From an uncultured Oscillibacter sp. (GTDB taxonomy: Bacteria > Bacillota > Clostridia > Oscillospirales > Oscillospiraceae): 60,377 bases of DNA. Under the pieces are notes generated by a model. It ran no database searches and was not told where the DNA came from. It saw only the letters and a list, made by a program, of their open reading frames with translations. Below are positions 1-60,377 of the stretch, one piece after another. The DNA lies in contig CAMBKF010000008.1 of assembly GCA_945868085.1 (NCBI GenBank), positions 1-60,377 on the forward strand. Direction: 5' to 3'. Every line of letters starts with the position of its first letter. The stretch's first letter is position 1. The translations under genes and the position numbers were made by a program.

Positions 1-2
1 CC

Positions 3-1979
3 CGTCCCCGGGACGGCATCGACTTCTTCCCCCTGAGCGTGGACTTCGAGGAGAAGATGTACTCCGTGGGCCGCATCCCCGGCAGCTTTAACCGCCGCGA
101 GGGCCGCCCCGGCGAGAAGGGCATCCTCACCAGCCGCGTCATCGACCGGCCCATCCGCCCCCTGTTCCCCTCCGATTTCCGCAACGATGTGTCCGTCATG
201 TGTACCGTGATGGCGGTGGATCACGATTGCTCCCCCGAGGTAGCCGCCCTCATCGGCACCTCCGCCGCCCTGGCCATTTCTGACATTCCCTGGAACGGCC
301 CCGTGGCCGCCCTGAAGGTGGGCCTGGTGGATGGAAAGCTGGTCTTTAACCCCACCAGCGAGCAGCGCAAAGTCTCTGACCTGGACGTGACCGTGGTGTC
401 CACGGGCAAGAAGGTGGTCATGATCGAGGCCGGCGCCAACGAGGTGCCCAACGATGTGATGTACGAGGCCATCCGCATGGCTCACGAGGAGAATCAGAAG
501 CAGATCGCCCTCATCAATCAGATGGTCGCCGAGATCGGCAAGCCCAAGTTTGACTATCCCCACGCCGACTTCAACCAGGAGCTGTTTGACAAGATCGTTC
601 ACGACTTCATGGACGAGGCCAAGGCCGCCATGGACACCGACGACAAGAACGTCCGTGAGGCCCGCTGGAACGAGATGATCGAGCACTGGCACGAGAAGTA
701 TCTGGAGGAGTATCCGGATATGGACCAGTACCTGGACGAGTTCACCTACAAGTTCCAGAAGAAGATCGTGAAGGCCTGGCTGCTGGCGGGCCACCGTGTG
801 GATGGCCGCCAGAAGAATGAAATTCGTCCTCTGGACGCCGAAGTGGGCGTGCTGCCCCGGGTCCACGGCTCCGGCCTGTTCACCCGCGGCCAGACCCAGG
901 TGCTCTCCGTCTGCACCCTGGATACCCTGTCCGCCAATCAGAAGCTGGACACCATCTGGGAAGAGACCGAGAAGCGCTACATGCACCACTACAACTTCCC
1001 CGGCTACTCCGTAGGCGAGGCCAAGCCCGCCCGCAGCCCCGGCCGGCGTGAGATCGGTCACGGCGCCCTGGCTGAGCGTGCCCTGCTGCCCGTCATTCCC
1101 CCGGTAGAGGAGTTCCCCTATGCCATCCGCGTGGTGTCTGAGGTCGTGTCCTCCAACGGTTCCACCTCCCAGGGCTCCATCTGCGGCTCCACCCTGGCAC
1201 TGATGGATGCCGGCGTGCCCATCAAGGCCCCTGTGGCCGGCATCTCCTGCGGCCTGATCCAGGACGGCGACGACTTCACCACCTTTATCGACATCCAGGG
1301 CGTGGAGGACTTCCACGGCGAGATGGACTTCAAGGTGGCCGGCACCAAGAAGGGCATCACCGCCATCCAGATGGACCTGAAGAACGACGGCCTGACCATG
1401 GAGATCATCAAGAACGCTCTGGACATCACCTACGATGCCCGCTGCCAGATCCTGGACCAGGTCATGCTGCCCTGCATCGCCGAGCCCCGGCCCGAGGTCA
1501 GCAAGTACGCCCCCAAGATGGTCACCATGCACATTGACCCGGACAAGATCCGCGAGGTCATCGGCAAGGGCGGCAGCGTGATTCAGAAGATCGTGGCAGA
1601 GTCCGGCGCCAAGATCGACATCGACGACGACGGCACCATCCACATCGCCTCCCCCGACGCCGAGAGCTGCGCCATCGCCAAGAAGTGCATCGACGACATC
1701 GTGTTCGTGCCCGAGGTGGGCGCCCTGTACTATGGCCGCGTGGTGCGGCTGATGACCTTCGGCGCCTTCGTGGAGCTGGCCCCCGGCAAGGATGGCCTGG
1801 TGCACATCTCCAAGCTGGCCGACCACCGTATCGAGAAGGTGGAGGACGCCTGCAAGGTGGGCGACATGATGTGGGTAAAGGTCACGGAGATCGACGAAAA
1901 GGGTCGCGTGAACCTGAGCCACAAGGATGCCATGAAGGAGATCAAGGCCAAGGAGGCCGCCGGCGAGCCCATCAAGTAA
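3..1979 (+). CDS. pnp: Polyribonucleotide nucleotidyltransferase, 5' end cut off
   Basis: This is polynucleotide phosphorylase, which degrades RNA 3' to 5' using phosphate as part of mRNA turnover. The frame is open from base 3 and enters in the middle of the first RNase PH domain (GRIPGSFNRREGRP), so the true start lies upstream of the window. A second RNase PH domain follows (HRVDGRQKNEIRPL). Near the C-terminus are a KH domain with the GKGGSVIQKI loop and an S1 domain (YGRVVRLMTFGAFVEL). About 658 codons are present against roughly 700 for a whole protein. A GTG at 39 could be read as a start, but homology continues upstream of it. A strong terminator follows directly, so this is the last gene of its transcription unit. 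Confidence 0.97.
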   Translation, partial: RPRDGIDFFPLSVDFEEKMYSVGRIPGSFNRREGRPGEKGILTSRVIDRPIRPLFPSDFRNDVSVMCTVMAVDHDCSPEVAALIGTSAALAISDIPWNGPVAALKVGLVDGKLVFNPTSEQRKVSDLDVTVVSTGKKVVMIEAGANEVPNDVMYEAIRMAHEENQKQIALINQMVAEIGKPKFDYPHADFNQELFDKIVHDFMDEAKAAMDTDDKNVREARWNEMIEHWHEKYLEEYPDMDQYLDEFTYKFQKKIVKAWLLAGHRVDGRQKNEIRPLDAEVGVLPRVHGSGLFTRGQTQVLSVCTLDTLSANQKLDTIWEETEKRYMHHYNFPGYSVGEAKPARSPGRREIGHGALAERALLPVIPPVEEFPYAIRVVSEVVSSNGSTSQGSICGSTLALMDAGVPIKAPVAGISCGLIQDGDDFTTFIDIQGVEDFHGEMDFKVAGTKKGITAIQMDLKNDGLTMEIIKNALDITYDARCQILDQVMLPCIAEPRPEVSKYAPKMVTMHIDPDKIREVIGKGGSVIQKIVAESGAKIDIDDDGTIHIASPDAESCAIAKKCIDDIVFVPEVGALYYGRVVRLMTFGAFVELAPGKDGLVHISKLADHRIEKVEDACKVGDMMWVKVTEIDEKGRVNLSHKDAMKEIKAKEAAGEPIK

Positions 1980-2002
1980 GGCCCGGTTTACAGATGAATA
2001 GC

Positions 2003-2037
2003 AAAGGAGGACACCCGGTGGGTGTCCTCCTTTTTTT
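2003..2037 (+). terminator. Rho-independent terminator of pnp
   Basis: A perfect 14-bp stem (2003-2016 with 2020-2033) encloses a GGT loop and ends in a run of seven T (2031-2037). The GGACACCC/GGGTGTCC core is shared with the rpsT terminator at 11554-11580. Confidence 0.93.
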
Positions 2038-2078
2038 GTGGGGTGAATGGGGCTGTTGCGCGGTTTTTCGTCCTTACA

Positions 2079-2107
2079 TTGACAGAATTCGCCTAGTTTG
2101 CTATAAT
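2079..2107 (+). promoter_or_regulatory. Consensus sigma-A promoter for the 25-codon ORF
   Basis: TTGACA (2079-2084), a 17-bp spacer and TATAAT (2102-2107), with a TG one base upstream of the -10 (extended -10). Both hexamers match consensus perfectly. Transcription would start near 2114, just inside the left arm of the inverted repeat at 2113-2122. Confidence 0.85.
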
Positions 2108-2112
2108 TTCGT

Positions 2113-2310
2113 CAGGCGCTGCACGAACGGCAGGCGGTTGGCTACACCACCCGAAAGGGGGTGCTGCTTATGCGGATCACTTTACATATCGGACGGTTCA
2201 CCGTGACGATCATTGTGAAAAGCAGAAACCGCCACTCGGCAAAGTGACGGTTTCAAGGCTTCGCTTTGAACTCTTAACTAATCCGAGCTAACCGCTTGTC
2301 GCAGCGCCTG
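2113..2310. repeat. Inverted repeats closing the small-ORF module
   Basis: CAGGCGCTGC (2113-2122) is repeated inverted without mismatch at 2301-2310. A second pair (2134-2143 with 2287-2296) matches in 9 of 10 positions, and the tenth can form a G-U pair. A transcript crossing the module could therefore pair its 5' and 3' ends. Inside are a ribosome-site hairpin with a GAAA tetraloop (2145-2163), a hairpin with arms 2225-2231 and 2248-2254 containing the stop codon, and a third hairpin near 2251-2270. Confidence 0.8.
2170..2247 (+). CDS. 25-residue peptide, possible type I toxin-like product
   Basis: The ORF starts with ATG at 2170 and encodes a short peptide with a hydrophobic, beta-prone first half (ITLHIGRFTVTIIV) and a basic tail (KSRNRHSAK). 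An AAGGGGGTG ribosome site lies 7-15 bases upstream, but it falls in the 3' arm of a GNRA-capped hairpin (2145-2163), so translation may be restrained by RNA structure. A perfect promoter drives it, and a second perfect promoter drives an opposing RNA across its 3' end. I do not recognise a named family. The small hydrophobic-basic product, sequestered ribosome site and overlapping antisense transcript together resemble type I toxin-antitoxin loci. The toxin function is inference. The ORF could instead be an incidental reading frame in a structured RNA. Confidence 0.5.
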   Translation: MRITLHIGRFTVTIIVKSRNRHSAK

Positions 2311-2313
2311 TCT
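2217..2313 (-). ncRNA. Candidate antisense RNA opposing the small ORF
   Basis: A minus-strand transcript from the promoter at 2320-2347 would start near 2313. It meets a terminator-like hairpin (arms 2248-2254 and 2225-2231, with an inner CACT/AGTG pairing) followed by TGCTTTT. The predicted RNA of about 95 nt is fully complementary to the 3' part of the small-ORF transcript, including its last eight or so codons. This is the geometry of 3'-overlapping type I antitoxins such as B. subtilis RatA. Confidence 0.5.
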
Positions 2314-2319
2314 ACGTTT

Positions 2320-2347
2320 ATTATAGCAGAAAATTGGGGGCTGTCAA
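2320..2347 (-). promoter_or_regulatory. Consensus convergent promoter for the antisense RNA
   Basis: On the minus strand: TTGACA (2342-2347), a 16-bp spacer and TATAAT (2320-2325), again with TG one base upstream of the -10. It faces the promoter at 2079-2107 about 200 bp away. It points away from the AraC-type gene, so it is not that gene's promoter. Confidence 0.82.
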
Positions 2348-2393
2348 GTGGGGCTGCCCCTCTGCTTTCTGCCCGCCGAAGCATCCCCACTCC

Positions 2394-3571
2394 TTAGATC
2401 CGGCCCTTTTTCTGCCGGTATTTGCCCGGGGAGACCCCGGTGTATTTCTTGAAGACCCGGGCAAAGTAGCTCTGATCCTCAAAGCCGCAGGCGTGGGCAA
2501 CGTCCACCAGGGAGGCATTGCTCTCCAGCAGCAGCTGCTGGCTCCGCTTTACCCGGAAGCGGTTCAGATAGGCAAACAGGCTCTCCCCTGCCTCGGCCTT
2601 GAACAGGCTGCTGAGGTAGCCGGGACTGAGGCAGACCTCCGCCGCGATGCTCTCCAGGGTCAGCTTCTCCGCATAATGCTGGCGGATGAACCGCTGGGCG
2701 TTGAACAGGGCGTTGGAGTGGCGCACCTGCTGGAATTCAAAGGTATAGTCCATGAACCGGCGCAGCACGGAGGTAATCCAGCCGTAGAGCTGGTCCACGG
2801 TGGAAAACTCCCGGATGGCGGCCAGGTAGTCGCTGCGGCCGAAGATCTCCTGCACGTCCGCCCCGGCGCTGACACACGCCCGGGAGAGCATGACGGACAG
2901 CTCCATGACCCGGTGGCGCATGGCCTCCGTGTCGCCGCCGTTGGCAGCGTATGCCTGGGAAAACACCCGGTCCATGAGCTCCTTGGCCCCTTCCCGGTCC
3001 TGCTGCTCGATAAGCTGCTGCAGCTGGCGCTCCTCCTGGAGCGACGCGCCTAGGTCCGCCGTTTCCTCCTGCTCCACCCGCAGGGCCGCAGGCAGCGGGC
3101 GGAAGCCCTCGCTGAGCATGCCCTGGCAGAGGAACTCCAGCAGCCGGCCCAGAGTGTCGGACTGCTCCCGGCTCCACTGGGGGACCGGGTCGATGCACAC
3201 GGCGCTGGTCAGCTCGGCCACTTGCTCCTGGGCATCCTCCCGGTCATTGGTGAGAAACGGGCCGGCGGTGATGCCTCCCTCCAGCTCCCCGGCCTCCGAA
3301 CATATGCACTGGGCCACAAAGGCCAGGCCCAGGGGGCAATAATAGAGATAGGGGCTGTGCCAGCGGTAGGATTCGTTGCAGCCGTAGGCATGGGTGGCCC
3401 GTGCGCGGCAGCGGATATAGCTGACTCGTCGCAAAAATCCGGCAGGGGCGGCGTATCCCGCAGGATCTGAATATCCCGGGTGCTCACCGTCCGGCAGTCC
3501 ACGCCGCAAAGCAGCCGGATGTCCTGGCAGCACTGCCTGCAGCGCTGCAGCTGCACTTTTGATAACTGCAT
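2394..3571 (-). pseudogene. AraC-family regulator with PocR-like sensor, frameshifted
   Basis: The C-terminus is a clear AraC DNA-binding domain with two helix-turn-helix units (LTLESIAAEVCLSPGYLSSL and SLVDVAHACGFEDQSYFARVF). The N-terminal half resembles PocR-type ligand sensors, with conserved cysteines and YRWHSPYLYYCPLGL. The natural start is ATG at 3571, preceded by GAGAGGAGGGG, and runs MQLSKVQLQRCRQ. That frame leaves the PocR homology after PDFCDES, which resumes in the -1 frame as SYIRCRARA. The join lies near 3419-3432 and fits loss of one base. The gene is therefore broken, or the sequence has a one-base error. Its position next to the kinase/isomerase pair suggests it once controlled them. 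An in-frame ORF from 3533 has an unconvincing N-terminus. Confidence 0.75.
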
Positions 3572-3628
3572 GCGATCCCCTCCTCTCAGGTCAGTATATC
3601 ACAGGCTGCGGCCCAAATGCAACACGGC

Positions 3629-3650
3629 GGCAAACTCTGCGAGGCTTTTT
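3629..3650 (+). repeat. Tail fragment of the dispersed hairpin repeat
   Basis: The motif AACTCTGCGAGGCTTTTT matches the right end of the ~185-bp repeats at 46192-46377 and 51000-51182 and the fragment at 48383-48420. Only the terminal segment is present here, upstream of the AraC-type gene. Confidence 0.6.
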
Positions 3651-3662
3651 GACGACAATGTG

Positions 3663-3697
3663 CAACACAGCGGCGGATATGCTCCGCCGCTGTGTTG
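3663..3697. terminator. Strong hairpin after the kinase gene
   Basis: A perfect 15-bp inverted repeat (3663-3677 with 3683-3697) has a 5-base loop. It lies just past the stop of the minus-strand kinase gene and upstream of the AraC-type gene. Neither side has a convincing T run, so it may act as a transcript-end stabiliser rather than a classic terminator. Confidence 0.6.
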
Positions 3698-3711
3698 GGT
3701 TTCCTGTGTGC

Positions 3712-5259
3712 TTAACGAAAACGCTTGGAAATAGCATGATTGATGTCTTTCAGGGCGTCCTGCAGATGAACATAAATGTTCTGGTAGTAGTCGTTGTACT
3801 GCTCGTGCAGGGCATGATCCGGCTCATAGACGGTGACCTTGCGGCGCACGGCCTCCACGGCCTGCTGCTCGTTATCATAGATACCGATGCCAAGTCCCGC
3901 CACCATGGCCGCGCCCAGGGGCGTCGCCTCATAGAGTTCCGGGACCTCAAGACAATGGCCGGTGATGTCCGCCTTGTTCTGCATCCAGAACTTGTTGTAT
4001 GCCGCGCCGCCGGTGGCGATGATCCGCTGGGGCGAGCCCAGGCGGTTCTCCGTGAACGACTCCACCATCATGCGGAACTGGTAATCCAGACCCTCCATGA
4101 CGCTGCGCATCATGTCGCGTTTGCGCACGGCGTTGTGCAGGCCCACATAGGCGCCCATGGAATTGGGGTTCCGGTTGGGTGCGCCGGCGCCGGAGAAGTG
4201 CGGCAGGAACATGCAGCCGTTGCTGCCGGGAGGCGATTTGTGGCACGCGTCGATGATGGCGGTCCACACATCCACCTCCTGGGCCGAGGCGATCATACGC
4301 TCCTCGGCGCAGAGGTTCTTGCGCATCCACTCGGTCATGTCGCCGCTGACGGTGCTGCCCACATAGCAGCACTTGTCCTTGGCCACATGGCCCTCCAGGT
4401 AGTAGCCGCTCTCGTAGAGCTTGTCGGTGATGCTGATCTGATCCGTTGCCAGGACCAGCATTTCCCAGGTGCCGGTAATGTCCAGCAGCACCGATTCATC
4501 GATGGCGCCGGTAGCCAGGGCGGCGCAGATGTAGTCGTGTCCGCCCAGGACCACCACCGTGCCCGGTGCCAGGCCCGTTTCCCGGGCCGCCATGGGCAGG
4601 ATGGTACCCAGGACCCGGCCGGCCTGGTATGCCTTGGGAAAAATGCTCTTGGAGATCCCGGCCTCCCGCAGCAGATCGTCACACCAGTCGTGGGTCCGCT
4701 GGTCAAAGGCCGAGGTGCAGGTGGCCATGGAGTAATCCGTGGCCTTCACGCCGCAGAGCATGTAGTTGATATAGTCCTCGATGAGCAGCCACTTGTCCGT
4801 GGCGTCCATGATCTCCGGGTGATTCTCCTGGACCCACTGCATCCGGTAGATGGTGTCGATGGCCTGGGCGCGCTTGCCGGTCCGGTGGAAAATGTTCTCC
4901 GCGCCGATGCGCCGGGTGAAGGCCTCATACTGGGGGATGGTTCTGGGGCAGTGCCAGGAGATCATGGGATAGAGGGGATTGCCGTCCCGATCCATGGGCA
5001 GGCCGTCCATGCCGAAGCCCGTCACGGCCACCGCCTTGATCTCCTCCACATTCTTGATCTTGGAGGTCGCCTCCATGGAGGCGTACACCACGCAGTCCCA
5101 GATCCGCTTGGGATCCCAGACACACCAGGTGGGCTGGTCGGGATTGTCGTGGGTCAGCGGCGTGGGCTGCGAGCCGCAGGCGATCATGTTGCCGGTCTCG
5201 TCATAGACCACGGCCTTGATGCTGGTGGAGCCCAGGTCGATTCCCATTAAATATGCCAT
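3712..5259 (-). CDS. FGGY-family sugar kinase, L-fuculokinase-like
   Basis: This cytosolic kinase phosphorylates a ketose with ATP. At 515 residues it has the FGGY two-domain layout: an N-terminal phosphate-binding motif (MGIDLGSTSIKAVVYD), a DGNPLYPMISWHCPRT segment very like E. coli FucK, then GGHD and GTWEML, and a C-terminal ATP site (ATGGAAYNKFWMQ). The similarity favours a deoxyhexulose or pentulose substrate, but the exact sugar cannot be read from sequence. The gene follows a FucI-like isomerase 38 bp upstream on the same strand. The two make an aldose-to-ketose-phosphate module with no aldolase next to it. The ribosome site (AAGAAG) is weak. Confidence 0.85.
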   Translation of the reverse strand: MAYLMGIDLGSTSIKAVVYDETGNMIACGSQPTPLTHDNPDQPTWCVWDPKRIWDCVVYASMEATSKIKNVEEIKAVAVTGFGMDGLPMDRDGNPLYPMISWHCPRTIPQYEAFTRRIGAENIFHRTGKRAQAIDTIYRMQWVQENHPEIMDATDKWLLIEDYINYMLCGVKATDYSMATCTSAFDQRTHDWCDDLLREAGISKSIFPKAYQAGRVLGTILPMAARETGLAPGTVVVLGGHDYICAALATGAIDESVLLDITGTWEMLVLATDQISITDKLYESGYYLEGHVAKDKCCYVGSTVSGDMTEWMRKNLCAEERMIASAQEVDVWTAIIDACHKSPPGSNGCMFLPHFSGAGAPNRNPNSMGAYVGLHNAVRKRDMMRSVMEGLDYQFRMMVESFTENRLGSPQRIIATGGAAYNKFWMQNKADITGHCLEVPELYEATPLGAAMVAGLGIGIYDNEQQAVEAVRRKVTVYEPDHALHEQYNDYYQNIYVHLQDALKDINHAISKRFR

Positions 5260-5297
5260 AATTTGCTTCTTCTTTCTAACTCAGAGCCCGGTGCCGC

Positions 5298-6713
5298 TCA
5301 GCAGCCGGGATTCAGGCGGTCTTCCTGGATCGTCTTCATGCTGTAGAGCTTAGCCAGGTTCAGGAAGTCCTTGCGATAGTCGCCGTAGAAGGTGACCTTG
5401 TGCCAGCTAAACACGTCGGTATCCCAGTTGTCCAGCAGGACCTGGGCGTCAGGCACTTCGCCGGCCAGCTTCGTGCGGCAGCCCTTCTCCTCGGTGACAT
5501 TGCCCACGGCCTTGGCGGTATGCAGCGCCATGGAATGGGTCTCGATGTCCATCTTCACGGTGGTCACAGTCATGCCCACGGGCATGATGGTCTGGATGGA
5601 GGTGCTGTTGTGGTCCTCGCTGTGGGAGCGCAGGAAGTAGGGAGAGGGAGCGCTGTCCGGGCCAAACCACTTGGTGGCGGCGGAGCAGTGGGCATAGATG
5701 ATCTGGTTGGTGGCGGTGTCGATAACGGGGTCGGAGATGAAGCCGGCGCGGCCGGTCAGATAGCGGATGGCCAGCTGAGTCAGGGTGGAGTCGATGTCGG
5801 ACTCGCAGGTGCCGGTGAGGCCGTCATCGCACATCTGGGAGTGGCTCATGCAGGGATAGACGGACAGGTCCGTGGTGTAGAACATCATGATGCAGTCCAC
5901 GCTGACGGCATCGGCCTGCTCCTCTTCCACGCAGTGCTTCAGACCCAGATACATTCTGGCAGAATTGAACACGTCTTCCTTGCTGGGCTCGATGCAGCCC
6001 TCGGCGTTCTTCAGCCAGCGGTCTGCCACGGCCTGGGCCTCGGCCAGATCGGCGCCGTTGTAGTAACGCTCCAGGTCGGCCTTGGTCTTCAGAATGACCT
6101 CGATGCCGAAGTTCTCCTTGAGCTTGTTCAGCTTGTCCTTCAGACCCTCGGGGCCGGCCAGGTAGCGCTTCCAGGTGCTGCCGGTGCCCAGGGCTTCCTT
6201 CAGGAAGGCCTCGGTGCTCTCGCTGATGGGCTCAAAGTTCTTGAACAGAACGATCTTGGAGGAGGCCAGCTGCTTTCTCACATGCAGCAGACGGATGGCC
6301 TGGATGGTATCCTGGAAATCGGAGGAGGCCACCACCACGATGGGCAGGTGCTCCTTGTTGATGCGGGTGTTCAGGCGGACCAGGTCGCCGGAGCCGGCGT
6401 ACAGCTCATCCACGATGACGCCGGGCTTACCCAGGCGGACGAACTCGTTGGCCACGCCGATGCCGTGGGTGGCGTTGAAGATGACCACGCCGTCATACTG
6501 ATCGTTATCGGCGAAACCGGCCTGTGCTTCCTCGGCATTGCTGTAGTAAACGACGGTGAACTGGCAGTTGGGCAGGGCCGCCTGCAGCTGGGGCAGGTAA
6601 CGGTTCATCATGCCCTCGTGGTCAAAGTCCACATGGGGCCAGCCGGGATAGCCCTTCTTGCGCGCGCAGCACACCAGCTTGATATTGCTCTTCACATGAT
6701 CCGCGTAACTCAT
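5298..6713 (-). CDS. L-fucose/L-arabinose isomerase-family protein
   Basis: The protein has 471 residues and the overall look of the FucI/AraA isomerase superfamily. There is a Rossmann-like N-terminal part (VVIFNATHGIG, LGKPGVIVDELYAGSGDLVRL) and a C-terminal region with DCIMMFYTT, GTCESDIDSTLTQLAIRYLTGR and HSEDHNSTS, the last two probably carrying metal-binding acidic and histidine residues. It is shorter than FucI (about 590). It is probably a divergent aldose-ketose isomerase acting before the adjacent kinase. Start ATG 6713 has TTAGGAGG eight bases upstream. The substrate is unknown. L-fucose, D-arabinose or another deoxy or pentose sugar would fit the partner kinase. Confidence 0.75.
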   Translation of the reverse strand: MSYADHVKSNIKLVCCARKKGYPGWPHVDFDHEGMMNRYLPQLQAALPNCQFTVVYYSNAEEAQAGFADNDQYDGVVIFNATHGIGVANEFVRLGKPGVIVDELYAGSGDLVRLNTRINKEHLPIVVVASSDFQDTIQAIRLLHVRKQLASSKIVLFKNFEPISESTEAFLKEALGTGSTWKRYLAGPEGLKDKLNKLKENFGIEVILKTKADLERYYNGADLAEAQAVADRWLKNAEGCIEPSKEDVFNSARMYLGLKHCVEEEQADAVSVDCIMMFYTTDLSVYPCMSHSQMCDDGLTGTCESDIDSTLTQLAIRYLTGRAGFISDPVIDTATNQIIYAHCSAATKWFGPDSAPSPYFLRSHSEDHNSTSIQTIMPVGMTVTTVKMDIETHSMALHTAKAVGNVTEEKGCRTKLAGEVPDAQVLLDNWDTDVFSWHKVTFYGDYRKDFLNLAKLYSMKTIQEDRLNPGC

Positions 6714-7078
6714 TATAAAATCCTCCTAACAGTATATTGGTTTGCCTTGTTGTAATCTGTTTGCTGTGATTTCAGTATAAAGGAGGCCCGGGGGACATTC
6801 TTGCACAATATTACAAATTCAAGGATTTTTTTCGAAACGAAATGGGCGGGGCATACAAGATTTTCGGCGTTTTTTGTGGAGTTTGACGGCAAATGTCCGC
6901 TTGTCGCGCACGCACCGTGTAGAAACGTGTGGAATCGTCAGCGCAGGCGTTGTTTTTTGAGAGGAGGATCCACGGGTTCCGGCGGGATAATCTGTGGAAC
7001 TTTTTTAATTTCCCGACGGTTTTCCCGCAGTTTTTTCGCCTATTACTGTTATATTTGGAAAAAAAGGAGGCGTTCTGT
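6714..7078. other. Divergent intergenic region upstream of noc
   Basis: This AT-richer, 365-bp gap separates the minus-strand isomerase gene from plus-strand noc and should hold both promoters. No perfect promoter stands out. Possible -10 elements are TATACT on the minus strand near 6738 and 6776, and TATATT near 7050 for noc. TGTGGA occurs three times (6875, 6928, 6993), resembling half of a DnaA box. Confidence 0.5.
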
Positions 7079-7894
7079 GTGAAAAATATTCTTAAAACCG
7101 ACTTTCTTTCCAGCCGGGTCCGGTACATACCCTTGGAGCACATCGTGCCCAATCCCCACCAGCCTCGCCGCACCTTTGATCCGGAGGCCCTGTCGGAGCT
7201 GGCGGACAGCATCCGGCAATACGGCGTCCTGCAGCCTGCCACGGTGCGCACCCGGGGCAAAGACTATGAACTGGTGGCCGGGGAGCGGCGGTTCCGGGCG
7301 GCTAAGCTGGCGGGGCTGAAGGAGCTGCCGTGCCTCATCGCCCAGGTGGACGAGGAGGACTCGGCCCTGCTGGCCCTGATGGAGAACCTCCAGCGCCGGG
7401 ACCTGAACTATATGGAGGAGGCGGCGGCCATCGCCCAGCTGGTGCAGCGCTGGGGCCTGAGCCAGGAGGAGGCGGCCCGGAAGCTGGGCAAGAGCCAGTC
7501 CGCCGTGGCCAATAAGCTGCGGCTGCTGCGTCTGCCCGGCGCCGTGGTGGAGCTGCTGCAGCAGGGGGATCTGTCCGAGCGCCACGCCCGGGCGCTGCTG
7601 CGCCTGGCGGATGAGGAGGAGCAGCTGGCGGCGGCGAAAACCATCATCGCCCGGGGGCTGAACGTGGCGCAGACGGAGGAATACATCGAGTCGCTGCTGC
7701 GGAAGATCCAGGTCACGCCGCCCCACCGGCGGCCCACGTTCATCCTCAAGGATGTGCGGCTGTTTCTCAACAGCCTGGACCGCTCTCTGACCCTCATGCG
7801 CTCGGCAGGGGTAGACGCCGCCTGCGGCCGCCAGGACACGGAGGATGAGATCCTGCTCACCATCCGGATCCCCAAAGCAAGACGGGCGGGGTGA
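7079..7894 (+). CDS. noc: ParB-family nucleoid occlusion protein Noc
   Basis: Noc is a ParB-type CTPase/DNA-binding protein that binds chromosomal sites and keeps division septa off the nucleoid. The 271-residue product has the ParB N-terminal motifs (IVPNPHQPRRTFD, ELVAGERRFRAAKLAG, ENLQRRDLNYMEEA) and a central helix-turn-helix (LSQEEAARKLGKSQSAVANK) closer to Noc than to Spo0J. An ordinary parB lies at 58.6 kb, so this is the second paralogue. The start is GTG 7079, eight bases after AAAGGAGG. An upstream in-frame ATG at 6929 lacks such a site and has no homology. A bidirectional terminator follows. Confidence 0.9.
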   Translation: MKNILKTDFLSSRVRYIPLEHIVPNPHQPRRTFDPEALSELADSIRQYGVLQPATVRTRGKDYELVAGERRFRAAKLAGLKELPCLIAQVDEEDSALLALMENLQRRDLNYMEEAAAIAQLVQRWGLSQEEAARKLGKSQSAVANKLRLLRLPGAVVELLQQGDLSERHARALLRLADEEEQLAAAKTIIARGLNVAQTEEYIESLLRKIQVTPPHRRPTFILKDVRLFLNSLDRSLTLMRSAGVDAACGRQDTEDEILLTIRIPKARRAG

Positions 7895-7898
7895 AAAT

Positions 7899-7926
7899 AA
7901 AAAACGCTCCCGTAGGAGCGTTTTTT
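7899..7926. terminator. Bidirectional terminator between noc and the convergent gene
   Basis: A perfect 12-bp stem (7899-7910 with 7915-7926) has a CGTA loop. A runs on one side and T runs on the other allow termination in both directions. Confidence 0.93.
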
Positions 7927-7927
7927 A

Positions 7928-9223
7928 TTATAATGCGCACTTTTTACAGGGGCGGTAACCACTATTTTTTGCCCGCGTTAACGTGGTTGCGGAGCTGTTT
8001 TTGCCGCCGCAGTCCGGGTCCAGGTGGTAGCATTTGCCAGTCGGTGTAACGTATACGGTTACGCCATCGGTCTCCTTCGGATGATTTGGCTTGCTGGTCT
8101 CTTGTGATTGGCCTGGCTGGGCACCCGAAGATCCTGCGCTGCTTTGGGCTTCTTTCTCGGCGGCTTCTTTTTCTGCTTTTTCAGCCGCTTCCCGCTCAGC
8201 GGCTTCCTTTGCAGCTTGCTCCGCGGCCGCTTTTTCCTCTGCGGCCTTTTTCTCCTCTGTCAAGGTTTGTATCGTGTTTTCGGCGGAGAGTAAAGTTTGA
8301 ATATTACACACATCGCTCTTATCTGCATCGGACAGGCTATCATACTTCTGTCGAATCTCTTTCACGGTGGATTCATCCGCCAAAGAAATCGCTTGCGGCA
8401 GCTGGTTCAGGGCTAAAATGACTACGCCGGTGTCAGTTTTATTTTCAATGTGATATAGAACCTTTTTCGCACGCTCATATGTGTCTGTTTCCAATAGTGG
8501 GGCATACCGTGCGCCCACCTTCTCCATGGAGCTGTCCACGGCCTCGACTTTGCCCTTCAAATCGGGCGGCAGAGTCTCCAGGTCGATGGACTCGATCGTG
8601 CTTTGCACTTCGCTGGCAAATTTGACTTCCGTGGATGTCTGCGAAAAGCGCTCCTGTATTTGCGTATTGGAAATGGGATCGATCCGCAAAAGTTCGGCGC
8701 TTATGTCGGCTATGGTATCCTTTTTTTCGTCGATGTTTTTCTCTAGTCGCGCATAGCGCAGCAGGTTATCGGAGTCAGAATAGGATAGGCCCTCCAGCAG
8801 TTTTTCCGCCGCGTCATATTTTTTATCAATGATCAGCGCGACGGCTTCCTCATAACTTTTCTCGGCCTGTGCGTGGTTTACAATGCGTACAATTCCGGAT
8901 ATTACCAGAGAAAAAGCGATGATCACTGCGAAAATCAAAGAGAATCGGCAGGAGTTTGCTTTGGTAAATTCCCGGCCGCGCCGCGTCCGCTCTGCGGAAA
9001 TCTCAGCTTTCTTTTGGGTGGTAAATTCGGAGAGCTTTTTCATGTCCTGCTTATCCTCCTGTCTGCGTTTCATAGTGTCAATTGCTTTGACCTTGCGCAG
9101 AACACTCTTTTTTGCGGCGTCCCGCTCCTGCTGCAAGCGGACCTTCTCCTGCTCAATGGCGGTTTGGAGGTTTTTGGCTTCGTCCTTGCGCATTTTTAGC
9201 TCGTCTTTGAGGTGTTGGAACAT
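7928..9223 (-). CDS. Coiled-coil, single-pass membrane protein with C-terminal metal-binding motif
   Basis: I do not recognise a named family. The 431 residues comprise a highly charged coiled coil (1-90), one transmembrane helix (about 93-114, FSLIFAVIIAFSLVISGIV), a helical outer region resembling TPR-like repeats (about 118-310), an Ala/Glu/Lys-rich coil (about 315-355), a Ser/Gly/Pro linker, and a C-terminal Cys/His motif. The last has C398, H400, C405, C426 and C429 in a GKCYHLDPDC ... PCKKC arrangement, as seen in small zinc-binding tails of other Firmicute surface proteins. A cytoplasmic N-terminus and exported C-terminus are likely. Base composition is more AT-rich than the neighbours, which suggests acquisition. 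Start ATG 9223 has TTAGGAG upstream, and a palindromic operator overlaps the promoter. Confidence 0.7.
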   Translation of the reverse strand: MFQHLKDELKMRKDEAKNLQTAIEQEKVRLQQERDAAKKSVLRKVKAIDTMKRRQEDKQDMKKLSEFTTQKKAEISAERTRRGREFTKANSCRFSLIFAVIIAFSLVISGIVRIVNHAQAEKSYEEAVALIIDKKYDAAEKLLEGLSYSDSDNLLRYARLEKNIDEKKDTIADISAELLRIDPISNTQIQERFSQTSTEVKFASEVQSTIESIDLETLPPDLKGKVEAVDSSMEKVGARYAPLLETDTYERAKKVLYHIENKTDTGVVILALNQLPQAISLADESTVKEIRQKYDSLSDADKSDVCNIQTLLSAENTIQTLTEEKKAAEEKAAAEQAAKEAAEREAAEKAEKEAAEKEAQSSAGSSGAQPGQSQETSKPNHPKETDGVTVYVTPTGKCYHLDPDCGGKNSSATTLTRAKNSGYRPCKKCAL

Positions 9224-9246
9224 ATAATAACTCCTAACTTATATGT

Positions 9247-9293
9247 TTTTTCGGTAAATTTAGCATACCATATTTTACCGAAAAATCAATAGA
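9247..9293 (-). promoter_or_regulatory. Promoter overlapped by a 12-bp inverted repeat
   Basis: TTTTTCGGTAAA (9247-9258) is repeated inverted at 9274-9285 with a 15-bp spacer. On the minus strand a promoter (TTGATT near -35, 16-bp spacer, TATGCT at -10) runs through it, so one arm lies in the spacer and the other just after the -10. This fits a repressor operator for the coiled-coil membrane protein gene. Confidence 0.6.
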
Positions 9294-9335
9294 AAAAATC
9301 AAAACTTGTAAAAATATGGAAATTTATCTGTTGAC

Positions 9336-9374
9336 AAAACCCGAGGGACAGGCATTGCCTGTCCCTCGGGTTTT
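9336..9374 (-). terminator. Terminator of the glyS unit
   Basis: A perfect 18-bp stem (9336-9353 with 9357-9374) with an ATT loop, bounded by A4 and T4, lies after the small ORF downstream of glyS. It is symmetric enough to act in either direction. Confidence 0.93.
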
Positions 9375-9378
9375 CTAT

Positions 9379-9501
9379 TTACTTCTTTTTCTTGGTCCGC
9401 TGGTCGATCTTCTTGCCTGCCCACTGGGCCAGCTTTACGCAGGCGGCGGTGGTCACGGCCAGCAGAGCGGCGCCTGCGGCCAATTGCTTTTTCAGCTTCA
9501 T
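9379..9501 (-). CDS. 40-residue hydrophobic-basic small protein
   Basis: An ORF of 40 codons lies 19 bp downstream of glyS and just before the terminator. It begins MKLKKQLAAGAALLAVTTAA and ends in a strongly basic tail (GKKIDQRTKKKK). The centre could form one short membrane helix. A weak AAAGGT/TAGGT site precedes the ATG. The position, clean reading frame and terminator directly after the stop favour a real gene, but I recognise no family. Confidence 0.5.
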   Translation of the reverse strand: MKLKKQLAAGAALLAVTTAACVKLAQWAGKKIDQRTKKKK

Positions 9502-9520
9502 ACCTATTTATACCTTTATA

Positions 9521-10942
9521 TCAGTACGCCAGCTTCTCGGCCAGGTACGCCTTCAGCTCGCTGATGGGCACGCGCACCTGCTCCATGCTGTCCCGCTCAC
9601 GGACGGTGACGCAGTTGTCGCCGGCCTTTTCGGCGTCGCCCACGGTGTCAAAGTCCACGGTGATGCAGAAGGGCGTACCCACTTCGTCCTCCCGACGATA
9701 GCGCTTGCCGATGGAGCCGGTCTCGTCAAAGTCGATCATCCACTCCTTGGCCAAGTCCTCGTAGATCTTCCGGGCGGGCTCGGAGAGCTTCTTGCTCAGG
9801 GGCAGGATGGCCGCCTTGTAGGGGGCCAGAGCCGGGTGCAGGTGCAGCACCACGCGCACGTCGTTCTTGCTCTCGTCCACCACTTCCTCATCGTAGGCAT
9901 CGCACAGCACGGCCAGCACGCTGCGCTCCACGCCCAGGGACGGCTCCACTACATAGGGAATGTAGCGCTGGTTGGTCTCGGGATCAAAGTAGGTCAGGTC
10001 CTTGCCGGAGGTGTTCTGGTGCTGGGTCAGGTCGTAGTCGGTGCGGTCCGCCACGCCCCACAGCTCGCCCCAGCCGAAGGGGAACAGGAACTCAAAGTCC
10101 GTGGTGGCCTTGGAGTAGAAGCACAGCTCCTCCGGGTCGTGGTCCCGCAGGCGCAGGTTCTCGTCCTTCAGGCCGATGCCCAGCAGCCAGTTGTGGCAGA
10201 AGGTGCGCCAGTAGTTGAACCACTCCAGATCGGTGCCGGGCTTGCAGAAGAACTCCAGCTCCATCTGCTCGAACTCCCGGACGCGGAAGATGAAGTTGCC
10301 CGGGGTGATCTCATTGCGGAAGGACTTACCGATCTGGCACACGCCGAAGGGCAGCTTGCGCCGGGTGGTGCGCTGGGTGTTGACAAAGTTGGTGAAGATG
10401 CCCTGGGCGGTCTCGGGCCGCAGGTAAACGGTGTTCTTGGCATCCTCGGTGACGCCCTGGAAGGTCTTGAACATCAGGTTGAACTGCCGGATGTCGGTGA
10501 AATTATGCTTGCCGCAGGTGGGGCAGGGAATGTTCTTGTCGTCGATATACTCCTTCATCTCCTGCTGGGAGAAGGCATCGATGGGCTTGGGCAGCTCCAC
10601 GCCGTTTTCATGGGCCCAGTCCTCAATGAGCTTGTCGGCCCGGAAGCGCTCCTTGCACTCCTTGCAGTCCATGAGGGGATCAGAGAAGCCCGCCAGATGG
10701 CCGCTGGCCACCCAGGTCTGGGGATTCATCAGAATGGCTGCATCCTGGCCCACGTTGTAGGGATTCTCCTGGACGAACTTCTTCCACCAGGCCTTCTTGA
10801 TGTTGTTCTTCAGCTCCACACCCAGGGGGCCGTAGTCCCAGGTGTTGGCCAGGCCGCCGTAGATCTCGGACCCGGCGAAAATGAAGCCGCGGTTTTTACA
10901 CAGGGCAACGATCTTGTCCATGGTCTTTTCGGTGTTTTTCAT
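9521..10942 (-). CDS. glyS: Glycyl-tRNA synthetase, single-chain (dimeric) type
   Basis: This class II synthetase charges tRNA-Gly with glycine. The 473-residue chain is the eukaryote/archaea-like alpha2 type found in many Firmicutes, not the alpha2-beta2 type. It begins with a typical N-terminus ([20 protein letters not shown]). It has a zinc-type CxxC segment (DCKEC), motif 2 ([20 protein letters not shown]) and motif 3 ([15 protein letters not shown]), and ends with an anticodon-binding domain ([16 protein letters not shown]). The gene is preceded by a glycyl T-box leader, so uncharged tRNA-Gly should induce it. Start ATG 10942 follows a GGAGAATCGCT ribosome site. Confidence 0.97.
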
Positions 10943-10980
10943 AGCGATTCTCCTTTATGGTAAGATTTTTCAGCTCAGTA

Positions 10981-11148
10981 AAAAACAAAAACGCCCTGAA
11001 CTGCCGACGCAGCTCAGGGCGAACTAAAAGCATAGTCCGTGGTTCCACCTGAATTCGGGTTTTCCCGCACTCTAGGGCCGTAACGGTGCCAACCGGCGGG
11101 CATTTCCTCCCGCAGCTCCGGGCCGCCACGCCCATCATCGCCTGTAAT
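10981..11148 (-). promoter_or_regulatory. Glycine-specific T-box leader of glyS
   Basis: The minus-strand leader contains the conserved T-box motif CAGGTGGAACCACGG (11038-11052), followed by a terminator stem (10992-11021) and a T-rich run. The bulge reads UGGA, whose last base would pair with the U73 discriminator of tRNA-Gly, which supports glycine specificity. GGC triplets suitable as specifier occur in the predicted stem I region near 11120-11132. The leader is compact (about 205 nt from the start site to ATG). Confidence 0.9.
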
Positions 11149-11154
11149 GCGTTT

Positions 11155-11183
11155 AGGGTATCACTTTTTGTCCCGGTAGTCAA
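11155..11183 (-). promoter_or_regulatory. Promoter of the glyS T-box transcript
   Basis: On the minus strand: TTGACT (11178-11183), a 17-bp spacer and TACCCT (11155-11160). This places the start near 11148, directly before the T-box stem I sequence. Confidence 0.7.
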
Positions 11184-11322
11184 GAGGGAATTTTGCGGGG
11201 AAGCGAAAAAGGGTCTCGCAGGGAGCAGCGTCCGCGGCAGAGCAAAAACGGCAGGGCACGGAGGATGCGGATCACCACACCGGTGACAGGGTAGAAGCGC
11301 ACCGCCCGGCAGCCACCCGGTT

Positions 11323-11512
11323 GGGGCGATGTGGGCATCGCCCCCTACGCATAACAAGAAAGCTGGTGCCAGCGGGGCGTCGAGGACGCCGCCCCCTACG
11401 GTTTTTTATCGGTAACCGGTGCGTAGGGGTCGGCCTCCCGGACGACCCGAACCGGATTTGCACCGCATTCCATGTAAAAAACTGTCATTACGAAGCCGGT
11501 GCGCACACCGGC
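11323..11512. repeat. Cluster of REP-like palindromes
   Basis: Four palindromes lie between the glyS leader and rpsT: 11323-11344 (9-bp arms), 11374-11393, 11427-11448 and 11495-11512 (7-bp arms, CGCA loop). Several are flanked by CCTACG or CGTAGGGG. The last sits in a CATTACGAAGCC context that is an inverted relative of the ATTGCCAC...GCAATGACA elements at 44204, 44615 and 57579. I see no coding sequence here. Confidence 0.75.
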
Positions 11513-11553
11513 TGCGGCGATCCGCATCCCTCGTCCCCCTCAAAATGGGCAAA

Positions 11554-11580
11554 AAAAGGACACCCTGTGGGTGTCCTTTT
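11554..11580 (-). terminator. Terminator of rpsT
   Basis: A 12-bp stem (11554-11565 with 11569-11580) has a TGT loop and a T run on the minus strand (A run 11551-11557 on plus). It lies 11 bp past the rpsT stop. Confidence 0.93.
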
Positions 11581-11591
11581 GGTTTGGTTCA

Positions 11592-11855
11592 TCAGCCAAT
11601 GTTGTTCAGCTTCAGAGTCAGCGCGCTCTTCTTGTGGGCTGCGTTGTTCTTGTGCAGCAGGCCCTTAGCGGCGGCCTTGTCGATGCTCTTCACTGCAACC
11701 TTGTAAGCGCCCTCGGCCTCGGTGCGATTGCCTTCAACGGCAGCAGCCTCGAACTTCTTGATAGCAGTCTTCAGTGCGGACTTATTGGCTTTGTTGCGAG
11801 CATTTCTCGCCTCTGCCACCAGAACACGCTTCTTAGCAGACTTGATATTCGGCAA
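11592..11855 (-). CDS. rpsT: 30S ribosomal protein S20
   Basis: S20 binds 16S rRNA early in small-subunit assembly. The 87-residue basic helical protein starts with the family hallmark PNIKSAKKR. I place the start at TTG 11855, because GGGGAGGTG ends about six bases upstream and S20 proteins begin at this point. The ATT/ATG-type extension to 11879 adds eight residues without homology. It is monocistronic, with its own terminator, and divergent from gpr. Confidence 0.95.
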   Translation of the reverse strand: MPNIKSAKKRVLVAEARNARNKANKSALKTAIKKFEAAAVEGNRTEAEGAYKVAVKSIDKAAAKGLLHKNNAAHKKSALTLKLNNIG

Positions 11856-12041
11856 ACCAAACACCTCCCCGATGATCAATTTCGCGCTTCAGAAAAAAAC
11901 ATCCACGCAGGATGATATTTTAGCATTGTTTCTTTCAAATTGCAAGTCTTTTTTTGAGATTTGCCGGAAAAAATTGAATATTTTCTGATTCCGGCGGCAA
12001 ACTACAGTTCAGCCACAACATTTTGTGTTTTCAGAAGGGGT

Positions 12042-12914
12042 GTGACCACAAGCGTGAGCGTACTGGGAACGGATCTGGCGCTGGAAGCGGCCCAGGCACA
12101 GCTGAAAACCACCCGTCTCACCAGTCGGCCGGGCCTGGCGGTGCGCCGGCGGGTGCGGGACGGCTACGCCCTGACGGCCATGGATCTCACAGACCCGCAG
12201 CAGGCGGAGAAGCTGGGACGGCCTGTGGGGAAATACATCACCATGGAGCTGGCGCCCTACCTGCAGCGGCAGCGGGATTTCTTCGCCCGGGGCGCCCGGT
12301 GCATTGCCCGGGAGCTGACGGCGCTGCTGCCGGAGGGCGATAGGCCGGTGCTGGTGGTGGGCCTGGGCAACCGCTCCCTGACGGCGGACGCTGTGGGCCC
12401 TCTGGCCCTGCCGCACATCCTGGTGACGCGGCACATGCTGCAGGCCATGCCGGAGGAGTTCGCAGGCTTTTCCTCCGTAGCGGCCCTGGCCACCGGGGTC
12501 CTGGCGGAGACGGGTCTGGAGAGCTCCGAGCTCATCGCCGCGGCGGCGGAAAAAATAAGCCCCCGGTGCGTCATCGTTCTGGACGCCCTGGCCGCCGCCG
12601 GCCGGGAAAAGCTCTGCGCCGTGCTGCAGCTGACGGACACAGGACTGACCCCGGGCTCCGGGGTGGGCAATCATCGCCGGGAGGTATCCCAGAATACTCT
12701 GGGGGTGCCGGTGCTGGCCCTTGGCCTGCCCACGGTGATCCGGGCGGATCAGCTCATAGGCGAGGAGGCCCCGGCAGAGGGGGATGCCTTGTTCGTCACG
12801 CCCCGGGACATCGACCAGCGGGTGCGGGAGCTGAGCCGCATGATGGCCTACGGCATCGACCTGGCCCTGCAGCCACACCTGACCGTGGAGGACATCGCGG
12901 GGCTGCTGGGGTGA
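12042..12914 (+). CDS. gpr: Germination protease GPR (spore SASP protease)
   Basis: GPR is the aspartate-type protease that degrades the small acid-soluble DNA-protecting proteins of spores at germination. The 290-residue product shows the family motifs VLVVGLGNRSLTADAVGP, PHILVTRHML, the VIVLDALAA segment and GSGVGNHRREV. The N-terminal TDLALEA stretch matches the maturation region. Its presence is direct evidence that the organism belongs to a spore-forming lineage. The start is ambiguous between GTG 12042, very close to an AGAAGGGG site, and GTG 12054. The upstream ATG 11961 is unlikely. Confidence 0.93.
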   Translation: MTTSVSVLGTDLALEAAQAQLKTTRLTSRPGLAVRRRVRDGYALTAMDLTDPQQAEKLGRPVGKYITMELAPYLQRQRDFFARGARCIARELTALLPEGDRPVLVVGLGNRSLTADAVGPLALPHILVTRHMLQAMPEEFAGFSSVAALATGVLAETGLESSELIAAAAEKISPRCVIVLDALAAAGREKLCAVLQLTDTGLTPGSGVGNHRREVSQNTLGVPVLALGLPTVIRADQLIGEEAPAEGDALFVTPRDIDQRVRELSRMMAYGIDLALQPHLTVEDIAGLLG

Positions 12915-12919
12915 AGGGG

Positions 12920-12946
12920 AAAAAAAGCCCCCGGCCTGGCCGGGGG
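12920..12946 (-). terminator. Terminator between gpr and the convergent membrane-protein gene
   Basis: A GC-rich hairpin (12928-12946) is followed on the minus strand by a seven-base T run (12920-12926). It mainly serves the minus-strand gene and also lies 14 bp after the gpr stop. Confidence 0.85.
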
Positions 12947-12952
12947 ACATGT

Positions 12953-13204
12953 TTATTTCACCTTTTGATTGATTTCATGCAGCAACCGAATCACTTCTGA
13001 AAATCCCAGCATCAATGTACCAGACAAGGCGCCTGCAACCCAGAACAGCAGTATGGTCAAAAAGCTTTCCGCTTCCTGCCCCACCATAATTCCGGCGATG
13101 AAGCAGCAGGCATATATAACGATGGCGATGATCTTTATGATTTTTGCGGCGAGGTTGCTCGAAGCGCTGGTAGCCGTGGTTCCCGGGTGAATGTTCGTTT
13201 CCAT
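12953..13204 (-). CDS. Small two-helix membrane protein, unknown function
   Basis: The 83-residue product has a Thr/Ser-rich N-terminus (about 20 residues), two hydrophobic helices (about 22-42, IIKIIAIVIYACCFIAGIMVG, and 48-68, LTILLFWVAGALSGTLMLGF), and a basic amphipathic tail (EVIRLLHEINQKVK). I recognise no family. A consensus ribosome site (TTAGGAGGGATATACT) precedes ATG 13204. It is divergent from a small XRE-type repressor gene, and the two share an operator-like inverted repeat. Both genes are bounded by terminators, so they form a self-contained two-gene unit. Confidence 0.75.
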   Translation of the reverse strand: METNIHPGTTATSASSNLAAKIIKIIAIVIYACCFIAGIMVGQEAESFLTILLFWVAGALSGTLMLGFSEVIRLLHEINQKVK

Positions 13205-13228
13205 AGTATATCCCTCCTAATATTTTGC

Positions 13229-13283
13229 TAGCAATAGTGTTAGCTGCTGACATTATGCTAACACATTTGCTATATGCTGTCAA
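13229..13283. promoter_or_regulatory. Shared operator and minus-strand promoter of the divergent pair
   Basis: A 16-bp inverted repeat (13229-13244 with 13257-13272) matches at 14 of 16 positions around a 12-bp spacer. A minus-strand promoter overlaps it: TTGACA (13278-13283), a 17-bp spacer and TAGCAT (13255-13260). A repressor bound here would block the membrane-protein gene and probably its own. Confidence 0.7.
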
Positions 13284-13312
13284 GAGAAAAATACAGACGG
13301 AGGGATACGCCC

Positions 13313-13525
13313 ATGATCCAGCGCATGATCGAGATTCGCACCGACCACGACGAGAGCCAACGGCAGCTGGCGGAGGCCATTGGCTATCACTATGTACAGG
13401 TGGCCCGCTATGAAACCGGGGTGAACACGCCGCCCATTGCCTACCTGGTAAAGTTTTGCCAGCATTATCATGTAAGTGCAGACTATGTTTTGGGCCTGCC
13501 CCGGGACGGGGATTGGCCTAGATAA
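13313..13525 (+). CDS. XRE-family helix-turn-helix repressor
   Basis: This 70-residue protein is essentially one Cro/CI-type DNA-binding domain (SQRQLAEAIGYHYVQVARYE, then TGVNTPPIAYLVKFCQHYHV and a final SADYVLGL). It is probably the repressor of the divergent 83-residue membrane-protein gene and of itself through the inverted repeat at 13229-13272. ATG 13313 is chosen over the upstream ATG 13274 because GGAGGG lies eight to nine bases before it and HTH homology begins there. Confidence 0.88.
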   Translation: MIQRMIEIRTDHDESQRQLAEAIGYHYVQVARYETGVNTPPIAYLVKFCQHYHVSADYVLGLPRDGDWPR

Positions 13526-13553
13526 AAAGCGCCGCCTTTCGGCGGCGCTTTTT
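13524..13553. terminator. Bidirectional terminator
   Basis: A 13-bp stem (13524-13536 with 13541-13553) has a TTTC loop, with A5 and T5 at its ends. It ends the repressor gene on plus and the long sugar operon on minus. A second GC-rich hairpin (CCGCTCTC/GAGAGCGG) lies just beyond, near 13578-13595. Confidence 0.93.
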
Positions 13554-13618
13554 ATTTGAGACATCTGAATATACCGACCCGCTCTCCGGAGAGCGGCCTT
13601 TTGCATTGCTTACCTTAT

Positions 13619-14389
13619 TTACTCCCATGCGAACTCCTGCATGGGCTCCGTCAGGAACACCGTCTGGGGCAGGGCCGCCGTCAGCTTGGACCGGTCCTGG
13701 TGGACCAGCGCCCGCAGGCCCATGGGGTCCTCCCCGGCAAAGGGTACATGGTACACGAAAATATGCTTCGCCCACAGCTCCGAGCGCAGCAGGGCCTGGC
13801 CCTGGGGCGAATGGTAGAAGAAGGGGTTGACGAACACCGCCTCCCACGGCTGCCCCGCGGCAAAGGCATAGGCCTCCCGATGCATATAGTCGCAGTCGGA
13901 GGTGAACAGGAAGTTTTTCCCGTGTACCTGGAGGATCATGCAGTCGCAGTCCGCGTCCGCAAAGCGGGCACCCGTGTGCTGCATGCCCACGGCCCGCACG
14001 AACACCCCGGGCTGCAGCTGATAGCCGTGGGCCGCGCCCCGGGCCATGCCCAGCCGCCACCAGGGGATCTTCTCCGCCTGGAGAAGCTGCAGCAGGTCCC
14101 CCTCCCGGTCCTCCCACTGGACCTTGGGCAGCAGCACCCGCCGCACGGAATTGTGCCGCAGGTACCGCTCCACCACCCGGGGAGTATAGTGATCCGGATG
14201 GTCATGGGTGAACAGGATGTAATCGGCATTACTAAACCGGCTGGCGCCGGTATCCATCTCCGCCAGCAGCGTCTCCGGCACCCGGCTGAAGGGATAGTTC
14301 CCCTCCCCGTGGAGGGCGTCCACCAGGAAGCGGAGGCCGCCCGCCTCCAGCAGGACGCCTGCGCTGGCTGCCAATGTGACACGCACCAT
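13619..14389 (-). CDS. Metallo-beta-lactamase-fold hydrolase
   Basis: The 256-residue protein carries the MBL metal motif FTHDHPDHYTP and later metal-ligand candidates (TSDCDYMH and an H near the end, FVYHVPF). It is the last gene of the sugar operon and begins one base after the lyxK stop, so the two are surely co-transcribed and probably translationally coupled. In E. coli the related ula operon contains an MBL-fold lactonase (UlaG). This protein is not obviously UlaG, but a lactonase or phosphodiester hydrolase acting on a sugar derivative would suit the context. The substrate is unknown. Confidence 0.75.
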   Translation of the reverse strand: MVRVTLAASAGVLLEAGGLRFLVDALHGEGNYPFSRVPETLLAEMDTGASRFSNADYILFTHDHPDHYTPRVVERYLRHNSVRRVLLPKVQWEDREGDLLQLLQAEKIPWWRLGMARGAAHGYQLQPGVFVRAVGMQHTGARFADADCDCMILQVHGKNFLFTSDCDYMHREAYAFAAGQPWEAVFVNPFFYHSPQGQALLRSELWAKHIFVYHVPFAGEDPMGLRALVHQDRSKLTAALPQTVFLTEPMQEFAWE

Positions 14390-14390
14390 A

Positions 14391-15896
14391 TCAGCTCAGG
14401 GCCTCAATATCCCCCCACAGGGGATCCAGGGCGTCGATGAGACGGCGGTACATGGCGTACTTCTTCTGATAGTAGGCGTGCTTTTCCGGGTCGGGCTGAT
14501 ACACCCGGCGGATGTCCGTAAACCGCTCCACCGCCTGGTACATATCCGCAAACACGCCCACGCCTACGCCGGCGGCCATGGCAGCACCCATGGCGCCCAG
14601 CTCCTCCGCCTCGGACACCTCCACCTGAGCGCCCAGGGCATCGGCAAAGATCTGCATCCACACGGCGGACCGGGCGCCGCCGCCGGCGATGCGCACGGTC
14701 TTGGGCGGGTCGCGGAACTTCAGCAGCCGGTCAATGTGATACATGTGGCAGAACACCACGCCCTCATAGATGGCCCGGAGCATATCGCCTATGTCATGGC
14801 CGCCCTTCAGGCCCACGAAGGTGCCCTTGGCATCGATATTGACATTGGTGCCGTACAGGAACGGCAGGAACAGGATGCTGCTGTGCAGGTCGCTCTGCTC
14901 CACCATGCGGTTGACGGCGTCATAGCCGCAGAAGGTCTGGCCCTGCCGGCGCAGAAACGTCTGCAGGAACCACTCCAGGTTCGTGGCGGAGGTGGGGCTG
15001 CCCTCCAATATCAGCTGATAGCCGGGCAGGCAGTAATAAAAGGCGCTGAAAATGTCCTTGGAATACAGGGGCCGCCGGGTGATGAACGTATTCACCCCCC
15101 AGGTGCCGATGATCATGCCCAGCTGCTCCTCCCGGGTGATGCCCTGGGAGATGATGCTGGCCACGGTGTCGATCAGGCCGCCCACCACCGGCGTGCCCTC
15201 TGCAAGTCCCGTCAGCGCCGCGCACTGGGCGGTGACATAGCCGCCGATCTCGGTGCTCTCCAGCAGCTTCGGCGGGAACTTGTCCATATAAGCGCCGATC
15301 CCCAGGCGCTCCGCAATTTCCGGGCTGAGACGCCGGGTGTCCAGGTCCATGAGACTTTGGGAGGAGGCCTCGGTAGTCTCCATGGCGAACACGCCCGTCA
15401 GCAGGAAGCGGGCATAGTCCTTGGCGGTGACGAATACGTCCGCCCGGCGCAGAGTGTCCGGATCGTGCCGGGCAAACCACGCCACCAGGGCAGAGGTCTG
15501 GCCGGCCCACAGGATCTGCCGGGTCTTGGGCAGGATGGCGTCCAGGGTGCCGTCCTCATTCCACTGGCGGATGAACTCCTTGGCCCGCAGATCGCTGCTG
15601 AGAATGGCGGGGTACACCGGCGTTCCGTCGGCTTTGAACATATACAGGCCGTTGGCCTGGCCGGTGACGCCGATGGCGGCAATATCGCCGCCGGCAACGC
15701 CCGACTGCCGCAGCACATCGGCAATGGCGCCGTAGACGCAATCCCGGATCTGCATGGGGTCGCGCTGGCAATACTCCGGCTGCGGCGTCAGGGTGTCCAT
15801 CTTCCTGCCGCAGGCGCACACTTCATGGCCCGCCGCATCATAGATGGCCGCCTTGGCCACGCTGCCGCCTATATCCACGCCCATTAGGTATCGCAT
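14391..15896 (-). CDS. lyxK: L-xylulose kinase (FGGY family)
   Basis: This is the probable kinase for L-xylulose, giving L-xylulose-5-phosphate. The 501-residue chain resembles E. coli LyxK along its length: LTPQPEYCQRD, GVTGQANGLYMF, YPAILSSDLRA, LPKTRQILWAGQTSALV, EGSPTSATNLEWF, LFLPFLYGTN, RAIYEGVVFCHMYHIDRL and YQKKYAMYRRLIDAL all have close counterparts there. The N-terminal MGVDIGGSVAKAAIYD is the phosphate-binding motif and RIAGGGARSAVWMQ the adenosine site. It is followed by the MBL gene and preceded 24 bp upstream by the 3-epimerase gene, whose product uses its output. The assignment rests on remembered similarity. Confidence 0.87.
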   Translation of the reverse strand: MRYLMGVDIGGSVAKAAIYDAAGHEVCACGRKMDTLTPQPEYCQRDPMQIRDCVYGAIADVLRQSGVAGGDIAAIGVTGQANGLYMFKADGTPVYPAILSSDLRAKEFIRQWNEDGTLDAILPKTRQILWAGQTSALVAWFARHDPDTLRRADVFVTAKDYARFLLTGVFAMETTEASSQSLMDLDTRRLSPEIAERLGIGAYMDKFPPKLLESTEIGGYVTAQCAALTGLAEGTPVVGGLIDTVASIISQGITREEQLGMIIGTWGVNTFITRRPLYSKDIFSAFYYCLPGYQLILEGSPTSATNLEWFLQTFLRRQGQTFCGYDAVNRMVEQSDLHSSILFLPFLYGTNVNIDAKGTFVGLKGGHDIGDMLRAIYEGVVFCHMYHIDRLLKFRDPPKTVRIAGGGARSAVWMQIFADALGAQVEVSEAEELGAMGAAMAAGVGVGVFADMYQAVERFTDIRRVYQPDPEKHAYYQKKYAMYRRLIDALDPLWGDIEALS

Positions 15897-15920
15897 GGCA
15901 ATAGACCTCCTCCGTTTCCA

Positions 15921-16754
15921 TCAATACTTTGCCAGCTTCTCCCGCAGGAAGGCGCTGGCCTTCTTCAGATTGCTGTGGAACGCCGGGTCATCGTAGCTCC
16001 ACATCTCCGCGATCATTGTACCCTGATAGCCGACATTTTTCAATGCCTGCAGGCAGGCGTCAAAATCCACCGTGCCATCGCCGAACAGGATGTCCCGGTA
16101 TACGCCGGGGCGGGTGTCCTTCAGATGGACGCCGGCGATGGACCCCGCCGCGGCGGAGAGCTCCGCCTGCACGTCCAGACCCGACGCCGTGAGGTTGCCC
16201 ACGTCCACATAGCACTGCAATGCGCCGTCCAGCTCATGGCACAGAGCCATGATATTGCGGCAGCTGCCCATGAAGGGCGTGTCCATGGTCTCAATGGCCA
16301 GGGTGATGCCCCGGGGGACTGCATAGTCCACGCAGGCGCGGATCCCGTCCCGGAACCGCTGGGCCGTGCGGGCGTTACACTTTTCGCCGTGCTCATCGTA
16401 CCCGGCCAGGTGGATGACCCCGATGCCGCAGGGCGCGGACAGGTCCACGGCCTTGCGCACCAGCTCCAGGGCCTTTTCCCGCACCGTGTCATCCTCGCTG
16501 CCCAGGGGATACTGCCGCAGGGCCGTGAGGGCCATGGTGTGGATGGGCACGCCGGTGGTCTCAATTGCTCCACAAACTTGATGAACCGTCTGTGGTTCAT
16601 ACAGGCGGTTCATCCGTTGCGGAGTTGCGTCAACGCTCATTTCCAGGCAGTCGAACCCGCTCTGCTTGGCAAGGGTCAGCTTTTCCTGCCAGGACAGGCG
16701 ATTATCCACCGCCTTCTCATAGATGCCCAGAGGCAGCTCTCGCAAATTCTTCAA
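15921..16754 (-). CDS. ulaE: L-xylulose-5-phosphate (L-ribulose-5-P) 3-epimerase
   Basis: This TIM-barrel epimerase interconverts L-xylulose-5-P and L-ribulose-5-P. The 277-residue sequence follows E. coli UlaE/SgbU closely: PLGIYEKA at the N-terminus, FDCLEMSVDATPQR, YPLGSEDDTVREKALE, IGVIHLAGYDEHG, LAIETMDTPFM, DVGNLTASGLDVQ, GVHLKDTRPGVYRDI and FGDGTVDF. The Glu of IETMD, the Asp of DVGN, the His of GVHLKD and a late Glu (IAEMW) are the expected metal and catalytic residues. Its neighbours are the kinase that makes its substrate and, upstream, a class II aldolase/4-epimerase family protein. Confidence 0.9.
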   Translation of the reverse strand: MKNLRELPLGIYEKAVDNRLSWQEKLTLAKQSGFDCLEMSVDATPQRMNRLYEPQTVHQVCGAIETTGVPIHTMALTALRQYPLGSEDDTVREKALELVRKAVDLSAPCGIGVIHLAGYDEHGEKCNARTAQRFRDGIRACVDYAVPRGITLAIETMDTPFMGSCRNIMALCHELDGALQCYVDVGNLTASGLDVQAELSAAAGSIAGVHLKDTRPGVYRDILFGDGTVDFDACLQALKNVGYQGTMIAEMWSYDDPAFHSNLKKASAFLREKLAKY

Positions 16755-16778
16755 TGTACTTTTCTCCTTATTTCTCGG

Positions 16779-17498
16779 TCACAGAGGCCGCACCACCTGG
16801 GCGCGTCCCCACACGGTGGTCTCCTCCACCACCACATGCTCCGGCAGAGCGCAGATGTCGCACACCACCTGAGCCATATCCTCCGGCTTCAGATTGTCCG
16901 CATTCTCCGGCAGCGGCGCATCCTGGGCGTTCACCTGGAAATTGGTCTGCCCGGCGCCGGGGATCACGCACACGGAGCGGATGCCGTGCTCCTGCAGCTC
17001 CACATAGGCGCTTTTGCTCAGGTTACGCACGCCGGCCTTGGCCGCCGCGTACACGCTGTAGCCCGGCCAGGCATGGCCGGCGCACACGGAGGAGAGATTG
17101 ATGATGGTCCCGCTGTGCTGCCGCTTCATCAGCGGCACCAGGTAATGGATGCCGTAGATGGGCCCCATGAGGTTGATGTCCACGCACAGGCGGATCTCCT
17201 CCAGGGTCTGGTCGCACAGGTCCTTGATGACAACGCCGGTGCCGGCGTTATTGACCAGCACATCCAGCCGGCCGTACTCCCGCTCCAGCAGATCCCGCAC
17301 CCGGACCCAGTCCTCGGGCCGGGAGACATCGGCGGCGACGCCCTTTACGCCCAGCCGGGCGGCAGTCTCCTGCACCCGGGCCTCGCTGCGGCCGGTGATG
17401 ATCACCTGCGCCCCCTGCTGGGCCATCTTTTCCGCAATGGCCCGGCCGAAGCCGCTGGTGCCGCCGGTTATAAGAACGACTTTTCCGTTATTGCCCAT
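16779..17498 (-). CDS. Short-chain dehydrogenase/reductase
   Basis: This is a classic SDR of 239 residues. It has the cofactor motif ITGGTSGFGRAIAEKMAQQG, the NNAG motif, catalytic Ser in NLSSVCAG and the YxxxK pair in GYSVYAAAKAG. The TGRSE after the second strand (an Arg following the Gly) leans towards NADP(H). In this operon it most likely oxidises a pentitol or reduces a keto sugar to connect with L-xylulose. It lies three bases after the SurA-like gene and 24 bp before ulaE. The substrate is inference. Confidence 0.85.
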   Translation of the reverse strand: MGNNGKVVLITGGTSGFGRAIAEKMAQQGAQVIITGRSEARVQETAARLGVKGVAADVSRPEDWVRVRDLLEREYGRLDVLVNNAGTGVVIKDLCDQTLEEIRLCVDINLMGPIYGIHYLVPLMKRQHSGTIINLSSVCAGHAWPGYSVYAAAKAGVRNLSKSAYVELQEHGIRSVCVIPGAGQTNFQVNAQDAPLPENADNLKPEDMAQVVCDICALPEHVVVEETTVWGRAQVVRPL

Positions 17499-17501
17499 GT
17501 C

Positions 17502-18143
17502 TTACTCCTCCTCTACCGGCAGCAGCAGCGGCGTCAGGTCCCGGTCATACTGGCCGCTAGCCACCCGGGCGTCGATCTGCTCCGATATGTTCTTCATGTA
17601 GTTCAGAAGGATCTGATATTTTGCCATGCCTTCTTCCTCGGACAGCTCCAGGTCCTCCGCCCACAGGGCGGTGACCTTGTCCTGGTAGATGCGGGCCCGG
17701 GAGAGGGCCATGAGGCCCTGCTCCGTCAGTCCCAACTCATTAAGGAAGGAGGCGGTATCTTCGCCAATAGCCTGAATGTCAGCCAGAAACGCATCGTAGT
17801 TGGCCTGCACCTGCTCCTGCTCCGACTCGCTCAGCTGAGCAAGGCCGTACTCCTGGGCCAGATCCGTGACGATCTCGGCCCCGGCATACTCATACACTAC
17901 ATCCTCCGCCAGCTTGTTCCACATGGTGGGGTCGTCCCGCAGGTCCTCCAGGGTCAGATTATACTTCCGGCAGGTCAGCTCCATGCGCCTCAGGATCTGC
18001 CCCTGCGTAAAGGAGCTGTCCCGCAGGCGCAGCACCACGGTGTCCTGGGCCGGGGCGGGCCGCTTGGTCAGCACGACGGCGGCAACGACCGCTGCCGCGA
18101 CCAGCACGGCGGCCAGCAGAATATAGCATACTTTCTTTTTCAC
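17502..18143 (-). CDS. Membrane-anchored SurA-N-like protein, no PPIase domain
   Basis: The 213-residue protein starts with a basic segment and one hydrophobic helix (VCYILLAAVLVAAAVVAAVV), so it is exported and probably anchored. The rest is helical and resembles the N-terminal chaperone part of SurA/PrsA-type proteins (FTQGQILRRMEL, LAEDVVYEYAGAEIVTDLAQ). No parvulin PPIase domain follows. It ends in an acidic VEEE tail. An exported chaperone-like protein is unexpected between a class II aldolase-family gene and an SDR gene, yet spacing (3 and 18 bp) shows it is part of the operon. It might assist the binding protein or another surface component. Confidence 0.55.
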   Translation of the reverse strand: MKKKVCYILLAAVLVAAAVVAAVVLTKRPAPAQDTVVLRLRDSSFTQGQILRRMELTCRKYNLTLEDLRDDPTMWNKLAEDVVYEYAGAEIVTDLAQEYGLAQLSESEQEQVQANYDAFLADIQAIGEDTASFLNELGLTEQGLMALSRARIYQDKVTALWAEDLELSEEEGMAKYQILLNYMKNISEQIDARVASGQYDRDLTPLLLPVEEE

Positions 18144-18161
18144 AGCCTTACCTCTTTCCGG

Positions 18162-18812
18162 TCAGTGACCCTGACCGTAGGTCTTGTGGGTGTTGACGGC
18201 TTCCGTCTCCTGCTCCCGGGTCATCAGGGCCACTTCCCCGGAGGGAGAGGCGGCGCGGGCGGCCAGGTAGCACTTGGCCGCGTCCTCCATATAGATGGCG
18301 GCGGCCTCGGCATCGTGCAGGGTGGGGCCCACGGCGATGACGCCATGGTGCTTGAGGATCACCGCGCGCTTATCGCCGATATACTTCACGGTGGAGATGC
18401 CCATCTCCTCGCTGGCGGCGGCGGAATAGGGCGCCACGGGGACGGAGCCCAGGCACACATTGCAAAGGGTCGTGCAGCAGGCGGGCATTTCATCGGTCAC
18501 CAGGCCCACGGCGGTGGCATAGGGCTGGTGGGTATGGATGATGGCGTTGATATCGGGGCGGTGGTCATAGATATACTTCAGAGCCACGGTGTCCACGGAG
18601 GGACGCAGGGTGCCCTCGATGATCTGGCCGTCCTTGTTCAGCACCAGCACCTGGTCGGGGGTCATGGTCTCATAGGGCATGCCGGAGGGGGTGACGACGA
18701 TGTCGCCATTCTCCTTACGAACGCTGACGTTGCCGCCGGTGAGCTGCACAAGGCCCACGCGCTTGATCTCATTGGCAACGGCTATAATTTCCAGCTTATC
18801 ACTTTCGTACAT
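18162..18812 (-). CDS. Class II aldolase/adducin-family protein, probable L-ribulose-5-P 4-epimerase
   Basis: This zinc-dependent family includes L-fuculose-phosphate aldolase and L-ribulose-5-P 4-epimerase (AraD/UlaF). The 216-residue product shows LTGGNVSVR, VTPSGMPYETM, RPSVDTVALKYIYD, IIHTHQPYATAV and ILKHHGVIAVG, including the zinc histidines of HTH and HHG. The C-terminal TYGQ recalls the YGQ end of AraD/UlaF. With an L-xylulose kinase and L-xylulose-5-P 3-epimerase in the same operon, a 4-epimerase producing D-xylulose-5-P completes the route. An aldolase cannot be excluded. Start ATG 18812 is preceded by AGAGAGG; the longer frame to 18875 runs into rbsC. Confidence 0.8.
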   Translation of the reverse strand: MYESDKLEIIAVANEIKRVGLVQLTGGNVSVRKENGDIVVTPSGMPYETMTPDQVLVLNKDGQIIEGTLRPSVDTVALKYIYDHRPDINAIIHTHQPYATAVGLVTDEMPACCTTLCNVCLGSVPVAPYSAAASEEMGISTVKYIGDKRAVILKHHGVIAVGPTLHDAEAAAIYMEDAAKCYLAARAASPSGEVALMTREQETEAVNTHKTYGQGH

Positions 18813-18834
18813 ATTTAATATCCTCTCTTCCCGG

Positions 18835-19845
18835 TCAGGAATTCTTCTTCTTGCGGGCGCGCTCCTGCAGAACATCCAGGATCACGGCCAGCAGCACGAT
18901 GACGTAGCGGATCAGGTCCTGCCAGAAGGCCTGGACGGAGAACAGGTTCATGGCATCCTGGATCAGCACGATGAACAGCAGGCCCAGCAGGCCGCCGGCC
19001 ACGGTGCCCTTACCGCCGTTCATGCTGACGCCGCCGATGACCGCCGCGGACAGGGCCGTCATTTCGGCGCCTTCGCCGGCACTGACGGACACGCCGGAGT
19101 ACTTGCTCATGTAGATGACGCTGGCGATGCCTGCCAGAACGCTGCAGGCCACGCAGGCCAGCACCTTCACGCGGTTAATTTTGATGCCGGAGTGCTTGGC
19201 GGCCATTTCGTTGCTGCCGGTGTAATACACCTTGCGCATGCCGGAGGACTTACGGGCGTAGAGGTCCGCCGCAATGGCAAGCGCCAGGAAGATAACAAAG
19301 CTCATGGGCACGGTGCCGCCGATATAGCCGGAGCCGATAAAGGCCAGGGTGGGCATGGTCTTCAGATTGGAAACCAGGGAAATGCTGATGCCGGAGGTCA
19401 TAACATACACAACGCCCCGGGCGATGCCCATAAAGCAGAGCGTGACGATGAAGTGGGAGAGGTTCAGTTTCGTTACGATCTGGCCAATGACAAAGCCGCA
19501 CACAGCTGCACCCACCAGGCCGATGAGGATGGCCAGGATCGGCGGCACACCCAAGGTAATGGCCTTGGCCGAAAATGCCATGGACATGCACATCACCGCG
19601 CCGATGGACAGGTCCAGGCCGCCGGAGATCATCACGATGATCATGCCGATGGTCAGGATGCCGTTGATGGCGATGGAGCCCAGCAGGGTCTGGATATTGG
19701 CCCACTTGGCAAAGTAGGGGTTGGTAATGGACAGGACGATGCAAATCGCCACAATAATCAGGATCAGGCTGGTCTCACGGGCATTCTTCAGGCGTTTGAA
19801 GAAGTCGAGGACAGGGCTGCTTTTCTTTACCTGCGTTTCATTCAT
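18835..19845 (-). CDS. Ribose-type ABC importer, permease subunit
   Basis: This is an integral membrane subunit of the RbsC/XylH/AraH family, 336 residues with about nine to ten membrane helices. It carries the conserved GGLDLSIGAVM region and the cytoplasmic SGVSVSAGEGAEMTALSAAV segment with the following GGVSMNGGKGT, typical of RbsC. Its start overlaps the ATPase gene by eight bases. With the ATPase and binding protein it imports the sugar processed by the downstream enzymes. Confidence 0.93.
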   Translation of the reverse strand: MNETQVKKSSPVLDFFKRLKNARETSLILIIVAICIVLSITNPYFAKWANIQTLLGSIAINGILTIGMIIVMISGGLDLSIGAVMCMSMAFSAKAITLGVPPILAILIGLVGAAVCGFVIGQIVTKLNLSHFIVTLCFMGIARGVVYVMTSGISISLVSNLKTMPTLAFIGSGYIGGTVPMSFVIFLALAIAADLYARKSSGMRKVYYTGSNEMAAKHSGIKINRVKVLACVACSVLAGIASVIYMSKYSGVSVSAGEGAEMTALSAAVIGGVSMNGGKGTVAGGLLGLLFIVLIQDAMNLFSVQAFWQDLIRYVIVLLAVILDVLQERARKKKNS

Positions 19846-21376
19846 GTTCAGTCACCTCGTCGTTTTTCTCCTGATACTTATAAGCATCAGAGATGTAATA
19901 CATGATGTGATCGGAGTTGATGTCGTCCCCCGTCACATCTCCCACGAGACAGCCGGAGCTGTCAAGCATGACCACACGGTCACTCATGCCCATGACCTCG
20001 TTCAGTTCCGACGAGACCATGATGACGCTGACGCCTTCGCTGGCCAGCTGGCGCAGCAGACGGTGAATCTCCGCCTTGGCGCCCACGTCCACGCCGCGGG
20101 TGGGCTCATCCATGATGACCACGTCCGGACGCTTGGCCAGCACCTTGGCCAGCAGCACCTTCTGCTGGTTGCCGCCGGAAAGACTGCGGACGATCTGATG
20201 GATGCCCGTGCAGCGCACGTTCATAGACTTGGACATTTCCTCCGCCTGGCGGTGCTCCTTGCCCCGCTGGATCATGCCGCCCCGGGTGATCTGCTGCAGA
20301 TAGGCGGCGGAGGTGTTCATCTCAATATCCATATCCAGGAACAGGCCCTGCTTTTTCCGGTCCTCCGGCAGCATGACCAGGCCATCCTGGAAAATGGCGG
20401 ATGTGGACTTGCCCATAATATCCCGGCCGTGGAAGATCACCTTGCCGCCCTTCATGGGCCGCAGGCCCGTGAGGCCCTGCATGATCTCGCTGCGGCCGGC
20501 ACCCAGCAGGCCCGCAAAGCCCAGGATCTCACCCTTGTACAGCTTGAAATTCACGTCGCTGAAGCGGCCCTCCGCATCGGTGAGGCCCTGGACGTCCAGC
20601 ACCACGTTTTCCTCCGTGCGCTGCAGATCTTCTGCCTTGGGCGGATACAGGATGTCCACCTCGCGGCCGGCCATGTCGTTGACCAGCTGCTGGACGGTGG
20701 CTTCCGCTATGGGACGGGTGGAGACCATGGTGCCGTCCCGCAGAACGGAGACCCGGTCGCACTGGCCGAAAATGTCGGACATTCTGTGACTTATATAGAT
20801 AATGCCGATCCCGCGCTTCTTCAGATCCTGGATCACCCGGTGCAGCGCGTCCGCTTCCTCACCGGAGAGGGAGGAGGTGGGCTCGTCCAGGATCAGGATC
20901 CGGCAGTTGTTGGAGATGGCCTTGGCGATCTCCACTACCTGCTGGTTGGAGATGGGCAGCTTTTCGACGATTTCATAGGGGTCTATGCTGCCGCCGCAAA
21001 GCGGCTCGAGGATCTGGCGGGCTTCCTCCGCCAGCTTTTTCATGTTGAAGCCCTTACCCTGATTGATACGGGCCATAAAAATGTTTTCGGCGACTGTGGC
21101 GTCCTGGCAGAGGGCGATCTCCTGCTCCACAAAGCAGATGCCCAGCTTTTGGGCGTCGCTGACCTCGTTGATGGTCACGGGATTCCCATCCACACGGATC
21201 TCGCCGCCGTCAGATTTCAGGTTGCCATAGATAATGTTCATCAGCGTGGATTTACCGGCGCCGTTTTCACCCATGATGCCATGGATCTCTCCGGCCTGCA
21301 GGTCAAAGTCAATGCTGAACAGGACCTGGTTTCGGCCGAAGGATTTGGAGATGTCTCTCAATTGCAAAGCTTCCAA
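19838..21376 (-). CDS. Ribose-type ABC importer, duplicated ATPase subunit
   Basis: The protein has two ATP-binding domains, as in RbsA/MglA/AraG. Domain 1 has Walker A GENGAGKST and Walker B ILILDEPTSSLS. Domain 2 has a degenerate Walker A (GLLGAGRSE), signature LSGGNQQK and Walker B VVIMDEPTRGVD. The length is about 512 residues from TTG 21376, which I prefer because GGGAGGAC lies eight bases before it. The ATG at 21424 adds a stretch that does not resemble the family. A hairpin separates it from the binding-protein gene upstream. Confidence 0.93.
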   Translation of the reverse strand: MEALQLRDISKSFGRNQVLFSIDFDLQAGEIHGIMGENGAGKSTLMNIIYGNLKSDGGEIRVDGNPVTINEVSDAQKLGICFVEQEIALCQDATVAENIFMARINQGKGFNMKKLAEEARQILEPLCGGSIDPYEIVEKLPISNQQVVEIAKAISNNCRILILDEPTSSLSGEEADALHRVIQDLKKRGIGIIYISHRMSDIFGQCDRVSVLRDGTMVSTRPIAEATVQQLVNDMAGREVDILYPPKAEDLQRTEENVVLDVQGLTDAEGRFSDVNFKLYKGEILGFAGLLGAGRSEIMQGLTGLRPMKGGKVIFHGRDIMGKSTSAIFQDGLVMLPEDRKKQGLFLDMDIEMNTSAAYLQQITRGGMIQRGKEHRQAEEMSKSMNVRCTGIHQIVRSLSGGNQQKVLLAKVLAKRPDVVIMDEPTRGVDVGAKAEIHRLLRQLASEGVSVIMVSSELNEVMGMSDRVVMLDSSGCLVGDVTGDDINSDHIMYYISDAYKYQEKNDEVTEHE

Positions 21377-21405
21377 TGCAGTGTCCTCCCAAAAAGAGTA
21401 AGAGA

Positions 21406-21459
21406 GCTCCGCGCCCTCAGGCAATGCCGCAGATTTCGGTCTTGCCCGGAGCGCGGAGC
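21406..21459 (-). other. Intercistronic hairpin between binding-protein and ATPase genes
   Basis: Nine-bp arms (21406-21414 with 21451-21459) and an inner GGCAA/TTGCC pairing form a stem directly after the binding-protein stop codon. Such hairpins commonly protect the upstream mRNA and let the binding protein be made in excess of the ATPase. Without a T run it should not be a full terminator. Confidence 0.6.
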
Positions 21460-21470
21460 CCGTGAATCAT

Positions 21471-22538
21471 TTAGCCGGCTTTGTAAGCGCTCAGCATGTC
21501 GTTCACATCAGCGTAGCCGATGCTCTGGGCATACTTGGCAACATAGTAATAGTCAGCGGTATCCTTGGTGATAATGGTCAGGCCGTTATCAATGGAGATG
21601 CCCATGATGTTCTCGTTCAGAGCCTTGCGCTCGTTCATGGGGTTCACCTTCTCGGGGTGAGCCGCAACAAACAGAGACAGCATGCCCAGGTAGCCCTGCA
21701 TGTACTGGTCGGGGCAGATCAGGCCGAACATGTCGCCTTCCTTCAGCATATCCAGCAGGGTATCATTGGTATCCACGCACAGGCAGCGGATGCCGGTGCC
21801 CAGCTCCTTGGCAGCCTTGGCACCGCCAACGATGGAAACGCCCTCGGGGCAGAACACGCCGCCCAGATCGGGATACTTCTGATAGGTAGCCATCACGGCG
21901 TCATAGCCGTTCTGCTCGTTCTGGTTGGTGGCCACGTCGGCAACGACCTTGATGTTGGGATACTCGGCTTCCACGGTGGAGATGAAAGCGTCGCAGCGGC
22001 GGTTGTGGTTATCCTGGCCGGGGTTACGCAGAACCATCACGGAGCCGGTGCCGCCCATAGCATCGCAGATGGTGCGGGCAGCGATGGCGCCCTCGTGAGC
22101 GTTATCGGAGGTCACATAGGCCTGACGGTTGGAATCGGGGGAGTCGGAGGCGTAGGTCACAACGGCCACGCCCTGGGAGATAGCGCGGTTGATGGGCTCC
22201 ACGAAGGCGTCCTCAACGATGGGGGAGATCAGAATGCCCTTGGGGCTCTTGGCCAGATCAGCCTCGAAAGAGTCCACCTGAGCCTGTGCGTCATACTCGG
22301 TGGTGCCGCCGTAGGAGCAGCTCACGCCCAGCTGCTTGCAGGCATCCTTCATGCCGGCATAAACAGGGAACCAATACTCAACGCCGGAAACGAACACGTT
22401 CATCACGTAGGTCTCGTCAGCGGTGCCGGACAGGGTGTTGGTGTTGGTGCTTTCGCCACCCTGGTTAGCCTTCTGGCCGCAGGCAATCAGCGAAAACGCC
22501 ATAACCAGAGCCAGGATCAGTGCGAGAAATTTCTTCAT
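21471..22538 (-). CDS. Ribose-type sugar-binding lipoprotein
   Basis: This is the periplasmic-binding-protein-like (type 1) sugar receptor of the importer, 355 residues from ATG 22538. It has a lipoprotein signal (MKKFLALILALVMAFSLIAC, with a cysteine lipobox), so it is tethered outside the membrane. The fold shows in VFVSGVEYWFPVYAGMKDA, GILISPIVEDAFVEPINRA, YVTSDNAHEGAIAARTI and GIRCLCVDTNDTLLDML. It is first in the operon, with AGGAGG before the start and a good promoter upstream. Confidence 0.93.
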   Translation of the reverse strand: MKKFLALILALVMAFSLIACGQKANQGGESTNTNTLSGTADETYVMNVFVSGVEYWFPVYAGMKDACKQLGVSCSYGGTTEYDAQAQVDSFEADLAKSPKGILISPIVEDAFVEPINRAISQGVAVVTYASDSPDSNRQAYVTSDNAHEGAIAARTICDAMGGTGSVMVLRNPGQDNHNRRCDAFISTVEAEYPNIKVVADVATNQNEQNGYDAVMATYQKYPDLGGVFCPEGVSIVGGAKAAKELGTGIRCLCVDTNDTLLDMLKEGDMFGLICPDQYMQGYLGMLSLFVAAHPEKVNPMNERKALNENIMGISIDNGLTIITKDTADYYYVAKYAQSIGYADVNDMLSAYKAG

Positions 22539-22646
22539 ACTATTCCTCCTAATGATTCGAACCAATCTCTCCGCAGAGATGCACACAGGTTCTTTTTGTA
22601 TTTCCCGAAAATTGCCTGACGTTTTGTGAAACAATTTTCAGGTTGG

Positions 22647-22679
22647 TGTTAGTCTAACAGAGTTACGGCCGGTTGTCAA
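22647..22679 (-). promoter_or_regulatory. Promoter of the sugar operon with palindromic operator
   Basis: On the minus strand: TTGACA (22674-22679), a 17-bp spacer and TAGACT (22651-22656). A perfect palindrome, TGTTAGTCTAACA (22647-22659), covers the -10. It is a likely binding site for the SorC-type regulator encoded upstream. The start would be near 22644, about 105 bases before the binding-protein ATG. Confidence 0.75.
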
Positions 22680-22752
22680 CGACTTACTTACATTTGTCAG
22701 AGCGAATTTCAATACCTCACAAAAGCGCACGGGCATTTTTGCGCAAAACGAC

Positions 22753-22795
22753 GAAAAAGGCCCGGACGAACTTTCAAAATGAGTTCATCCAGGCC
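22753..22795 (-). terminator. Terminator of the SorC-type regulator gene
   Basis: Fourteen-base arms (22759-22772 with 22782-22795) pair with two G-T positions around a 9-base loop, followed on minus by a T run (22754-22758). It isolates the regulator from the operon. Confidence 0.85.
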
Positions 22796-22852
22796 AAAAA
22801 TTGCATAAAATTGGTATTTACTTTTGCGTTAAATTATTTTAATTCACACTAT

Positions 22853-23827
22853 TTAGGTAGGTAAATCTGAGGTTTCCAGCAGGGCCAGCACCTGCCGGGC
22901 GGTGTTCTCATCGGTGCAGAAATAGTGGATCACGCCGATGCGCAGGGCGCCGATAATGGGCAGGACCTTGTCGCCGCCCACGGCCAGGGCCAGCACATGC
23001 TTGGTGCCCCGGAGGCCCTCCTCATCGATGCCGATGAGGCGCTGGTTGAAGCCGCAGTCAATGAACTCGCCCCTTATATTGAACTGCCGGGCGCACAAGT
23101 CGCCCACGGCCATATCCGGGCAGCGGATGATCTCCTCCAGCATGTTGCGGCCGCCGCTGCGGAACTGCCGCAGCTCGCCCCGCTCCTGCAGCCGGCCAAT
23201 GCCCAGCACCGCATAGTCCAGGTGCTTCCACCGGTCCAGAATGGGCTGCATATAAGAGCTTTCCACGATGCGCTGCCGGTCCTCCATGGTGTCCACAAAG
23301 CCGGGGGAATAGATGAACATGGGGTAGCCGCGGAGCTTGTCGGAGAACAGACGGATGCTCTCGTTGAGCTGGTTTTCCTGGGTCAGCAGCGGCGACGAGC
23401 CCACCAGCGGGACCACGCTGACATCGCACAGATCCGTGTTTTCCGGGAAGGCATGCATGAACTCATAGCAGGTGTTGCCCCAGGCTACGCCGATAGAGGA
23501 ATGGCTGGTGAACAGGTCCGTGGCCAGCCGGATGGCCTGGGATGTCACCACCCGCAGCAGGGCCTTTTTATTATGGGTCCCGCTGGGCACCACGATGCAC
23601 CGGCGCAGCCCGAACTCCTTTTCCAGGCGGGTGGCCAGTTCCTCGTTGTTTTTGGACGGGTCCTTGATCTGTATATCAATGATGCCGTTGTTTTTGGCGT
23701 CCGTCAGATACATGGAAACCGCAGAGCGGGAAATATCAAAGGTCTTTGCGATCATCTCCTGGGTCATGCCCTGGTTATAGTACATCTTCGCGATCTCAAC
23801 CAGCTTCTGAATACTCGAATTATCCAT
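22853..23827 (-). CDS. SorC-family sugar-responsive regulator
   Basis: The N-terminal helix-turn-helix (VEIAKMYYNQGMTQEMIAKT, then SRSAVSMYL) is followed by a large sugar-binding domain (VAWGNTCYEFMHAF, VVPLVGSS, DYAVLGIGRLQERGE, VGDLCARQFNIRGEF, VLALAVGGDKVLPIIGALRIG), as in SorC/DeoR-type effectors that bind a phosphorylated sugar. It is the obvious regulator of the sugar operon, probably through the palindrome over that promoter. About 324 residues from ATG 23827; ATG 23839 or 23875 would lengthen it, and the ribosome site does not decide clearly. Its own mRNA probably starts near 24140, giving a long leader through the inverted-repeat element. Confidence 0.88.
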   Translation of the reverse strand: MDNSSIQKLVEIAKMYYNQGMTQEMIAKTFDISRSAVSMYLTDAKNNGIIDIQIKDPSKNNEELATRLEKEFGLRRCIVVPSGTHNKKALLRVVTSQAIRLATDLFTSHSSIGVAWGNTCYEFMHAFPENTDLCDVSVVPLVGSSPLLTQENQLNESIRLFSDKLRGYPMFIYSPGFVDTMEDRQRIVESSYMQPILDRWKHLDYAVLGIGRLQERGELRQFRSGGRNMLEEIIRCPDMAVGDLCARQFNIRGEFIDCGFNQRLIGIDEEGLRGTKHVLALAVGGDKVLPIIGALRIGVIHYFCTDENTARQVLALLETSDLPT

Positions 23828-23869
23828 TCCGTCGTCCATTCCTTCCGTGCTTTTTCGTTCGGGGCAGTC

Positions 23870-24146
23870 TACCATCGGTTAACAAGGACAGACACGGTTT
23901 TGCCGGGCAGAAATGCGCCCATGCCGCGTCACGCCCCTTGGAAATACGGCAAGTATTCCCTGCGGGTCCTTCCTTGCCTGGACACATTTCTGCGCGGTAA
24001 AACTGCTTCGCACCTGCCAGCGATGAATTTTCGAGGGATTTTTGACTTTTGAGCCGCAGGCGGGCTGGCGCCCGCCAAGGCGAGAAGGACAAAAAGCGCC
24101 GCAAAGGCACGCTGGCAGGCGTGTTTGCCCTTGTCAACCGATGGTA
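23870..24146. mobile_element. MITE-like element with 27-bp terminal inverted repeats
   Basis: The ends 23870-23896 and 24120-24146 are inverted repeats matching at 24 of 27 positions, beginning TACCATCGGTT and ending in its complement. The outermost TA/TA could be a target duplication of the IS630/mariner kind. The interior has further pairings: CCTGCCAGCG against CGCTGGCAGG near 24016 and 24110, a GGCGGGC/GCCCGCC hairpin near 24060-24076, and two 21-base segments near 23896 and 23990 that pair at 18 positions. No ORF is convincing. It lies between the SorC gene and its promoter, so it forms the mRNA leader. Confidence 0.65.
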
Positions 24147-24175
24147 AGTATACAATACAGAATATCGTCTGTCAA
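24147..24175 (-). promoter_or_regulatory. Promoter reading through the MITE-like element to the SorC gene
   Basis: On the minus strand: TTGACA (24170-24175), a 17-bp spacer and TATACT (24147-24152). The start would fall near 24140, inside the element's terminal repeat, about 310 bases before the SorC-type start codon. Confidence 0.75.
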
Positions 24176-24308
24176 AGGAAAACTTCCGTTTGACATTTTG
24201 TTTTTTCGAATTTTTTGCGCTTTCCATGGGAAAATGTTTTGAGCGGCCCCAAAACCGCCGTTTTTGCCCCATTGGGAAAATTTATTTTCGTAAGTTGCGC
24301 CATGGCGA

Positions 24309-24337
24309 TTGACATTCGTTTTGACATGTGTTAGAAT
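24309..24337 (+). promoter_or_regulatory. Promoter of the aco operon
   Basis: TTGACA (24309-24314), a 17-bp spacer and TAGAAT (24332-24337). The start would be near 24344, about 60 bases before the acoA TTG. I see no -12/-24 element of the sigma-54 kind and no AcoR-type activator gene in the window. Confidence 0.8.
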
Positions 24338-24403
24338 CGCCGCATAAGGGCTTCTATGGAAGCTACGGCTTTTATAATCGATAGATTGAAAGGAGCGGTT
24401 ACG

Positions 24404-25411
24404 TTGAGCGTAAAAACTGCCAAAAACTCCGCCAAGGCCGGCGAAGGGACCGAGATCAGCAGAGAGCTGCTGCTGAAGATGTGGGAAAACATGAACCTGG
24501 CCCGCAATTTTGAGGAGCACGTCCAGTGGCTATTTTCCAAGGGACTTGTCCACGGCACCACCCACCTGGGCATCGGCGAGGAGGCCACTGCGGCCGGTAC
24601 CATCGCCGCGCTGAAGCCCCAGGACTATGTGTTCGGCACCCACCGGGGCCACAGCCAGGCCATCTGCAAGGGCATCAGCGTCAACAACATGATGGCTGAG
24701 ATCCTGGCCCGGGAGACCGGCGTCTGCAAGGGCAAGGGCGGCTCCATGCACATTGCCGACCCGGACATCCATTACTTCGGCGCCGACGGCATCCTGGGCG
24801 CCAGCGCCGTTATGTGCAACGGCACCGCTCTGGCCATCAAGAAGCGCGGCGAGAAGGACCGCATCTCCCTGGTCTTCTTCGGCGACGGCACCAGCAACGA
24901 GGGCGCCACCTGGGAGGCCATGAACCTGGCCGCCGTGTGGCAGCTGCCCACCCTGTTCGTGTGCGTGAACAACACCTACGGCATGTCCACCCCCATTGCC
25001 CAGGCCATGCACGACACCGATATTTCCAAGCGCGCCTATCCCTTTGACATGCCCGCCCGCTCCATCGACGGCAACAACGTGCTGGAGGTCTACCGCACCA
25101 TCAAGGAAGCCCGGGAGTATGTAGCATCCGGCAAGGGCCCCATGCTGGTGGTGGAGAACACCTACCGCATTTCCGGCCACTCCAAGAGTGACGGTAACCT
25201 CTACCGCACCAAGGAGGAGATCGAGTCCTGGAAGAAGAAGTGCCCCATCAAGGCCTTCCGCAAGTATCTGGTGGAAAACGGCATCGCCACCGAGCAGGAA
25301 CTGGACGACATGGCACAGGCCGCCGCCAACGCCATCGACGCCGCCGAGGAATATGCCAAGAGCTGCCCCGAGCCGTCTGTGGACGATCTGCTCAATGACG
25401 TCTACGCGTAA
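24404..25411 (+). CDS. acoA: TPP-dependent acetoin/2-oxoacid dehydrogenase E1 alpha
   Basis: This is the alpha subunit of the thiamine-diphosphate E1 component. About 335 residues; it has the TPP motif GDGTSNEGATWEAMNLAAVW...VNN, preceded by GTHRGHSQAICKG and GKGGSMHI, as in AcoA/PdhA. The operon order (E1 alpha, E1 beta, E2, E3) and the AcoA-like length favour acetoin dehydrogenase, which cleaves acetoin to acetaldehyde and acetyl-CoA. A pyruvate or branched-chain 2-oxoacid dehydrogenase is the alternative. Start TTG 24404 is chosen because AAAGGAG lies eight bases upstream. Confidence 0.87.
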   Translation: MSVKTAKNSAKAGEGTEISRELLLKMWENMNLARNFEEHVQWLFSKGLVHGTTHLGIGEEATAAGTIAALKPQDYVFGTHRGHSQAICKGISVNNMMAEILARETGVCKGKGGSMHIADPDIHYFGADGILGASAVMCNGTALAIKKRGEKDRISLVFFGDGTSNEGATWEAMNLAAVWQLPTLFVCVNNTYGMSTPIAQAMHDTDISKRAYPFDMPARSIDGNNVLEVYRTIKEAREYVASGKGPMLVVENTYRISGHSKSDGNLYRTKEEIESWKKKCPIKAFRKYLVENGIATEQELDDMAQAAANAIDAAEEYAKSCPEPSVDDLLNDVYA

Positions 25412-25428
25412 GAAGGAGGATGCGAACT

Positions 25429-26412
25429 ATGGCTACTATGAAAGAGATCACATACGCACAGGCTATCAACGACGCCATGTGCGAGGAAATGCAGCGGGAT
25501 GAAAACGTATTCATGATGGGCGAGGACATCGCCGAATACTGCGGCGCCTTCGGCGTATCCCGGGGCATGCTGGAAAAATTCGGCAAGGACCGGATCATGA
25601 ACACCCCCATCTCCGAGCAGGCCTATGTAGGCGCCGGCATCGGCGCGGCTATGGCCGGCATGCGCCCCATTGTGGAGCTGATGTTCTCCGACTTTATGTG
25701 CGTGTGCTTTGACGAGCTGGTCAACGAGGCGCCCAAGATGCGCTTCATGTTCGGCGGCAAGGTGAAGGTGCCCATGGTCATGCGCACCGCTGCCGGCGCC
25801 GGCACCGGCGCCGCCGCCCAGCACTCCCAGAGCCTGGAGGCCTGCCTGGCCCACTTCCCCGGCCTGAAGGTGGTCATCCCCTCCACGCCCTATGACGCCA
25901 AGGGCCTGCTGAAGACCGCCATCCGGGACGACAACCCCGTTATGTTCCTGGAGCAGAAGACCCTGTACCGCACCAAGGGCATGGTCCCCGAGGAGGAATA
26001 CACCATCCCCCTGGGCGTGGCCGACGTAAAGCGCGAGGGCACCGACTGCTCCATCATCACCTACGGCCGCATGGTGCAGATGAGCCTGCAGGCCGCCGAA
26101 AAGCTGGCCGAGGAAGGCATCCATGTGGAAGTGGTGGACATCCGCTCCCTGGTGCCCCTGGACACCAAGACCATTGTGGAATCCGTGAAGAAGACCCACC
26201 GGGCCCTGATCGTCCACGAGGCCGTGCAGTTCGGCGGCTTCGGCGGCGAGATCGCCGGCCAGATCGCCGACAGCGACGCGTTCTACTATCTGGATGCCCC
26301 CATCCGCCGCCTGGGCGCTCTCAGCTGCCCCATCCCCTTTAACCCCAATCTGGAGCGCGAGACCTTCCCCACCGTGGATAAAATCATCGCCCAGGTCAAG
26401 AGCCTGCTGTGA
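25429..26412 (+). CDS. acoB: Acetoin/2-oxoacid dehydrogenase E1 beta
   Basis: This is the beta subunit of the E1 heterotetramer, 327 residues. Typical motifs are ITYAQAINDAMCEEM, MMGEDIAEYCGAFGVS, FGKDRIMNTPISEQA, GVGAGIG-like GAGIGAAMAGMRPIVE, PSTPYDAKGLLKTAI and VDIRSLVPLDTKTI. The start ATG 25429 has AAGGAGG nine bases upstream; the in-frame ATG at 25420 abuts that site and is unlikely. It follows acoA by 17 bp and precedes acoC by 21 bp. Confidence 0.9.
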   Translation: MATMKEITYAQAINDAMCEEMQRDENVFMMGEDIAEYCGAFGVSRGMLEKFGKDRIMNTPISEQAYVGAGIGAAMAGMRPIVELMFSDFMCVCFDELVNEAPKMRFMFGGKVKVPMVMRTAAGAGTGAAAQHSQSLEACLAHFPGLKVVIPSTPYDAKGLLKTAIRDDNPVMFLEQKTLYRTKGMVPEEEYTIPLGVADVKREGTDCSIITYGRMVQMSLQAAEKLAEEGIHVEVVDIRSLVPLDTKTIVESVKKTHRALIVHEAVQFGGFGGEIAGQIADSDAFYYLDAPIRRLGALSCPIPFNPNLERETFPTVDKIIAQVKSLL

Positions 26413-26433
26413 TCTGCCCGTAGGAGGTATCAT

Positions 26434-27750
26434 ATGACTGAAATATTTATGCCCAAAGCCGGCATGGACATGAAGGAAGGCCGCCTGATCCGCTGGCTGA
26501 AAGAGATCGGCGACCCCGTCGAGAAGGACGAGCCCATCATGGAGATCGAGACCGACAAGATCACCATGGAGGCCGAGGCCCCTGCCACCGGCGTGCTGCT
26601 GGCAAAGCTCATCGGGGACGACACCACCGTGCCCGTCCTGCAGACCATCGGCTACATCGGCCAGCCCGGCGAAAAGGTGCCCGACGCACCGGCCGCCGCC
26701 GCAGAAGCTGAATCCGCCGCCCCGGCCGCCGCAGAGGCCGCCGAGACCAAGGCGGACGCCGCCGCGCCCCAGCTGCCCACTCTCAACGGCGCCGTGGCCG
26801 CCACGCCCTACGCCAAGAAGCTGGCCGCAGAAAAGGGCGTGGACCTCTCCAGCGTCACCGCCAGCGGCCCCGCCGGGGAAGTGCGTGCCCGGGACGTCCT
26901 GGCCGCTCCCCAGCAAAATGCTGTCAACGCAACGCCCCTGGCCAAAAAGTATGCCGAGGTGAACGGCGTGGACCTGGCCGGCGTCACCGGCACCGGCTAC
27001 GACGGCAAGATCCGCAAGAGCGACGTGCTCAGCGCCGCCGCACCTGCTCCCGCCCAGCGGGAGATCACCCGCATTCCCCTCACGCCCATCCGCAAGGCCA
27101 TTGCCCGCAATATGTTTAGCAGCCTGCACTCCATGGCGCAGACCTCCGACTCCGTGGAGGTGGACGTCACCGAGCTCATGGCCCTGCGCAAGCGGCTGCT
27201 GGAGCACAAGGAGGAGCTGGGCACCAAGATCACCATCAACGATCTGCTCAGCTACGCCGCCGTGAAGATGATCAAGACCCATCCCCTGGCCAACGCCAGC
27301 TTCTCCGACACGGAGATCCTGTGCTATCCCGACGTGAACCTGAGCATGGCCGTGGCCACCGACTACGGCCTGACCTCCCCCGTGGTACACGGCGCCGACC
27401 GCATGAGCCTGGTGGAGCTGAGCCTGGCCATGCGCGACCTGGTGACCCGCGCCCGGGACCGCAAGCTCACAGCAAATGACCAGCAGGGCGGCACCTTCAC
27501 CCTGACCAATATGGGCATCTTCCCCGTGGATAACTTCAATCCCATTCTGCCCGCGCCCCAGTCCTGCATCCTGGGCTTCGGCCGGTGCGTGGAAAAGCCC
27601 GCCGTGTATCAGGGCCAGATCTGCATCCGCACCATGATGGTCCTGTCCGTCACCTATGACCACCGGGTCTTTGACGGCGGCGAGGTGGGCTCCATTATGA
27701 AGACCATGAAAGAGTATCTGGAATCCCCCGAGCTCTTTCTCGTGCAGTGA
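26434..27750 (+). CDS. acoC: Acetoin/2-oxoacid dehydrogenase E2 with two tandem E3-binding domains
   Basis: This is the dihydrolipoyl acyltransferase core of the complex, 438 residues. It has an N-terminal lipoyl domain (1-76, lipoylated Lys42 in EIETDKITME) and an Ala/Pro-rich linker (about 82-118). Two consecutive peripheral subunit-binding domains follow (about 121-157, ATPYAKKLAAEKGVDLSSV, and 164-200, ATPLAKKYAEVNGVDLAGV). The catalytic domain ends in YDHRVFDGGEVG with the active-site His and Asp. Most E2 chains have a single E3-binding domain, so the duplication is unusual. Lipoylation is presumably supplied by the lplA/lipA cassette at 35-38 kb. Confidence 0.92.
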   Translation: MTEIFMPKAGMDMKEGRLIRWLKEIGDPVEKDEPIMEIETDKITMEAEAPATGVLLAKLIGDDTTVPVLQTIGYIGQPGEKVPDAPAAAAEAESAAPAAAEAAETKADAAAPQLPTLNGAVAATPYAKKLAAEKGVDLSSVTASGPAGEVRARDVLAAPQQNAVNATPLAKKYAEVNGVDLAGVTGTGYDGKIRKSDVLSAAAPAPAQREITRIPLTPIRKAIARNMFSSLHSMAQTSDSVEVDVTELMALRKRLLEHKEELGTKITINDLLSYAAVKMIKTHPLANASFSDTEILCYPDVNLSMAVATDYGLTSPVVHGADRMSLVELSLAMRDLVTRARDRKLTANDQQGGTFTLTNMGIFPVDNFNPILPAPQSCILGFGRCVEKPAVYQGQICIRTMMVLSVTYDHRVFDGGEVGSIMKTMKEYLESPELFLVQ

Positions 27751-27759
27751 GGACGCGCC

Positions 27760-29151
27760 ATGGCTGAAATGAACTATCAGGTCGCCGTTATCGGCGGCGG
27801 CCCCGCCGGGTATGTGGCGGCCATCCGGGCCGCGCAGCTGGGCGGCAAGGTGGTGCTGTTCGAAAAGGACGAGCTGGGCGGCACCTGCCTGAACCGGGGC
27901 TGCATCCCCACCAAGACCTTTCTGAAAACCGCGGACATGATCCGCGACATCCACAAGGCCGCCCAGCATGGCGTTATCAACGATCCCACCACCGGCGTGA
28001 ATATGGAAAAGGTGGTGGCCAACAAGGACCACGTGGTGCATCAGCTCACCGGCGGCGTGGGCGCCCTGCTGCGCTCCAACCAGGTGACTGTGGTCAAGGG
28101 CGAGGCGGAGCTCACAGGCGAGCATGAGATCGCCTGCGGCGGCAAGGTCTACACCGCCGACTCCGTGATCCTGTGCGGCGGCTCCGTGGCCACCCGCATC
28201 CCCATCCCGGGTATCGAGAACCCCAACGTGCTGACCAGCACGGAGATCCTGGATCTGAAGGAGCTGCCGGAGAAGCTGGTCATCATCGGCGGCGGCGTCA
28301 TCGGCTGCGAGCTGGCCTGCGCCTTCGCCCCCTTTGGAAGCCAGGTGACCATTGTGGAGGCCACCGACCGGCTGATCCCCCTGATGGACCGGGAGCTGGC
28401 CGATTCCCTGAAGGAATCCCTCATCAAGAGCGGCATCGACGTGCGCACCTCCGTGAAGATCACGGAGATCCGCAGTGAGGGCGGCAAGACCTATCTGCTC
28501 TGCGGCGACGGCACCAAGCTGGAGGCCGACAAGATCCTTCTGTCCGTGGGCCGGGGCACTGACCTCAGCTGCCTGGGCGCACTGAAGGACAAGATCCGCA
28601 CTGAAAAGGGCAAGGTGGTGGTGGACGACGGCATGCACACCAGCGTGCCCCACATCTACGCCGCCGGCGACATCAACGGCCGCATGATGCTGGCCCACAC
28701 CGCCTTCAAGATGGGCGAGGTCGCCGCCGAAAACGCCATGGGTGGACACAAGACGGTGGACCTGTCCTTTGTCCCCTCCTGCGTGTACGCTATCCCCCAG
28801 GTGGCCTCCGTGGGCATGACGGAGGACGAGGCCGTGGCCAAGTACGGCCGGGACGCCCTGCGCATCGGCAAATTCCCCTTTGCCGCCAACGGCCGGGCTC
28901 TCTCCTGCGGCGAGCCGGAGGGCTATGTCAAGGTCATCATGCTGGAAAAATACTCCGAATTCTGCGGCGTCCACATCTTTGGCGCCCAGGCCGCGGAAAT
29001 GATCGCCGAGCCCACGGCACTCATGGGCGCGGAGATGACCGTGGAGGAGACCGCCGACATGATCCACGCCCACCCCAGCTTCAGCGAGGCCTTTATGGAG
29101 GCCTGCGCCGACGCTATGGGCCGCTGCATCCATCTGCCGAAGAAGCATTGA
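27760..29151 (+). CDS. acoL: Dihydrolipoyl dehydrogenase (E3)
   Basis: This is a FAD disulfide oxidoreductase that reoxidises the lipoyl arm of the E2 with NAD. The 463 residues include the FAD motif VAVIGGGPAGYVAAIRAAQL, the redox-active disulfide GGTCLNRGCIPTK, the NAD motif IIGGGVIGCELACAF and the second FAD segment IYAAGDINGRMMLAHTA. The C-terminal dimer interface has the catalytic His-Glu pair (AHPSFSEAFMEA). It starts nine bases after the acoC stop. Two strong hairpins follow the gene. Confidence 0.95.
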   Translation: MAEMNYQVAVIGGGPAGYVAAIRAAQLGGKVVLFEKDELGGTCLNRGCIPTKTFLKTADMIRDIHKAAQHGVINDPTTGVNMEKVVANKDHVVHQLTGGVGALLRSNQVTVVKGEAELTGEHEIACGGKVYTADSVILCGGSVATRIPIPGIENPNVLTSTEILDLKELPEKLVIIGGGVIGCELACAFAPFGSQVTIVEATDRLIPLMDRELADSLKESLIKSGIDVRTSVKITEIRSEGGKTYLLCGDGTKLEADKILLSVGRGTDLSCLGALKDKIRTEKGKVVVDDGMHTSVPHIYAAGDINGRMMLAHTAFKMGEVAAENAMGGHKTVDLSFVPSCVYAIPQVASVGMTEDEAVAKYGRDALRIGKFPFAANGRALSCGEPEGYVKVIMLEKYSEFCGVHIFGAQAAEMIAEPTALMGAEMTVEETADMIHAHPSFSEAFMEACADAMGRCIHLPKKH

Positions 29152-29213
29152 TTTTCATCATCTCCTCTCTTCCTTATTCGCAGCTTTGGTCTTTCTTTTT
29201 CGCCGAGGCTGCG

Positions 29214-29294
29214 CAGAAAGCTCCGGGCTATGCCCGGAGCTTTCTGCTTAGTTGCCAACACCCCCTTCGGGCGGCTGCCCGAAGGGGGTGTTGG
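29214..29294. terminator. Tandem strong hairpins at the end of the aco operon
   Basis: Two perfect stems lie between acoL and the convergent alcohol dehydrogenase gene: 29214-29228 with 29232-29246 (15 bp, TAT loop), and 29255-29272 with 29277-29294 (18 bp, GGCT loop). Neither has a long T run, but two such stems in 80 bp should separate the convergent units. Confidence 0.75.
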
Positions 29295-29326
29295 TGTGTG
29301 TATGGTGGCTTTTATCGATAGCTTTT

Positions 29327-30487
29327 TCAGTAGGCCGCGGCGTAGATCCGCTCCATATCCTGCCGGTCCAGCACGCAGAAGGCGCCGATGGTCTTTTGTC
29401 CGCTTTGGCTGCAGCAGTCGGCCAGGCGCGGCGCCTGGCCGGCCGGGATCCCCAGCTCCGTCAGCGAAACCGGCATGCCCAGGGCCTGGAAATAGGCCCG
29501 GACCGCCTCAATGGTCCGGTACGCCGGAGCATCCCCCGGCAGGCCCCACACCGCCTGCCCCAGGCGGGTAAAGCGCTGGGGATGGCTGGCGCAGACGTAC
29601 TCGGCCCAGGCCGTCCACATAGCGGACAGGCTCTCAGCGTGGATGATGTCAAAGCAGGCGCTGAGCTCGTTGCCCAGCTTGTGTACGGCAAAATCCCTTG
29701 TGCCGCCCAGGCCCGTGAGGGAGTTATGGGACAGGCTGCCGCACCACATGAGCTCGCTCATGGCGTGGCTGTCGGACGGGTCGGTCACCGCCGGGAGACC
29801 GTTGCGGACCACCGTGCGCAGCACGGCCTCCGCCAGGGCGTCGCTGGTCTCGTTGTCAAAGACACGGTTGAAGTAGCGGTCCAGGGTGTGCATGAGGATG
29901 TCCACCACGCCGCAGGCCACCTGCCGCCGGGGCAAGGTGGCGCACAGCTGCGGATCCAGCACGGCAAACACCGGCACGTTCAGCGGCGAGCGCACGCTGC
30001 GCTTTTCGCAGGTATCGGGATCGCTGAGGATGGCCGAGGCGCTGGTCTCCGACCCCGCCGCCGGGATCGTCAGCACGACACCCACGGGCAGGCGCTCCGT
30101 TACCGGCAGGCCACGCCGCCAGATCTCCCACAGGTCGTTTTCCGGCTGTCTGGCGCCGATGGCGATGGCCTTGGCCGTGTCGATGGCGCTGCCGCCGCCC
30201 ACCGCCAGGAGCATATCCGCCCGCTCCGCCAGGGCCAGGCGAACTCCCTCCCGGGCGTGGGCCACCACGGGGTTGGGCCGGGCTCCCTCAAAGAGGATGG
30301 GCGTGCAGCCCGCCTGCTCCAGATACCCGCAGAGCCTGTCCAGCAGGCCCGAGCGCCGGGCGCTGCCGCCGCCGCTGACCACCAGCACCCGGCGGCCGCC
30401 GTACTTTTGGCACAGGCGCCCCGCTTCCTTTTCTGTTCCAGCCCCGAAGACGATCTCCGTGGGCACATGATAGGTAAAGCTCCGCAT
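29327..30487 (-). CDS. Iron-containing (butanol-type) alcohol dehydrogenase
   Basis: This is a group III NAD(P)-dependent alcohol dehydrogenase, 386 residues, closest in style to BdhA/YqhD. The cofactor motif is LLAVGGGSAIDTAKAIAIG. The metal ligands are visible as Asp and His in GVVDILMHTLDRYF and as two His 14 residues apart in AVHKLGNELSACFDIIHAE. It is the last gene of the bcd-etfBA-crt-adh run, 9 bp after crt, so it may reduce the aldehyde derived from the acyl-CoA. Aldehyde substrate and direction are inference. Confidence 0.9.
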   Translation of the reverse strand: MRSFTYHVPTEIVFGAGTEKEAGRLCQKYGGRRVLVVSGGGSARRSGLLDRLCGYLEQAGCTPILFEGARPNPVVAHAREGVRLALAERADMLLAVGGGSAIDTAKAIAIGARQPENDLWEIWRRGLPVTERLPVGVVLTIPAAGSETSASAILSDPDTCEKRSVRSPLNVPVFAVLDPQLCATLPRRQVACGVVDILMHTLDRYFNRVFDNETSDALAEAVLRTVVRNGLPAVTDPSDSHAMSELMWCGSLSHNSLTGLGGTRDFAVHKLGNELSACFDIIHAESLSAMWTAWAEYVCASHPQRFTRLGQAVWGLPGDAPAYRTIEAVRAYFQALGMPVSLTELGIPAGQAPRLADCCSQSGQKTIGAFCVLDRQDMERIYAAAY

Positions 30488-30496
30488 GGCGGCCGA

Positions 30497-31273
30497 TCAG
30501 TCCGTAAATTGGGCGGGGCGCTTTTCCAGGAACGCCTGCATCCCCTCGGCCTTATCGTGGGTGGCAAAGGACATGCCGAAGGTGGTGGCCTCCATGCGCA
30601 GGCCGTTTTCGATGTCCATGTCCATGCCGCTCTCCACGCAGGCCTTGGCCAGGGTCACGGCATAGCTGCCCTTGGAGAGGATCTTCCGGGCCATGGTATC
30701 GCAGGCAGCCAGCAGCTCCTCCTTGGGCACCACCTTGTTGGCAAGGCCGATGCGGTAGGCCTCCTGGGCGTCGATGCGGTCGCAGGTAAAGATCAGCTCC
30801 TTGGCCCGGCCCTTGCCGATGAGCCGCGGCAGACGCTGGGTGCCGCCGAAGCCCGGCAGAATGCCCAGGCCGCACTCCGGCTGGCCGAACACTGCGTTAT
30901 CCGCGGCGATGCGGATGTCGCAGGCCATAGCCAGCTCACAGCCGCCGCCCAGGGCGTAGCCGTTCACGGCGGCGATGCTCACCTGGGGCATCCGCTCCAG
31001 GCGGCAGAAGGCCTCGTCCGCCAGCAGAGCCATGGTGCGGCCCTCCTCGGCGGTGGCGCTGACCATCTCGGAGATGTCCGCCCCGGCCACAAAGGCCTTG
31101 GCCCCGCTGCCGGTGACGATGACCACCCGGGCGTCCTTGCTCTTTTCCACCCGGGCCAGGCAGTCGTTCAGCTCCGTGAGGGTGGCGGTGTTCAGAGCGT
31201 TGAGGGACTTAGGATTATTGATGGTGATGTACGCGATGGAATCCTTAACTTCAAACAGCAGATGCTCATACAT
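30497..31273 (-). CDS. crt: Crotonase-family enoyl-CoA hydratase
   Basis: This is a probable 3-hydroxybutyryl-CoA dehydratase, interconverting 3-hydroxyacyl-CoA and enoyl-CoA. The 258 residues include the oxyanion segment AFVAGADISEM, AAVNGYALGGGCELAMACD, the catalytic Glu in FGQPECGLGILPGFGGTQRL and the second part of the site thereafter. I use ATG 31273, which has GAGGTGA just upstream, instead of the in-frame GTG at 31282. It lies 10 bp after etfA in the same operon. Confidence 0.92.
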   Translation of the reverse strand: MYEHLLFEVKDSIAYITINNPKSLNALNTATLTELNDCLARVEKSKDARVVIVTGSGAKAFVAGADISEMVSATAEEGRTMALLADEAFCRLERMPQVSIAAVNGYALGGGCELAMACDIRIAADNAVFGQPECGLGILPGFGGTQRLPRLIGKGRAKELIFTCDRIDAQEAYRIGLANKVVPKEELLAACDTMARKILSKGSYAVTLAKACVESGMDMDIENGLRMEATTFGMSFATHDKAEGMQAFLEKRPAQFTD

Positions 31274-31283
31274 GGCCGTCACC

Positions 31284-32360
31284 TCAATCCACTTTCTGGG
31301 CGGCCTTATAGGCCTTGATGGCCTCGGTGAGCTTGGGCACGATGGCGTGCAGGTCGCCCACGATGCCCAGGTCCGCCAGCTTCATCATGGGGCAGGTCTC
31401 GTCCTTATTGATGGCGATGACGAACTCGCTGCCCTCCATGCCGGCCAGATGCTGGATGGCGCCGGAGATGCCGCAGGCCACATACAGGTCAGGATGCACG
31501 GTCTTGCCGGTCTGACCCACCTGGCGGTCCTTCTCGATCCAGCCGCTGTCCACGCCGATACGGGAGGAGGCAACCTCGCCGCCCAGGACCGACGCCAGCT
31601 CGCGCAGGGGCTCATAGCCCTCGGCGCTGCCCACGCCCCGGCCGCCGGACACCAGCACCTTGGCCTCGGTGATGTCCACGGACTTCTTATCGTCGTGTAC
31701 CACTTCCAGCAGCTCTACGTTCCGGTCGTCCATAGACAGGCCCGCATCCACCGGGGTGACCTTGCCCTGCCGGGCCGGGTCGCGCTGGGGCATCTCCATG
31801 ACACCGGGGCGCACGGTGGCCATCTGGGGCCGATAGTTGGGGCAGATGATGGTGGCCATGACGTTGCCGCCGAAGGCGGGACGGGTCATCTTCAGATTGC
31901 GGTCGGCGGTGTCCAGCTTAGCGATGCGGTCCTCGGGCAGAGAGGTGGCCGAGCGGAGGTACGCCTGGTACTTCTCCACGTCCACGTCCAGACGGGTGCA
32001 GTCGGCGGTGAGGCCGGTGTGGATGCGCCCAGCGATGCGGGGGGCCATGTCACGGCCGATGGAGCTGGCGCCGAAGAGCACGATATTGGGCTCATAATGG
32101 CGGATCACATATTCCATGCCCTTGACATAGGGCTCGGTGGTGTACTCGGCCAGCACGGGATGATCCAGCACCAGCACCTCGTTTGCGCCGTACTGGCACA
32201 GCATATCTGCCTTATCGGCGATATTATGGCCCATGAGGACGGCCACAACCTCCTGGTCCAGGTCGGCGGCCAGGCGGGTGGCCTCGCCGATCAGCTCCAG
32301 GCTGACCTTCTGGATGCTGCCGCCCCGCTGCTCAACAAATACAAAAATATTCTTGCTCAT
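31284..32360 (-). CDS. etfA: Electron transfer flavoprotein alpha subunit
   Basis: EtfA holds the main FAD of the heterodimer that exchanges electrons with the acyl-CoA dehydrogenase. The 358-residue chain has the C-terminal FAD domain with VLVSGGRGVGSAEGY, SRIGVDSGWIEKDRQVGQTG, HPDLYVACGISGAIQHLAGM and AINKDETCPMM. The N-terminal domain shows FVEQRGGSIQKVSLELIGEA. Together with EtfB and Bcd next to it, it may form a bifurcating Bcd-Etf complex of the butyrate-producer type; no extra ferredoxin domain is present on this chain. Confidence 0.95.
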   Translation of the reverse strand: MSKNIFVFVEQRGGSIQKVSLELIGEATRLAADLDQEVVAVLMGHNIADKADMLCQYGANEVLVLDHPVLAEYTTEPYVKGMEYVIRHYEPNIVLFGASSIGRDMAPRIAGRIHTGLTADCTRLDVDVEKYQAYLRSATSLPEDRIAKLDTADRNLKMTRPAFGGNVMATIICPNYRPQMATVRPGVMEMPQRDPARQGKVTPVDAGLSMDDRNVELLEVVHDDKKSVDITEAKVLVSGGRGVGSAEGYEPLRELASVLGGEVASSRIGVDSGWIEKDRQVGQTGKTVHPDLYVACGISGAIQHLAGMEGSEFVIAINKDETCPMMKLADLGIVGDLHAIVPKLTEAIKAYKAAQKVD

Positions 32361-32375
32361 CTCTTGTCCCTCCTG

Positions 32376-33164
32376 TCAGATGATATGGCGCTGGATCAGC
32401 TTGTCCATGATAGCCGCCACGGCCTCGTCGGCGCTGAGACCCTTGAGCACGGCGCCCGCCGCCTTGGCCTGCTTGCCGAAGGACATGAACACGTTGGTGG
32501 GAGAGCCCTTCAGGCCGATCCACTCGGGGTTGAGGGCGTCCTTCAGATCCTCAAAGCCCCAGACGGTGACATCCTTGCCGTAGGCATCCACGATGCCCCA
32601 GGTGGACATGTAGCGGGGCTCGTCCAGCTCGGACAGGGCCGTCACCAGGCAGGGCAGCTGCACCTTCAGCAGGTGGGCCTGATCCTCAAACTGGCGCTTG
32701 ACCACCACGCTGCCGTCCGCCACGGACAGCTCCTCGGCGTAGCTGACCTGGGGCACGCCCAGCTGCTCGGCGATCTGGGGGCCCACCTGGGCGGTGTCGC
32801 CGTCGATGGCCTGGCGGCCGGTGATGACCAGGTCGAAGCCGATCTTCTTCAGTGCCGCAGCGATGATGGTGGCGGTGGCATAGGTATCGGAGCCGCCGAA
32901 CTCACGGGCGGACAGCAGATACGCCTCGTCCGCGCCCATGGCCAGGGCTTCCCGCAGGGCCACATCCGCCTGGGGCGGGCCCATGCACACCACGGTGACG
33001 GTGCCGCCCACCTGCTCGCGCAGGCGCAGAGCGGCCTCCAGGCCGGCCTTATCGTCGTGATTGATGATGCTGGGTACGCCCTCGCGGATGAGGGTATTGG
33101 TTTTCGGGTCCAGCTTTACCTCGGCGGTATCGGGGACCTGCTTGATACATACAACGATCTTCAT
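32376..33164 (-). CDS. etfB: Electron transfer flavoprotein beta subunit
   Basis: EtfB is the nucleotide-binding partner of EtfA. It has 262 residues with the typical N-terminus MKIVVCIKQVPDTAEVKLDP, VCMGPPQADVALREALAMG and the signature VITGRQAIDGDTAQVGPQIA. In bifurcating clostridial Etf complexes this subunit carries the second FAD. The IDGDTAQVGP segment present here is the region that contacts it. It sits 15 bp after bcd and 15 bp before etfA. Confidence 0.95.
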   Translation of the reverse strand: MKIVVCIKQVPDTAEVKLDPKTNTLIREGVPSIINHDDKAGLEAALRLREQVGGTVTVVCMGPPQADVALREALAMGADEAYLLSAREFGGSDTYATATIIAAALKKIGFDLVITGRQAIDGDTAQVGPQIAEQLGVPQVSYAEELSVADGSVVVKRQFEDQAHLLKVQLPCLVTALSELDEPRYMSTWGIVDAYGKDVTVWGFEDLKDALNPEWIGLKGSPTNVFMSFGKQAKAAGAVLKGLSADEAVAAIMDKLIQRHII

Positions 33165-33179
33165 TGCCTTCGCCCTCCC

Positions 33180-34328
33180 TTATTTCAGCTTCATGGAACC
33201 GGAGATGACCATCTTCATCACCTCGGAGGTTCCCTCGTAGATCTCGGTGATCTTGGCGTCACGCAGCATGCGCTCCACCGGGTACTCCCGGCAGTAGCCG
33301 TAGCCGCCCATGGCCTGCACCGCAAAGCGGCAGACCTCGTTGGCAACGTCCGAGGCAAAGAGCTTTGCCATGGCGGCCAGGGGGCCGAAGTTCTGATGCT
33401 GATCCTCGGCAATGGCGGCCCGCCAGGTCATGAGCCGGGCGGCGTCGATCTTGGTCTGCATCTCCGCCATCTTGAACTGGGTGTTCTGGAAGGAGTTGAT
33501 GGGTTTGCCGAACTGCTTGCGCTCCTTGCCATACTTGATGGCCTCGTTCAGTGCGCCCTGGGCGATGCCCACGGCCTGGGCGGCGATGCCGATACGGCCG
33601 CAGTCCAGGGCGCCCATGGCGATCTTAAAGCCCTTGCCCACGGGTCCCAGCACCCGGTCCGGGGTCACCCGGACGTTATCATAGGTGACGATGCAGTTGC
33701 TGGCGGCCCGGATGCCCATGCGCTCGATATTCTCGCTGACAGTGACACCGGGGGTGTGCTTCAGGTCCACGATAAAGGCGGTGAGGCCCTTGGCGGCGGG
33801 GACGGTGCGGTCCGTCAGGGCAAAGACGATGCACACATCGGCAAAGCCGGAGTTGGTGGTGAAAATCTTGGAGCCGTTGAGGATCCAGTCCTCGCCGTCC
33901 TTCACGGCCACGGTCTGGGCGCCCTGTACGTCGGAGCCGGCGTTGGTCTCCGTCAGGCCGAAGGAGCCGATCTGGCTGCCGTCCACCAGGGGGCGGAGGA
34001 ACTTCTGCTTCTGCTCCTCGGTGCCGTAGTTGTTGATGCAGGAGCAGCACAGGGATGTGTGTACGGAAATGGTGATGCCGGTGGAGGCATCTACCTTGGA
34101 GACCTCCTCCATGCACAGGGTATAGGCCAGCGTGTCGGCGCCGGCGCCGCCGTACTGGCGGCTGTAGGGGATGCCGAAGAAGCCGTAGCGCTGCATCTTG
34201 GCCAGCAGGTCAAGATCGTACTCCTCCTTCTCATCCATCTCCTTTGCCAGGGGACGGATCTCCGTCTCCGCAAATTTCCGGAACAGTTCCTGCTGCAGCA
34301 GGTGCATTTTGCTCAGTTGAAAGTCCAT
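33180..34328 (-). CDS. bcd: Short-chain (butyryl-) acyl-CoA dehydrogenase
   Basis: This is a FAD acyl-CoA dehydrogenase of 382 residues, probably reducing crotonyl-CoA to butyryl-CoA with EtfAB. The motifs are FGLTETNAGSDVQG, the FAD-binding WILNGSKIFTTNSG, GRIGIAAQAVGIAQGAL, QAMGGYGYCREYPVERMLRD and the catalytic Glu in AKITEIYEGTSEV. I start it at ATG 34328, five to six bases after GGAGG, because the longer frame to 34415 would extend into the promoter. It leads the five-gene operon and is divergent from marR. Confidence 0.95.
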   Translation of the reverse strand: MDFQLSKMHLLQQELFRKFAETEIRPLAKEMDEKEEYDLDLLAKMQRYGFFGIPYSRQYGGAGADTLAYTLCMEEVSKVDASTGITISVHTSLCCSCINNYGTEEQKQKFLRPLVDGSQIGSFGLTETNAGSDVQGAQTVAVKDGEDWILNGSKIFTTNSGFADVCIVFALTDRTVPAAKGLTAFIVDLKHTPGVTVSENIERMGIRAASNCIVTYDNVRVTPDRVLGPVGKGFKIAMGALDCGRIGIAAQAVGIAQGALNEAIKYGKERKQFGKPINSFQNTQFKMAEMQTKIDAARLMTWRAAIAEDQHQNFGPLAAMAKLFASDVANEVCRFAVQAMGGYGYCREYPVERMLRDAKITEIYEGTSEVMKMVISGSMKLK

Positions 34329-34368
34329 AGCTACCTCCATATTATAGTAGTTGCAGGTTCGCAGTTCC

Positions 34369-34456
34369 ATATTACTAAAGCCCAAATTATTTGTCAACAT
34401 ATTTTTTGCATGCAAATTATTTGACGGTTGACAACTTTTGCCCTTTCCGGTATGAT
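34369..34456. promoter_or_regulatory. Divergent promoters with two copies of a palindromic operator
   Basis: The bcd promoter (minus) is TTGACA (34392-34397), 17 bp, TAATAT (34369-34374). The marR promoter (plus) is TTGACA (34428-34433), 17 bp, TATGAT (34451-34456). The palindrome CAAATTATTTG occurs at 34383-34393 and again at 34413-34423, exactly 30 bp apart, about three helical turns. One copy touches the bcd -35 and the other lies just upstream of the marR -35. They are the likely sites for the MarR-family protein. Confidence 0.8.
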
Positions 34457-34488
34457 TAGACTACCGTTTATTTTCGGAGGAACGCTCT

Positions 34489-34923
34489 ATGCAGTTAAAT
34501 GAATGCATCAACTTTATGCTGACCAATGTGCAGAACGCCGTTTTCCTCTGCTTCAAGAAGCAGCTGCAGCAGTACAACGTCACGCCCATCCAGTACGCCC
34601 TGCTCAAGTGCCTGTGGGACGAGGACGAACAGGCCCCCTCCCAGCTGGCCCAGCGCCTGTACCTGGATTCCTCCACCGTCACCGGCATCATGAGCCGGCT
34701 GGAGGAAAAGGCGCTGATCGTCCGGGAGTACAGCAAGACCGACCGCCGGCGCATCATCGTCTGCCTGACGGACGCGGGCCGGGCCCTGCAAAAGCCCATT
34801 GAGGCCCTGATTGAGGAGACGAACCGCCTGGTGACCCAGGGTCTCAGCGCCCAGGAGCAGCGGCAGCTCCGGGAGCAGCTGCTGCACATTGCGGACCAGG
34901 CCAATCACCTGGCCGCTCAGTAA
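34489..34923 (+). CDS. MarR-family regulator
   Basis: The 144-residue protein has a winged-helix domain (TPIQYALLKCLWDED, PSQLAQRLYLDSSTVTGIMS, RLEEKALIVREYSKTDRRR) between dimerisation helices. MarR proteins are usually repressors released by a small ligand. Here the paired palindromes between this gene and bcd suggest control of both promoters, with an acyl-CoA or related metabolite as plausible ligand. Start ATG 34489 follows TCGGAGGAACGCTCT. The lipoate ligase gene follows 39 bp later, so this regulator may be co-transcribed with the lipoylation cassette. Confidence 0.9.
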   Translation: MQLNECINFMLTNVQNAVFLCFKKQLQQYNVTPIQYALLKCLWDEDEQAPSQLAQRLYLDSSTVTGIMSRLEEKALIVREYSKTDRRRIIVCLTDAGRALQKPIEALIEETNRLVTQGLSAQEQRQLREQLLHIADQANHLAAQ

Positions 34924-34962
34924 GCCGGCCCCTTTATCGGCCCCAGGAAGGCAGGTGATCTT

Positions 34963-35910
34963 ATGCTTACCGTGGAGAATCTCTCCCTCGATCCGTTTTA
35001 CAACCAGGCCTTTGAGGAGTTCGTCTACCAGACCTTCACGGAGGACGACGTTTTCCTGCTCTGGCGGAACCGCCCGGCGGTGGTGGTGGGCCGCTATCAG
35101 AACATCTGCCGGGAAGTACACGCCGCCGATCTGCTGCGCCGGGGGATCCCCGTGGTGCGGCGGATGACCGGCGGGGGCACTGTATACCACGACCCGGGGA
35201 ACCTGAACTACACCTGCATCACCCAGACCGGCGGCCAGCTGGATTATGATGCGGTCCTGGCCCCGGTCATCACCGCCCTGCAGGCCCTGGGCGTCCCGGC
35301 CCGGAAGGACCGGGTCTGCGACATCGCCATCGGGGACAGGAAGATCTCCGGCAGCGCCCAGCGGCTGGTGAAGGGCCGGCTGCTGCACCACGGCACCCTG
35401 CTGTTTTCATCCGATCTGGCCATGCTGGACAAAATCACCACCCACCGGAAAAACGATGGCTTCCAGAGCAAGGGGACCCCGTCCGCCATCTGCGCCGTCA
35501 CCAATATCCGGGACCACCTGGCCGGGCCCATGACCCTGGAGCAGTTCCAGGCAGGGCTGCTGGAGCAGATGGTCCCCGCCGGCGGCCGGCGGCTGACCCT
35601 GACGATGGAGCAGGAGGCCCAGGTGCGCCGCCTGCGGGACGAAAAATACCGCACCTGGGAGTGGACCTGGGGCAAGACGCCCCCGTTCACCTATGAGAAA
35701 ACCGGCGTTTTTGCCGGGGAGCCCATCCGCATTGCCTACGGGGCCAAGGGAGGGCTGGTCTCCGGCGCAGCCGTGGACTGCCCCGCCCTGGACGGGGCCC
35801 TGGCCGCGGAGCTGTTAAACGGCGCGCGGCTGGAGCCGGAGGGCTTTGCCGCCATCTGCCGCCGCCTGGCCGGGGACCGGGCGGAAGAACTACTGGATCT
35901 GCTGATGTAA
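34963..35910 (+). CDS. lplA: Lipoate-protein ligase A, copy 1
   Basis: The 315-residue protein is a full-length LplA. It has the lipoyl-AMP-forming domain (VVVGRYQNICREV, VVRRMTGGGTVYHDPGNLNY, the conserved Lys in GDRKISGSAQRL, LLHHGTLLFSSDL) and the C-terminal accessory domain (EWTWGKTPPFTYEKTG). No catalytic cysteine of the LipM or LipL type is evident, so ATP-dependent ligation is expected. It is first of a run lplA, lipoyl domain, lipA, lplA. Confidence 0.92.
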   Translation: MLTVENLSLDPFYNQAFEEFVYQTFTEDDVFLLWRNRPAVVVGRYQNICREVHAADLLRRGIPVVRRMTGGGTVYHDPGNLNYTCITQTGGQLDYDAVLAPVITALQALGVPARKDRVCDIAIGDRKISGSAQRLVKGRLLHHGTLLFSSDLAMLDKITTHRKNDGFQSKGTPSAICAVTNIRDHLAGPMTLEQFQAGLLEQMVPAGGRRLTLTMEQEAQVRRLRDEKYRTWEWTWGKTPPFTYEKTGVFAGEPIRIAYGAKGGLVSGAAVDCPALDGALAAELLNGARLEPEGFAAICRRLAGDRAEELLDLLM

Positions 35911-35954
35911 CCGGCGCGGACACGCCGCGCCCGGATGAGAAAGGACGACACCAT

Positions 35955-36194
35955 ATGGAAAAGAACATACACATGCCCAAGCTGCGCCCGGAAATGAAAA
36001 GCGGCGTGCTCTGCGCCTGGCTGAAGGAGGAGGGCGAGACCGTATCCGCCGGGGAGCCTCTGTTTGAGATCGAAACGGACAAGGTGGTCAACCAGATCGA
36101 GGCCACCCAGTCCGGCGTGCTGAAAAAGCAGCTGGTGGAGGAGGGCGACACCGTGGCCGTGGACGAAGCCGTGGCCGTGCTGGAAGCGGAGTGA
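35955..36194 (+). CDS. Free-standing lipoyl domain protein
   Basis: The 79 residues form one lipoyl/biotinyl domain and nothing else: HMPKLRPEMKSGVLCAWLKE, then Lys43 in the hairpin turn FEIETDKVVNQIE, and a closing VAVLEAE strand. The turn resembles that of AcoC (EIETDKITME), which indicates lipoylation, not biotinylation. It lacks any E3-binding or catalytic domain and is much shorter than GcvH. It is encoded between a lipoate ligase and lipoyl synthase, three bases before lipA. A role as a carrier on which octanoate is attached and converted to lipoate, to be passed to E2 proteins, is a reasonable inference. A leftover E2 fragment is the alternative. Confidence 0.85.
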   Translation: MEKNIHMPKLRPEMKSGVLCAWLKEEGETVSAGEPLFEIETDKVVNQIEATQSGVLKKQLVEEGDTVAVDEAVAVLEAE

Positions 36195-36197
36195 GCC

Positions 36198-37058
36198 ATG
36201 GAGAAAAAGCCGGACTGGCTGAAGGTCCGCTATAATCAGGACGCCGTGAACGAGGTGGCGGAGCTGATGCGGGACCTGAAGCTGAACACCGTGTGCAAGG
36301 AGGCCAACTGCCCCAACCTGGGCGAGTGCTACCGCAAGCACACCTCCACCTTTATGATCCTGGGCAGCGTATGCACCCGGAACTGCCGATTCTGCAACGT
36401 GACCACCGGACATCCCCTGCCGCCGGACCCGGAGGAGCCTATGCATGTGGCCCGGGCCGCCAAAAAGCTGGGGCTGCGGCATGTGGTGCTCACCTGCTCC
36501 ACCCGGGACGACCTGCCCGACGGCGGCGCGGGGCAATTTGCCGCCTGCGTCCGTGCCATCCGGGAAAATTGCCCCGGCACCACGGTGGAGACGCTCATCT
36601 CCGACATGAAGGGCGACCACGCCGCCCTGGATACCGTCATCGCCGCCCACCCGGAGGTGCTGAACCACAACGTGGAGACCGTACAGGAGCTGCAGCAGGC
36701 TGTGCGGCCCCAGGCCCGGTATGAGCGGTCCCTGGGCGTGCTGCGCTACTGCAAGGAGCAGGACCCCTCCCTGCTGACCAAAACCGGCTTCATGGTGGGC
36801 CTGGGCGAGACGGAGGAGCAGATCAGCCGCCTGATGGACGACATCCTGGCCACCGGGTGCGACATTCTGACCATCGGCCAGTATCTCCAGCCCTCCCCCC
36901 GACACTATCCCCTGGCCCGGTACGCCACGCCCGAGGACTTTGCCCGGTGGAAGGAGCTGGCCCTGGCCAAGGGCTTCCGGCATGTGGCCTCCGCCCCGCT
37001 GGCCCGCAGCTCCTACAAGGCCTGGGAGGTATTGGAGGACACCCATGATCTATATTGA
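36198..37058 (+). CDS. lipA: Lipoyl synthase
   Basis: This radical-SAM enzyme inserts two sulfurs into protein-bound octanoate. The 286-residue chain has the auxiliary-cluster motif CKEANCPNLGEC, the radical SAM motif CTRNCRFCNV (CxxxCxxC), and the closing RSSYKAWE segment containing the conserved RSSY. LipA needs an octanoylated carrier domain, and one is encoded immediately upstream. The second lplA starts inside its 3' end (37045), so the two are translationally coupled. Confidence 0.96.
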   Translation: MEKKPDWLKVRYNQDAVNEVAELMRDLKLNTVCKEANCPNLGECYRKHTSTFMILGSVCTRNCRFCNVTTGHPLPPDPEEPMHVARAAKKLGLRHVVLTCSTRDDLPDGGAGQFAACVRAIRENCPGTTVETLISDMKGDHAALDTVIAAHPEVLNHNVETVQELQQAVRPQARYERSLGVLRYCKEQDPSLLTKTGFMVGLGETEEQISRLMDDILATGCDILTIGQYLQPSPRHYPLARYATPEDFARWKELALAKGFRHVASAPLARSSYKAWEVLEDTHDLY

Positions 37059-38025
37059 GACCGGCTCCACGGACGTTTACTACAACTTCGGCCTGGAGTA
37101 TTACTTCACCGTGGAAAAGCGTCTGCCGGACACCGTTTTCCTTTTCTGGCGCACCACCCCCACCCTGATGGTGGGCAAATATCAGAACGTGCTGGAGGAG
37201 ATCAACAAGCCCTACGCCGACGCCCACGGCATCCGCCTGGTGCGCCGCATGAGCGGCGGCGGCACCATTTATACAGACCTGGGCGGCTGGCAGTTCACCT
37301 TCATCCAGCACCGGGCGGCCGGGGAGATCGAGTTCAGCCAGTACATTGCCCCGGTCATTGGCGCCCTGGGCGAAATGGGCGTTTCCGCCGCCTTCAACGG
37401 CCGCAACGACCTGACCATCCAGGGGCGCAAATTCTCCGGCAACGCCCAGTACCGCCTGGGCGACTGCATCGTACACCACGGCTCCCTGCTGTTTGACACG
37501 GACATTGAGCAGATGGTAGCCTCCACCACCGTGGACAGCTACAAGATCCTCTCCAAGAGCATCAAGTCCGTCCGGGACCGGGTCACCAATATCGCCGAGC
37601 ATCTCCCCTCCTCCATGAGCGCAGATAGCTTCAAGGCGGCCATGGTGCGCAGCATCATGGCCGGCAGCACCGACGTATACACGCTGACAGCCGAAGACGA
37701 CGCCCGCATCCGGAGGATCGCCCGGGAGCGGTTTGCCAGCTGGGAGCAGATCTACGGCAAAAACCCGAAATTCACCATCGACCGCGCCGGCCGCACTGCC
37801 GGCGGCAAGATCCAGTTCAAGCTGGACGTGCAGAAGGGCATCATCCGCAGCGCTGCCGTGTACGGCGACTTCTTCTCCACCCTGGACGCGGAGACCATCT
37901 GCGCCGCCCTCATCGGCTGCCCCTATGAGCGGGGCGCCGTACTGGACGCCCTCCGCCGCCATGGCATCGACGGCGCCGTGTACCGCATCCCCGCGGAGGA
38001 GATGGCCCGGATCATTGTGGACTGA
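37045..38025 (+). CDS. lplA: Lipoate-protein ligase A, copy 2
   Basis: This second LplA paralogue has 326 residues. It keeps LMVGKYQNVLEEI, LVRRMSGGGTIYTDLGG, the conserved Lys in QGRKFSGNAQYR, VHHGSLLFDTDI, SVRDRVTNI and the accessory C-terminal domain. It differs clearly from copy 1 across its length, so the pair is not a recent duplication, and the two may act on different acceptors or acyl donors. ATG 37045 is preceded by TTGGAGGACACCC and overlaps the end of lipA by 14 bases. A terminator follows. Confidence 0.92.
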   Translation: MIYIETGSTDVYYNFGLEYYFTVEKRLPDTVFLFWRTTPTLMVGKYQNVLEEINKPYADAHGIRLVRRMSGGGTIYTDLGGWQFTFIQHRAAGEIEFSQYIAPVIGALGEMGVSAAFNGRNDLTIQGRKFSGNAQYRLGDCIVHHGSLLFDTDIEQMVASTTVDSYKILSKSIKSVRDRVTNIAEHLPSSMSADSFKAAMVRSIMAGSTDVYTLTAEDDARIRRIARERFASWEQIYGKNPKFTIDRAGRTAGGKIQFKLDVQKGIIRSAAVYGDFFSTLDAETICAALIGCPYERGAVLDALRRHGIDGAVYRIPAEEMARIIVD

Positions 38026-38053
38026 CCGGGACCGGCCTTTATCCGGATCCAAC

Positions 38054-38090
38054 AAAACCGGCGTGACCCCAGGGGTCACGCCGGTTTTTT
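38054..38090 (+). terminator. Terminator of the lipoylation cassette
   Basis: A perfect 16-bp stem (38054-38069 with 38073-38088) with a CAG loop is followed by T to 38090. Confidence 0.93.
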
Positions 38091-38172
38091 ACTGCCGGAG
38101 GGCAAGTTTTTACAGGCCCTTTACGCGGGGTGCCGGGGGCTCTGAATTTTTTGTAAATTCCCGCATTTCCGC

Positions 38173-38201
38173 TTGCGCGGTGGATTTCCGTAGGATATAC
38201 T
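38173..38201 (+). promoter_or_regulatory. Promoter of the ABC exporter genes
   Basis: TTGCGC (38173-38178), a 17-bp spacer and TATACT (38196-38201), about 30 bases before the ATPase start codon. Confidence 0.65.
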
Positions 38202-38233
38202 TATTTTAATTTATAGCAGGGTGAGGTTTTGGT

Positions 38234-38938
38234 ATGAGCTCCTTTATTACCTTTGAGAACGTAGAAAAGCGGTACGGCACGGGGGATGTGGCCGTGCGGG
38301 CGCTGCACGACGCCAGTTTTACCATCGAAAAGGGCGAGATATGCGTCATCGTGGGCCCCTCCGGCGCGGGCAAGACCACGCTGCTGAATATCCTGGGCGG
38401 CATGGATACCCTTACCTCCGGCCGGGTCTTTTTGGACGGGCGGGAGGTCTCCGCCTTCACGGGCCGTCAGCTGGCGGATTACCGGCGGCGGGACATCGGG
38501 TTCGTCTTTCAGTTTTACAACCTCATCCCCAATCTGACCGCCCTGGAAAACGTGGAGATCGCCTCCCAGATCGTCAAGGACCCACTGCCGGCGGCCCAGG
38601 TGCTGCAGGACGTGGGGCTGGGCGAGCGCATGGTGAATTTCCCGGCCCAGCTCTCCGGCGGCGAGCAGCAGCGCGTTGCCATCGCCCGGGCCCTGGCCAA
38701 GCGGCCCCAGCTGCTGCTGTGCGACGAGCCCACCGGCGCGCTGGACTACAACACCGGCAAGCAGATCCTGGCCCTTTTGCAGGCCCAGAGCCGGCAAAAC
38801 GGCATGACCGTTGTGATCATCACCCACAACTCCGCCCTGACCGCCATGGCCGACCGGGTGATACACATCAAAAACGGCACTGTGCAGAGCATGGAGCGCA
38901 ACGAACGGCCTACGCCGGTTGAGGAGATCGAATGGTAA
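38234..38938 (+). CDS. ABC transporter ATP-binding protein, MacB/LolD type
   Basis: The 234-residue ATPase has Walker [14 protein letters not shown]-loop [14 protein letters not shown], signature [15 protein letters not shown], Walker [13 protein letters not shown] and the H-switch VIITHN. It belongs to the MacB/FtsE-like class that works with FtsX-domain permeases. The permease gene starts at 38932, overlapping its stop, so the two form one transporter. Substrates of such pairs are often antimicrobial peptides or lipoproteins. None can be named here. Confidence 0.93.
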
Positions 38939-41900
38939 TGGGCAGCGCTTGGAGAAAAAATAATTTGCGGGAGCTGCGCCGCTCCCTGGGGCGCTGGCTG
39001 GCCATTCTGGCCATCATCGCCCTGGGCGTCGGCTTTTTTGCCGGGCTCAAGGCCAGCAAGCCCGCCATGCTCCTGACCGCCGAGGATTATCTGGGCGAGA
39101 CGGGCTTTTACGACCTTCGCCTCATCAGCACCCTGGGCCTGACCCAGGAGGACGTTTCGGCCGCCGCACAGGTAAACGGCGTCGCCGCGGCGGAGGGCTC
39201 CGTCACCGTGGACGCCATAGGCACCATGGGCGAGCGGGAGCGCACACTCAAGGTGCTGACCCTGACGGATACGGTCAACCGCCCGAAGCTGACCTACGGA
39301 CGCCTGCCCCAAAAGGCCGATGAATGCCTGGCGGATATGCACCGCTTCTCCCAGGAGGACGTGGGCTCCACCATCACCATCAGCAAGACCTCCATTGATG
39401 ACTGCCTGACTACGGATACATTTACCATCGTGGGGCTTTGCACCTCGCCGCTGTACTTAAATATCGAGCGCGGGACCACCGCACTGGGCGGCGGCTCCAT
39501 CGACGCCTTCCTCTGCGTCCCCAAGGACGCCTTTGCCCTGGACTATTTTACGGAAGTCTCCGTGCTTGTGGACGGCGCCGACCGGACCCTCTACTCCGAT
39601 GCATACACCGACGCCGTGGCCGCCCTGCGGCCCACGCTGGAGGATCTGCTGGCCCAGCGGGCGCCGCTGCGCTATGAGCAGATCGTTGATGAGGCCCGCA
39701 CGGCCCTGAGCGACGCCCAGGCCGAATATGACCGGGGCGCGGCGGAATACCAGGCCCAGCGGGCGGACACCGAGGCACAGCTGGCCGACGCCAAGAATCA
39801 GCTGGACAGCGGCGCCGCCCAGCTGGAGGAAAACCGGCAGCAGCTGGACCAGGCCCAGGTGACCCTGGACGAAAAGGAAAAGGAGCTGGCCGCCGGGGAG
39901 CAGGAGCTCACCCAGGGCGAGGCCGCCCTGGCCAGCGCCAAGGAGGATACCTACGGGCAGCTGGACGAAAAGCAGGCCGAGCTGGACGAGAACCGCCAGC
40001 AGGTGGAAAGCGGTCTTCGGAAGGTCAAGCTTACGGGCCTGCCCCTGCAATATGAGACGCTGCTGGCCACGCGGCTGCAGCTGCAGAGCAGGCTATCGGT
40101 CCTGGAGGAGGGCTCGGCGGATTACAATGCCACCCAGCGGATGCTGGACGGGACCCAGCGTCTGATCGACCAGTACGAGCAGGGCGAGATCATCCCCCAG
40201 TATCTGAAGCTCAAGGACGCCCAGGCCCAGCTGGACGATGCCCAGGCGCAGCTGGACAGCGCCCGCAGCCAGGCGGACAGTACCTTCGCCGCCAAGGAGG
40301 CGGAGCTTTCCGCCGCCAAGGCACAGATCAAAAGCGGCAAGCAGCAGCTATCCGACGGCCGCAGCGAACTGGAGAGTGGCCGCGCACAGCTGGAGACCGC
40401 CCAGGCCCAGCTGACCCAAAGCCGCGGGGACTATGAGGCCGCCCAGGCCGCCGCCCAGGAGGGCTTCGCCGAAGCGGAGGAAAAGCTTGCCGATGGCAAG
40501 CGCCAGCTGGAAAAGGCCCAGGTGGCGGTGGAGAAGATCGACCATCCCTCCACCTATGTGCTGGACCGGACGGTCAACACCGGCTACCTCTCCTTCCGGG
40601 GCGACTCCTCCATTGTGGAGGGCGTGGCCAGGGTCTTTCCGCTGTTTTTCTTCCTGGTGGCCGCCCTGGTGTGCATCACCACCATGACGCGCATGGTGGA
40701 TGAGCAGCGCACGCAGATCGGCACTCTCAAGGCCCTGGGCTACTCCGATGGGGCCATCGCCTGGAAATACATCTCCTACTCCGGGTCGGCGGCTCTGCTG
40801 GGCGCAGTCTTCGGGTTTATGATCGGGACATGGATCTTCCCCCAGGGCATCTGGCAGGGCTATTCCATGCTCTACCAGTTCAGCAGCCGTCTGCGCTATT
40901 ACTTTGACCCCGTCATGGCGGCGATCTCCCTGGGCGCATCGCTTGTCTGCTCGGTGGGGGCCACATGGTTCGCCTGCCACACGGAGCTGCGGCTGCTGCC
41001 CGCCAGCCTTATGCGCCCCAAAGCCCCTAAGCCGGGCAAGCGCATCCTTCTCGAGCGGGTCCGGTTTATTTGGAGCCACGTTTCCTTCCTGCACAAAGTC
41101 TCCATCCGCAACATCCTGCGCTATAAAAAGCGCCTGTTCATGATGCTGCTGGGCATCGGCGGCTGCACGGCGCTGATCGTTGCAGGCTTTGGCATACGGG
41201 ACTCCATCGCCACCATTGCCGACGATCAGTTCGGCAGCATCACCCACTACGACATCGCCGTCACCTTCTCCACGCCTATGGACACGGCCCTGCAGGAGGA
41301 CTTCCGCGCCCGGTATCCCGCCGCACAGACCTGCGTCTTTGCGGAGACGGACTCCTATGAAATTAAAAACGGCTCCGCCGTCTTTACCCTGAACACCGTG
41401 GCCACCGATGACCCGGATATCACCTCCGTCATCGGCCTGACGGACGGCACACAGACCGTCCCCTACCCCCAGGAGGGCGCCATCATCGACCGGGACCTGG
41501 CCGACCGCCTGGGACTCAAGGCGGGTGACACGCTCACCGTCTCTGTCAGCGACACAAAGAGCGTGGACCTCCCTGTGGAGGGCGTATTTGAAAACTACGT
41601 TTACCACTATGCCTACATGATGGCCCAGACTTACGAGCGCATCTTCGGCGAGAGCTGCACCTACGAGACCGCCTATCTCCTGACCCAGGAGGACACCTAC
41701 GCCCTGGGCGCGTCCATTGCGGATAACCCAAGGGTAGCCAATGTCTCGGTGTCGGCTTCCCTGCGCTCTCTGGTACACGACATGATGAAGAGCCTGGACT
41801 ATGTCGTCGGCCTGGTCATCGGCAGCGCCTGCGCCCTGGCGCTGGTGGTGCTCTTTAACCTCTGCAACATCAGCATCACCGAGCGGGTCCGGGAGATCGC

Positions 41901-42195
41901 CACCGTCAAGGTCCTGGGCTTTTACCGGCGGGAGACCCGGCTTTACGTCTTCCGGGAGATCCTCATGCTCAGCGTCCTGGGCGCCCTGGTGGGCCTGCCC
42001 GGCGGATGGGCCCTGCACCGGTTCATCATGTCCCAGATCCGGGTGGATATGGTGTCCTTCCACGTCCATGTCACCCCCCTGAGCTACTGCCTGTCCTTCG
42101 CCATCACCATGCTTTTAAGCGTCCTGGTCTGCGCCCTGCTGGGCCGCAAGATCGACCGGGTCCACATGGCCGAGTCCCTCAAATCCGTTGAATAA
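38932..42195 (+). CDS. Large FtsX-domain ABC permease with long extracytoplasmic coiled coil
   Basis: The 1087-residue permease begins with a membrane helix (about 20-40, RWLAILAIIALGVGFFAGLK). Next comes an outer domain (about 45-240) and then a very long coiled coil (about 250-530) rich in repeated QLDxAQxQLxxG-type segments. Two FtsX transmembrane blocks (about 560-680 and 960-1080) follow, separated by a second outer domain. The FtsX core is visible in MVDEQRTQIGTLKALGYSDG and ERVREIATVKVLGFYRRETR. Start ATG 38932 or 38938. The coiled coil may span the cell-wall space, as proposed for other FtsX-like permeases with YhgE-like inserts. A strong terminator follows. Confidence 0.9.
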   Translation: MVMGSAWRKNNLRELRRSLGRWLAILAIIALGVGFFAGLKASKPAMLLTAEDYLGETGFYDLRLISTLGLTQEDVSAAAQVNGVAAAEGSVTVDAIGTMGERERTLKVLTLTDTVNRPKLTYGRLPQKADECLADMHRFSQEDVGSTITISKTSIDDCLTTDTFTIVGLCTSPLYLNIERGTTALGGGSIDAFLCVPKDAFALDYFTEVSVLVDGADRTLYSDAYTDAVAALRPTLEDLLAQRAPLRYEQIVDEARTALSDAQAEYDRGAAEYQAQRADTEAQLADAKNQLDSGAAQLEENRQQLDQAQVTLDEKEKELAAGEQELTQGEAALASAKEDTYGQLDEKQAELDENRQQVESGLRKVKLTGLPLQYETLLATRLQLQSRLSVLEEGSADYNATQRMLDGTQRLIDQYEQGEIIPQYLKLKDAQAQLDDAQAQLDSARSQADSTFAAKEAELSAAKAQIKSGKQQLSDGRSELESGRAQLETAQAQLTQSRGDYEAAQAAAQEGFAEAEEKLADGKRQLEKAQVAVEKIDHPSTYVLDRTVNTGYLSFRGDSSIVEGVARVFPLFFFLVAALVCITTMTRMVDEQRTQIGTLKALGYSDGAIAWKYISYSGSAALLGAVFGFMIGTWIFPQGIWQGYSMLYQFSSRLRYYFDPVMAAISLGASLVCSVGATWFACHTELRLLPASLMRPKAPKPGKRILLERVRFIWSHVSFLHKVSIRNILRYKKRLFMMLLGIGGCTALIVAGFGIRDSIATIADDQFGSITHYDIAVTFSTPMDTALQEDFRARYPAAQTCVFAETDSYEIKNGSAVFTLNTVATDDPDITSVIGLTDGTQTVPYPQEGAIIDRDLADRLGLKAGDTLTVSVSDTKSVDLPVEGVFENYVYHYAYMMAQTYERIFGESCTYETAYLLTQEDTYALGASIADNPRVANVSVSASLRSLVHDMMKSLDYVVGLVIGSACALALVVLFNLCNISITERVREIATVKVLGFYRRETRLYVFREILMLSVLGALVGLPGGWALHRFIMSQIRVDMVSFHVHVTPLSYCLSFAITMLLSVLVCALLGRKIDRVHMAESLKSVE

Positions 42196-42219
42196 GCGGA
42201 CTTTCCCCCTATAAAACGC

Positions 42220-42269
42220 ACAGCCGTGCGGCATCCCCTTTGGTGGGGACAGCCGCACGGCTGTATTTT
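42220..42269. terminator. Terminator between the permease gene and convergent prmA
   Basis: Thirteen-bp arms (42220-42232 with 42252-42264) enclose an inner TCCCC/GGGGA stem and are followed by ATTTTT. It can also act on the minus strand. Confidence 0.9.
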
Positions 42270-42284
42270 TGCTTATTCGTCTTT

Positions 42285-43217
42285 TTACCGGCACAGGAAG
42301 CTGAACCAGCCCTCGCTGGTGTGGGTCTCCAGGATCTCCCAGCCGTCCCGGCGGAGGTGGTCCGCCACTTCTTCCGCCCGGTCATCGATGATGCCGGAGC
42401 AGAGGAACAGGCCGCCCTCCTTCAGAAACGGCCGCACCTGGGGGGAGATGCCGATGATGACATCCGCCACGATGTTGGCCACGACCATATCGTATTCCCC
42501 GCCAAACTCTTTTTGCAGCGCATGGTCCGTGACCACATTGCCCCAGCGGACGGTGTAGCGGTCCTTGCCGATGCCGTTGATGGCGGCGTTTTCATAGGCC
42601 ACGTCCACGCACTTGTCGTCAATGTCGCAGGCGAAGGCCTCCGCCGCGCCCAGGCGCAGGGCGGCGATGGAGAGGATCCCGCTGCCGCAGCCCAGGTCCA
42701 GCACCCGCTCGCCGCCGCTAATGTGGGCATCCAGGGCCTGCAGGCACAGGCGGGTGGTGGCGTGGCTGCCGGTGCCGAAGGTGAGCCCCGGGTTCAGCCG
42801 CAGCTCCACCCGGCCGGGGACGCTGGCCTGCTCCCACTCCGGGATGACCAGCAGCCGCTCCCCTATTTCCATGGGCTTATAAAACTGCTTCCAGTTATTC
42901 TCCCAGTCGGCGTCCTGCACGGCGGCGCGGGTAAGGCGGGCGCCGGGGACAGCGGCGGCCAGCTCCTCCGCCGCAGCCAGCTGGCGGCGGCCGTCCGCAT
43001 CATCGGCAAGATAAAAGGTCACCCGGCACAGGCCCTTTTTCTCCTGCAGGAGGCTCTCGTCCACATAGTCCCAATACTGGTGGTTATTTTCCAGGAAATT
43101 CCGGAAATCCGCCTCGTCATCAATGACCAGGCCGGTGATGCCCAGCTCCTCCAGCCGGGCGCACAGACCGTCCAGCTCCGCCGGACGGGTGTCGATATGT
43201 ACCTCGATCCAGTTCAT
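42285..43217 (-). CDS. prmA: Ribosomal protein L11 methyltransferase
   Basis: This SAM-dependent enzyme trimethylates ribosomal protein L11. The 310 residues comprise an N-terminal substrate-recognition domain (MNWIEVHIDTRPAELD) and a Rossmann methyltransferase with FGTGSHATTRLCLQAL, VLDLGCGSGILSIAALRLGA and the NIVADVI motif, all typical of PrmA. Its start codon overlaps the degV stop by four bases (ATGA), which indicates translational coupling. Confidence 0.95.
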   Translation of the reverse strand: MNWIEVHIDTRPAELDGLCARLEELGITGLVIDDEADFRNFLENNHQYWDYVDESLLQEKKGLCRVTFYLADDADGRRQLAAAEELAAAVPGARLTRAAVQDADWENNWKQFYKPMEIGERLLVIPEWEQASVPGRVELRLNPGLTFGTGSHATTRLCLQALDAHISGGERVLDLGCGSGILSIAALRLGAAEAFACDIDDKCVDVAYENAAINGIGKDRYTVRWGNVVTDHALQKEFGGEYDMVVANIVADVIIGISPQVRPFLKEGGLFLCSGIIDDRAEEVADHLRRDGWEILETHTSEGWFSFLCR

Positions 43218-44086
43218 CGCTGGGTGCCCACAAAGAAGATGCCCATGGTGTTGGGGCCGGTGTGGCTGCCGATGACGGGGCCGATGTAGTTGATATACAC
43301 CGTCTTGGTGCCGAAGCGGTCCTTGATCTGCTGGGCCACGGCCCGGGCGTCCATCTCGCAGTCGGCATGGCAGATGAACATGGTCTGCTCCTCCGGATGG
43401 ATGGCCAGGGCCTCGATCTTATCCAGCAGGGCCTTGATGGCGGCCTTGCGGCCCCGGGCCTTGCCCACGGGCACCAGCTTGCCCTCATCGGAGGTGTGCA
43501 TGATGGGCTTGATGGAGAGCATGGTGCCCACCAGCGCGGTGGTGGCGCTGACCCGGCCGCCCATCTTCAGATAGTTCAGGTCGTCCACGGTGAACCAGTG
43601 GCAGATGCTCAGGCGATTCTCCTCCACCCATTTGGCCAGCTCCGCCGCCGTGAGGCCCGCCTTCTTCTGCTGGGCCGCCAGATACAGCAGCAGGCCCTGG
43701 CCCAGGGAGGCGCTGAGGGAATCCACCACGTGGATCTCCGCCTCCGGAAACTCCGGGCGCAGGTCATCCGCGGCGATGACGGCGGACTGATAGGTGGTGG
43801 ACAGAGCCGAGGAGAAGCACACGCAGACGATGTCCTTCCCGCTCTGCAGCACCCGGCGCATGGCGTCCTGGAACTGGCCCACGTTCACCGCCGAGGTGGT
43901 GGCCAGCTTGCCGGCGCGGATGCGCTTATAAAACTCCTCGTTGGAAATGGCGCTGCCCGCCAGGTCATTGGGGTAATCCTGCCCGTCCATGTGCATGGTC
44001 AGGGGCAGGACCTCCAGCTCCAGCTCCCGGGCCATGTAGTCCGTCAGGTCGCAGCAGCTGTCTGTCATCAAAACATAATCACGCAT
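43214..44086 (-). CDS. DegV-family fatty-acid-binding protein
   Basis: DegV (FakB-type) proteins bind fatty acids. In Firmicutes FakB presents them to the kinase FakA. The 290-residue protein has the family N-terminus VLMTDSCCDLTDYMA, a TTSAVN loop in the ligand pocket, FSSALSTTYQSAV, the VDSLSASLGQG segment and a C-terminal SHTGPNTMGIFFVG. The role of this particular paralogue is not known. It overlaps prmA, and no FakA kinase gene is in the window. Confidence 0.92.
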   Translation of the reverse strand: MRDYVLMTDSCCDLTDYMARELELEVLPLTMHMDGQDYPNDLAGSAISNEEFYKRIRAGKLATTSAVNVGQFQDAMRRVLQSGKDIVCVCFSSALSTTYQSAVIAADDLRPEFPEAEIHVVDSLSASLGQGLLLYLAAQQKKAGLTAAELAKWVEENRLSICHWFTVDDLNYLKMGGRVSATTALVGTMLSIKPIMHTSDEGKLVPVGKARGRKAAIKALLDKIEALAIHPEEQTMFICHADCEMDARAVAQQIKDRFGTKTVYINYIGPVIGSHTGPNTMGIFFVGTQR

Positions 44087-44203
44087 AAATATGCCCTCCT
44101 TCCGCCTTGTAAGGCGTTTTGAATTTCAAATATGTATAGCGTCCGGGGAGATCCCGGGAAGATGACGTGGTTTTTGTGGGGGCCGCAGGTGCGGCGCAGG
44201 GGG

Positions 44204-44360
44204 ATACGGATTGCCACACCAGTGACATCGGTCACTGGCTCGCAATGACATTGTTTTTCACAAGAGGCGCGGTGCAAGCCCGGTCGGGCCGTCGGGACGC
44301 CGGCCCCTACGGAATCAAGCTTCCGGCTTTGCGTAGGGCGGCGTGCCCTCACGCCGCCGC
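44204..44360. repeat. Composite palindromic repeat, copy 1
   Basis: Three units in order: an ATACGGATTGCCAC...CGCAATGACA element (44204-44250) with CCAGTGAC/GTCACTGG arms; a GGGCC-type palindrome (44286-44306) followed by CCTACGG; and a GGCGGCGTG/CACGCCGCC palindrome with CCCT loop (44337-44358). The same order recurs at 44615-44757. Confidence 0.8.
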
Positions 44361-44557
44361 GCAGTAGCCGCAGCGGTTTTCCCTGTTTCGCCAGGCCAGC
44401 ACAAGCGCAGAGCGCGTCGCGGAATCAGGCGCAGAGACGATACGAAAGCACGGCACGAATTTTGCACAGACCGATTCGCGGGGCTGAGGGAGCCGGCACA
44501 GTCGGCACCTCAGCCGCGGGAAGGATTTCAAAACCTTGGTTTTGACGGCGTTCTTTC

Positions 44558-44589
44558 CTCCCTTTCTTTCGCCGCAGAAAGAAAGGGAG
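44558..44589. repeat. 13-bp inverted repeat between the composite repeats
   Basis: CTCCCTTTCTTTC (44558-44570) is repeated inverted at 44577-44589 around a GCCGCA loop. The segment 44361-44600 shows no convincing ORF. A second pairing, GGCTGAGG/CCTCAGCC, lies near 44482-44517. Confidence 0.65.
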
Positions 44590-44614
44590 CCGCCGGAGGC
44601 ACAGCGCAGAGGGA

Positions 44615-44757
44615 ATACGGATTGCCACACCAGTGACGTCGGTCACTGGCTCGCAATGACAGTTTCGCAAGAGTTGCGGTGCAAGCCCGGTGCGGGCCGA
44701 TGTAGGCATCGGCCCCTACGAAGCGGCCTGTAGGGCGGCGTGCCCTCACGCCGCCGC
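44615..44757. repeat. Composite palindromic repeat, copy 2
   Basis: Units in the same order as copy 1: the ATTGCCAC...GCAATGACA element (44615-44661), a GGGCCGATG/CATCGGCCC palindrome (44694-44715) followed by CCTACG, and the GGCGGCGTG/CACGCCGCC palindrome (44734-44755). The middle palindrome differs in sequence from copy 1 but stays self-complementary. It lies just past the mnmE stop. Confidence 0.8.
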
Positions 44758-44798
44758 GCGGTAGTTGCAGAGGGTATCTCCGTCAGGACAGGCGGTGC

Positions 44799-46166
44799 TT
44801 ACTTCCCCACGCAGAAGCGGGAGAAGATGGTGGCCACCAGGTCCTCCCGGATGCTCTTGCCCGTCAGCTCGCCCAGAGCCGCCAGGGCCTCCTCGGCGTC
44901 GGTGAGGACGGCGTCCGGCGTCAGGGCCGCCGCCAGGGCCGCCTGGGCCCGGTCTACCGCCGCCAGGGCCCGGCCCACGGCCTCCGCCTGACGGCTGTTG
45001 GTCAGCAATGCGCCGTCGGCGCCAGTCACTTCGGGATAAAACGTCTCCACAAAGCGGCCGATCTGCTCCACCCCTTCGCCCGTTCGGGCGCAGACGAAGC
45101 ACACGCCCGCAAACCGATCCGCCAGCCCGGCCAGCTCCGCCCGCCGGGGCAGATCGCTCTTATTCACCACCAGCAGGCTGTGCTCCGCCTGCTGTGCCAA
45201 AGCAAAAATACGCTCCTCCGCCCCGGTCAGGGGGACGGACCCGTCCAGCACCACCAAAGAAAGGCTCGCCCGCTCCGCCGCAGCCACGGCCCGGTCCACG
45301 CCGATCTTTTCCACGCTGTCCCGGGCATCCCGGATGCCCGCCGTGTCGCACAGGCGCAGCATCTGGCCGCCCAGGCGGACCTTTTCCTCCACCGTATCCC
45401 GGGTGGTGCCCGCCACCTCGGTGACGATGGCCCGGTCATAGCCCAAAAGGGCATTGAGCAAGGACGATTTCCCCGCATTGGGCAGGCCCAAAAGCACCGT
45501 GGGGATGCCCTCCCGCAGGATGCGGCCCCGCCCGAAGGTGTCCAGCAGCCGCTGCAGCTGCGCCCGGCAGCGGGCCAGGGTGTCGGTGATCTCCAGCTGC
45601 TCCAGGGGCTCGATGTCCTCGTCGGGATAGTCCACCGCCGCGTAAAACCGAGCGGTGACGTCCATGAGGTCGCCATACACCTGCTCCACCCCCCGGCTTA
45701 TGCTGCCTGAGAGCTGCAGGGCGGCGTTCTGGGCGCACTCGGCGGTCTCGGCGTCGATGAGGTCCGCCACGGCCTCCGCCTGGATGAGATCCATGCGCCC
45801 GCTGAGAAAGGCCCGCTGGGTAAATTCGCCCCCCCTGGCCTGCCGGGCGCCGAAGGCGAAGGCGCTGCGCAGCACCTCCTCCAGCACCACTGCAGAGCCG
45901 TGGCAGTGCAGCTCTGCCGACCACTCGCCGGTATAGCTGCTCTCCGGGGCGAAGATGACGCACAGCCCGTCGTCAATGACCGCCCCCTCCGCCGTGCGCA
46001 TGTGCCCGTACACCATCCGGCGGTGGGGCAAGGCGGCGGCGCTCTTTCCGCTGCAGGCGGCAAATACACCGTCCACCACGGCCAGAGTCTCCGGCCCGGA
46101 TACGCGCACGATGCCTATGGCGGCAGGGGCCCGGGCGGTGGCAATGGCGGCTATGGTATCGGTCAT
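44799..46166 (-). CDS. mnmE: tRNA modification GTPase MnmE
   Basis: MnmE, with MnmG, makes the carboxymethylaminomethyl modification at U34 of tRNAs. The 455-residue protein has the N-terminal tetrahydrofolate-binding domain (DTIAAIATARAPAAIGIVRV), a helical domain, and an inserted GTPase domain (LLGLPNAGKSSLLNALLG, TEVAGTTRDTVEE, DTAGIRDARDSVEKIG, VVNKSDL). It ends with the hallmark FCVGK. Start ATG 46166 is chosen because AAGGAG lies ten bases upstream and homology begins there. The frame happens to stay open through the repeat to 46454. Confidence 0.96.
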   Translation of the reverse strand: MTDTIAAIATARAPAAIGIVRVSGPETLAVVDGVFAACSGKSAAALPHRRMVYGHMRTAEGAVIDDGLCVIFAPESSYTGEWSAELHCHGSAVVLEEVLRSAFAFGARQARGGEFTQRAFLSGRMDLIQAEAVADLIDAETAECAQNAALQLSGSISRGVEQVYGDLMDVTARFYAAVDYPDEDIEPLEQLEITDTLARCRAQLQRLLDTFGRGRILREGIPTVLLGLPNAGKSSLLNALLGYDRAIVTEVAGTTRDTVEEKVRLGGQMLRLCDTAGIRDARDSVEKIGVDRAVAAAERASLSLVVLDGSVPLTGAEERIFALAQQAEHSLLVVNKSDLPRRAELAGLADRFAGVCFVCARTGEGVEQIGRFVETFYPEVTGADGALLTNSRQAEAVGRALAAVDRAQAALAAALTPDAVLTDAEEALAALGELTGKSIREDLVATIFSRFCVGK

Positions 46167-46191
46167 GGTTTTCATGCTCCTTAATATTACT

Positions 46192-46377
46192 GGCGAAAAT
46201 TCCTGTGGAATTTTCTGCCAAAGAGATTGCAGTCTGCTGCGCGCATAATTTTGAGCCATAGGCTCAAAATTCCACACTGGCAGCCTGAGAGGTATTTTTC
46301 CCCACGCGCATGTCGCGGTGAAAAATGATCCCGATTTTTTGCGCCTGCGGGCGCAAACTCTGCGAGGCCTTTTGGGG
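46192..46377 (+). repeat. Dispersed four-hairpin repeat, copy A
   Basis: This ~185-bp element contains four hairpins: an AAAATTCC/GGAATTTT stem near 46195-46215, arms 46247-46257 with 46261-46271, an ATTTTTC...GTGAAAAAT stem near 46294-46326, and arms 46338-46345 with 46350-46357 around a TGCG loop. It ends in AACTCTGCGAGGCCTTTT. It lies upstream of mnmE and is matched along its length by copy B at 51000-51182. Confidence 0.8.
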
Positions 46378-46460
46378 GTAAGCCGGCGGAATCTATTATA
46401 GCATATTAGATACGCCGTGTATAGGGAAAAATGCGCCCGCAGGCGCATTTTCACGGCTTC

Positions 46461-47453
46461 TTACTGCATCATCCGCTTGAGCTTGCGGATGTCCTCCCCC
46501 GCAAAGGGCAGCACCGTATACTCCCCCTGCAGCCGGGACCAGATGGCCGCGCCGTAGCGGCTCTCGATCTGCGCGGGGGTGAGGTTGGTGCTGATGATGG
46601 TGCTCTTTCCGGCCAGGAGGCGGCCGTTCACCAGCTGGTACAGGGCGCTCTGGACAAAGCCCGTGGCCATCTCCGTGCCCAGGTCGTCCAGGATCAGCAG
46701 GTCGCAGCTCTCGAACCGGCGCACGTCCACGGCGGCGTCCGGTTCCTCATCGGCGCGGAATTTCGCCGCCTCGCACCGGGCGAACACATGGACCGCCGTG
46801 TCATACACCACGGAAAAGCCGTCCTCGCTGACGACCCGGGCGATGCAGGCGGAGAGGAAGGTCTTGCCCAAGCCCGGCGCGCCGTCCAGCAGCAGGTTGG
46901 CGGGCCTTTTCCCGAATTCGGCGGCAAAGCGCTGGCAGACGGCCAGATTCCGCTCCATCAGCTGCCGGGGGCTGCGGCCGGATTCCCCGGGCTGGGTATC
47001 GTACCACTCCAGGCCGAAGGTATCAAAGCTCTGGCCGCCCACGTCCAACAGGCTGCTCAGGCTGCGGATCTGCTCCTGGGCATAGTATTTCTGCAGGCAG
47101 GCGCATATCCTGCCGCCGCAATAGCCCGTGTCACCGCAGAGGACGCACCGGGGCTTATCCTCCAGGGCGTCGGCGGGGTAGCCGTGGGCGGTGAGCAGCT
47201 GCGCGCGCTCCTGCTGCAGGGACAGATTCTCCGCCCGGAGCCGCCGGACCGCCGGGACGGGGTCCTCCCCCCGGCGCAGGGCCTGGGCCATGATGCGCCC
47301 CATGGTGCCCCGGAGCTGCTGCTCGATCTCCTCCAAACGGGGGACCTCCCGGTAAATGCGCTGCCGCCGGGCCGCCGTCTGGGACGCCCGGCGCTGCTTG
47401 TCCTCCTCGAACCGCTGCAGCGCTTCCCGCATGACCTTGCCGTCATATGCCAT
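46461..47453 (-). CDS. dnaC: DnaC/DnaI-type replicative helicase loader
   Basis: This AAA+ ATPase loads the DnaB helicase at origins and forks. The 330 residues comprise a coiled N-terminal region (1-100), a zinc-type cluster (CVLCGDTGYCGGRICAC, four or more Cys), then Walker A LLLDGAPGLGKTFLSACIA, Walker B LLILDDLGTE, sensor STNLTPAQIESRYG and the arginine-finger region AIWSRL. The gene follows the DnaD-type gene by 12 bp on the same strand, forming the usual Firmicute primosome pair. Confidence 0.92.
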   Translation of the reverse strand: MAYDGKVMREALQRFEEDKQRRASQTAARRQRIYREVPRLEEIEQQLRGTMGRIMAQALRRGEDPVPAVRRLRAENLSLQQERAQLLTAHGYPADALEDKPRCVLCGDTGYCGGRICACLQKYYAQEQIRSLSSLLDVGGQSFDTFGLEWYDTQPGESGRSPRQLMERNLAVCQRFAAEFGKRPANLLLDGAPGLGKTFLSACIARVVSEDGFSVVYDTAVHVFARCEAAKFRADEEPDAAVDVRRFESCDLLILDDLGTEMATGFVQSALYQLVNGRLLAGKSTIISTNLTPAQIESRYGAAIWSRLQGEYTVLPFAGEDIRKLKRMMQ

Positions 47454-47465
47454 TTTCCTGCCCCC

Positions 47466-48350
47466 TTACCATTTCATAAACTCCTCCAAGGAGCGGTCTT
47501 TTTTCTCCGTGGGTTTCGGCTTGCGCTCCTCCTGCACCTCCCGGAGCGTCCGCAGGCCCTCCTTATCCCAGCGACGCAGGATGCCGTTTAAGTACCGCCA
47601 GTCCATGCCCTGCTTTTTCAGCACCGTCTTTTCATAGGCCAGGGCCACCATCTCCGGCGAAAAGCCCCAGTCCATCCACTGGGCGATGTACTTCTCCTCC
47701 GCCTCCACCGGGCGGCGGTCGCCCATGTGCAGGGCGGCCATGTACTGGCCCGACTGCTCCCGCCGCCGGGCTATGGTGCGCAGATACCGGGCGGCGGATT
47801 CCTGGTCGAACAGGCCCCGCTTGGCCCAGTAATACCCTTCCTTTTCAATGGCGGCCACCGTGGGCCGGCGCCCCGGGCCGAAGCGGCGCTCCTGCTCCTC
47901 CACACAGTGGCGCACCAGCAGGAAGATCACGTCCGCCGGCAGCCCCACCTCGTGGCGCAGATTGGCCAGGCGCTTGAGGTCCATGGTGGTGAGCTTCTTG
48001 CCCAGGGAGCGCTCCGTCTCCCCCACCAGCATCTCAAATTCCGGGTCCCGCAGCAGCTGCATTAGGTCATCGGCGGTGTACTCCGCCGGGCGCTGCTCCG
48101 GCTCCGGCAGGGGCAGGCCCTGGGCCTGGATGAGGCCCATTTTCTCCAGCTTGGTCTGGGCCGCCTGGAGCCGCAGGGCGCTCATGGACAGCTTTTCCAT
48201 CAGCTGCTCCGCCGTCACCGCATCCTCGGCCCGCATGAGGTACAGATACAGCAGCGCCGCATCACCGTCCGCCGCGGCCAGGAGCTGGTCCACCTGCCGC
48301 GCCGGGAGCGCCAGGGTCTTTTCCCGATCCCGGATGATATAGCCCGCCAT
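47466..48350 (-). CDS. DnaD/DnaB-type replication initiation protein
   Basis: The 294-residue protein has a winged-helix-like N-terminal half (LLYLYLMRAEDAVTAEQLME, LRLQAAQTKLEKMGLIQ) and a C-terminal DnaD domain (KYIAQWMDWGFSPEMVALAYEK through DWRYLNGILRRW), with a charged tail. In Firmicutes such proteins bring the helicase loader to the origin or to stalled forks. Pairing with the downstream DnaC-like ATPase supports this. Whether it equals B. subtilis DnaD or DnaB cannot be decided from sequence alone. Confidence 0.87.
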   Translation of the reverse strand: MAGYIIRDREKTLALPARQVDQLLAAADGDAALLYLYLMRAEDAVTAEQLMEKLSMSALRLQAAQTKLEKMGLIQAQGLPLPEPEQRPAEYTADDLMQLLRDPEFEMLVGETERSLGKKLTTMDLKRLANLRHEVGLPADVIFLLVRHCVEEQERRFGPGRRPTVAAIEKEGYYWAKRGLFDQESAARYLRTIARRREQSGQYMAALHMGDRRPVEAEEKYIAQWMDWGFSPEMVALAYEKTVLKKQGMDWRYLNGILRRWDKEGLRTLREVQEERKPKPTEKKDRSLEEFMKW

Positions 48351-48382
48351 ATGCGCACCTCCCTTCTATAGGCTGGCGATAA

Positions 48383-48420
48383 ACTTGCAGCCTGCCCTGC
48401 GAACTCTGCAAGGCTTTTTT
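48383..48420 (+). repeat. Truncated copy C of the dispersed repeat
   Basis: ACTTGCAGCCTG followed by GCGAACTCTGCAAGGCTTTTTT matches two segments of copies A and B, but the sequence between them is missing. It sits between the divergent DnaD-type gene and zapA. Confidence 0.65.
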
Positions 48421-48526
48421 AGACTGCATAATGATTCAGATTATTATTTTACACGAAAACCCTCTTTTCGTAAAGCCGCCGGGACACTTTAATTTGTTAA
48501 TTTTTTGTTTTCGGACAGAAAGGGCT

Positions 48527-48553
48527 TTTCCCGGCGGGAAAATGTGCTATAAT
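48527..48553 (+). promoter_or_regulatory. Extended -10 promoter of zapA with palindrome at -35
   Basis: TATAAT (48548-48553) is preceded by TGC, an extended -10. The -35 region is weak and is covered by an inverted repeat, TTTTCCC and GGGAAAA (48527-48533 with 48537-48543). That recalls, loosely, Noc-site-type sequences. The zapA start codon follows 54 bases later. Confidence 0.6.
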
Positions 48554-48607
48554 AAAGTGATTTAGTATGGAGAATTATCCGTTTTTCAGCGGGAACAGGA
48601 GGCAGCT

Positions 48608-48925
48608 ATGGCAAATCGCGTCACAGTGAACATCTGCGGGGAGGACTACACCCTGGTAGCCGAGGAGAGCACCGCCTACATGGAGCAGGTGGCCGCTCTG
48701 GTGGACAAGAAGATGAACGAGGTCATCGCCGGGGCCAAGGTGGGCCGCAGCGACGCCGCCGTCCTGGCTGCCGTGAACCTGGCGGACGAGCTGCTCAAGA
48801 GTGAGCAGGCGGCGGAGAATCTGCGCCGCCAGGTAAAGGGTTATCTGGACGAGGCCGCCCAGGCCAGAAGCGAGATCTCCGACCTGAAGCGCCAGCTCTT
48901 CAAGGCCCAGCAGGGCAAGAAGTGA
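48608..48925 (+). CDS. zapA: Cell division protein ZapA
   Basis: ZapA bundles FtsZ filaments in the Z-ring. The 105 residues comprise the small globular head (RVTVNICGEDYTLVAEES, YMEQVAALVDKKMNEV) and a C-terminal coiled coil (LLKSEQAAENLRRQVKGYLD). It is a typical short Firmicute form. Start ATG 48608 follows CAGGAGGCAGCT. The U32 peptidase gene begins within a few bases of its stop, so the two are co-transcribed. Confidence 0.92.
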   Translation: MANRVTVNICGEDYTLVAEESTAYMEQVAALVDKKMNEVIAGAKVGRSDAAVLAAVNLADELLKSEQAAENLRRQVKGYLDEAAQARSEISDLKRQLFKAQQGKK

Positions 48926-48930
48926 GGGCT

Positions 48931-50994
48931 ATGGAACTGCTCTCTCCCGCCGGGTCCCAGGAGGCCCTGCTGGCCGCCGTGCAGAATGGGGCCGACGCGG
49001 TATACATGGGCCTGGGCAGCTTTAACGCCCGCCGCAGCGCCCGGAATTTTACGGACGACGACTTCGCCCGGGCCGTGGACTACTGCCACGAGCACGGGGT
49101 GAAGGTCTATCTCACCCTGAACACCCTGCTCACCGACCGGGAGCTGCCCGAGGCAGCGGAGGTCCTGCGCAAGGCCTCCGCCTGGGGCGTGGACGCGGTG
49201 CTGGTGCAGGACTGGGGCCTGTGGCAGCTGGCGCGACTGGTGGCCCCGGATCAGCCCCTCCACGCCAGCACGCAGATGAGCCTGCACACCCTGTCCGGGG
49301 CGCGTCTGGCGGCGGAGCTGGGCATGGAGCGGGTGGTGCTGGCCCGGGAGCTATCCGCCCGGGATGTGGAGACCATCTGCCGGGGCTGCGGGGCGGAGGT
49401 GGAGGTATTCGGCCACGGGGCCCTGTGCATGTGCTATTCCGGCCAGTGCGCCATGAGCGCCATGATCGGCGGGCGCAGCGGCAACCGGGGCACCTGCGCC
49501 CAGCCCTGCCGACTGCCCTACACCGTGGGCGAAAAGACCGGGTATCTATTGAGCCTGAAGGACAACAACCTTTCGCCCTATCTCCGGCAGATGGCGGAGA
49601 TGGGCGTATCCTGCGTGAAGCTGGAGGGCCGCATGAAGCGGCCGGAGTATGTGGCGGCGGTGACGGGTATCTACCGGCGGCTGCTGGATGAAAAGCGTCC
49701 CCCCTCCCCCACTGAGCAGGCCCAGCTGGAGCGGGCCTTTTCCCGGGATGGGTTCACGGACGGATACTGGACGGGCCGGCGGGGCCCGAAGATGTTCGGC
49801 ATGCGGCCGGAGAGCGCCCGGTGGCCGGAGGACTGGTTCGCCCAGGTGCGCAAAACCTACGAAAACGGCGCGGAGAATCGGCCCGTGGCCGTGAACTTTA
49901 CCTGCCGGATGGCAGCGGGCGAGGAAGCGACTTTAACAGCGGCTCTCCCGGACGGGCGCAGCGTGACCGTGACCGGCCCCGTGCCGGAGGCGGCCCGAAA
50001 CCGGGCATTGACCGAGGAGGAGCTGCGCGCCCGGCTGCAAAAAACCGGCGGCACGGTGTTTGCCTGTCGAAAAACGGACATTTCCCTGGGGAATGGGCTG
50101 ATGCTCTCCGCCGGGAGCATCAACGCCCTGCGCCGGGACGCCCTGGCGGCTCTTCGGGCGCTGCTGGTGGAAAAGCCCCGGCGCCGCACCTTTGAAACCC
50201 CGGCGCTGCCGGAGGCCCCGGCGGCCTATACGGGTGCGCCGAAGCTGACGGCCGGCATCACCTATTCCCGGCAGCTGACGGCGGAGCTGGCCCGGGGCGT
50301 GGAGTATCTCTATCTGCCCCTTTTCCTATTGGATGAGATCGACCTGGACGAATACGCCGGGTACACGAAGCTGTGCGCCGTGCTGCCCCGGATCTTCCGC
50401 ACGGAGGACGAGGAAAAATTCCGGGAGATCTTGCGGCAGCACCCCCAACTCACCGCCGTGGCGGTGAGCAACCTGGGCCACCTGCCCATTGTGGACGGCC
50501 TGGGGCTGGAGGTCCGGGGCGACCTGGGGCTGAACGTGTTCAACAGCCGGGCGCTGCTGCTCATGCAGGAGCTGGGGCTGGGAAGCGTGACGGTCTCCGC
50601 CGAGCTGCGGCACCAGCAGGTGCGGGATCTGCGCAAGTACATCCCCTGCGAGGCGGTGGTCTACGGCCGCCTGCCGCTGATGGTCACGGAAAACTGCCCC
50701 CTGCGGTGCAGCGGACAGTGCAGCGGCGGAAACGGCGGTACCCTCACGGACCGGACCGGGGCGCAGTTCCCGGTGCTGTGCGGCCACGGCTGCCGGCCGG
50801 AGATCCAGAACAGCAAGCCCCTGTACCTGGCAGATAAGCCCGAGTGGAAAAAATGCGGCCTGCGCTGGGCAAGGCTGCGCCTGACCACGGAAACGGCGGA
50901 GGAGGCATTGGACATCCTGCGCCGGTACCAGGGGGCGGATACGACCCCGCCGGTAGACTTTACTCGCGGCCTGTTCTACCGGGGCGTGGAGTAA
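48931..50994 (+). CDS. U32-family peptidase / RNA-modification-type protein
   Basis: The 687-residue protein has the U32 core (MELLSPAGSQEALLAAVQNG, ADAVYMGLGSFNARRSARNF, VKVYLTLNTL, HASTQMSLHTLSGARLAAEL) and the cluster-binding cysteine region (CMCYSGQCAMSAMIGGRSGN, RGTCAQPCRLPY), followed by a long C-terminal extension with a second Cys set (ENCPLRCSGQC). U32 members such as TrhP and RlhA take part in tRNA or rRNA hydroxylation. The exact role here is open. I prefer ATG 48931 over GTG 48922, which overlaps the zapA stop. Confidence 0.88.
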   Translation: MELLSPAGSQEALLAAVQNGADAVYMGLGSFNARRSARNFTDDDFARAVDYCHEHGVKVYLTLNTLLTDRELPEAAEVLRKASAWGVDAVLVQDWGLWQLARLVAPDQPLHASTQMSLHTLSGARLAAELGMERVVLARELSARDVETICRGCGAEVEVFGHGALCMCYSGQCAMSAMIGGRSGNRGTCAQPCRLPYTVGEKTGYLLSLKDNNLSPYLRQMAEMGVSCVKLEGRMKRPEYVAAVTGIYRRLLDEKRPPSPTEQAQLERAFSRDGFTDGYWTGRRGPKMFGMRPESARWPEDWFAQVRKTYENGAENRPVAVNFTCRMAAGEEATLTAALPDGRSVTVTGPVPEAARNRALTEEELRARLQKTGGTVFACRKTDISLGNGLMLSAGSINALRRDALAALRALLVEKPRRRTFETPALPEAPAAYTGAPKLTAGITYSRQLTAELARGVEYLYLPLFLLDEIDLDEYAGYTKLCAVLPRIFRTEDEEKFREILRQHPQLTAVAVSNLGHLPIVDGLGLEVRGDLGLNVFNSRALLLMQELGLGSVTVSAELRHQQVRDLRKYIPCEAVVYGRLPLMVTENCPLRCSGQCSGGNGGTLTDRTGAQFPVLCGHGCRPEIQNSKPLYLADKPEWKKCGLRWARLRLTTETAEEALDILRRYQGADTTPPVDFTRGLFYRGVE

Positions 50995-50999
50995 CACCT

Positions 51000-51182
51000 G
51001 TCGAAAATTCCTTTGGAATTTTCCGACAAAAAGATCGCAGTCTGCCGCGCGCATAATTTTTGCGCGGTGCGCAAAAATTCCACACTTGCAGCCTGAGTGG
51101 TATTTTTCCCCACGCACATGTCGCGGTGAAAAATGATTGGAATTTTTCGCGTCTGCGGACGCGAACTCTGCGAGACTGTTTA
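51000..51182 (+). repeat. Dispersed four-hairpin repeat, copy B
   Basis: It corresponds to copy A along its whole length. It has a GTCGAAAATTCC hairpin (51000-51027), arms 51055-51065 with 51069-51079, the ATTTTTCCCCACG...GTGAAAAAT stem (near 51101-51134), and arms 51146-51153 with 51158-51165 around the same TGCG loop. Bases in the second and fourth stems differ from copy A in both arms at once, so pairing is kept. It separates the U32 gene from dut. Confidence 0.8.
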
Positions 51183-51243
51183 CATTTCGTATTATTGCAT
51201 CTAATTACTACTATTTGTATTCATTTTTGAGAGGTTACACCCC

Positions 51244-51693
51244 ATGGAGCTGAAATTCAAAGCCGTACATCCCAAGATCGGGCGGGAGATCCCCCTGCCG
51301 CAGTTTGCCACCCCCGGGTCTGCCGCCATGGACCTGCGGGCGTGCCTGGAGGGGCCCGTGACGCTGCAGCCCGGCGCAAGAGTGGTGATCCCCACAGGCC
51401 TGGCTACGGCGCTGCCGTCAAAAGACTATGTGGCCCTGGTGTTCGCCCGGAGCGGGCTGGGCATCAAGAAAGGCGTGTGCCTTTCCAACGGCGTGGGGGT
51501 CATCGACAGCGACTATCGGGGCGAGATCGCCGTGGGGCTGGTGAACCTGTCCGACGAGGACTACACCGTGCAGCCCGGGGACCGCATCGCCCAGCTGATG
51601 GTGGTGCCGGTGGTGCAGCCCACCGTCACACTGGTGGATGAACTGGACGAAACTGACCGGGGCGCTGGCGGCCTCGGCTCCACAGGGAGGTAA
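51244..51693 (+). CDS. dut: dUTP diphosphatase
   Basis: This trimeric dUTPase hydrolyses dUTP to dUMP and keeps uracil out of DNA. The 149 residues show all five motifs: AAMDLRA, ARSGLG, GVGVIDSDYRGEI, RIAQLM and the C-terminal RGAGGLGSTGR arm. Start ATG 51244 is preceded by GAGAGG. It is followed six bases later by maf. Confidence 0.96.
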   Translation: MELKFKAVHPKIGREIPLPQFATPGSAAMDLRACLEGPVTLQPGARVVIPTGLATALPSKDYVALVFARSGLGIKKGVCLSNGVGVIDSDYRGEIAVGLVNLSDEDYTVQPGDRIAQLMVVPVVQPTVTLVDELDETDRGAGGLGSTGR

Positions 51694-51699
51694 ATAGAT

Positions 51700-52278
51700 A
51701 TGGACAAGATCGTTTTGGCCTCCGGCTCCCCCCGGCGGCAGGAGCTGCTGCGGCGCATGGGCATCACGGAGTTTGACATCCGGGTGCCGGAGGTGGAGGA
51801 GTATTATCCGGAGGACTTATCCCCGGAGGAGATCGTGCAGTTCATCTCCCGGGAGAAGTCCGACGCCGCGGCGGCGCTGTGTGGGGACGACGAGATCGTC
51901 ATCACCGCCGACACCATGGTGTTCCTGGACGAGCGGCGCCTGGGAAAGCCCCGGGACGAAGCCCAGGCCCTGGAGATGCTCACGGCCCTGGCGGGCCGGA
52001 AGCACACGGTGTGTACCGGCGTGACCGTGCGCCGGGGGACGGAGATCATCACCGCCGCCCAGCATACGGACGTATATTTCCGCCCGGCCACGGAAAAAGA
52101 GCTGCGCGCCTACATCCGCACCGGTGAGCCCATGGACAAGGCCGGGGCCTACGGCGTGCAGGGCAAGGGCGCGCTGCTGGTGGAGCGCATCGACGGCGAC
52201 TTTTTCAACGTCATGGGCCTGCCGGTCCTGCTGCTGGCCCGGCTGCTGAAAAGCTTTGGCATCGACCTGATGGAGTAA
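51700..52278 (+). CDS. maf: Maf-family nucleotide pyrophosphatase
   Basis: Maf proteins hydrolyse dTTP, UTP or modified nucleotides and have been linked to septum control. The 192-residue product has LASGSPRRQELL, the catalytic Asp in ITADTMVFLDER, LGKPRDEAQALEML, GRKHTVCTGV and the YIRTGEPMDKAGAYGVQGKG segment. It sits upstream of mreC as in many Firmicutes, but mreB, which commonly lies between them, is absent. Confidence 0.95.
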   Translation: MDKIVLASGSPRRQELLRRMGITEFDIRVPEVEEYYPEDLSPEEIVQFISREKSDAAAALCGDDEIVITADTMVFLDERRLGKPRDEAQALEMLTALAGRKHTVCTGVTVRRGTEIITAAQHTDVYFRPATEKELRAYIRTGEPMDKAGAYGVQGKGALLVERIDGDFFNVMGLPVLLLARLLKSFGIDLME

Positions 52279-52282
52279 TACT

Positions 52283-53116
52283 ATGAAGAATTTTTTCAAC
52301 AAAACCGGTATATGGATCCTGGCCGCGGCGGTGGTGATCGTGCTGACGCTGTCCATTCTGTCCGCCACGGGCACGGGTCTGCTGAATAATGTGGCGGGCA
52401 CCATCGCCAGCCCCTTCCGCTCCGCCGGAGCCGCCATCGGCAATTGGTTCGGGTCCATTTCCGACAAGTTTGACAGCGTGGAGGCCCTGCAGAAGGAGAA
52501 CGAGGAGCTGCGCAAGCGCGTGGCCCAGCTGGAGGACGCCAACCGCCAGGCCGAGACCGACAGCCAGGAAAACGAGCGCCTGCGCTCCCTGCTGAACCTG
52601 CGCCAGCAGCGGCGGGATTTTACCTTTGAGAGCGCCAAGGTGACCCAGTATGAAAACTCCAACTGGGCCTCCACCCTCACCCTGAACCGGGGCACAAACA
52701 GCGGCGTGGCGGTGAACAACTGCGTGGTGAACGAGACCGGCGCCCTGGTGGGCGTTGTGACGGAGGTGGGCGTGAACTGGTGTACCGTGGCAACGGTGCT
52801 GGACACCCAGGCCCAGTTCGGCGCCACGGTGTTCCGCACGGGCGAGTCCGCCGTGGCCATGGGCGACCTGGAGCTGATGCAGAGCGGAAAGCTCAAGCTC
52901 AGCTACCTCTCCGGGGCCAACACCCCCGTGGGCGGCGACATGGTGCTGACCTCCGGCCTGGGCGGGTACTATCCCTCGGGCCTGGTCATCGGCACGGTGG
53001 AGGATGTGCGCACCGACGACTCGGGCCTGACCCAGTACGCCGTGGTGCAGCCCACGGTGATCCCCTCCTCCCTGGTAGAGGTGTTCATCATCACCGCCTT
53101 CGACATCGTGGACTGA
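52283..53116 (+). CDS. mreC: Cell shape protein MreC
   Basis: MreC is a bitopic scaffold of the elongasome that links cytoskeletal MreB to cell-wall enzymes. The 277 residues comprise a membrane anchor (about 8-30, GIWILAAAVVIVLTLSIL), a coiled coil (about 65-105, LQKENEELRKRVAQLEDANR) and the two-part beta domain (VTQYENSNWASTLTLNRGTN, GVNWCTVATVLDT, SGLGGYYPSGLVIGTV). It lies between maf and mreD. Confidence 0.95.
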   Translation: MKNFFNKTGIWILAAAVVIVLTLSILSATGTGLLNNVAGTIASPFRSAGAAIGNWFGSISDKFDSVEALQKENEELRKRVAQLEDANRQAETDSQENERLRSLLNLRQQRRDFTFESAKVTQYENSNWASTLTLNRGTNSGVAVNNCVVNETGALVGVVTEVGVNWCTVATVLDTQAQFGATVFRTGESAVAMGDLELMQSGKLKLSYLSGANTPVGGDMVLTSGLGGYYPSGLVIGTVEDVRTDDSGLTQYAVVQPTVIPSSLVEVFIITAFDIVD

Positions 53117-53126
53117 GAGGTGCGCC

Positions 53127-53633
53127 GTGGGACGTCGTGACTTTGTGTTCAAATGGCTGTTTTACGCCCTGACCGCCCTGGCCTTTGTGCTGGTGCAGGT
53201 CTTTGGACTGGTGCATATCCGCATTTGGGGCGTGCATCCCTTCCTGTTCCCGGTGCTGGTGTCCACCGTGGCCGCCCTGGAATCCGCCCACGAGAGCGCC
53301 GTGTTCGCCCTGGTCACCGGCGCCGTGCTGGATGTCACCATGCCGGGGGTGATCCCCTGCTTTTACACGGTGGCGTTTCTGGTGGTGTTCCTGGTGGCCC
53401 GGGTCCTGTCGGCCAAGGTGCTGTCGCAGCCGTTTTTCTGCTGCATGCTCTGCGGCGCGCTGAGCATCGTGTGTACCGACCTGCTGCAAATGCTGTTTCT
53501 CAACTCGTCCGTCAGCTTCTCCTTCCGCTCCGCCCTGCTGCTCACGGGCAAGGAGCTGCTGCTGACGCTGCCCCTGATGCCGCTGATCTACCTGCCGGAC
53601 TACAGGATCCGGCGCATTTTCCACCAGGAATGA
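53127..53633 (+). CDS. mreD: Rod shape-determining protein MreD
   Basis: This integral membrane partner of MreC has 168 residues with about five helices (starting WLFYALTALAFVLVQVFGLV) and an internal GAVLDVTMPG typical of MreD. The start is GTG 53127, about five bases after GAGAGGTG. It is followed 37 bases later by mrdA, with an AAAGGAGG site between them. Confidence 0.9.
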   Translation: MGRRDFVFKWLFYALTALAFVLVQVFGLVHIRIWGVHPFLFPVLVSTVAALESAHESAVFALVTGAVLDVTMPGVIPCFYTVAFLVVFLVARVLSAKVLSQPFFCCMLCGALSIVCTDLLQMLFLNSSVSFSFRSALLLTGKELLLTLPLMPLIYLPDYRIRRIFHQE

Positions 53634-53670
53634 GCGGCCCTGTATCCGCCGGAAAGGAGGCGTTTTCCCT

Positions 53671-55704
53671 ATGAAAAAATCCAATCCCTACCGCACCCGA
53701 CTTATCGTGCTGCTGGGCTTTTTGGCCGCGGTGCTGGTCTTTTTCGCCGTGATGCTGTTTCACTATCAGATCGTCAACGGCAACAGCTACCGGGCCCAGT
53801 CCATGGCCGGCACCGCCCGGCGCGAGACTGTGGAGACCAGCCGGGGCATCATCACCGACCGAAATGGTAAGGTTTTGGTGTCCAACCGCCTGACCTACAC
53901 CCTGAAGTTCTCCGACGAGAGCTTTGACGACGATGCCGCCTGCAACGCCGCCGTTTGGCGGCTCATCACCCTGTGCCGGCAGGCGAGCCTCTCCTGGATC
54001 GACCCTCTGCCGCTGACGAATGCGGCGCCCTTTGCCCTCACCTCCGAGACCCCCGGGGAGACCTTTGTCAACTGGCTGGACCAGCACAACATTCCCTACA
54101 CCGGCAAGGACACCGTGACCCTCTCCATCAGCGGCGGCGAGCTGCTGGACATGGCCCGGAAGATCTACAAGATCTCCGATGACTATACCGACGACCAGGC
54201 CCGGCTCGTCGCCGGGGTCCGCTACGGGGCGGAGGTATCCGGCGGGTATGTGTTCGCCGAGGACGTGCCCGTGGAGGTCATCAGCCAGGTGGTGGACGGC
54301 CATTATGCCGGTGTGTCCACCGGCACCTCCTCCCGCCGGGTGTACAACACCCAGTATGCCGCCCATATCCTGGGCCGGGTGAGCCGCATCTTTGCCGAGG
54401 ACTGGAATGACAAATACAAGAATAACAGCGACTACTCCATGGACGACCTGGTGGGCAAGGGCGGCGTGGAGGAGGCCTTTGAGCAGTATCTCCACGGGGT
54501 CAACGGCGTGAAGCTGGTGACCACCGACAAAAGCGGCAAGGTCACCGGCGAGCTCTACGCCAAAGAGCCCCAGCCGGGCAACACCGTGGCCCTGACCATC
54601 GACCTGGACCTGCAGAAAACCGCCGAGGTTTCCCTGGCGGCCACCATCCAGTCCATGACGAAAAGCGACGGCGTGGCCCGGGGCGGCGCGGCGGCGGTGG
54701 TAGGCGTGGGCACCGGCGAGGTCCTCGCCCTGGCCAGCTATCCCACCTACGACCTGAGCCAGTGGGACGAGATGTACGACACCTGGAGCAAGGATCCCTC
54801 CCTGCCCATGTTCAACCGCGCCACCGACGGCACCTATGCCCCCGGCTCCACCTTTAAGCTCTGCACCTCCGTGGCGGCGCTGGAGTCCGGCATCATCACC
54901 CCCTCCACCACCATCGTGGACCGGGGCATCTACACCTATTACGAGTTCCCCCAGCCCAAATGCTGGATCTATAACGCCACCGGCAGCACCCACGGGGCCG
55001 TGAATGTGTCCCAGGCCATCACGGTGTCGTGCAACTACTTCTTCTATGAGGTGGGCCGGCTCACGGGTATCCAGCGGCTGGACGACTACGCCAGCCAGTT
55101 TGGCCTGGGCCGCAGCACGGGCATCGAGATCGGCGACTCCGAGGGCGTGCTGGCCAGCCCCGAATACGCCGAGAAGATCGGCGAGACCTGGACCGACGGC
55201 CAGACCATCACCGCCGCCATCGGCCAGTCCTACAACCTGTTCACGCCCCTGCAGCTGGCCAACTATGTGGCTACTCTCGTCAGCGGCGGCGACCACTACG
55301 AGGCCCACCTGCTCAAGAGCGCCAAGGCCTACGACAACTCCTCCGTGGTCTACGCCTACAACAAGGGCCCCAGCAACCATGTGGACATATCCGACAGCAC
55401 TCTGGAGGCTGTGAAGTCCGGTGCCCGGGGCCTGGCCACCGGGAGCCTGAGCTACGTTTTCAACAGCTGCATCGTGCCCGTGGGCTGCAAGACCGGTACC
55501 GCAGAGACCGGCGGCGAGCTGTCCAACGGCTGCTTCGTGGCCTTTGCCCCCTATGACGATCCCCAGATCGCCGTGTGCGTGGTCATCGAGCAGGGCGGCG
55601 GCGGCGCCAACCTGGCCCCTATCGCCCGGGACATCATCAATTCCTACTTCTCCAGCGCGACCACCTCCACCACCGTCGTCGGTGAGAACACGCTGCTGCC
55701 GTAA
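53671..55704 (+). CDS. mrdA: Penicillin-binding protein 2 (elongation transpeptidase)
   Basis: This class B PBP cross-links peptidoglycan during elongation. The 677-residue protein has an N-terminal membrane anchor (about 12-32, LIVLLGFLAAVLVFFAVMLF), the pedestal domain starting at GIITDRNGKVLVSNR, and a transpeptidase domain with the active-site STFK (APGSTFKL), SCN (TVSCNYFFYE) and KTGT (GCKTGTAETGG) motifs. Its place after mreCD matches the standard elongasome cluster. Confidence 0.95.
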   Translation: MKKSNPYRTRLIVLLGFLAAVLVFFAVMLFHYQIVNGNSYRAQSMAGTARRETVETSRGIITDRNGKVLVSNRLTYTLKFSDESFDDDAACNAAVWRLITLCRQASLSWIDPLPLTNAAPFALTSETPGETFVNWLDQHNIPYTGKDTVTLSISGGELLDMARKIYKISDDYTDDQARLVAGVRYGAEVSGGYVFAEDVPVEVISQVVDGHYAGVSTGTSSRRVYNTQYAAHILGRVSRIFAEDWNDKYKNNSDYSMDDLVGKGGVEEAFEQYLHGVNGVKLVTTDKSGKVTGELYAKEPQPGNTVALTIDLDLQKTAEVSLAATIQSMTKSDGVARGGAAAVVGVGTGEVLALASYPTYDLSQWDEMYDTWSKDPSLPMFNRATDGTYAPGSTFKLCTSVAALESGIITPSTTIVDRGIYTYYEFPQPKCWIYNATGSTHGAVNVSQAITVSCNYFFYEVGRLTGIQRLDDYASQFGLGRSTGIEIGDSEGVLASPEYAEKIGETWTDGQTITAAIGQSYNLFTPLQLANYVATLVSGGDHYEAHLLKSAKAYDNSSVVYAYNKGPSNHVDISDSTLEAVKSGARGLATGSLSYVFNSCIVPVGCKTGTAETGGELSNGCFVAFAPYDDPQIAVCVVIEQGGGGANLAPIARDIINSYFSSATTSTTVVGENTLLP

Positions 55705-55743
55705 GCTTTCGAAAAAATCCTGTTTTCGCAAGGAGGGTTTTCT

Positions 55744-57558
55744 ATGTCTGTTTATTTTGATTCCAAGGATCCCCGCTGCAAATCCCCCTTCGGTGCCGTT
55801 TTATGCGGCACCGAAGTGTCTTTTGCCGTGTTTTTCGGCCCGGAGGACGGTATTGCGGGCGGCCAGCTGCAGATCCGGGAGGAATTCGCCGGGGCGACCC
55901 GGACCATCCCCCTGGCCCTGGAGGACGGCGCCCTCCGGGGCACATACACCGCCCCCGCCTCGCCGGAGCTGGCCTGGTACAGCTTCACGCTGCGCCGGCA
56001 GGACGGCCGGACCGTCGCCCTCCCCGAGCGGCAGCTGACGGTGTATGAGGACACCGGCACGTCGGATTGGTTCGGCCGGGGCGTCAGCTATCAGATCTTC
56101 CCGGACCGGTTCTGCCGCAGCCGCATCCCGGACCCGGCAGGCATGGTGGGGGACCGAAAGGTCCACGAAAACTGGGCCGACACGCCGGACTATCTCCCGG
56201 ACGAGACGGGAGAGGTCCGCTGCCGCGACTTCTTCGGCGGCGACCTGCCAGGCATTATCAGCAAGCTGGATTATCTGCAGGACCTGGGCGTGACCACCCT
56301 GTACCTGACGCCCATTTTTGAATCCGCCTCCAACCACCGCTACAACACCGCCGACTACCACGCCATTGACCCCATGCTGGGCACGGAGGAGGATCTGCGC
56401 ACTCTGTGCGAACAGGCCCACAAGCGGGGCATGCGGGTGGTGCTGGACGGCGTGTTCAACCACACCGGCAACGTCAGCCGCTACTTCAACGCCGACGGGT
56501 TCTATCCCGACCTGGGGGCGGCCCAGTCCCAGGAATCCCCCTATTATAATTGGTACCGCTTCGTCCGCTGGCCGGAGGAATACGACGCCTGGTGGGGCAT
56601 CAAGACCCTGCCGGCGGTGGAGGAGACCCAGCCGTCCTACCGGGAGTTTATCATCCAGGGGCAGGATTCCGTGGTGCGCCACTGGCTGCGCTGCGGCGCG
56701 GACGGCTGGCGGCTGGACGTGGCCGACGAGCTGCCCGACAGCTTCATCGCCCAGCTCCGCTCCGTCCTGGAGACGGAAAAGCCCGACGCCGTGCTCCTGG
56801 GCGAGGTGTGGGAGGACGGCACCAACAAGATCGCTTATGGAGAGCGCCGCCGCTACCTCCTGGGCCGGGAGACCCACGGGCTCATGAGCTATCCCTTCCG
56901 CAAGGCGGCCATGGACTGGCTCCTGGGCGGCGACGCCGCCGCCTTCCGTGACAGCATGGAGACCCTCCGGGAGAACTATCCCGCCCCCGCCTTTTACAGC
57001 GCCATGAACTTCCTGGGCACCCACGACACGCCCCGGATCCTGACCCTCCTGGGCGGTGAGCCCACGCCGGAGAGCAAAACGGACCGGGCTGCGGCCCGGC
57101 TCACGCCCGAAGGCTACGACCTGGCCCGGCGGCGGCTGATGCTGGGGGCGCTGCTGCTGTATGCCTTCCCCGGCTCCCCCACGGTGTTCGCCGGAGACGA
57201 AGCCGGGCAGCAGGGCTATGAGGATCCTCTGAACCGCCGTACCTATCCTTGGGGGCAGGAAGACGAGGCCCTGGTGGCCTGGTTCCGGCGGTTGGGCCAG
57301 CTGCGGAAGGAGCGGCCCTCTCTGCAGCAGGGGGACATCACCTATCCCTACGCCCGGGGCGGCGGCCTGGCGGTGCAGCGCCGGGCGGGCGAGCAGGTGT
57401 CTCTGGCCGCCATGAACGCCGGTCCGGAGCCCCTGGAGCTGGAGCTCCCCTGGCCCCGGGGTACCGCTGCGGACGCCATGACCGGGCAGCAGTTTTTGGC
57501 CTCGGACGGCGCGGTGCATCTGACGCTGCCGGGGTACGGCGGGGTGCTGCTGGTCTAA
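55744..57558 (+). CDS. GH13 alpha-amylase-family glycosidase, intracellular
   Basis: The 604-residue enzyme has an N-terminal beta domain (1-110), as in neopullulanases, then the GH13 barrel: YQIFPDRFCRS, LYLTPIFESASNHRYNTADY, VVLDGVFNHTG, the nucleophile Asp in GWRLDVADEL, the acid/base Glu in LLGEVWED and the third acid in FLGTHDTPR. A C-terminal beta domain closes it. There is no signal peptide, so it works inside on imported malto- or cyclodextrins. No transporter for these is nearby. A parS-containing terminator follows. Confidence 0.93.
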   Translation: MSVYFDSKDPRCKSPFGAVLCGTEVSFAVFFGPEDGIAGGQLQIREEFAGATRTIPLALEDGALRGTYTAPASPELAWYSFTLRRQDGRTVALPERQLTVYEDTGTSDWFGRGVSYQIFPDRFCRSRIPDPAGMVGDRKVHENWADTPDYLPDETGEVRCRDFFGGDLPGIISKLDYLQDLGVTTLYLTPIFESASNHRYNTADYHAIDPMLGTEEDLRTLCEQAHKRGMRVVLDGVFNHTGNVSRYFNADGFYPDLGAAQSQESPYYNWYRFVRWPEEYDAWWGIKTLPAVEETQPSYREFIIQGQDSVVRHWLRCGADGWRLDVADELPDSFIAQLRSVLETEKPDAVLLGEVWEDGTNKIAYGERRRYLLGRETHGLMSYPFRKAAMDWLLGGDAAAFRDSMETLRENYPAPAFYSAMNFLGTHDTPRILTLLGGEPTPESKTDRAAARLTPEGYDLARRRLMLGALLLYAFPGSPTVFAGDEAGQQGYEDPLNRRTYPWGQEDEALVAWFRRLGQLRKERPSLQQGDITYPYARGGGLAVQRRAGEQVSLAAMNAGPEPLELELPWPRGTAADAMTGQQFLASDGAVHLTLPGYGGVLLV

Positions 57559-57578
57559 TAAGTTTTGCCAAAAAGAGT

Positions 57579-57621
57579 ACGGATTGCCACAGCCAGTGTG
57601 CGCACTGGCTTCGCAATGACA
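57579..57621. repeat. ATTGCCAC...GCAATGACA palindromic element
   Basis: ACGGATTGCCACA, GCCAGTG/CACTGGC arms (57592-57598 with 57603-57609) around TGCG, then TTCGCAATGACA. It is of the same family as 44204-44250 and 44615-44661, with a different loop. Confidence 0.75.
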
Positions 57622-57635
57622 GATCGTTTTTATGT

Positions 57636-57674
57636 CCCTGGGGATGTTTCACATGAAACATCCCCAGGGTTTTT
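57636..57674 (+). terminator. Terminator whose stem contains a parS site
   Basis: A near-perfect palindrome (57636-57669, CCCTGGGG outer arms) is followed by TTTTT (57670-57674). It ends the GH13 gene. Its centre is a complete parS-type palindrome. Confidence 0.85.
57645..57660. other. parS-type site 1
   Basis: TGTTTCACATGAAACA differs from the common parS consensus (TGTTTCACGTGAAACA) at one central position. It sits inside the terminator stem and close to parA and parB. Confidence 0.9.
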
Positions 57675-57678
57675 GCAT

Positions 57679-57694
57679 TGTTTCATGTGAAACA
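57679..57694. other. parS-type site 2 (reverse orientation)
   Basis: TGTTTCATGTGAAACA is the exact reverse complement of site 1, 18 bp beyond it. Confidence 0.9.
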
Positions 57695-57720
57695 TTCTCC
57701 TCCCCCTGGCCTGCGATAAA

Positions 57721-57736
57721 TGTTTCACATGAAACA
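57721..57736. other. parS-type site 3
   Basis: TGTTTCACATGAAACA, identical to site 1, lies 32 bp before the parA -35. Confidence 0.9.
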
Positions 57737-57767
57737 GCCGGGTTTTCAAATTTTTTATCAGAATCTA

Positions 57768-57797
57768 TTGAAACGGGCGGCGGGATTGGTATATAAT
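57768..57797 (+). promoter_or_regulatory. Promoter of parA-parB
   Basis: TTGAAA (57768-57773), an 18-bp spacer and TATAAT (57792-57797). The three upstream parS-type sites place it within reach of ParB spreading, which could give autoregulation. Confidence 0.75.
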
Positions 57798-57835
57798 AAT
57801 GTGCATGACAGAAATATGGAGGGACGAGTGGGAAA

Positions 57836-58606
57836 ATGGCTAAAGTTGTTGCGATCGTGAATCAAAAGGGCGGCGTAGGCAAAACCACCACCTGCGTGAA
57901 TCTGGCCGCCATCCTGGCCGCCAGGGGCCTGCGGGTGCTGCTGTGCGACTTCGACCCCCAGGCCAACGCCACCTCCGGCATGGGCGTGGACAAATCCCGC
58001 TCCAACGGCGTGTATGACGTGCTCATCAACGGCGTGGAGACGGAGAAGGTCATCGTCACCACACCCTACGGCGACGTGCTGCCCAGCAGCAAGGCCCTGG
58101 CCGGCGCCGGGGTGGAGATGATCGACCTGGAGGGCCGCCAGTTCCTGCTCAAGCGCGCCCTAGACCAGGTGGCGGACCGGTACGACTACATCTTCATCGA
58201 CTGCCCCCCGTCCCTGGAGCTGCTGACATTGAACGCCCTGTGCGCGGCGGACAGCCTGCTGGTGCCGCTGCAGGGGGAATACTACGCCCTGGAGGGGCTC
58301 AGTGACCTCATGGGCACCGTGCGCATCGTGCGCCGGGGCCTGAACCCGAAGCTGGAGATCGAGGGCGTGCTGCTGACCATGTTCGACGGGCGCACCAACC
58401 TGGCCATCCAGGTGGCCCAGGAGATCAAGCGTTTCTTCCCGGGCAAGGTGTACACCACCGTCATTCCCCGGAACATCCGGCTGTCCGAGGCGCCCAGCCA
58501 CGGCAAGCCCATCCACGCATACGACCGCACCTGCCGCGGTGCGGAGGCATACAACGCCGTTGCGGATGAATTTCTGCGGAAAAACGGCGCAGGTAAGGAG
58601 GAGTAA
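57836..58606 (+). CDS. parA: Chromosome-partitioning ATPase ParA (Soj)
   Basis: This Walker-type ATPase works with ParB in origin segregation and, in Firmicutes, modulates DnaA. The 256 residues have the deviant Walker [17 protein letters not shown], the Asp of [14 protein letters not shown], the switch [15 protein letters not shown] and the [17 protein letters not shown] segment. Start ATG 57836 has GGAGG about 13 bases upstream. parB follows after six bases. Confidence 0.96.
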
Positions 58607-58612
58607 ATTCCT

Positions 58613-59485
58613 ATGGCAAACAATGCAAAAGGCCTGGGCAAGGGCCTGGCCGCCCTGCTGGGCGACAATGTGATGGACACCGGCGAGGAGAAAAGCAGCC
58701 TGTACCTGCCCATTTCCCAGGTGGAGAGCTGCGCATCCCAGCCCCGGAAGCAGTTCGATCCCGACGCCCTGGCGGACCTGGCGGATTCCATCCGCGAGCA
58801 CGGCATCATCCAGCCCCTGACGGTGCGCAAGCTCCAGTCGGGCTATTATCAGATCATCGCCGGCGAGCGCCGCTGGCGGGCAGCCCGGATGGCGGGATTG
58901 GACCAGGTGCCGGCCATCGTCATCGAGGCCGACGACCGCAAGGCCATGGAACTGGCTATGATCGAGAACCTTCAGCGGGAGGACCTGAACCCCATGGAGG
59001 AGGCCGAGGGTTACCGCCAGCTGATGGACCAGTACAACCTCACCCAGGAGGAAACCGCCCAGCGAGTGGGCAAATCCCGCTCCGTGGTGGCCAACGCCCT
59101 GCGGCTGCTGAACCTGTGCCCCTCGGTGCGGGCCATGGTGGAGGACGGACGGCTCTCTAACGGCCACGCCCGGACCATCCTGCCCCTCTCCCCTGCCCTG
59201 CAGGAAAAGGCGGCGGACGCCGTCATCAAGTCGGACCTGTCTGTGCGGCAGACGGAGCTGCTGGTGAAAAAGCTCACCGCCGAGGAGAAGGCCCAGCCCG
59301 CCGTCACCACCGGCGGCCTGGAGGTGAATTACGCCGAGGAGGCCGCCAAGTCCCTGGGCGCGCACCTGGGCCGGGGCTGCAAGATCGTCAGCGGCCGCAA
59401 AAAGGGCCGCATCGAGCTGGAATACTACGGCGTGGACGACCTGAACAACCTGCTGGACGCCCTGAACGCCCTGAAGCTGAAATAA
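58613..59485 (+). CDS. parB: Chromosome-partitioning protein ParB (Spo0J)
   Basis: This parS-binding CTPase clamp has 290 residues. It begins with a KGLGKGLAALLG segment, whose basic N-terminus is typical of ParB proteins that stimulate ParA. The CTP-binding motifs follow (QPRKQFD, IIAGERRWRAARMAG, IENLQREDLNPMEEA), then the helix-turn-helix (LTQEETAQRVGKSRSVVAN) and a C-terminal dimerisation region. Four parS-type sites flank the gene pair. It is distinct from the Noc paralogue at 7.1 kb. Confidence 0.96.
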   Translation: MANNAKGLGKGLAALLGDNVMDTGEEKSSLYLPISQVESCASQPRKQFDPDALADLADSIREHGIIQPLTVRKLQSGYYQIIAGERRWRAARMAGLDQVPAIVIEADDRKAMELAMIENLQREDLNPMEEAEGYRQLMDQYNLTQEETAQRVGKSRSVVANALRLLNLCPSVRAMVEDGRLSNGHARTILPLSPALQEKAADAVIKSDLSVRQTELLVKKLTAEEKAQPAVTTGGLEVNYAEEAAKSLGAHLGRGCKIVSGRKKGRIELEYYGVDDLNNLLDALNALKLK

Positions 59486-59487
59486 AT

Positions 59488-59503
59488 TGTTTCACATGAA
59501 ACA
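59488..59503. other. parS-type site 4
   Basis: TGTTTCACATGAAACA starts three bases after the parB stop and ends 14 bp before the serS start codon, overlapping the serS leader. Confidence 0.9.
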
Positions 59504-59517
59504 GAGAGGAAATCAAA

Positions 59518-60377
59518 ATGCTGGATATTAGATTTGTACGGGAAAATCCCGACCTGGTAAAAGAGAACATCCGCAAGAAATTCCAAAACGCCAAGCTGCC
59601 CCTGGTGGACGAGGCCATTGCCCTGGACGCCGAGCGCCGCCAGGCCATTGCCGACGGCGAAGCTCTGAAGGCCGAGCGCAACAAGCTGTCCAAGGCCAAC
59701 GGCCCCTTGTTCGGCCAGCTGAAGAAATGCACCGACGAGGCCAAGAAGGCCGAGCTCCAGGCACAGATCGACGCCAACAACGCCGCCGTAAAGGCCGATG
59801 CCGAGCGCATGGCCCAGCTGGAGGCCAAGAAGGAGCACGCCGAGGCGGCCCTGAACAAGATCATGATGGTCATCCCCCAGATGATCGACCCCGCCGTGCC
59901 CATCGGCAAGGACGACAGCTGCAACGTGGAGGTGGAGCGCTTCGGCGAGGCCACAGCGCCGGAGTTTGAGATCCCCTACCACACGGACATTATGGAGCGC
60001 TTTGACGGCATCGACATGGACGCCGCCGCCCGGGTCTCCGGCAGCGGGTTTTACTACCTGCTGGGGGACATCGCCCGGATGCACGAGGCGGTGCTGGCCT
60101 ACGGCCGGGACTTCATGATAAACAAGGGTTTCACCTACTGCATCCCCCCCTTCATGATCCACGGCAACGTGGTGGAGGGTGTCATGAGCCAGACGGACAT
60201 GGATGGCATGATGTACAAGGTCGAGGGCGAGGACCTCTACCTCATCGGCACCAGCGAGCACTCCATGATCGGCCGCTATATTGACCAGATCCTGCCCGAG
60301 AGCGCCCTGCCCCAGACCCTCACCTCCTACTCCCCCTGCTTCCGCAAGGAGAAGGGCGCCCACGGCATCGAGGAGCG
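59518..60377 (+). CDS. serS: Seryl-tRNA synthetase, 3' end cut off
   Basis: This class II synthetase charges tRNA-Ser. About 286 codons are present. They comprise the N-terminal MLDIRFVRENPDLVKENIRK, the long antiparallel coiled-coil arm (about 30-105) that grips tRNA-Ser, and the beginning of the catalytic domain (VSGSGFYYLLGDIARMHEA, YLIGTSEHSMIG, and motif 2 starting at CFRKEKGAHG). The frame is open to the window edge. AGAGAGGAAATCAAA precedes ATG 59518. Confidence 0.95.
   Translation, partial: MLDIRFVRENPDLVKENIRKKFQNAKLPLVDEAIALDAERRQAIADGEALKAERNKLSKANGPLFGQLKKCTDEAKKAELQAQIDANNAAVKADAERMAQLEAKKEHAEAALNKIMMVIPQMIDPAVPIGKDDSCNVEVERFGEATAPEFEIPYHTDIMERFDGIDMDAAARVSGSGFYYLLGDIARMHEAVLAYGRDFMINKGFTYCIPPFMIHGNVVEGVMSQTDMDGMMYKVEGEDLYLIGTSEHSMIGRYIDQILPESALPQTLTSYSPCFRKEKGAHGIEE

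Follow-up and report, generated by a model that had tools for sequence, protein, structure and literature searches.

The element downstream of pnp in this stretch of DNA is, in our judgement, very probably a type I toxin-antitoxin module. It would consist of a toxin mRNA with its two ends locked together, an antisense RNA and a toxic beta-hairpin peptide, on an RNA chassis that other loci share. The window (the whole stretch of 60,377 nucleotides that was analysed) belongs to a Vescimonas-like MAG. The element has a size of about 270 bases and occupies the gap between pnp and the gene of an AraC-type regulator. These are its parts and its neighbours:

39-1979, plus strand: pnp.
2079-2107, plus strand: promoter of the proposed toxin mRNA, TTGACA-17-TGnTATAAT, 12/12 consensus bases.
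2114-2318, plus strand: proposed toxin mRNA of about 205 nt, with both ends inferred.
2114-2143 (2114-2122 and 2129-2143), plus strand: 5' arm of the mRNA lock, pairing with 2286-2309 in the predicted fold.
2145-2163 (approximate), plus strand: GNRA-capped hairpin over the Shine-Dalgarno (SD) sequence AAAGGGGGUG, in the predicted fold.
2170-2247, plus strand: 25-codon ORF, MRITLHIGRFTVTIIVKSRNRHSAK plus TGA, the proposed toxin, under purifying selection.
2217-2313, minus strand: proposed antisense antitoxin RNA of about 97 nt, with both ends inferred.
2225-2254, minus strand: antisense terminator hairpin of 13 pairs, overlapping the last ORF codons and the stop codon.
2255-2285, minus strand: variable middle segment of the antisense RNA, a possible specificity region.
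2286-2310, plus strand: 3' arm of the mRNA lock; its minus-strand reading is the 5' segment of the antisense RNA.
2320-2347, minus strand: promoter of the antisense RNA, TTGACA-16-TGnTATAAT, 12/12 consensus bases.
2394-3533, minus strand: AraC-type regulator, named from its sequence.

The original prediction placed two perfect convergent extended -10 promoters around the ORF. Both agree with the consensus at every base and carry a TG before the -10 box. On the plus strand, TTGACA lies at 2079-2084 and TATAAT at 2102-2107, with a spacer of 17 nt. The minus-strand boxes lie at 2347-2342 and 2325-2320, separated by 16 nt. Three promoter-like sites are present in 1900-2500, against a mean of 0.3 in shuffled sequences. 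The antisense RNA had been expected to overlap the 3' end of the ORF, and its terminator hairpin does cover the last codons and the stop. It had also been expected to end after about 95 nt at a hairpin followed by a T run. The hairpin (2254-2225) and the length stand, at about 97 nt if the start is assumed to lie about 7 nt past the -10 box; the T run is interrupted (TTTCTGCTTTT). This hairpin is symmetric and has a weak T tail on the plus strand, with a U-rich tract at the distal end.

A DNA search of the own genome gave five places including the window, that is, four further matches. The same kind of search in 60 genomes gave matches in 12, the own genome included, although in G012 and G056 they span just 22-36 nt. 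The cultured V. fastidiosa MM35 accounts for 9 DNA matches in that search. A 35-base degenerate pattern of the peptide found 20 stretches in IMG/VR viral contigs, several of them near-identical to one another, and all 20 carry the ORF and then the hairpin. The copies in the own genome, the 12 of 60 genomes and the 20 of 20 viral stretches make a family, so the window element is not a product of chance. In genome contigs the pattern found at least 116 stretches, and L113 and L141 (Brachyspira) are false among the 80 listed. The hosts among the matches listed are Oscillospiraceae, Lachnospiraceae, Pseudoflavonifractor, Evtepia, Oscillibacter, Dysosmobacter, Blautia, Roseburia, Agathobaculum and a Peptococcaceae MAG. 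The homologue set used below starts from 133 untruncated, non-identical matches, with 20 truncated matches and 16 duplicates set aside. It comprises 129 loci after removal of the false L113 and of three matches outside the genus in which the ORF reads past the usual stop (L130, L172 and L198).

The codons indicate that the window-type ORF is real and under purifying selection. Nine 25-codon ORFs, fetched by DNA similarity, were compared over codons 2-17. Their 36 pairs show 215 differences at third positions, 52 at first and 28 at second positions, and 80% of the changed codons are synonymous (29% expected). The residues left free by the search pattern are likewise kept in the 86 pattern-found ORFs of 25 codons (R2 in 85, G8 in 82, I/V15 in 80 and V16 in 79), while the third bases vary. 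Codons 17 and 20-22, in or beside the overlapping hairpin, are nearly invariant at every base. The 133 untruncated matches listed, L113 among them, encode 110 distinct peptides, and ORF length differs by whole codons between homologues.

The peptide had been called hydrophobic and basic. The basic tail is there, but hydrophobic and polar residues alternate in the rest, and the peptide is not a hydrophobic helix. In a 17-residue hydropathy window, all 106 distinct strand-type peptides stay below 1.6. When both moments are computed over windows of 9 residues, that for a strand is the larger one in 106/106 strand-type peptides and in 11/35 transmembrane peptides. For L152, a member of 30 residues, AlphaFold2 with a 56-row alignment gives a beta hairpin with strands 2-7 and 10-15; its scores (block pLDDT 93, 84 and 63; pTM 0.33) are weak evidence at such a length. 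The window peptide itself is probably shaped as a beta hairpin, with a basic tail. In PMC8309996, membrane type I toxins are given as alpha-helical with a charged C terminus, and a table legend there also mentions a beta-sheet colouring. The window peptide has the basic C terminus and departs from the common alpha-helical transmembrane trait.

The window peptide has no family in Pfam, NCBIfam or PHROGs, and the Pfam model Hol_Tox (PF16935) does not match it at E up to 10. A profile search of the PDB with the peptide gave nothing at E up to 1. At gathering scores Rfam finds nothing in the window, and below them its one match in 2040-2400 is RNAI (E 0.43). Searches of open-licence PMC papers listed no description of the family and gave no occurrence of the peptide string. 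The suggestion that the family may be undescribed therefore holds for the libraries searched.

The original prediction also proposed a search of related genomes for the ORF and both promoters. The ORF is under selection, as described. Past the ORF, 126/129 homologues have an opposite-strand promoter of at least 9/12, compared with 10/129 after shuffling. On the toxin side, our own scan finds one of at least 9/12 in 89/129, so closeness to the consensus is commoner on the antisense side. Across 75 sequences, 9/12 pairs of the terminator hairpin survive a change of both bases in one sequence or more; since the homologues share ancestry, this is not a count of independent events. One arm of this hairpin encodes the C terminus of the peptide, yet its pairs are kept through two-sided changes. 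By its conservation, the antisense gene is real. In two genomes with three antisense copies each, the flanks have identities of 0.88-0.94 and the middle only 0.56 and 0.64 (the window copy is not one of these). It is what would be expected if antisense specificity resides in the middle segment, which is possible. A conserved hairpin in that segment was rejected, as its folding is no better than that of shuffles (mean z -0.13, 95 segments).

A covariance model of the antisense gene (R1) finds 26 places at 45 bits or more in 9/32 genomes of the genus. An intact ORF accompanies 15 of them; the other 11 are solitary antisense genes, with the 5' half of the toxin gene missing (L005, L014, L018, L019, L020, L021, L025, L026, L027, L028 and L270). 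Because these 11 lack the toxin gene, the antisense RNA may serve some independent function. Some of them retain the last ORF codons. They are possibly anti-addiction RNAs or decay products. A disrupted ORF with the RNA structure kept had been named at the outset as an observation against the module; none of the 26 was seen to keep the 5' half of the toxin gene with a broken ORF. Matches of R1 under 45 bits are outside this count; L214, one of them, was read and has no module. One of the 15 loci with an intact ORF, L004 (own genome, C42), has its promoter and 5' UTR replaced by unrelated sequence and keeps the ORF and the antisense gene. In a subgroup (L012, L034, L045, L102, L140 and L163), the antisense RNA carries an inserted, anti-SD-like CCTCCTT near its 5' end; the toxin mRNA accordingly gains a second AAGGAGG close to the 3' end.

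These observations support the proposed 3'-overlapping type I layout well, as far as sequence can tell. We find a small conserved ORF with a ribosome site and an overlapping antisense gene with its own promoter. The ORF is selected, the antisense promoter conserved, the terminator covarying and, as described below, the SD sequestered.

R1 also brought up loci that encode other peptides. A 5'-UTR profile made from strand-type loci only finds the transmembrane-peptide loci L276 (E 2e-12), L274 (3e-11) and L273 (3e-10). The same profile finds the Hol_Tox loci L288 and L304 (E 5e-8), and its best reversed-sequence control is at E 0.37. It is weak on the Hol_Tox loci L294, L295 and L303 (E 8e-5 to 2e-3) and not significant on L297/L301. 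The peptide of L288 is Hol_Tox, with 41.6 bits against a Pfam cut-off of 23.3. An ORF-based search fetched 12 Hol_Tox loci; five have no ORF by our own filter, and the rest make six distinct loci. Five of the six (L294, L295, L303, L304 and L297/L301) combine arms anchored at CGG with a 9-12/12 antisense promoter; L293 has no CGG-anchored arms. The lock z of these five runs from -0.9 to -7.4, with L304, at -0.9, hardly beyond shuffled sequence.

A model of the 5' UTR (R2) has matches in 50/394 genomes of the order, the own genome included. We took a census of the ORFs behind 79 chassis loci, 63 of them found via R2 (places with E about 1e-6 or better) and 16 via R1. It gives 34 strand-type ORFs, 37 with a transmembrane segment, of which one is a Hol_Tox peptide, and 8 others, which are probably wrong start choices. 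Rows with E above 1e-4 and the 12 Hol_Tox loci of the ORF-based search are outside the census. The 48 rows of R2 included transmembrane and Hol_Tox loci, so the census is not independent evidence; the strand-type profile is. Classes were assigned by the N-terminal motif and our own hydropathy cut, and all 35/35 transmembrane peptides reach 1.6 partly by construction. Antisense promoters stand behind 77/79 census loci. Genome G155 holds different peptides on one chassis (L288 plus L032, L036 and L039). Since different peptides, some of them in one genome, share one chassis, the toxin reading is supported by association. The chassis loci L384, L361, L387 and L353 carry very short transmembrane peptides, such as MDYIVIVLVLLLLLIIAIKK, and those of L384 and L361 have no Pfam family.

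The strongest alternative is a non-toxic small regulatory peptide under an antisense RNA, for example a modulator of a membrane or an enzyme. Its likeness to a toxin-antitoxin system would then come merely from the need of both for tight control. Such a regulator would suit a peptide that lacks the helix seen in known membrane type I toxins, as well as the persistence of solitary antisense genes. It accounts poorly for a chassis that also bears many unrelated transmembrane peptides and one of the Hol_Tox family. The multi-copy, patchy spread and the presence in viral contigs are typical of toxin-antitoxin modules, and would be odd for a dedicated regulator. We regard this alternative as improbable. 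If the element is instead a toxin-antitoxin module, the homologous chassis could be a cassette that exchanges unrelated toxins, both helices and beta-hairpin micro-peptides. The window peptide would be the first toxin in the style of membrane type I toxins that has no transmembrane helix and acts as a beta hairpin. We consider the chances of this wider proposal evenly balanced.

The outer motif CAGGCGCTGC (2113-2122) and its inverted copy GCAGCGCCTG (2301-2310) had been described as a terminal inverted repeat. The inverted copy is present, and we read the pair differently, as a lock between the 5' and 3' ends of the mRNA. The predicted fold of the window toxin mRNA has -89.2 kcal/mol (z -5.7), with the ends paired over 24 bp. 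In 88 two-promoter loci, where transcribed segments alone were compared, cognate arms pair at a mean of -44.9 kcal/mol and non-cognate arms at -31.3 kcal/mol. Cognate pairing beats the non-cognate median in 88/88 loci and is the best of 31 in 50. When the imperfections of the repeat are read in the plus RNA, 123 are G.U and 16 A.C (64 loci versus 4). Wider segments from 128 loci, some of which include promoter bases, give 122/128 better than the non-cognate median and G.U 238 versus 44. The G.U excess is spread over many offsets, with positions -2 and -5 supplying about half. The transmembrane-peptide loci, also compared over wider segments, repeat the signal (37/37 cognate; G.U 83 versus 22).

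The G.U asymmetry fits pairing within the plus RNA and would be unexpected for the ends of a DNA element. It bears on RNA pairing rather than on transposition as such, and it weighs against a miniature transposable element with terminal inverted repeats, inward promoters and a remnant ORF. The inverted terminal motif and the several copies per genome would agree with such an element. The module stands behind pnp in 2/25 genus loci with 700 nt downstream (the second, in G018, carries an MPIT-type peptide), and the empty site in the other 23 would agree as well. However, the arms have different spacers, and the perfectly paired blocks outside the CGG anchor nearly all differ (72 distinct of 88 loci). 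Together with the deviation in one strand and the purifying selection on the ORF, these features make a transposable element very unlikely. A structured non-coding RNA pair with an incidental ORF, which the strong conserved RNA structure might suggest, is scarcely credible given the codon-position pattern, the start, SD, stop and peptide kept across divergent loci, the length changes in whole codons, the different ORFs that take the place of this one at other chassis loci, and the finding of no frame-shifted ORF with a kept 5' region among the 15 ORF-keeping genus loci.

The ribosome site had been placed inside a GNRA-capped hairpin, and the window fold contains it as CACCACCC-GAAA-GGGGGUG, with the loop GAAA. 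At least 5/6 SD bases are paired in 112/119 homologues, compared with 51/119 when the upstream part is shuffled; these 119 are the loci of the 129 whose SD was recognised by our own pattern. In predicted folds of the window mRNA, the unpaired probability of the SD is 0.01-0.03 in the full, the 3'-trimmed and the antisense-bound state. Opening of the SD through 3' trimming is not supported, as the SD stays paired in all computed states. Folding alone gives no account of how translation is switched on, because the SD is paired with or without the 3' end and the antisense RNA. By analogy with the upstream helix of par of pAD1 (PMC7472228), the lock may serve to protect the mRNA. Alternatively, it may conceal a standby site for the ribosome. 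The distal end of the mRNA has a U-rich tract in 83/126 homologues, versus 26/89 at the mirrored place. The computed duplex of mRNA and antisense RNA has -201 kcal/mol, and the mRNA alone -89, so the antisense RNA should displace the lock.

The proposed toxin-antitoxin module would work as follows. The plus promoter would give the toxin mRNA of about 205 nt, with its ends locked in a 24-bp stem and its SD in the GNRA hairpin. The free mRNA would be stable but poorly translated. From the convergent minus promoter, an antisense RNA of about 97 nt would cover the final codons with the stop, and all of the 3' arm. It would pair without wobbles where the 5' arm of the mRNA uses G.U, displace the lock and presumably deliver the duplex to RNase III. 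The antisense RNA would be the shorter-lived partner; once the locus or the prophage is lost, the leftover mRNA could be translated. The peptide of 25 residues, probably a basic-tailed beta hairpin, would then harm the cell. In related genomes, the RNA parts of the chassis would drive several different peptides, some of them TxpA/Hol_Tox.

On our reading of the reviews, type I toxins are usually sought through peptide similarity or a transmembrane helix. The window-type family escapes both searches, and a search by chassis gives a handle on many unannotated modules of gut Clostridia and phages. The chassis also lets the exchange of toxins on a fixed antisense control be studied directly. With the family itself, one could ask whether a peptide shaped as a beta hairpin is able to act as a type I toxin.

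Among known systems, txpA/RatA (TxpA/BsrG, Hol_Tox PF16935, from the skin element of B. subtilis) resembles the window in its short-peptide mRNA with an antisense RNA and a 3' overlap. PMC3531473 describes an overlap of about 120 nt, a prophage setting and a very strong SD. The Hol_Tox loci of Oscillospirales share the RNA chassis of the window. Unlike txpA/RatA, the window peptide has no Hol_Tox match and no transmembrane helix. The par locus of pAD1 (Fst/Ldr) also has convergent promoters. Its 5' stem-loop sequesters the SD, and the outermost 5' bases of the toxin mRNA are buried in a helix (PMC7472228); the window has a predicted SD stem-loop and a sequestered mRNA 5' end. In par, however, direct repeats put the antitoxin over the translation start. 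The window has an inverted repeat instead, and its antisense RNA stops short of the SD. Neither Pfam nor NCBIfam gives the window peptide an Fst/Ldr match.

Paired 5' and 3' ends of the toxin mRNA, predicted here, are also reported for aapA/IsoA and hok/Sok in PMC6733600. In aapA3, the SD is masked by a pairing over a long distance, and it is the trimmed mRNA that IsoA3 binds, whereas in the window a local hairpin hides the SD. The CD/RCd systems of C. difficile, as presented in PMC6563280, are clostridial like the window, with overlapping convergent genes and several modules in prophages. Their antitoxins are mostly cognate-specific according to that paper. The toxins have 34-59 residues and a transmembrane domain, a description that sets the window peptide apart.

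In a class-wide search with the peptide profile, 28/391 genomes have a match at E 0.05, the own genome included. Scores of the 27 rows from other genomes are 16-27 bits, and 15 of these rows lie in frames of more than 200 codons. One row, L061 (G428), was read as a solitary antisense gene. Named phage records gave no match to the element. Among plasmid records, matches occur in V. fastidiosa only, and the incomplete gene table that PLSDB gives for V. fastidiosa pMM35_01 lists no feature under the match. A phage gene lies near the element in 4/7 viral contigs whose neighbours were searched (tape measure in L055, tail sheath in L044, small terminase in L045 and tail terminator in L052). In the viral contig of L057, the module is beside a protein of 917 residues with a weak match to a DNA-methyltransferase PHROG, and this neighbourhood is possibly a defence island. 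Neighbouring copies of the module are seen at L106, L117, L146, L164, L166, L346 and, in G018, around C2:309000. At L346, the adjacent modules carry different peptides.
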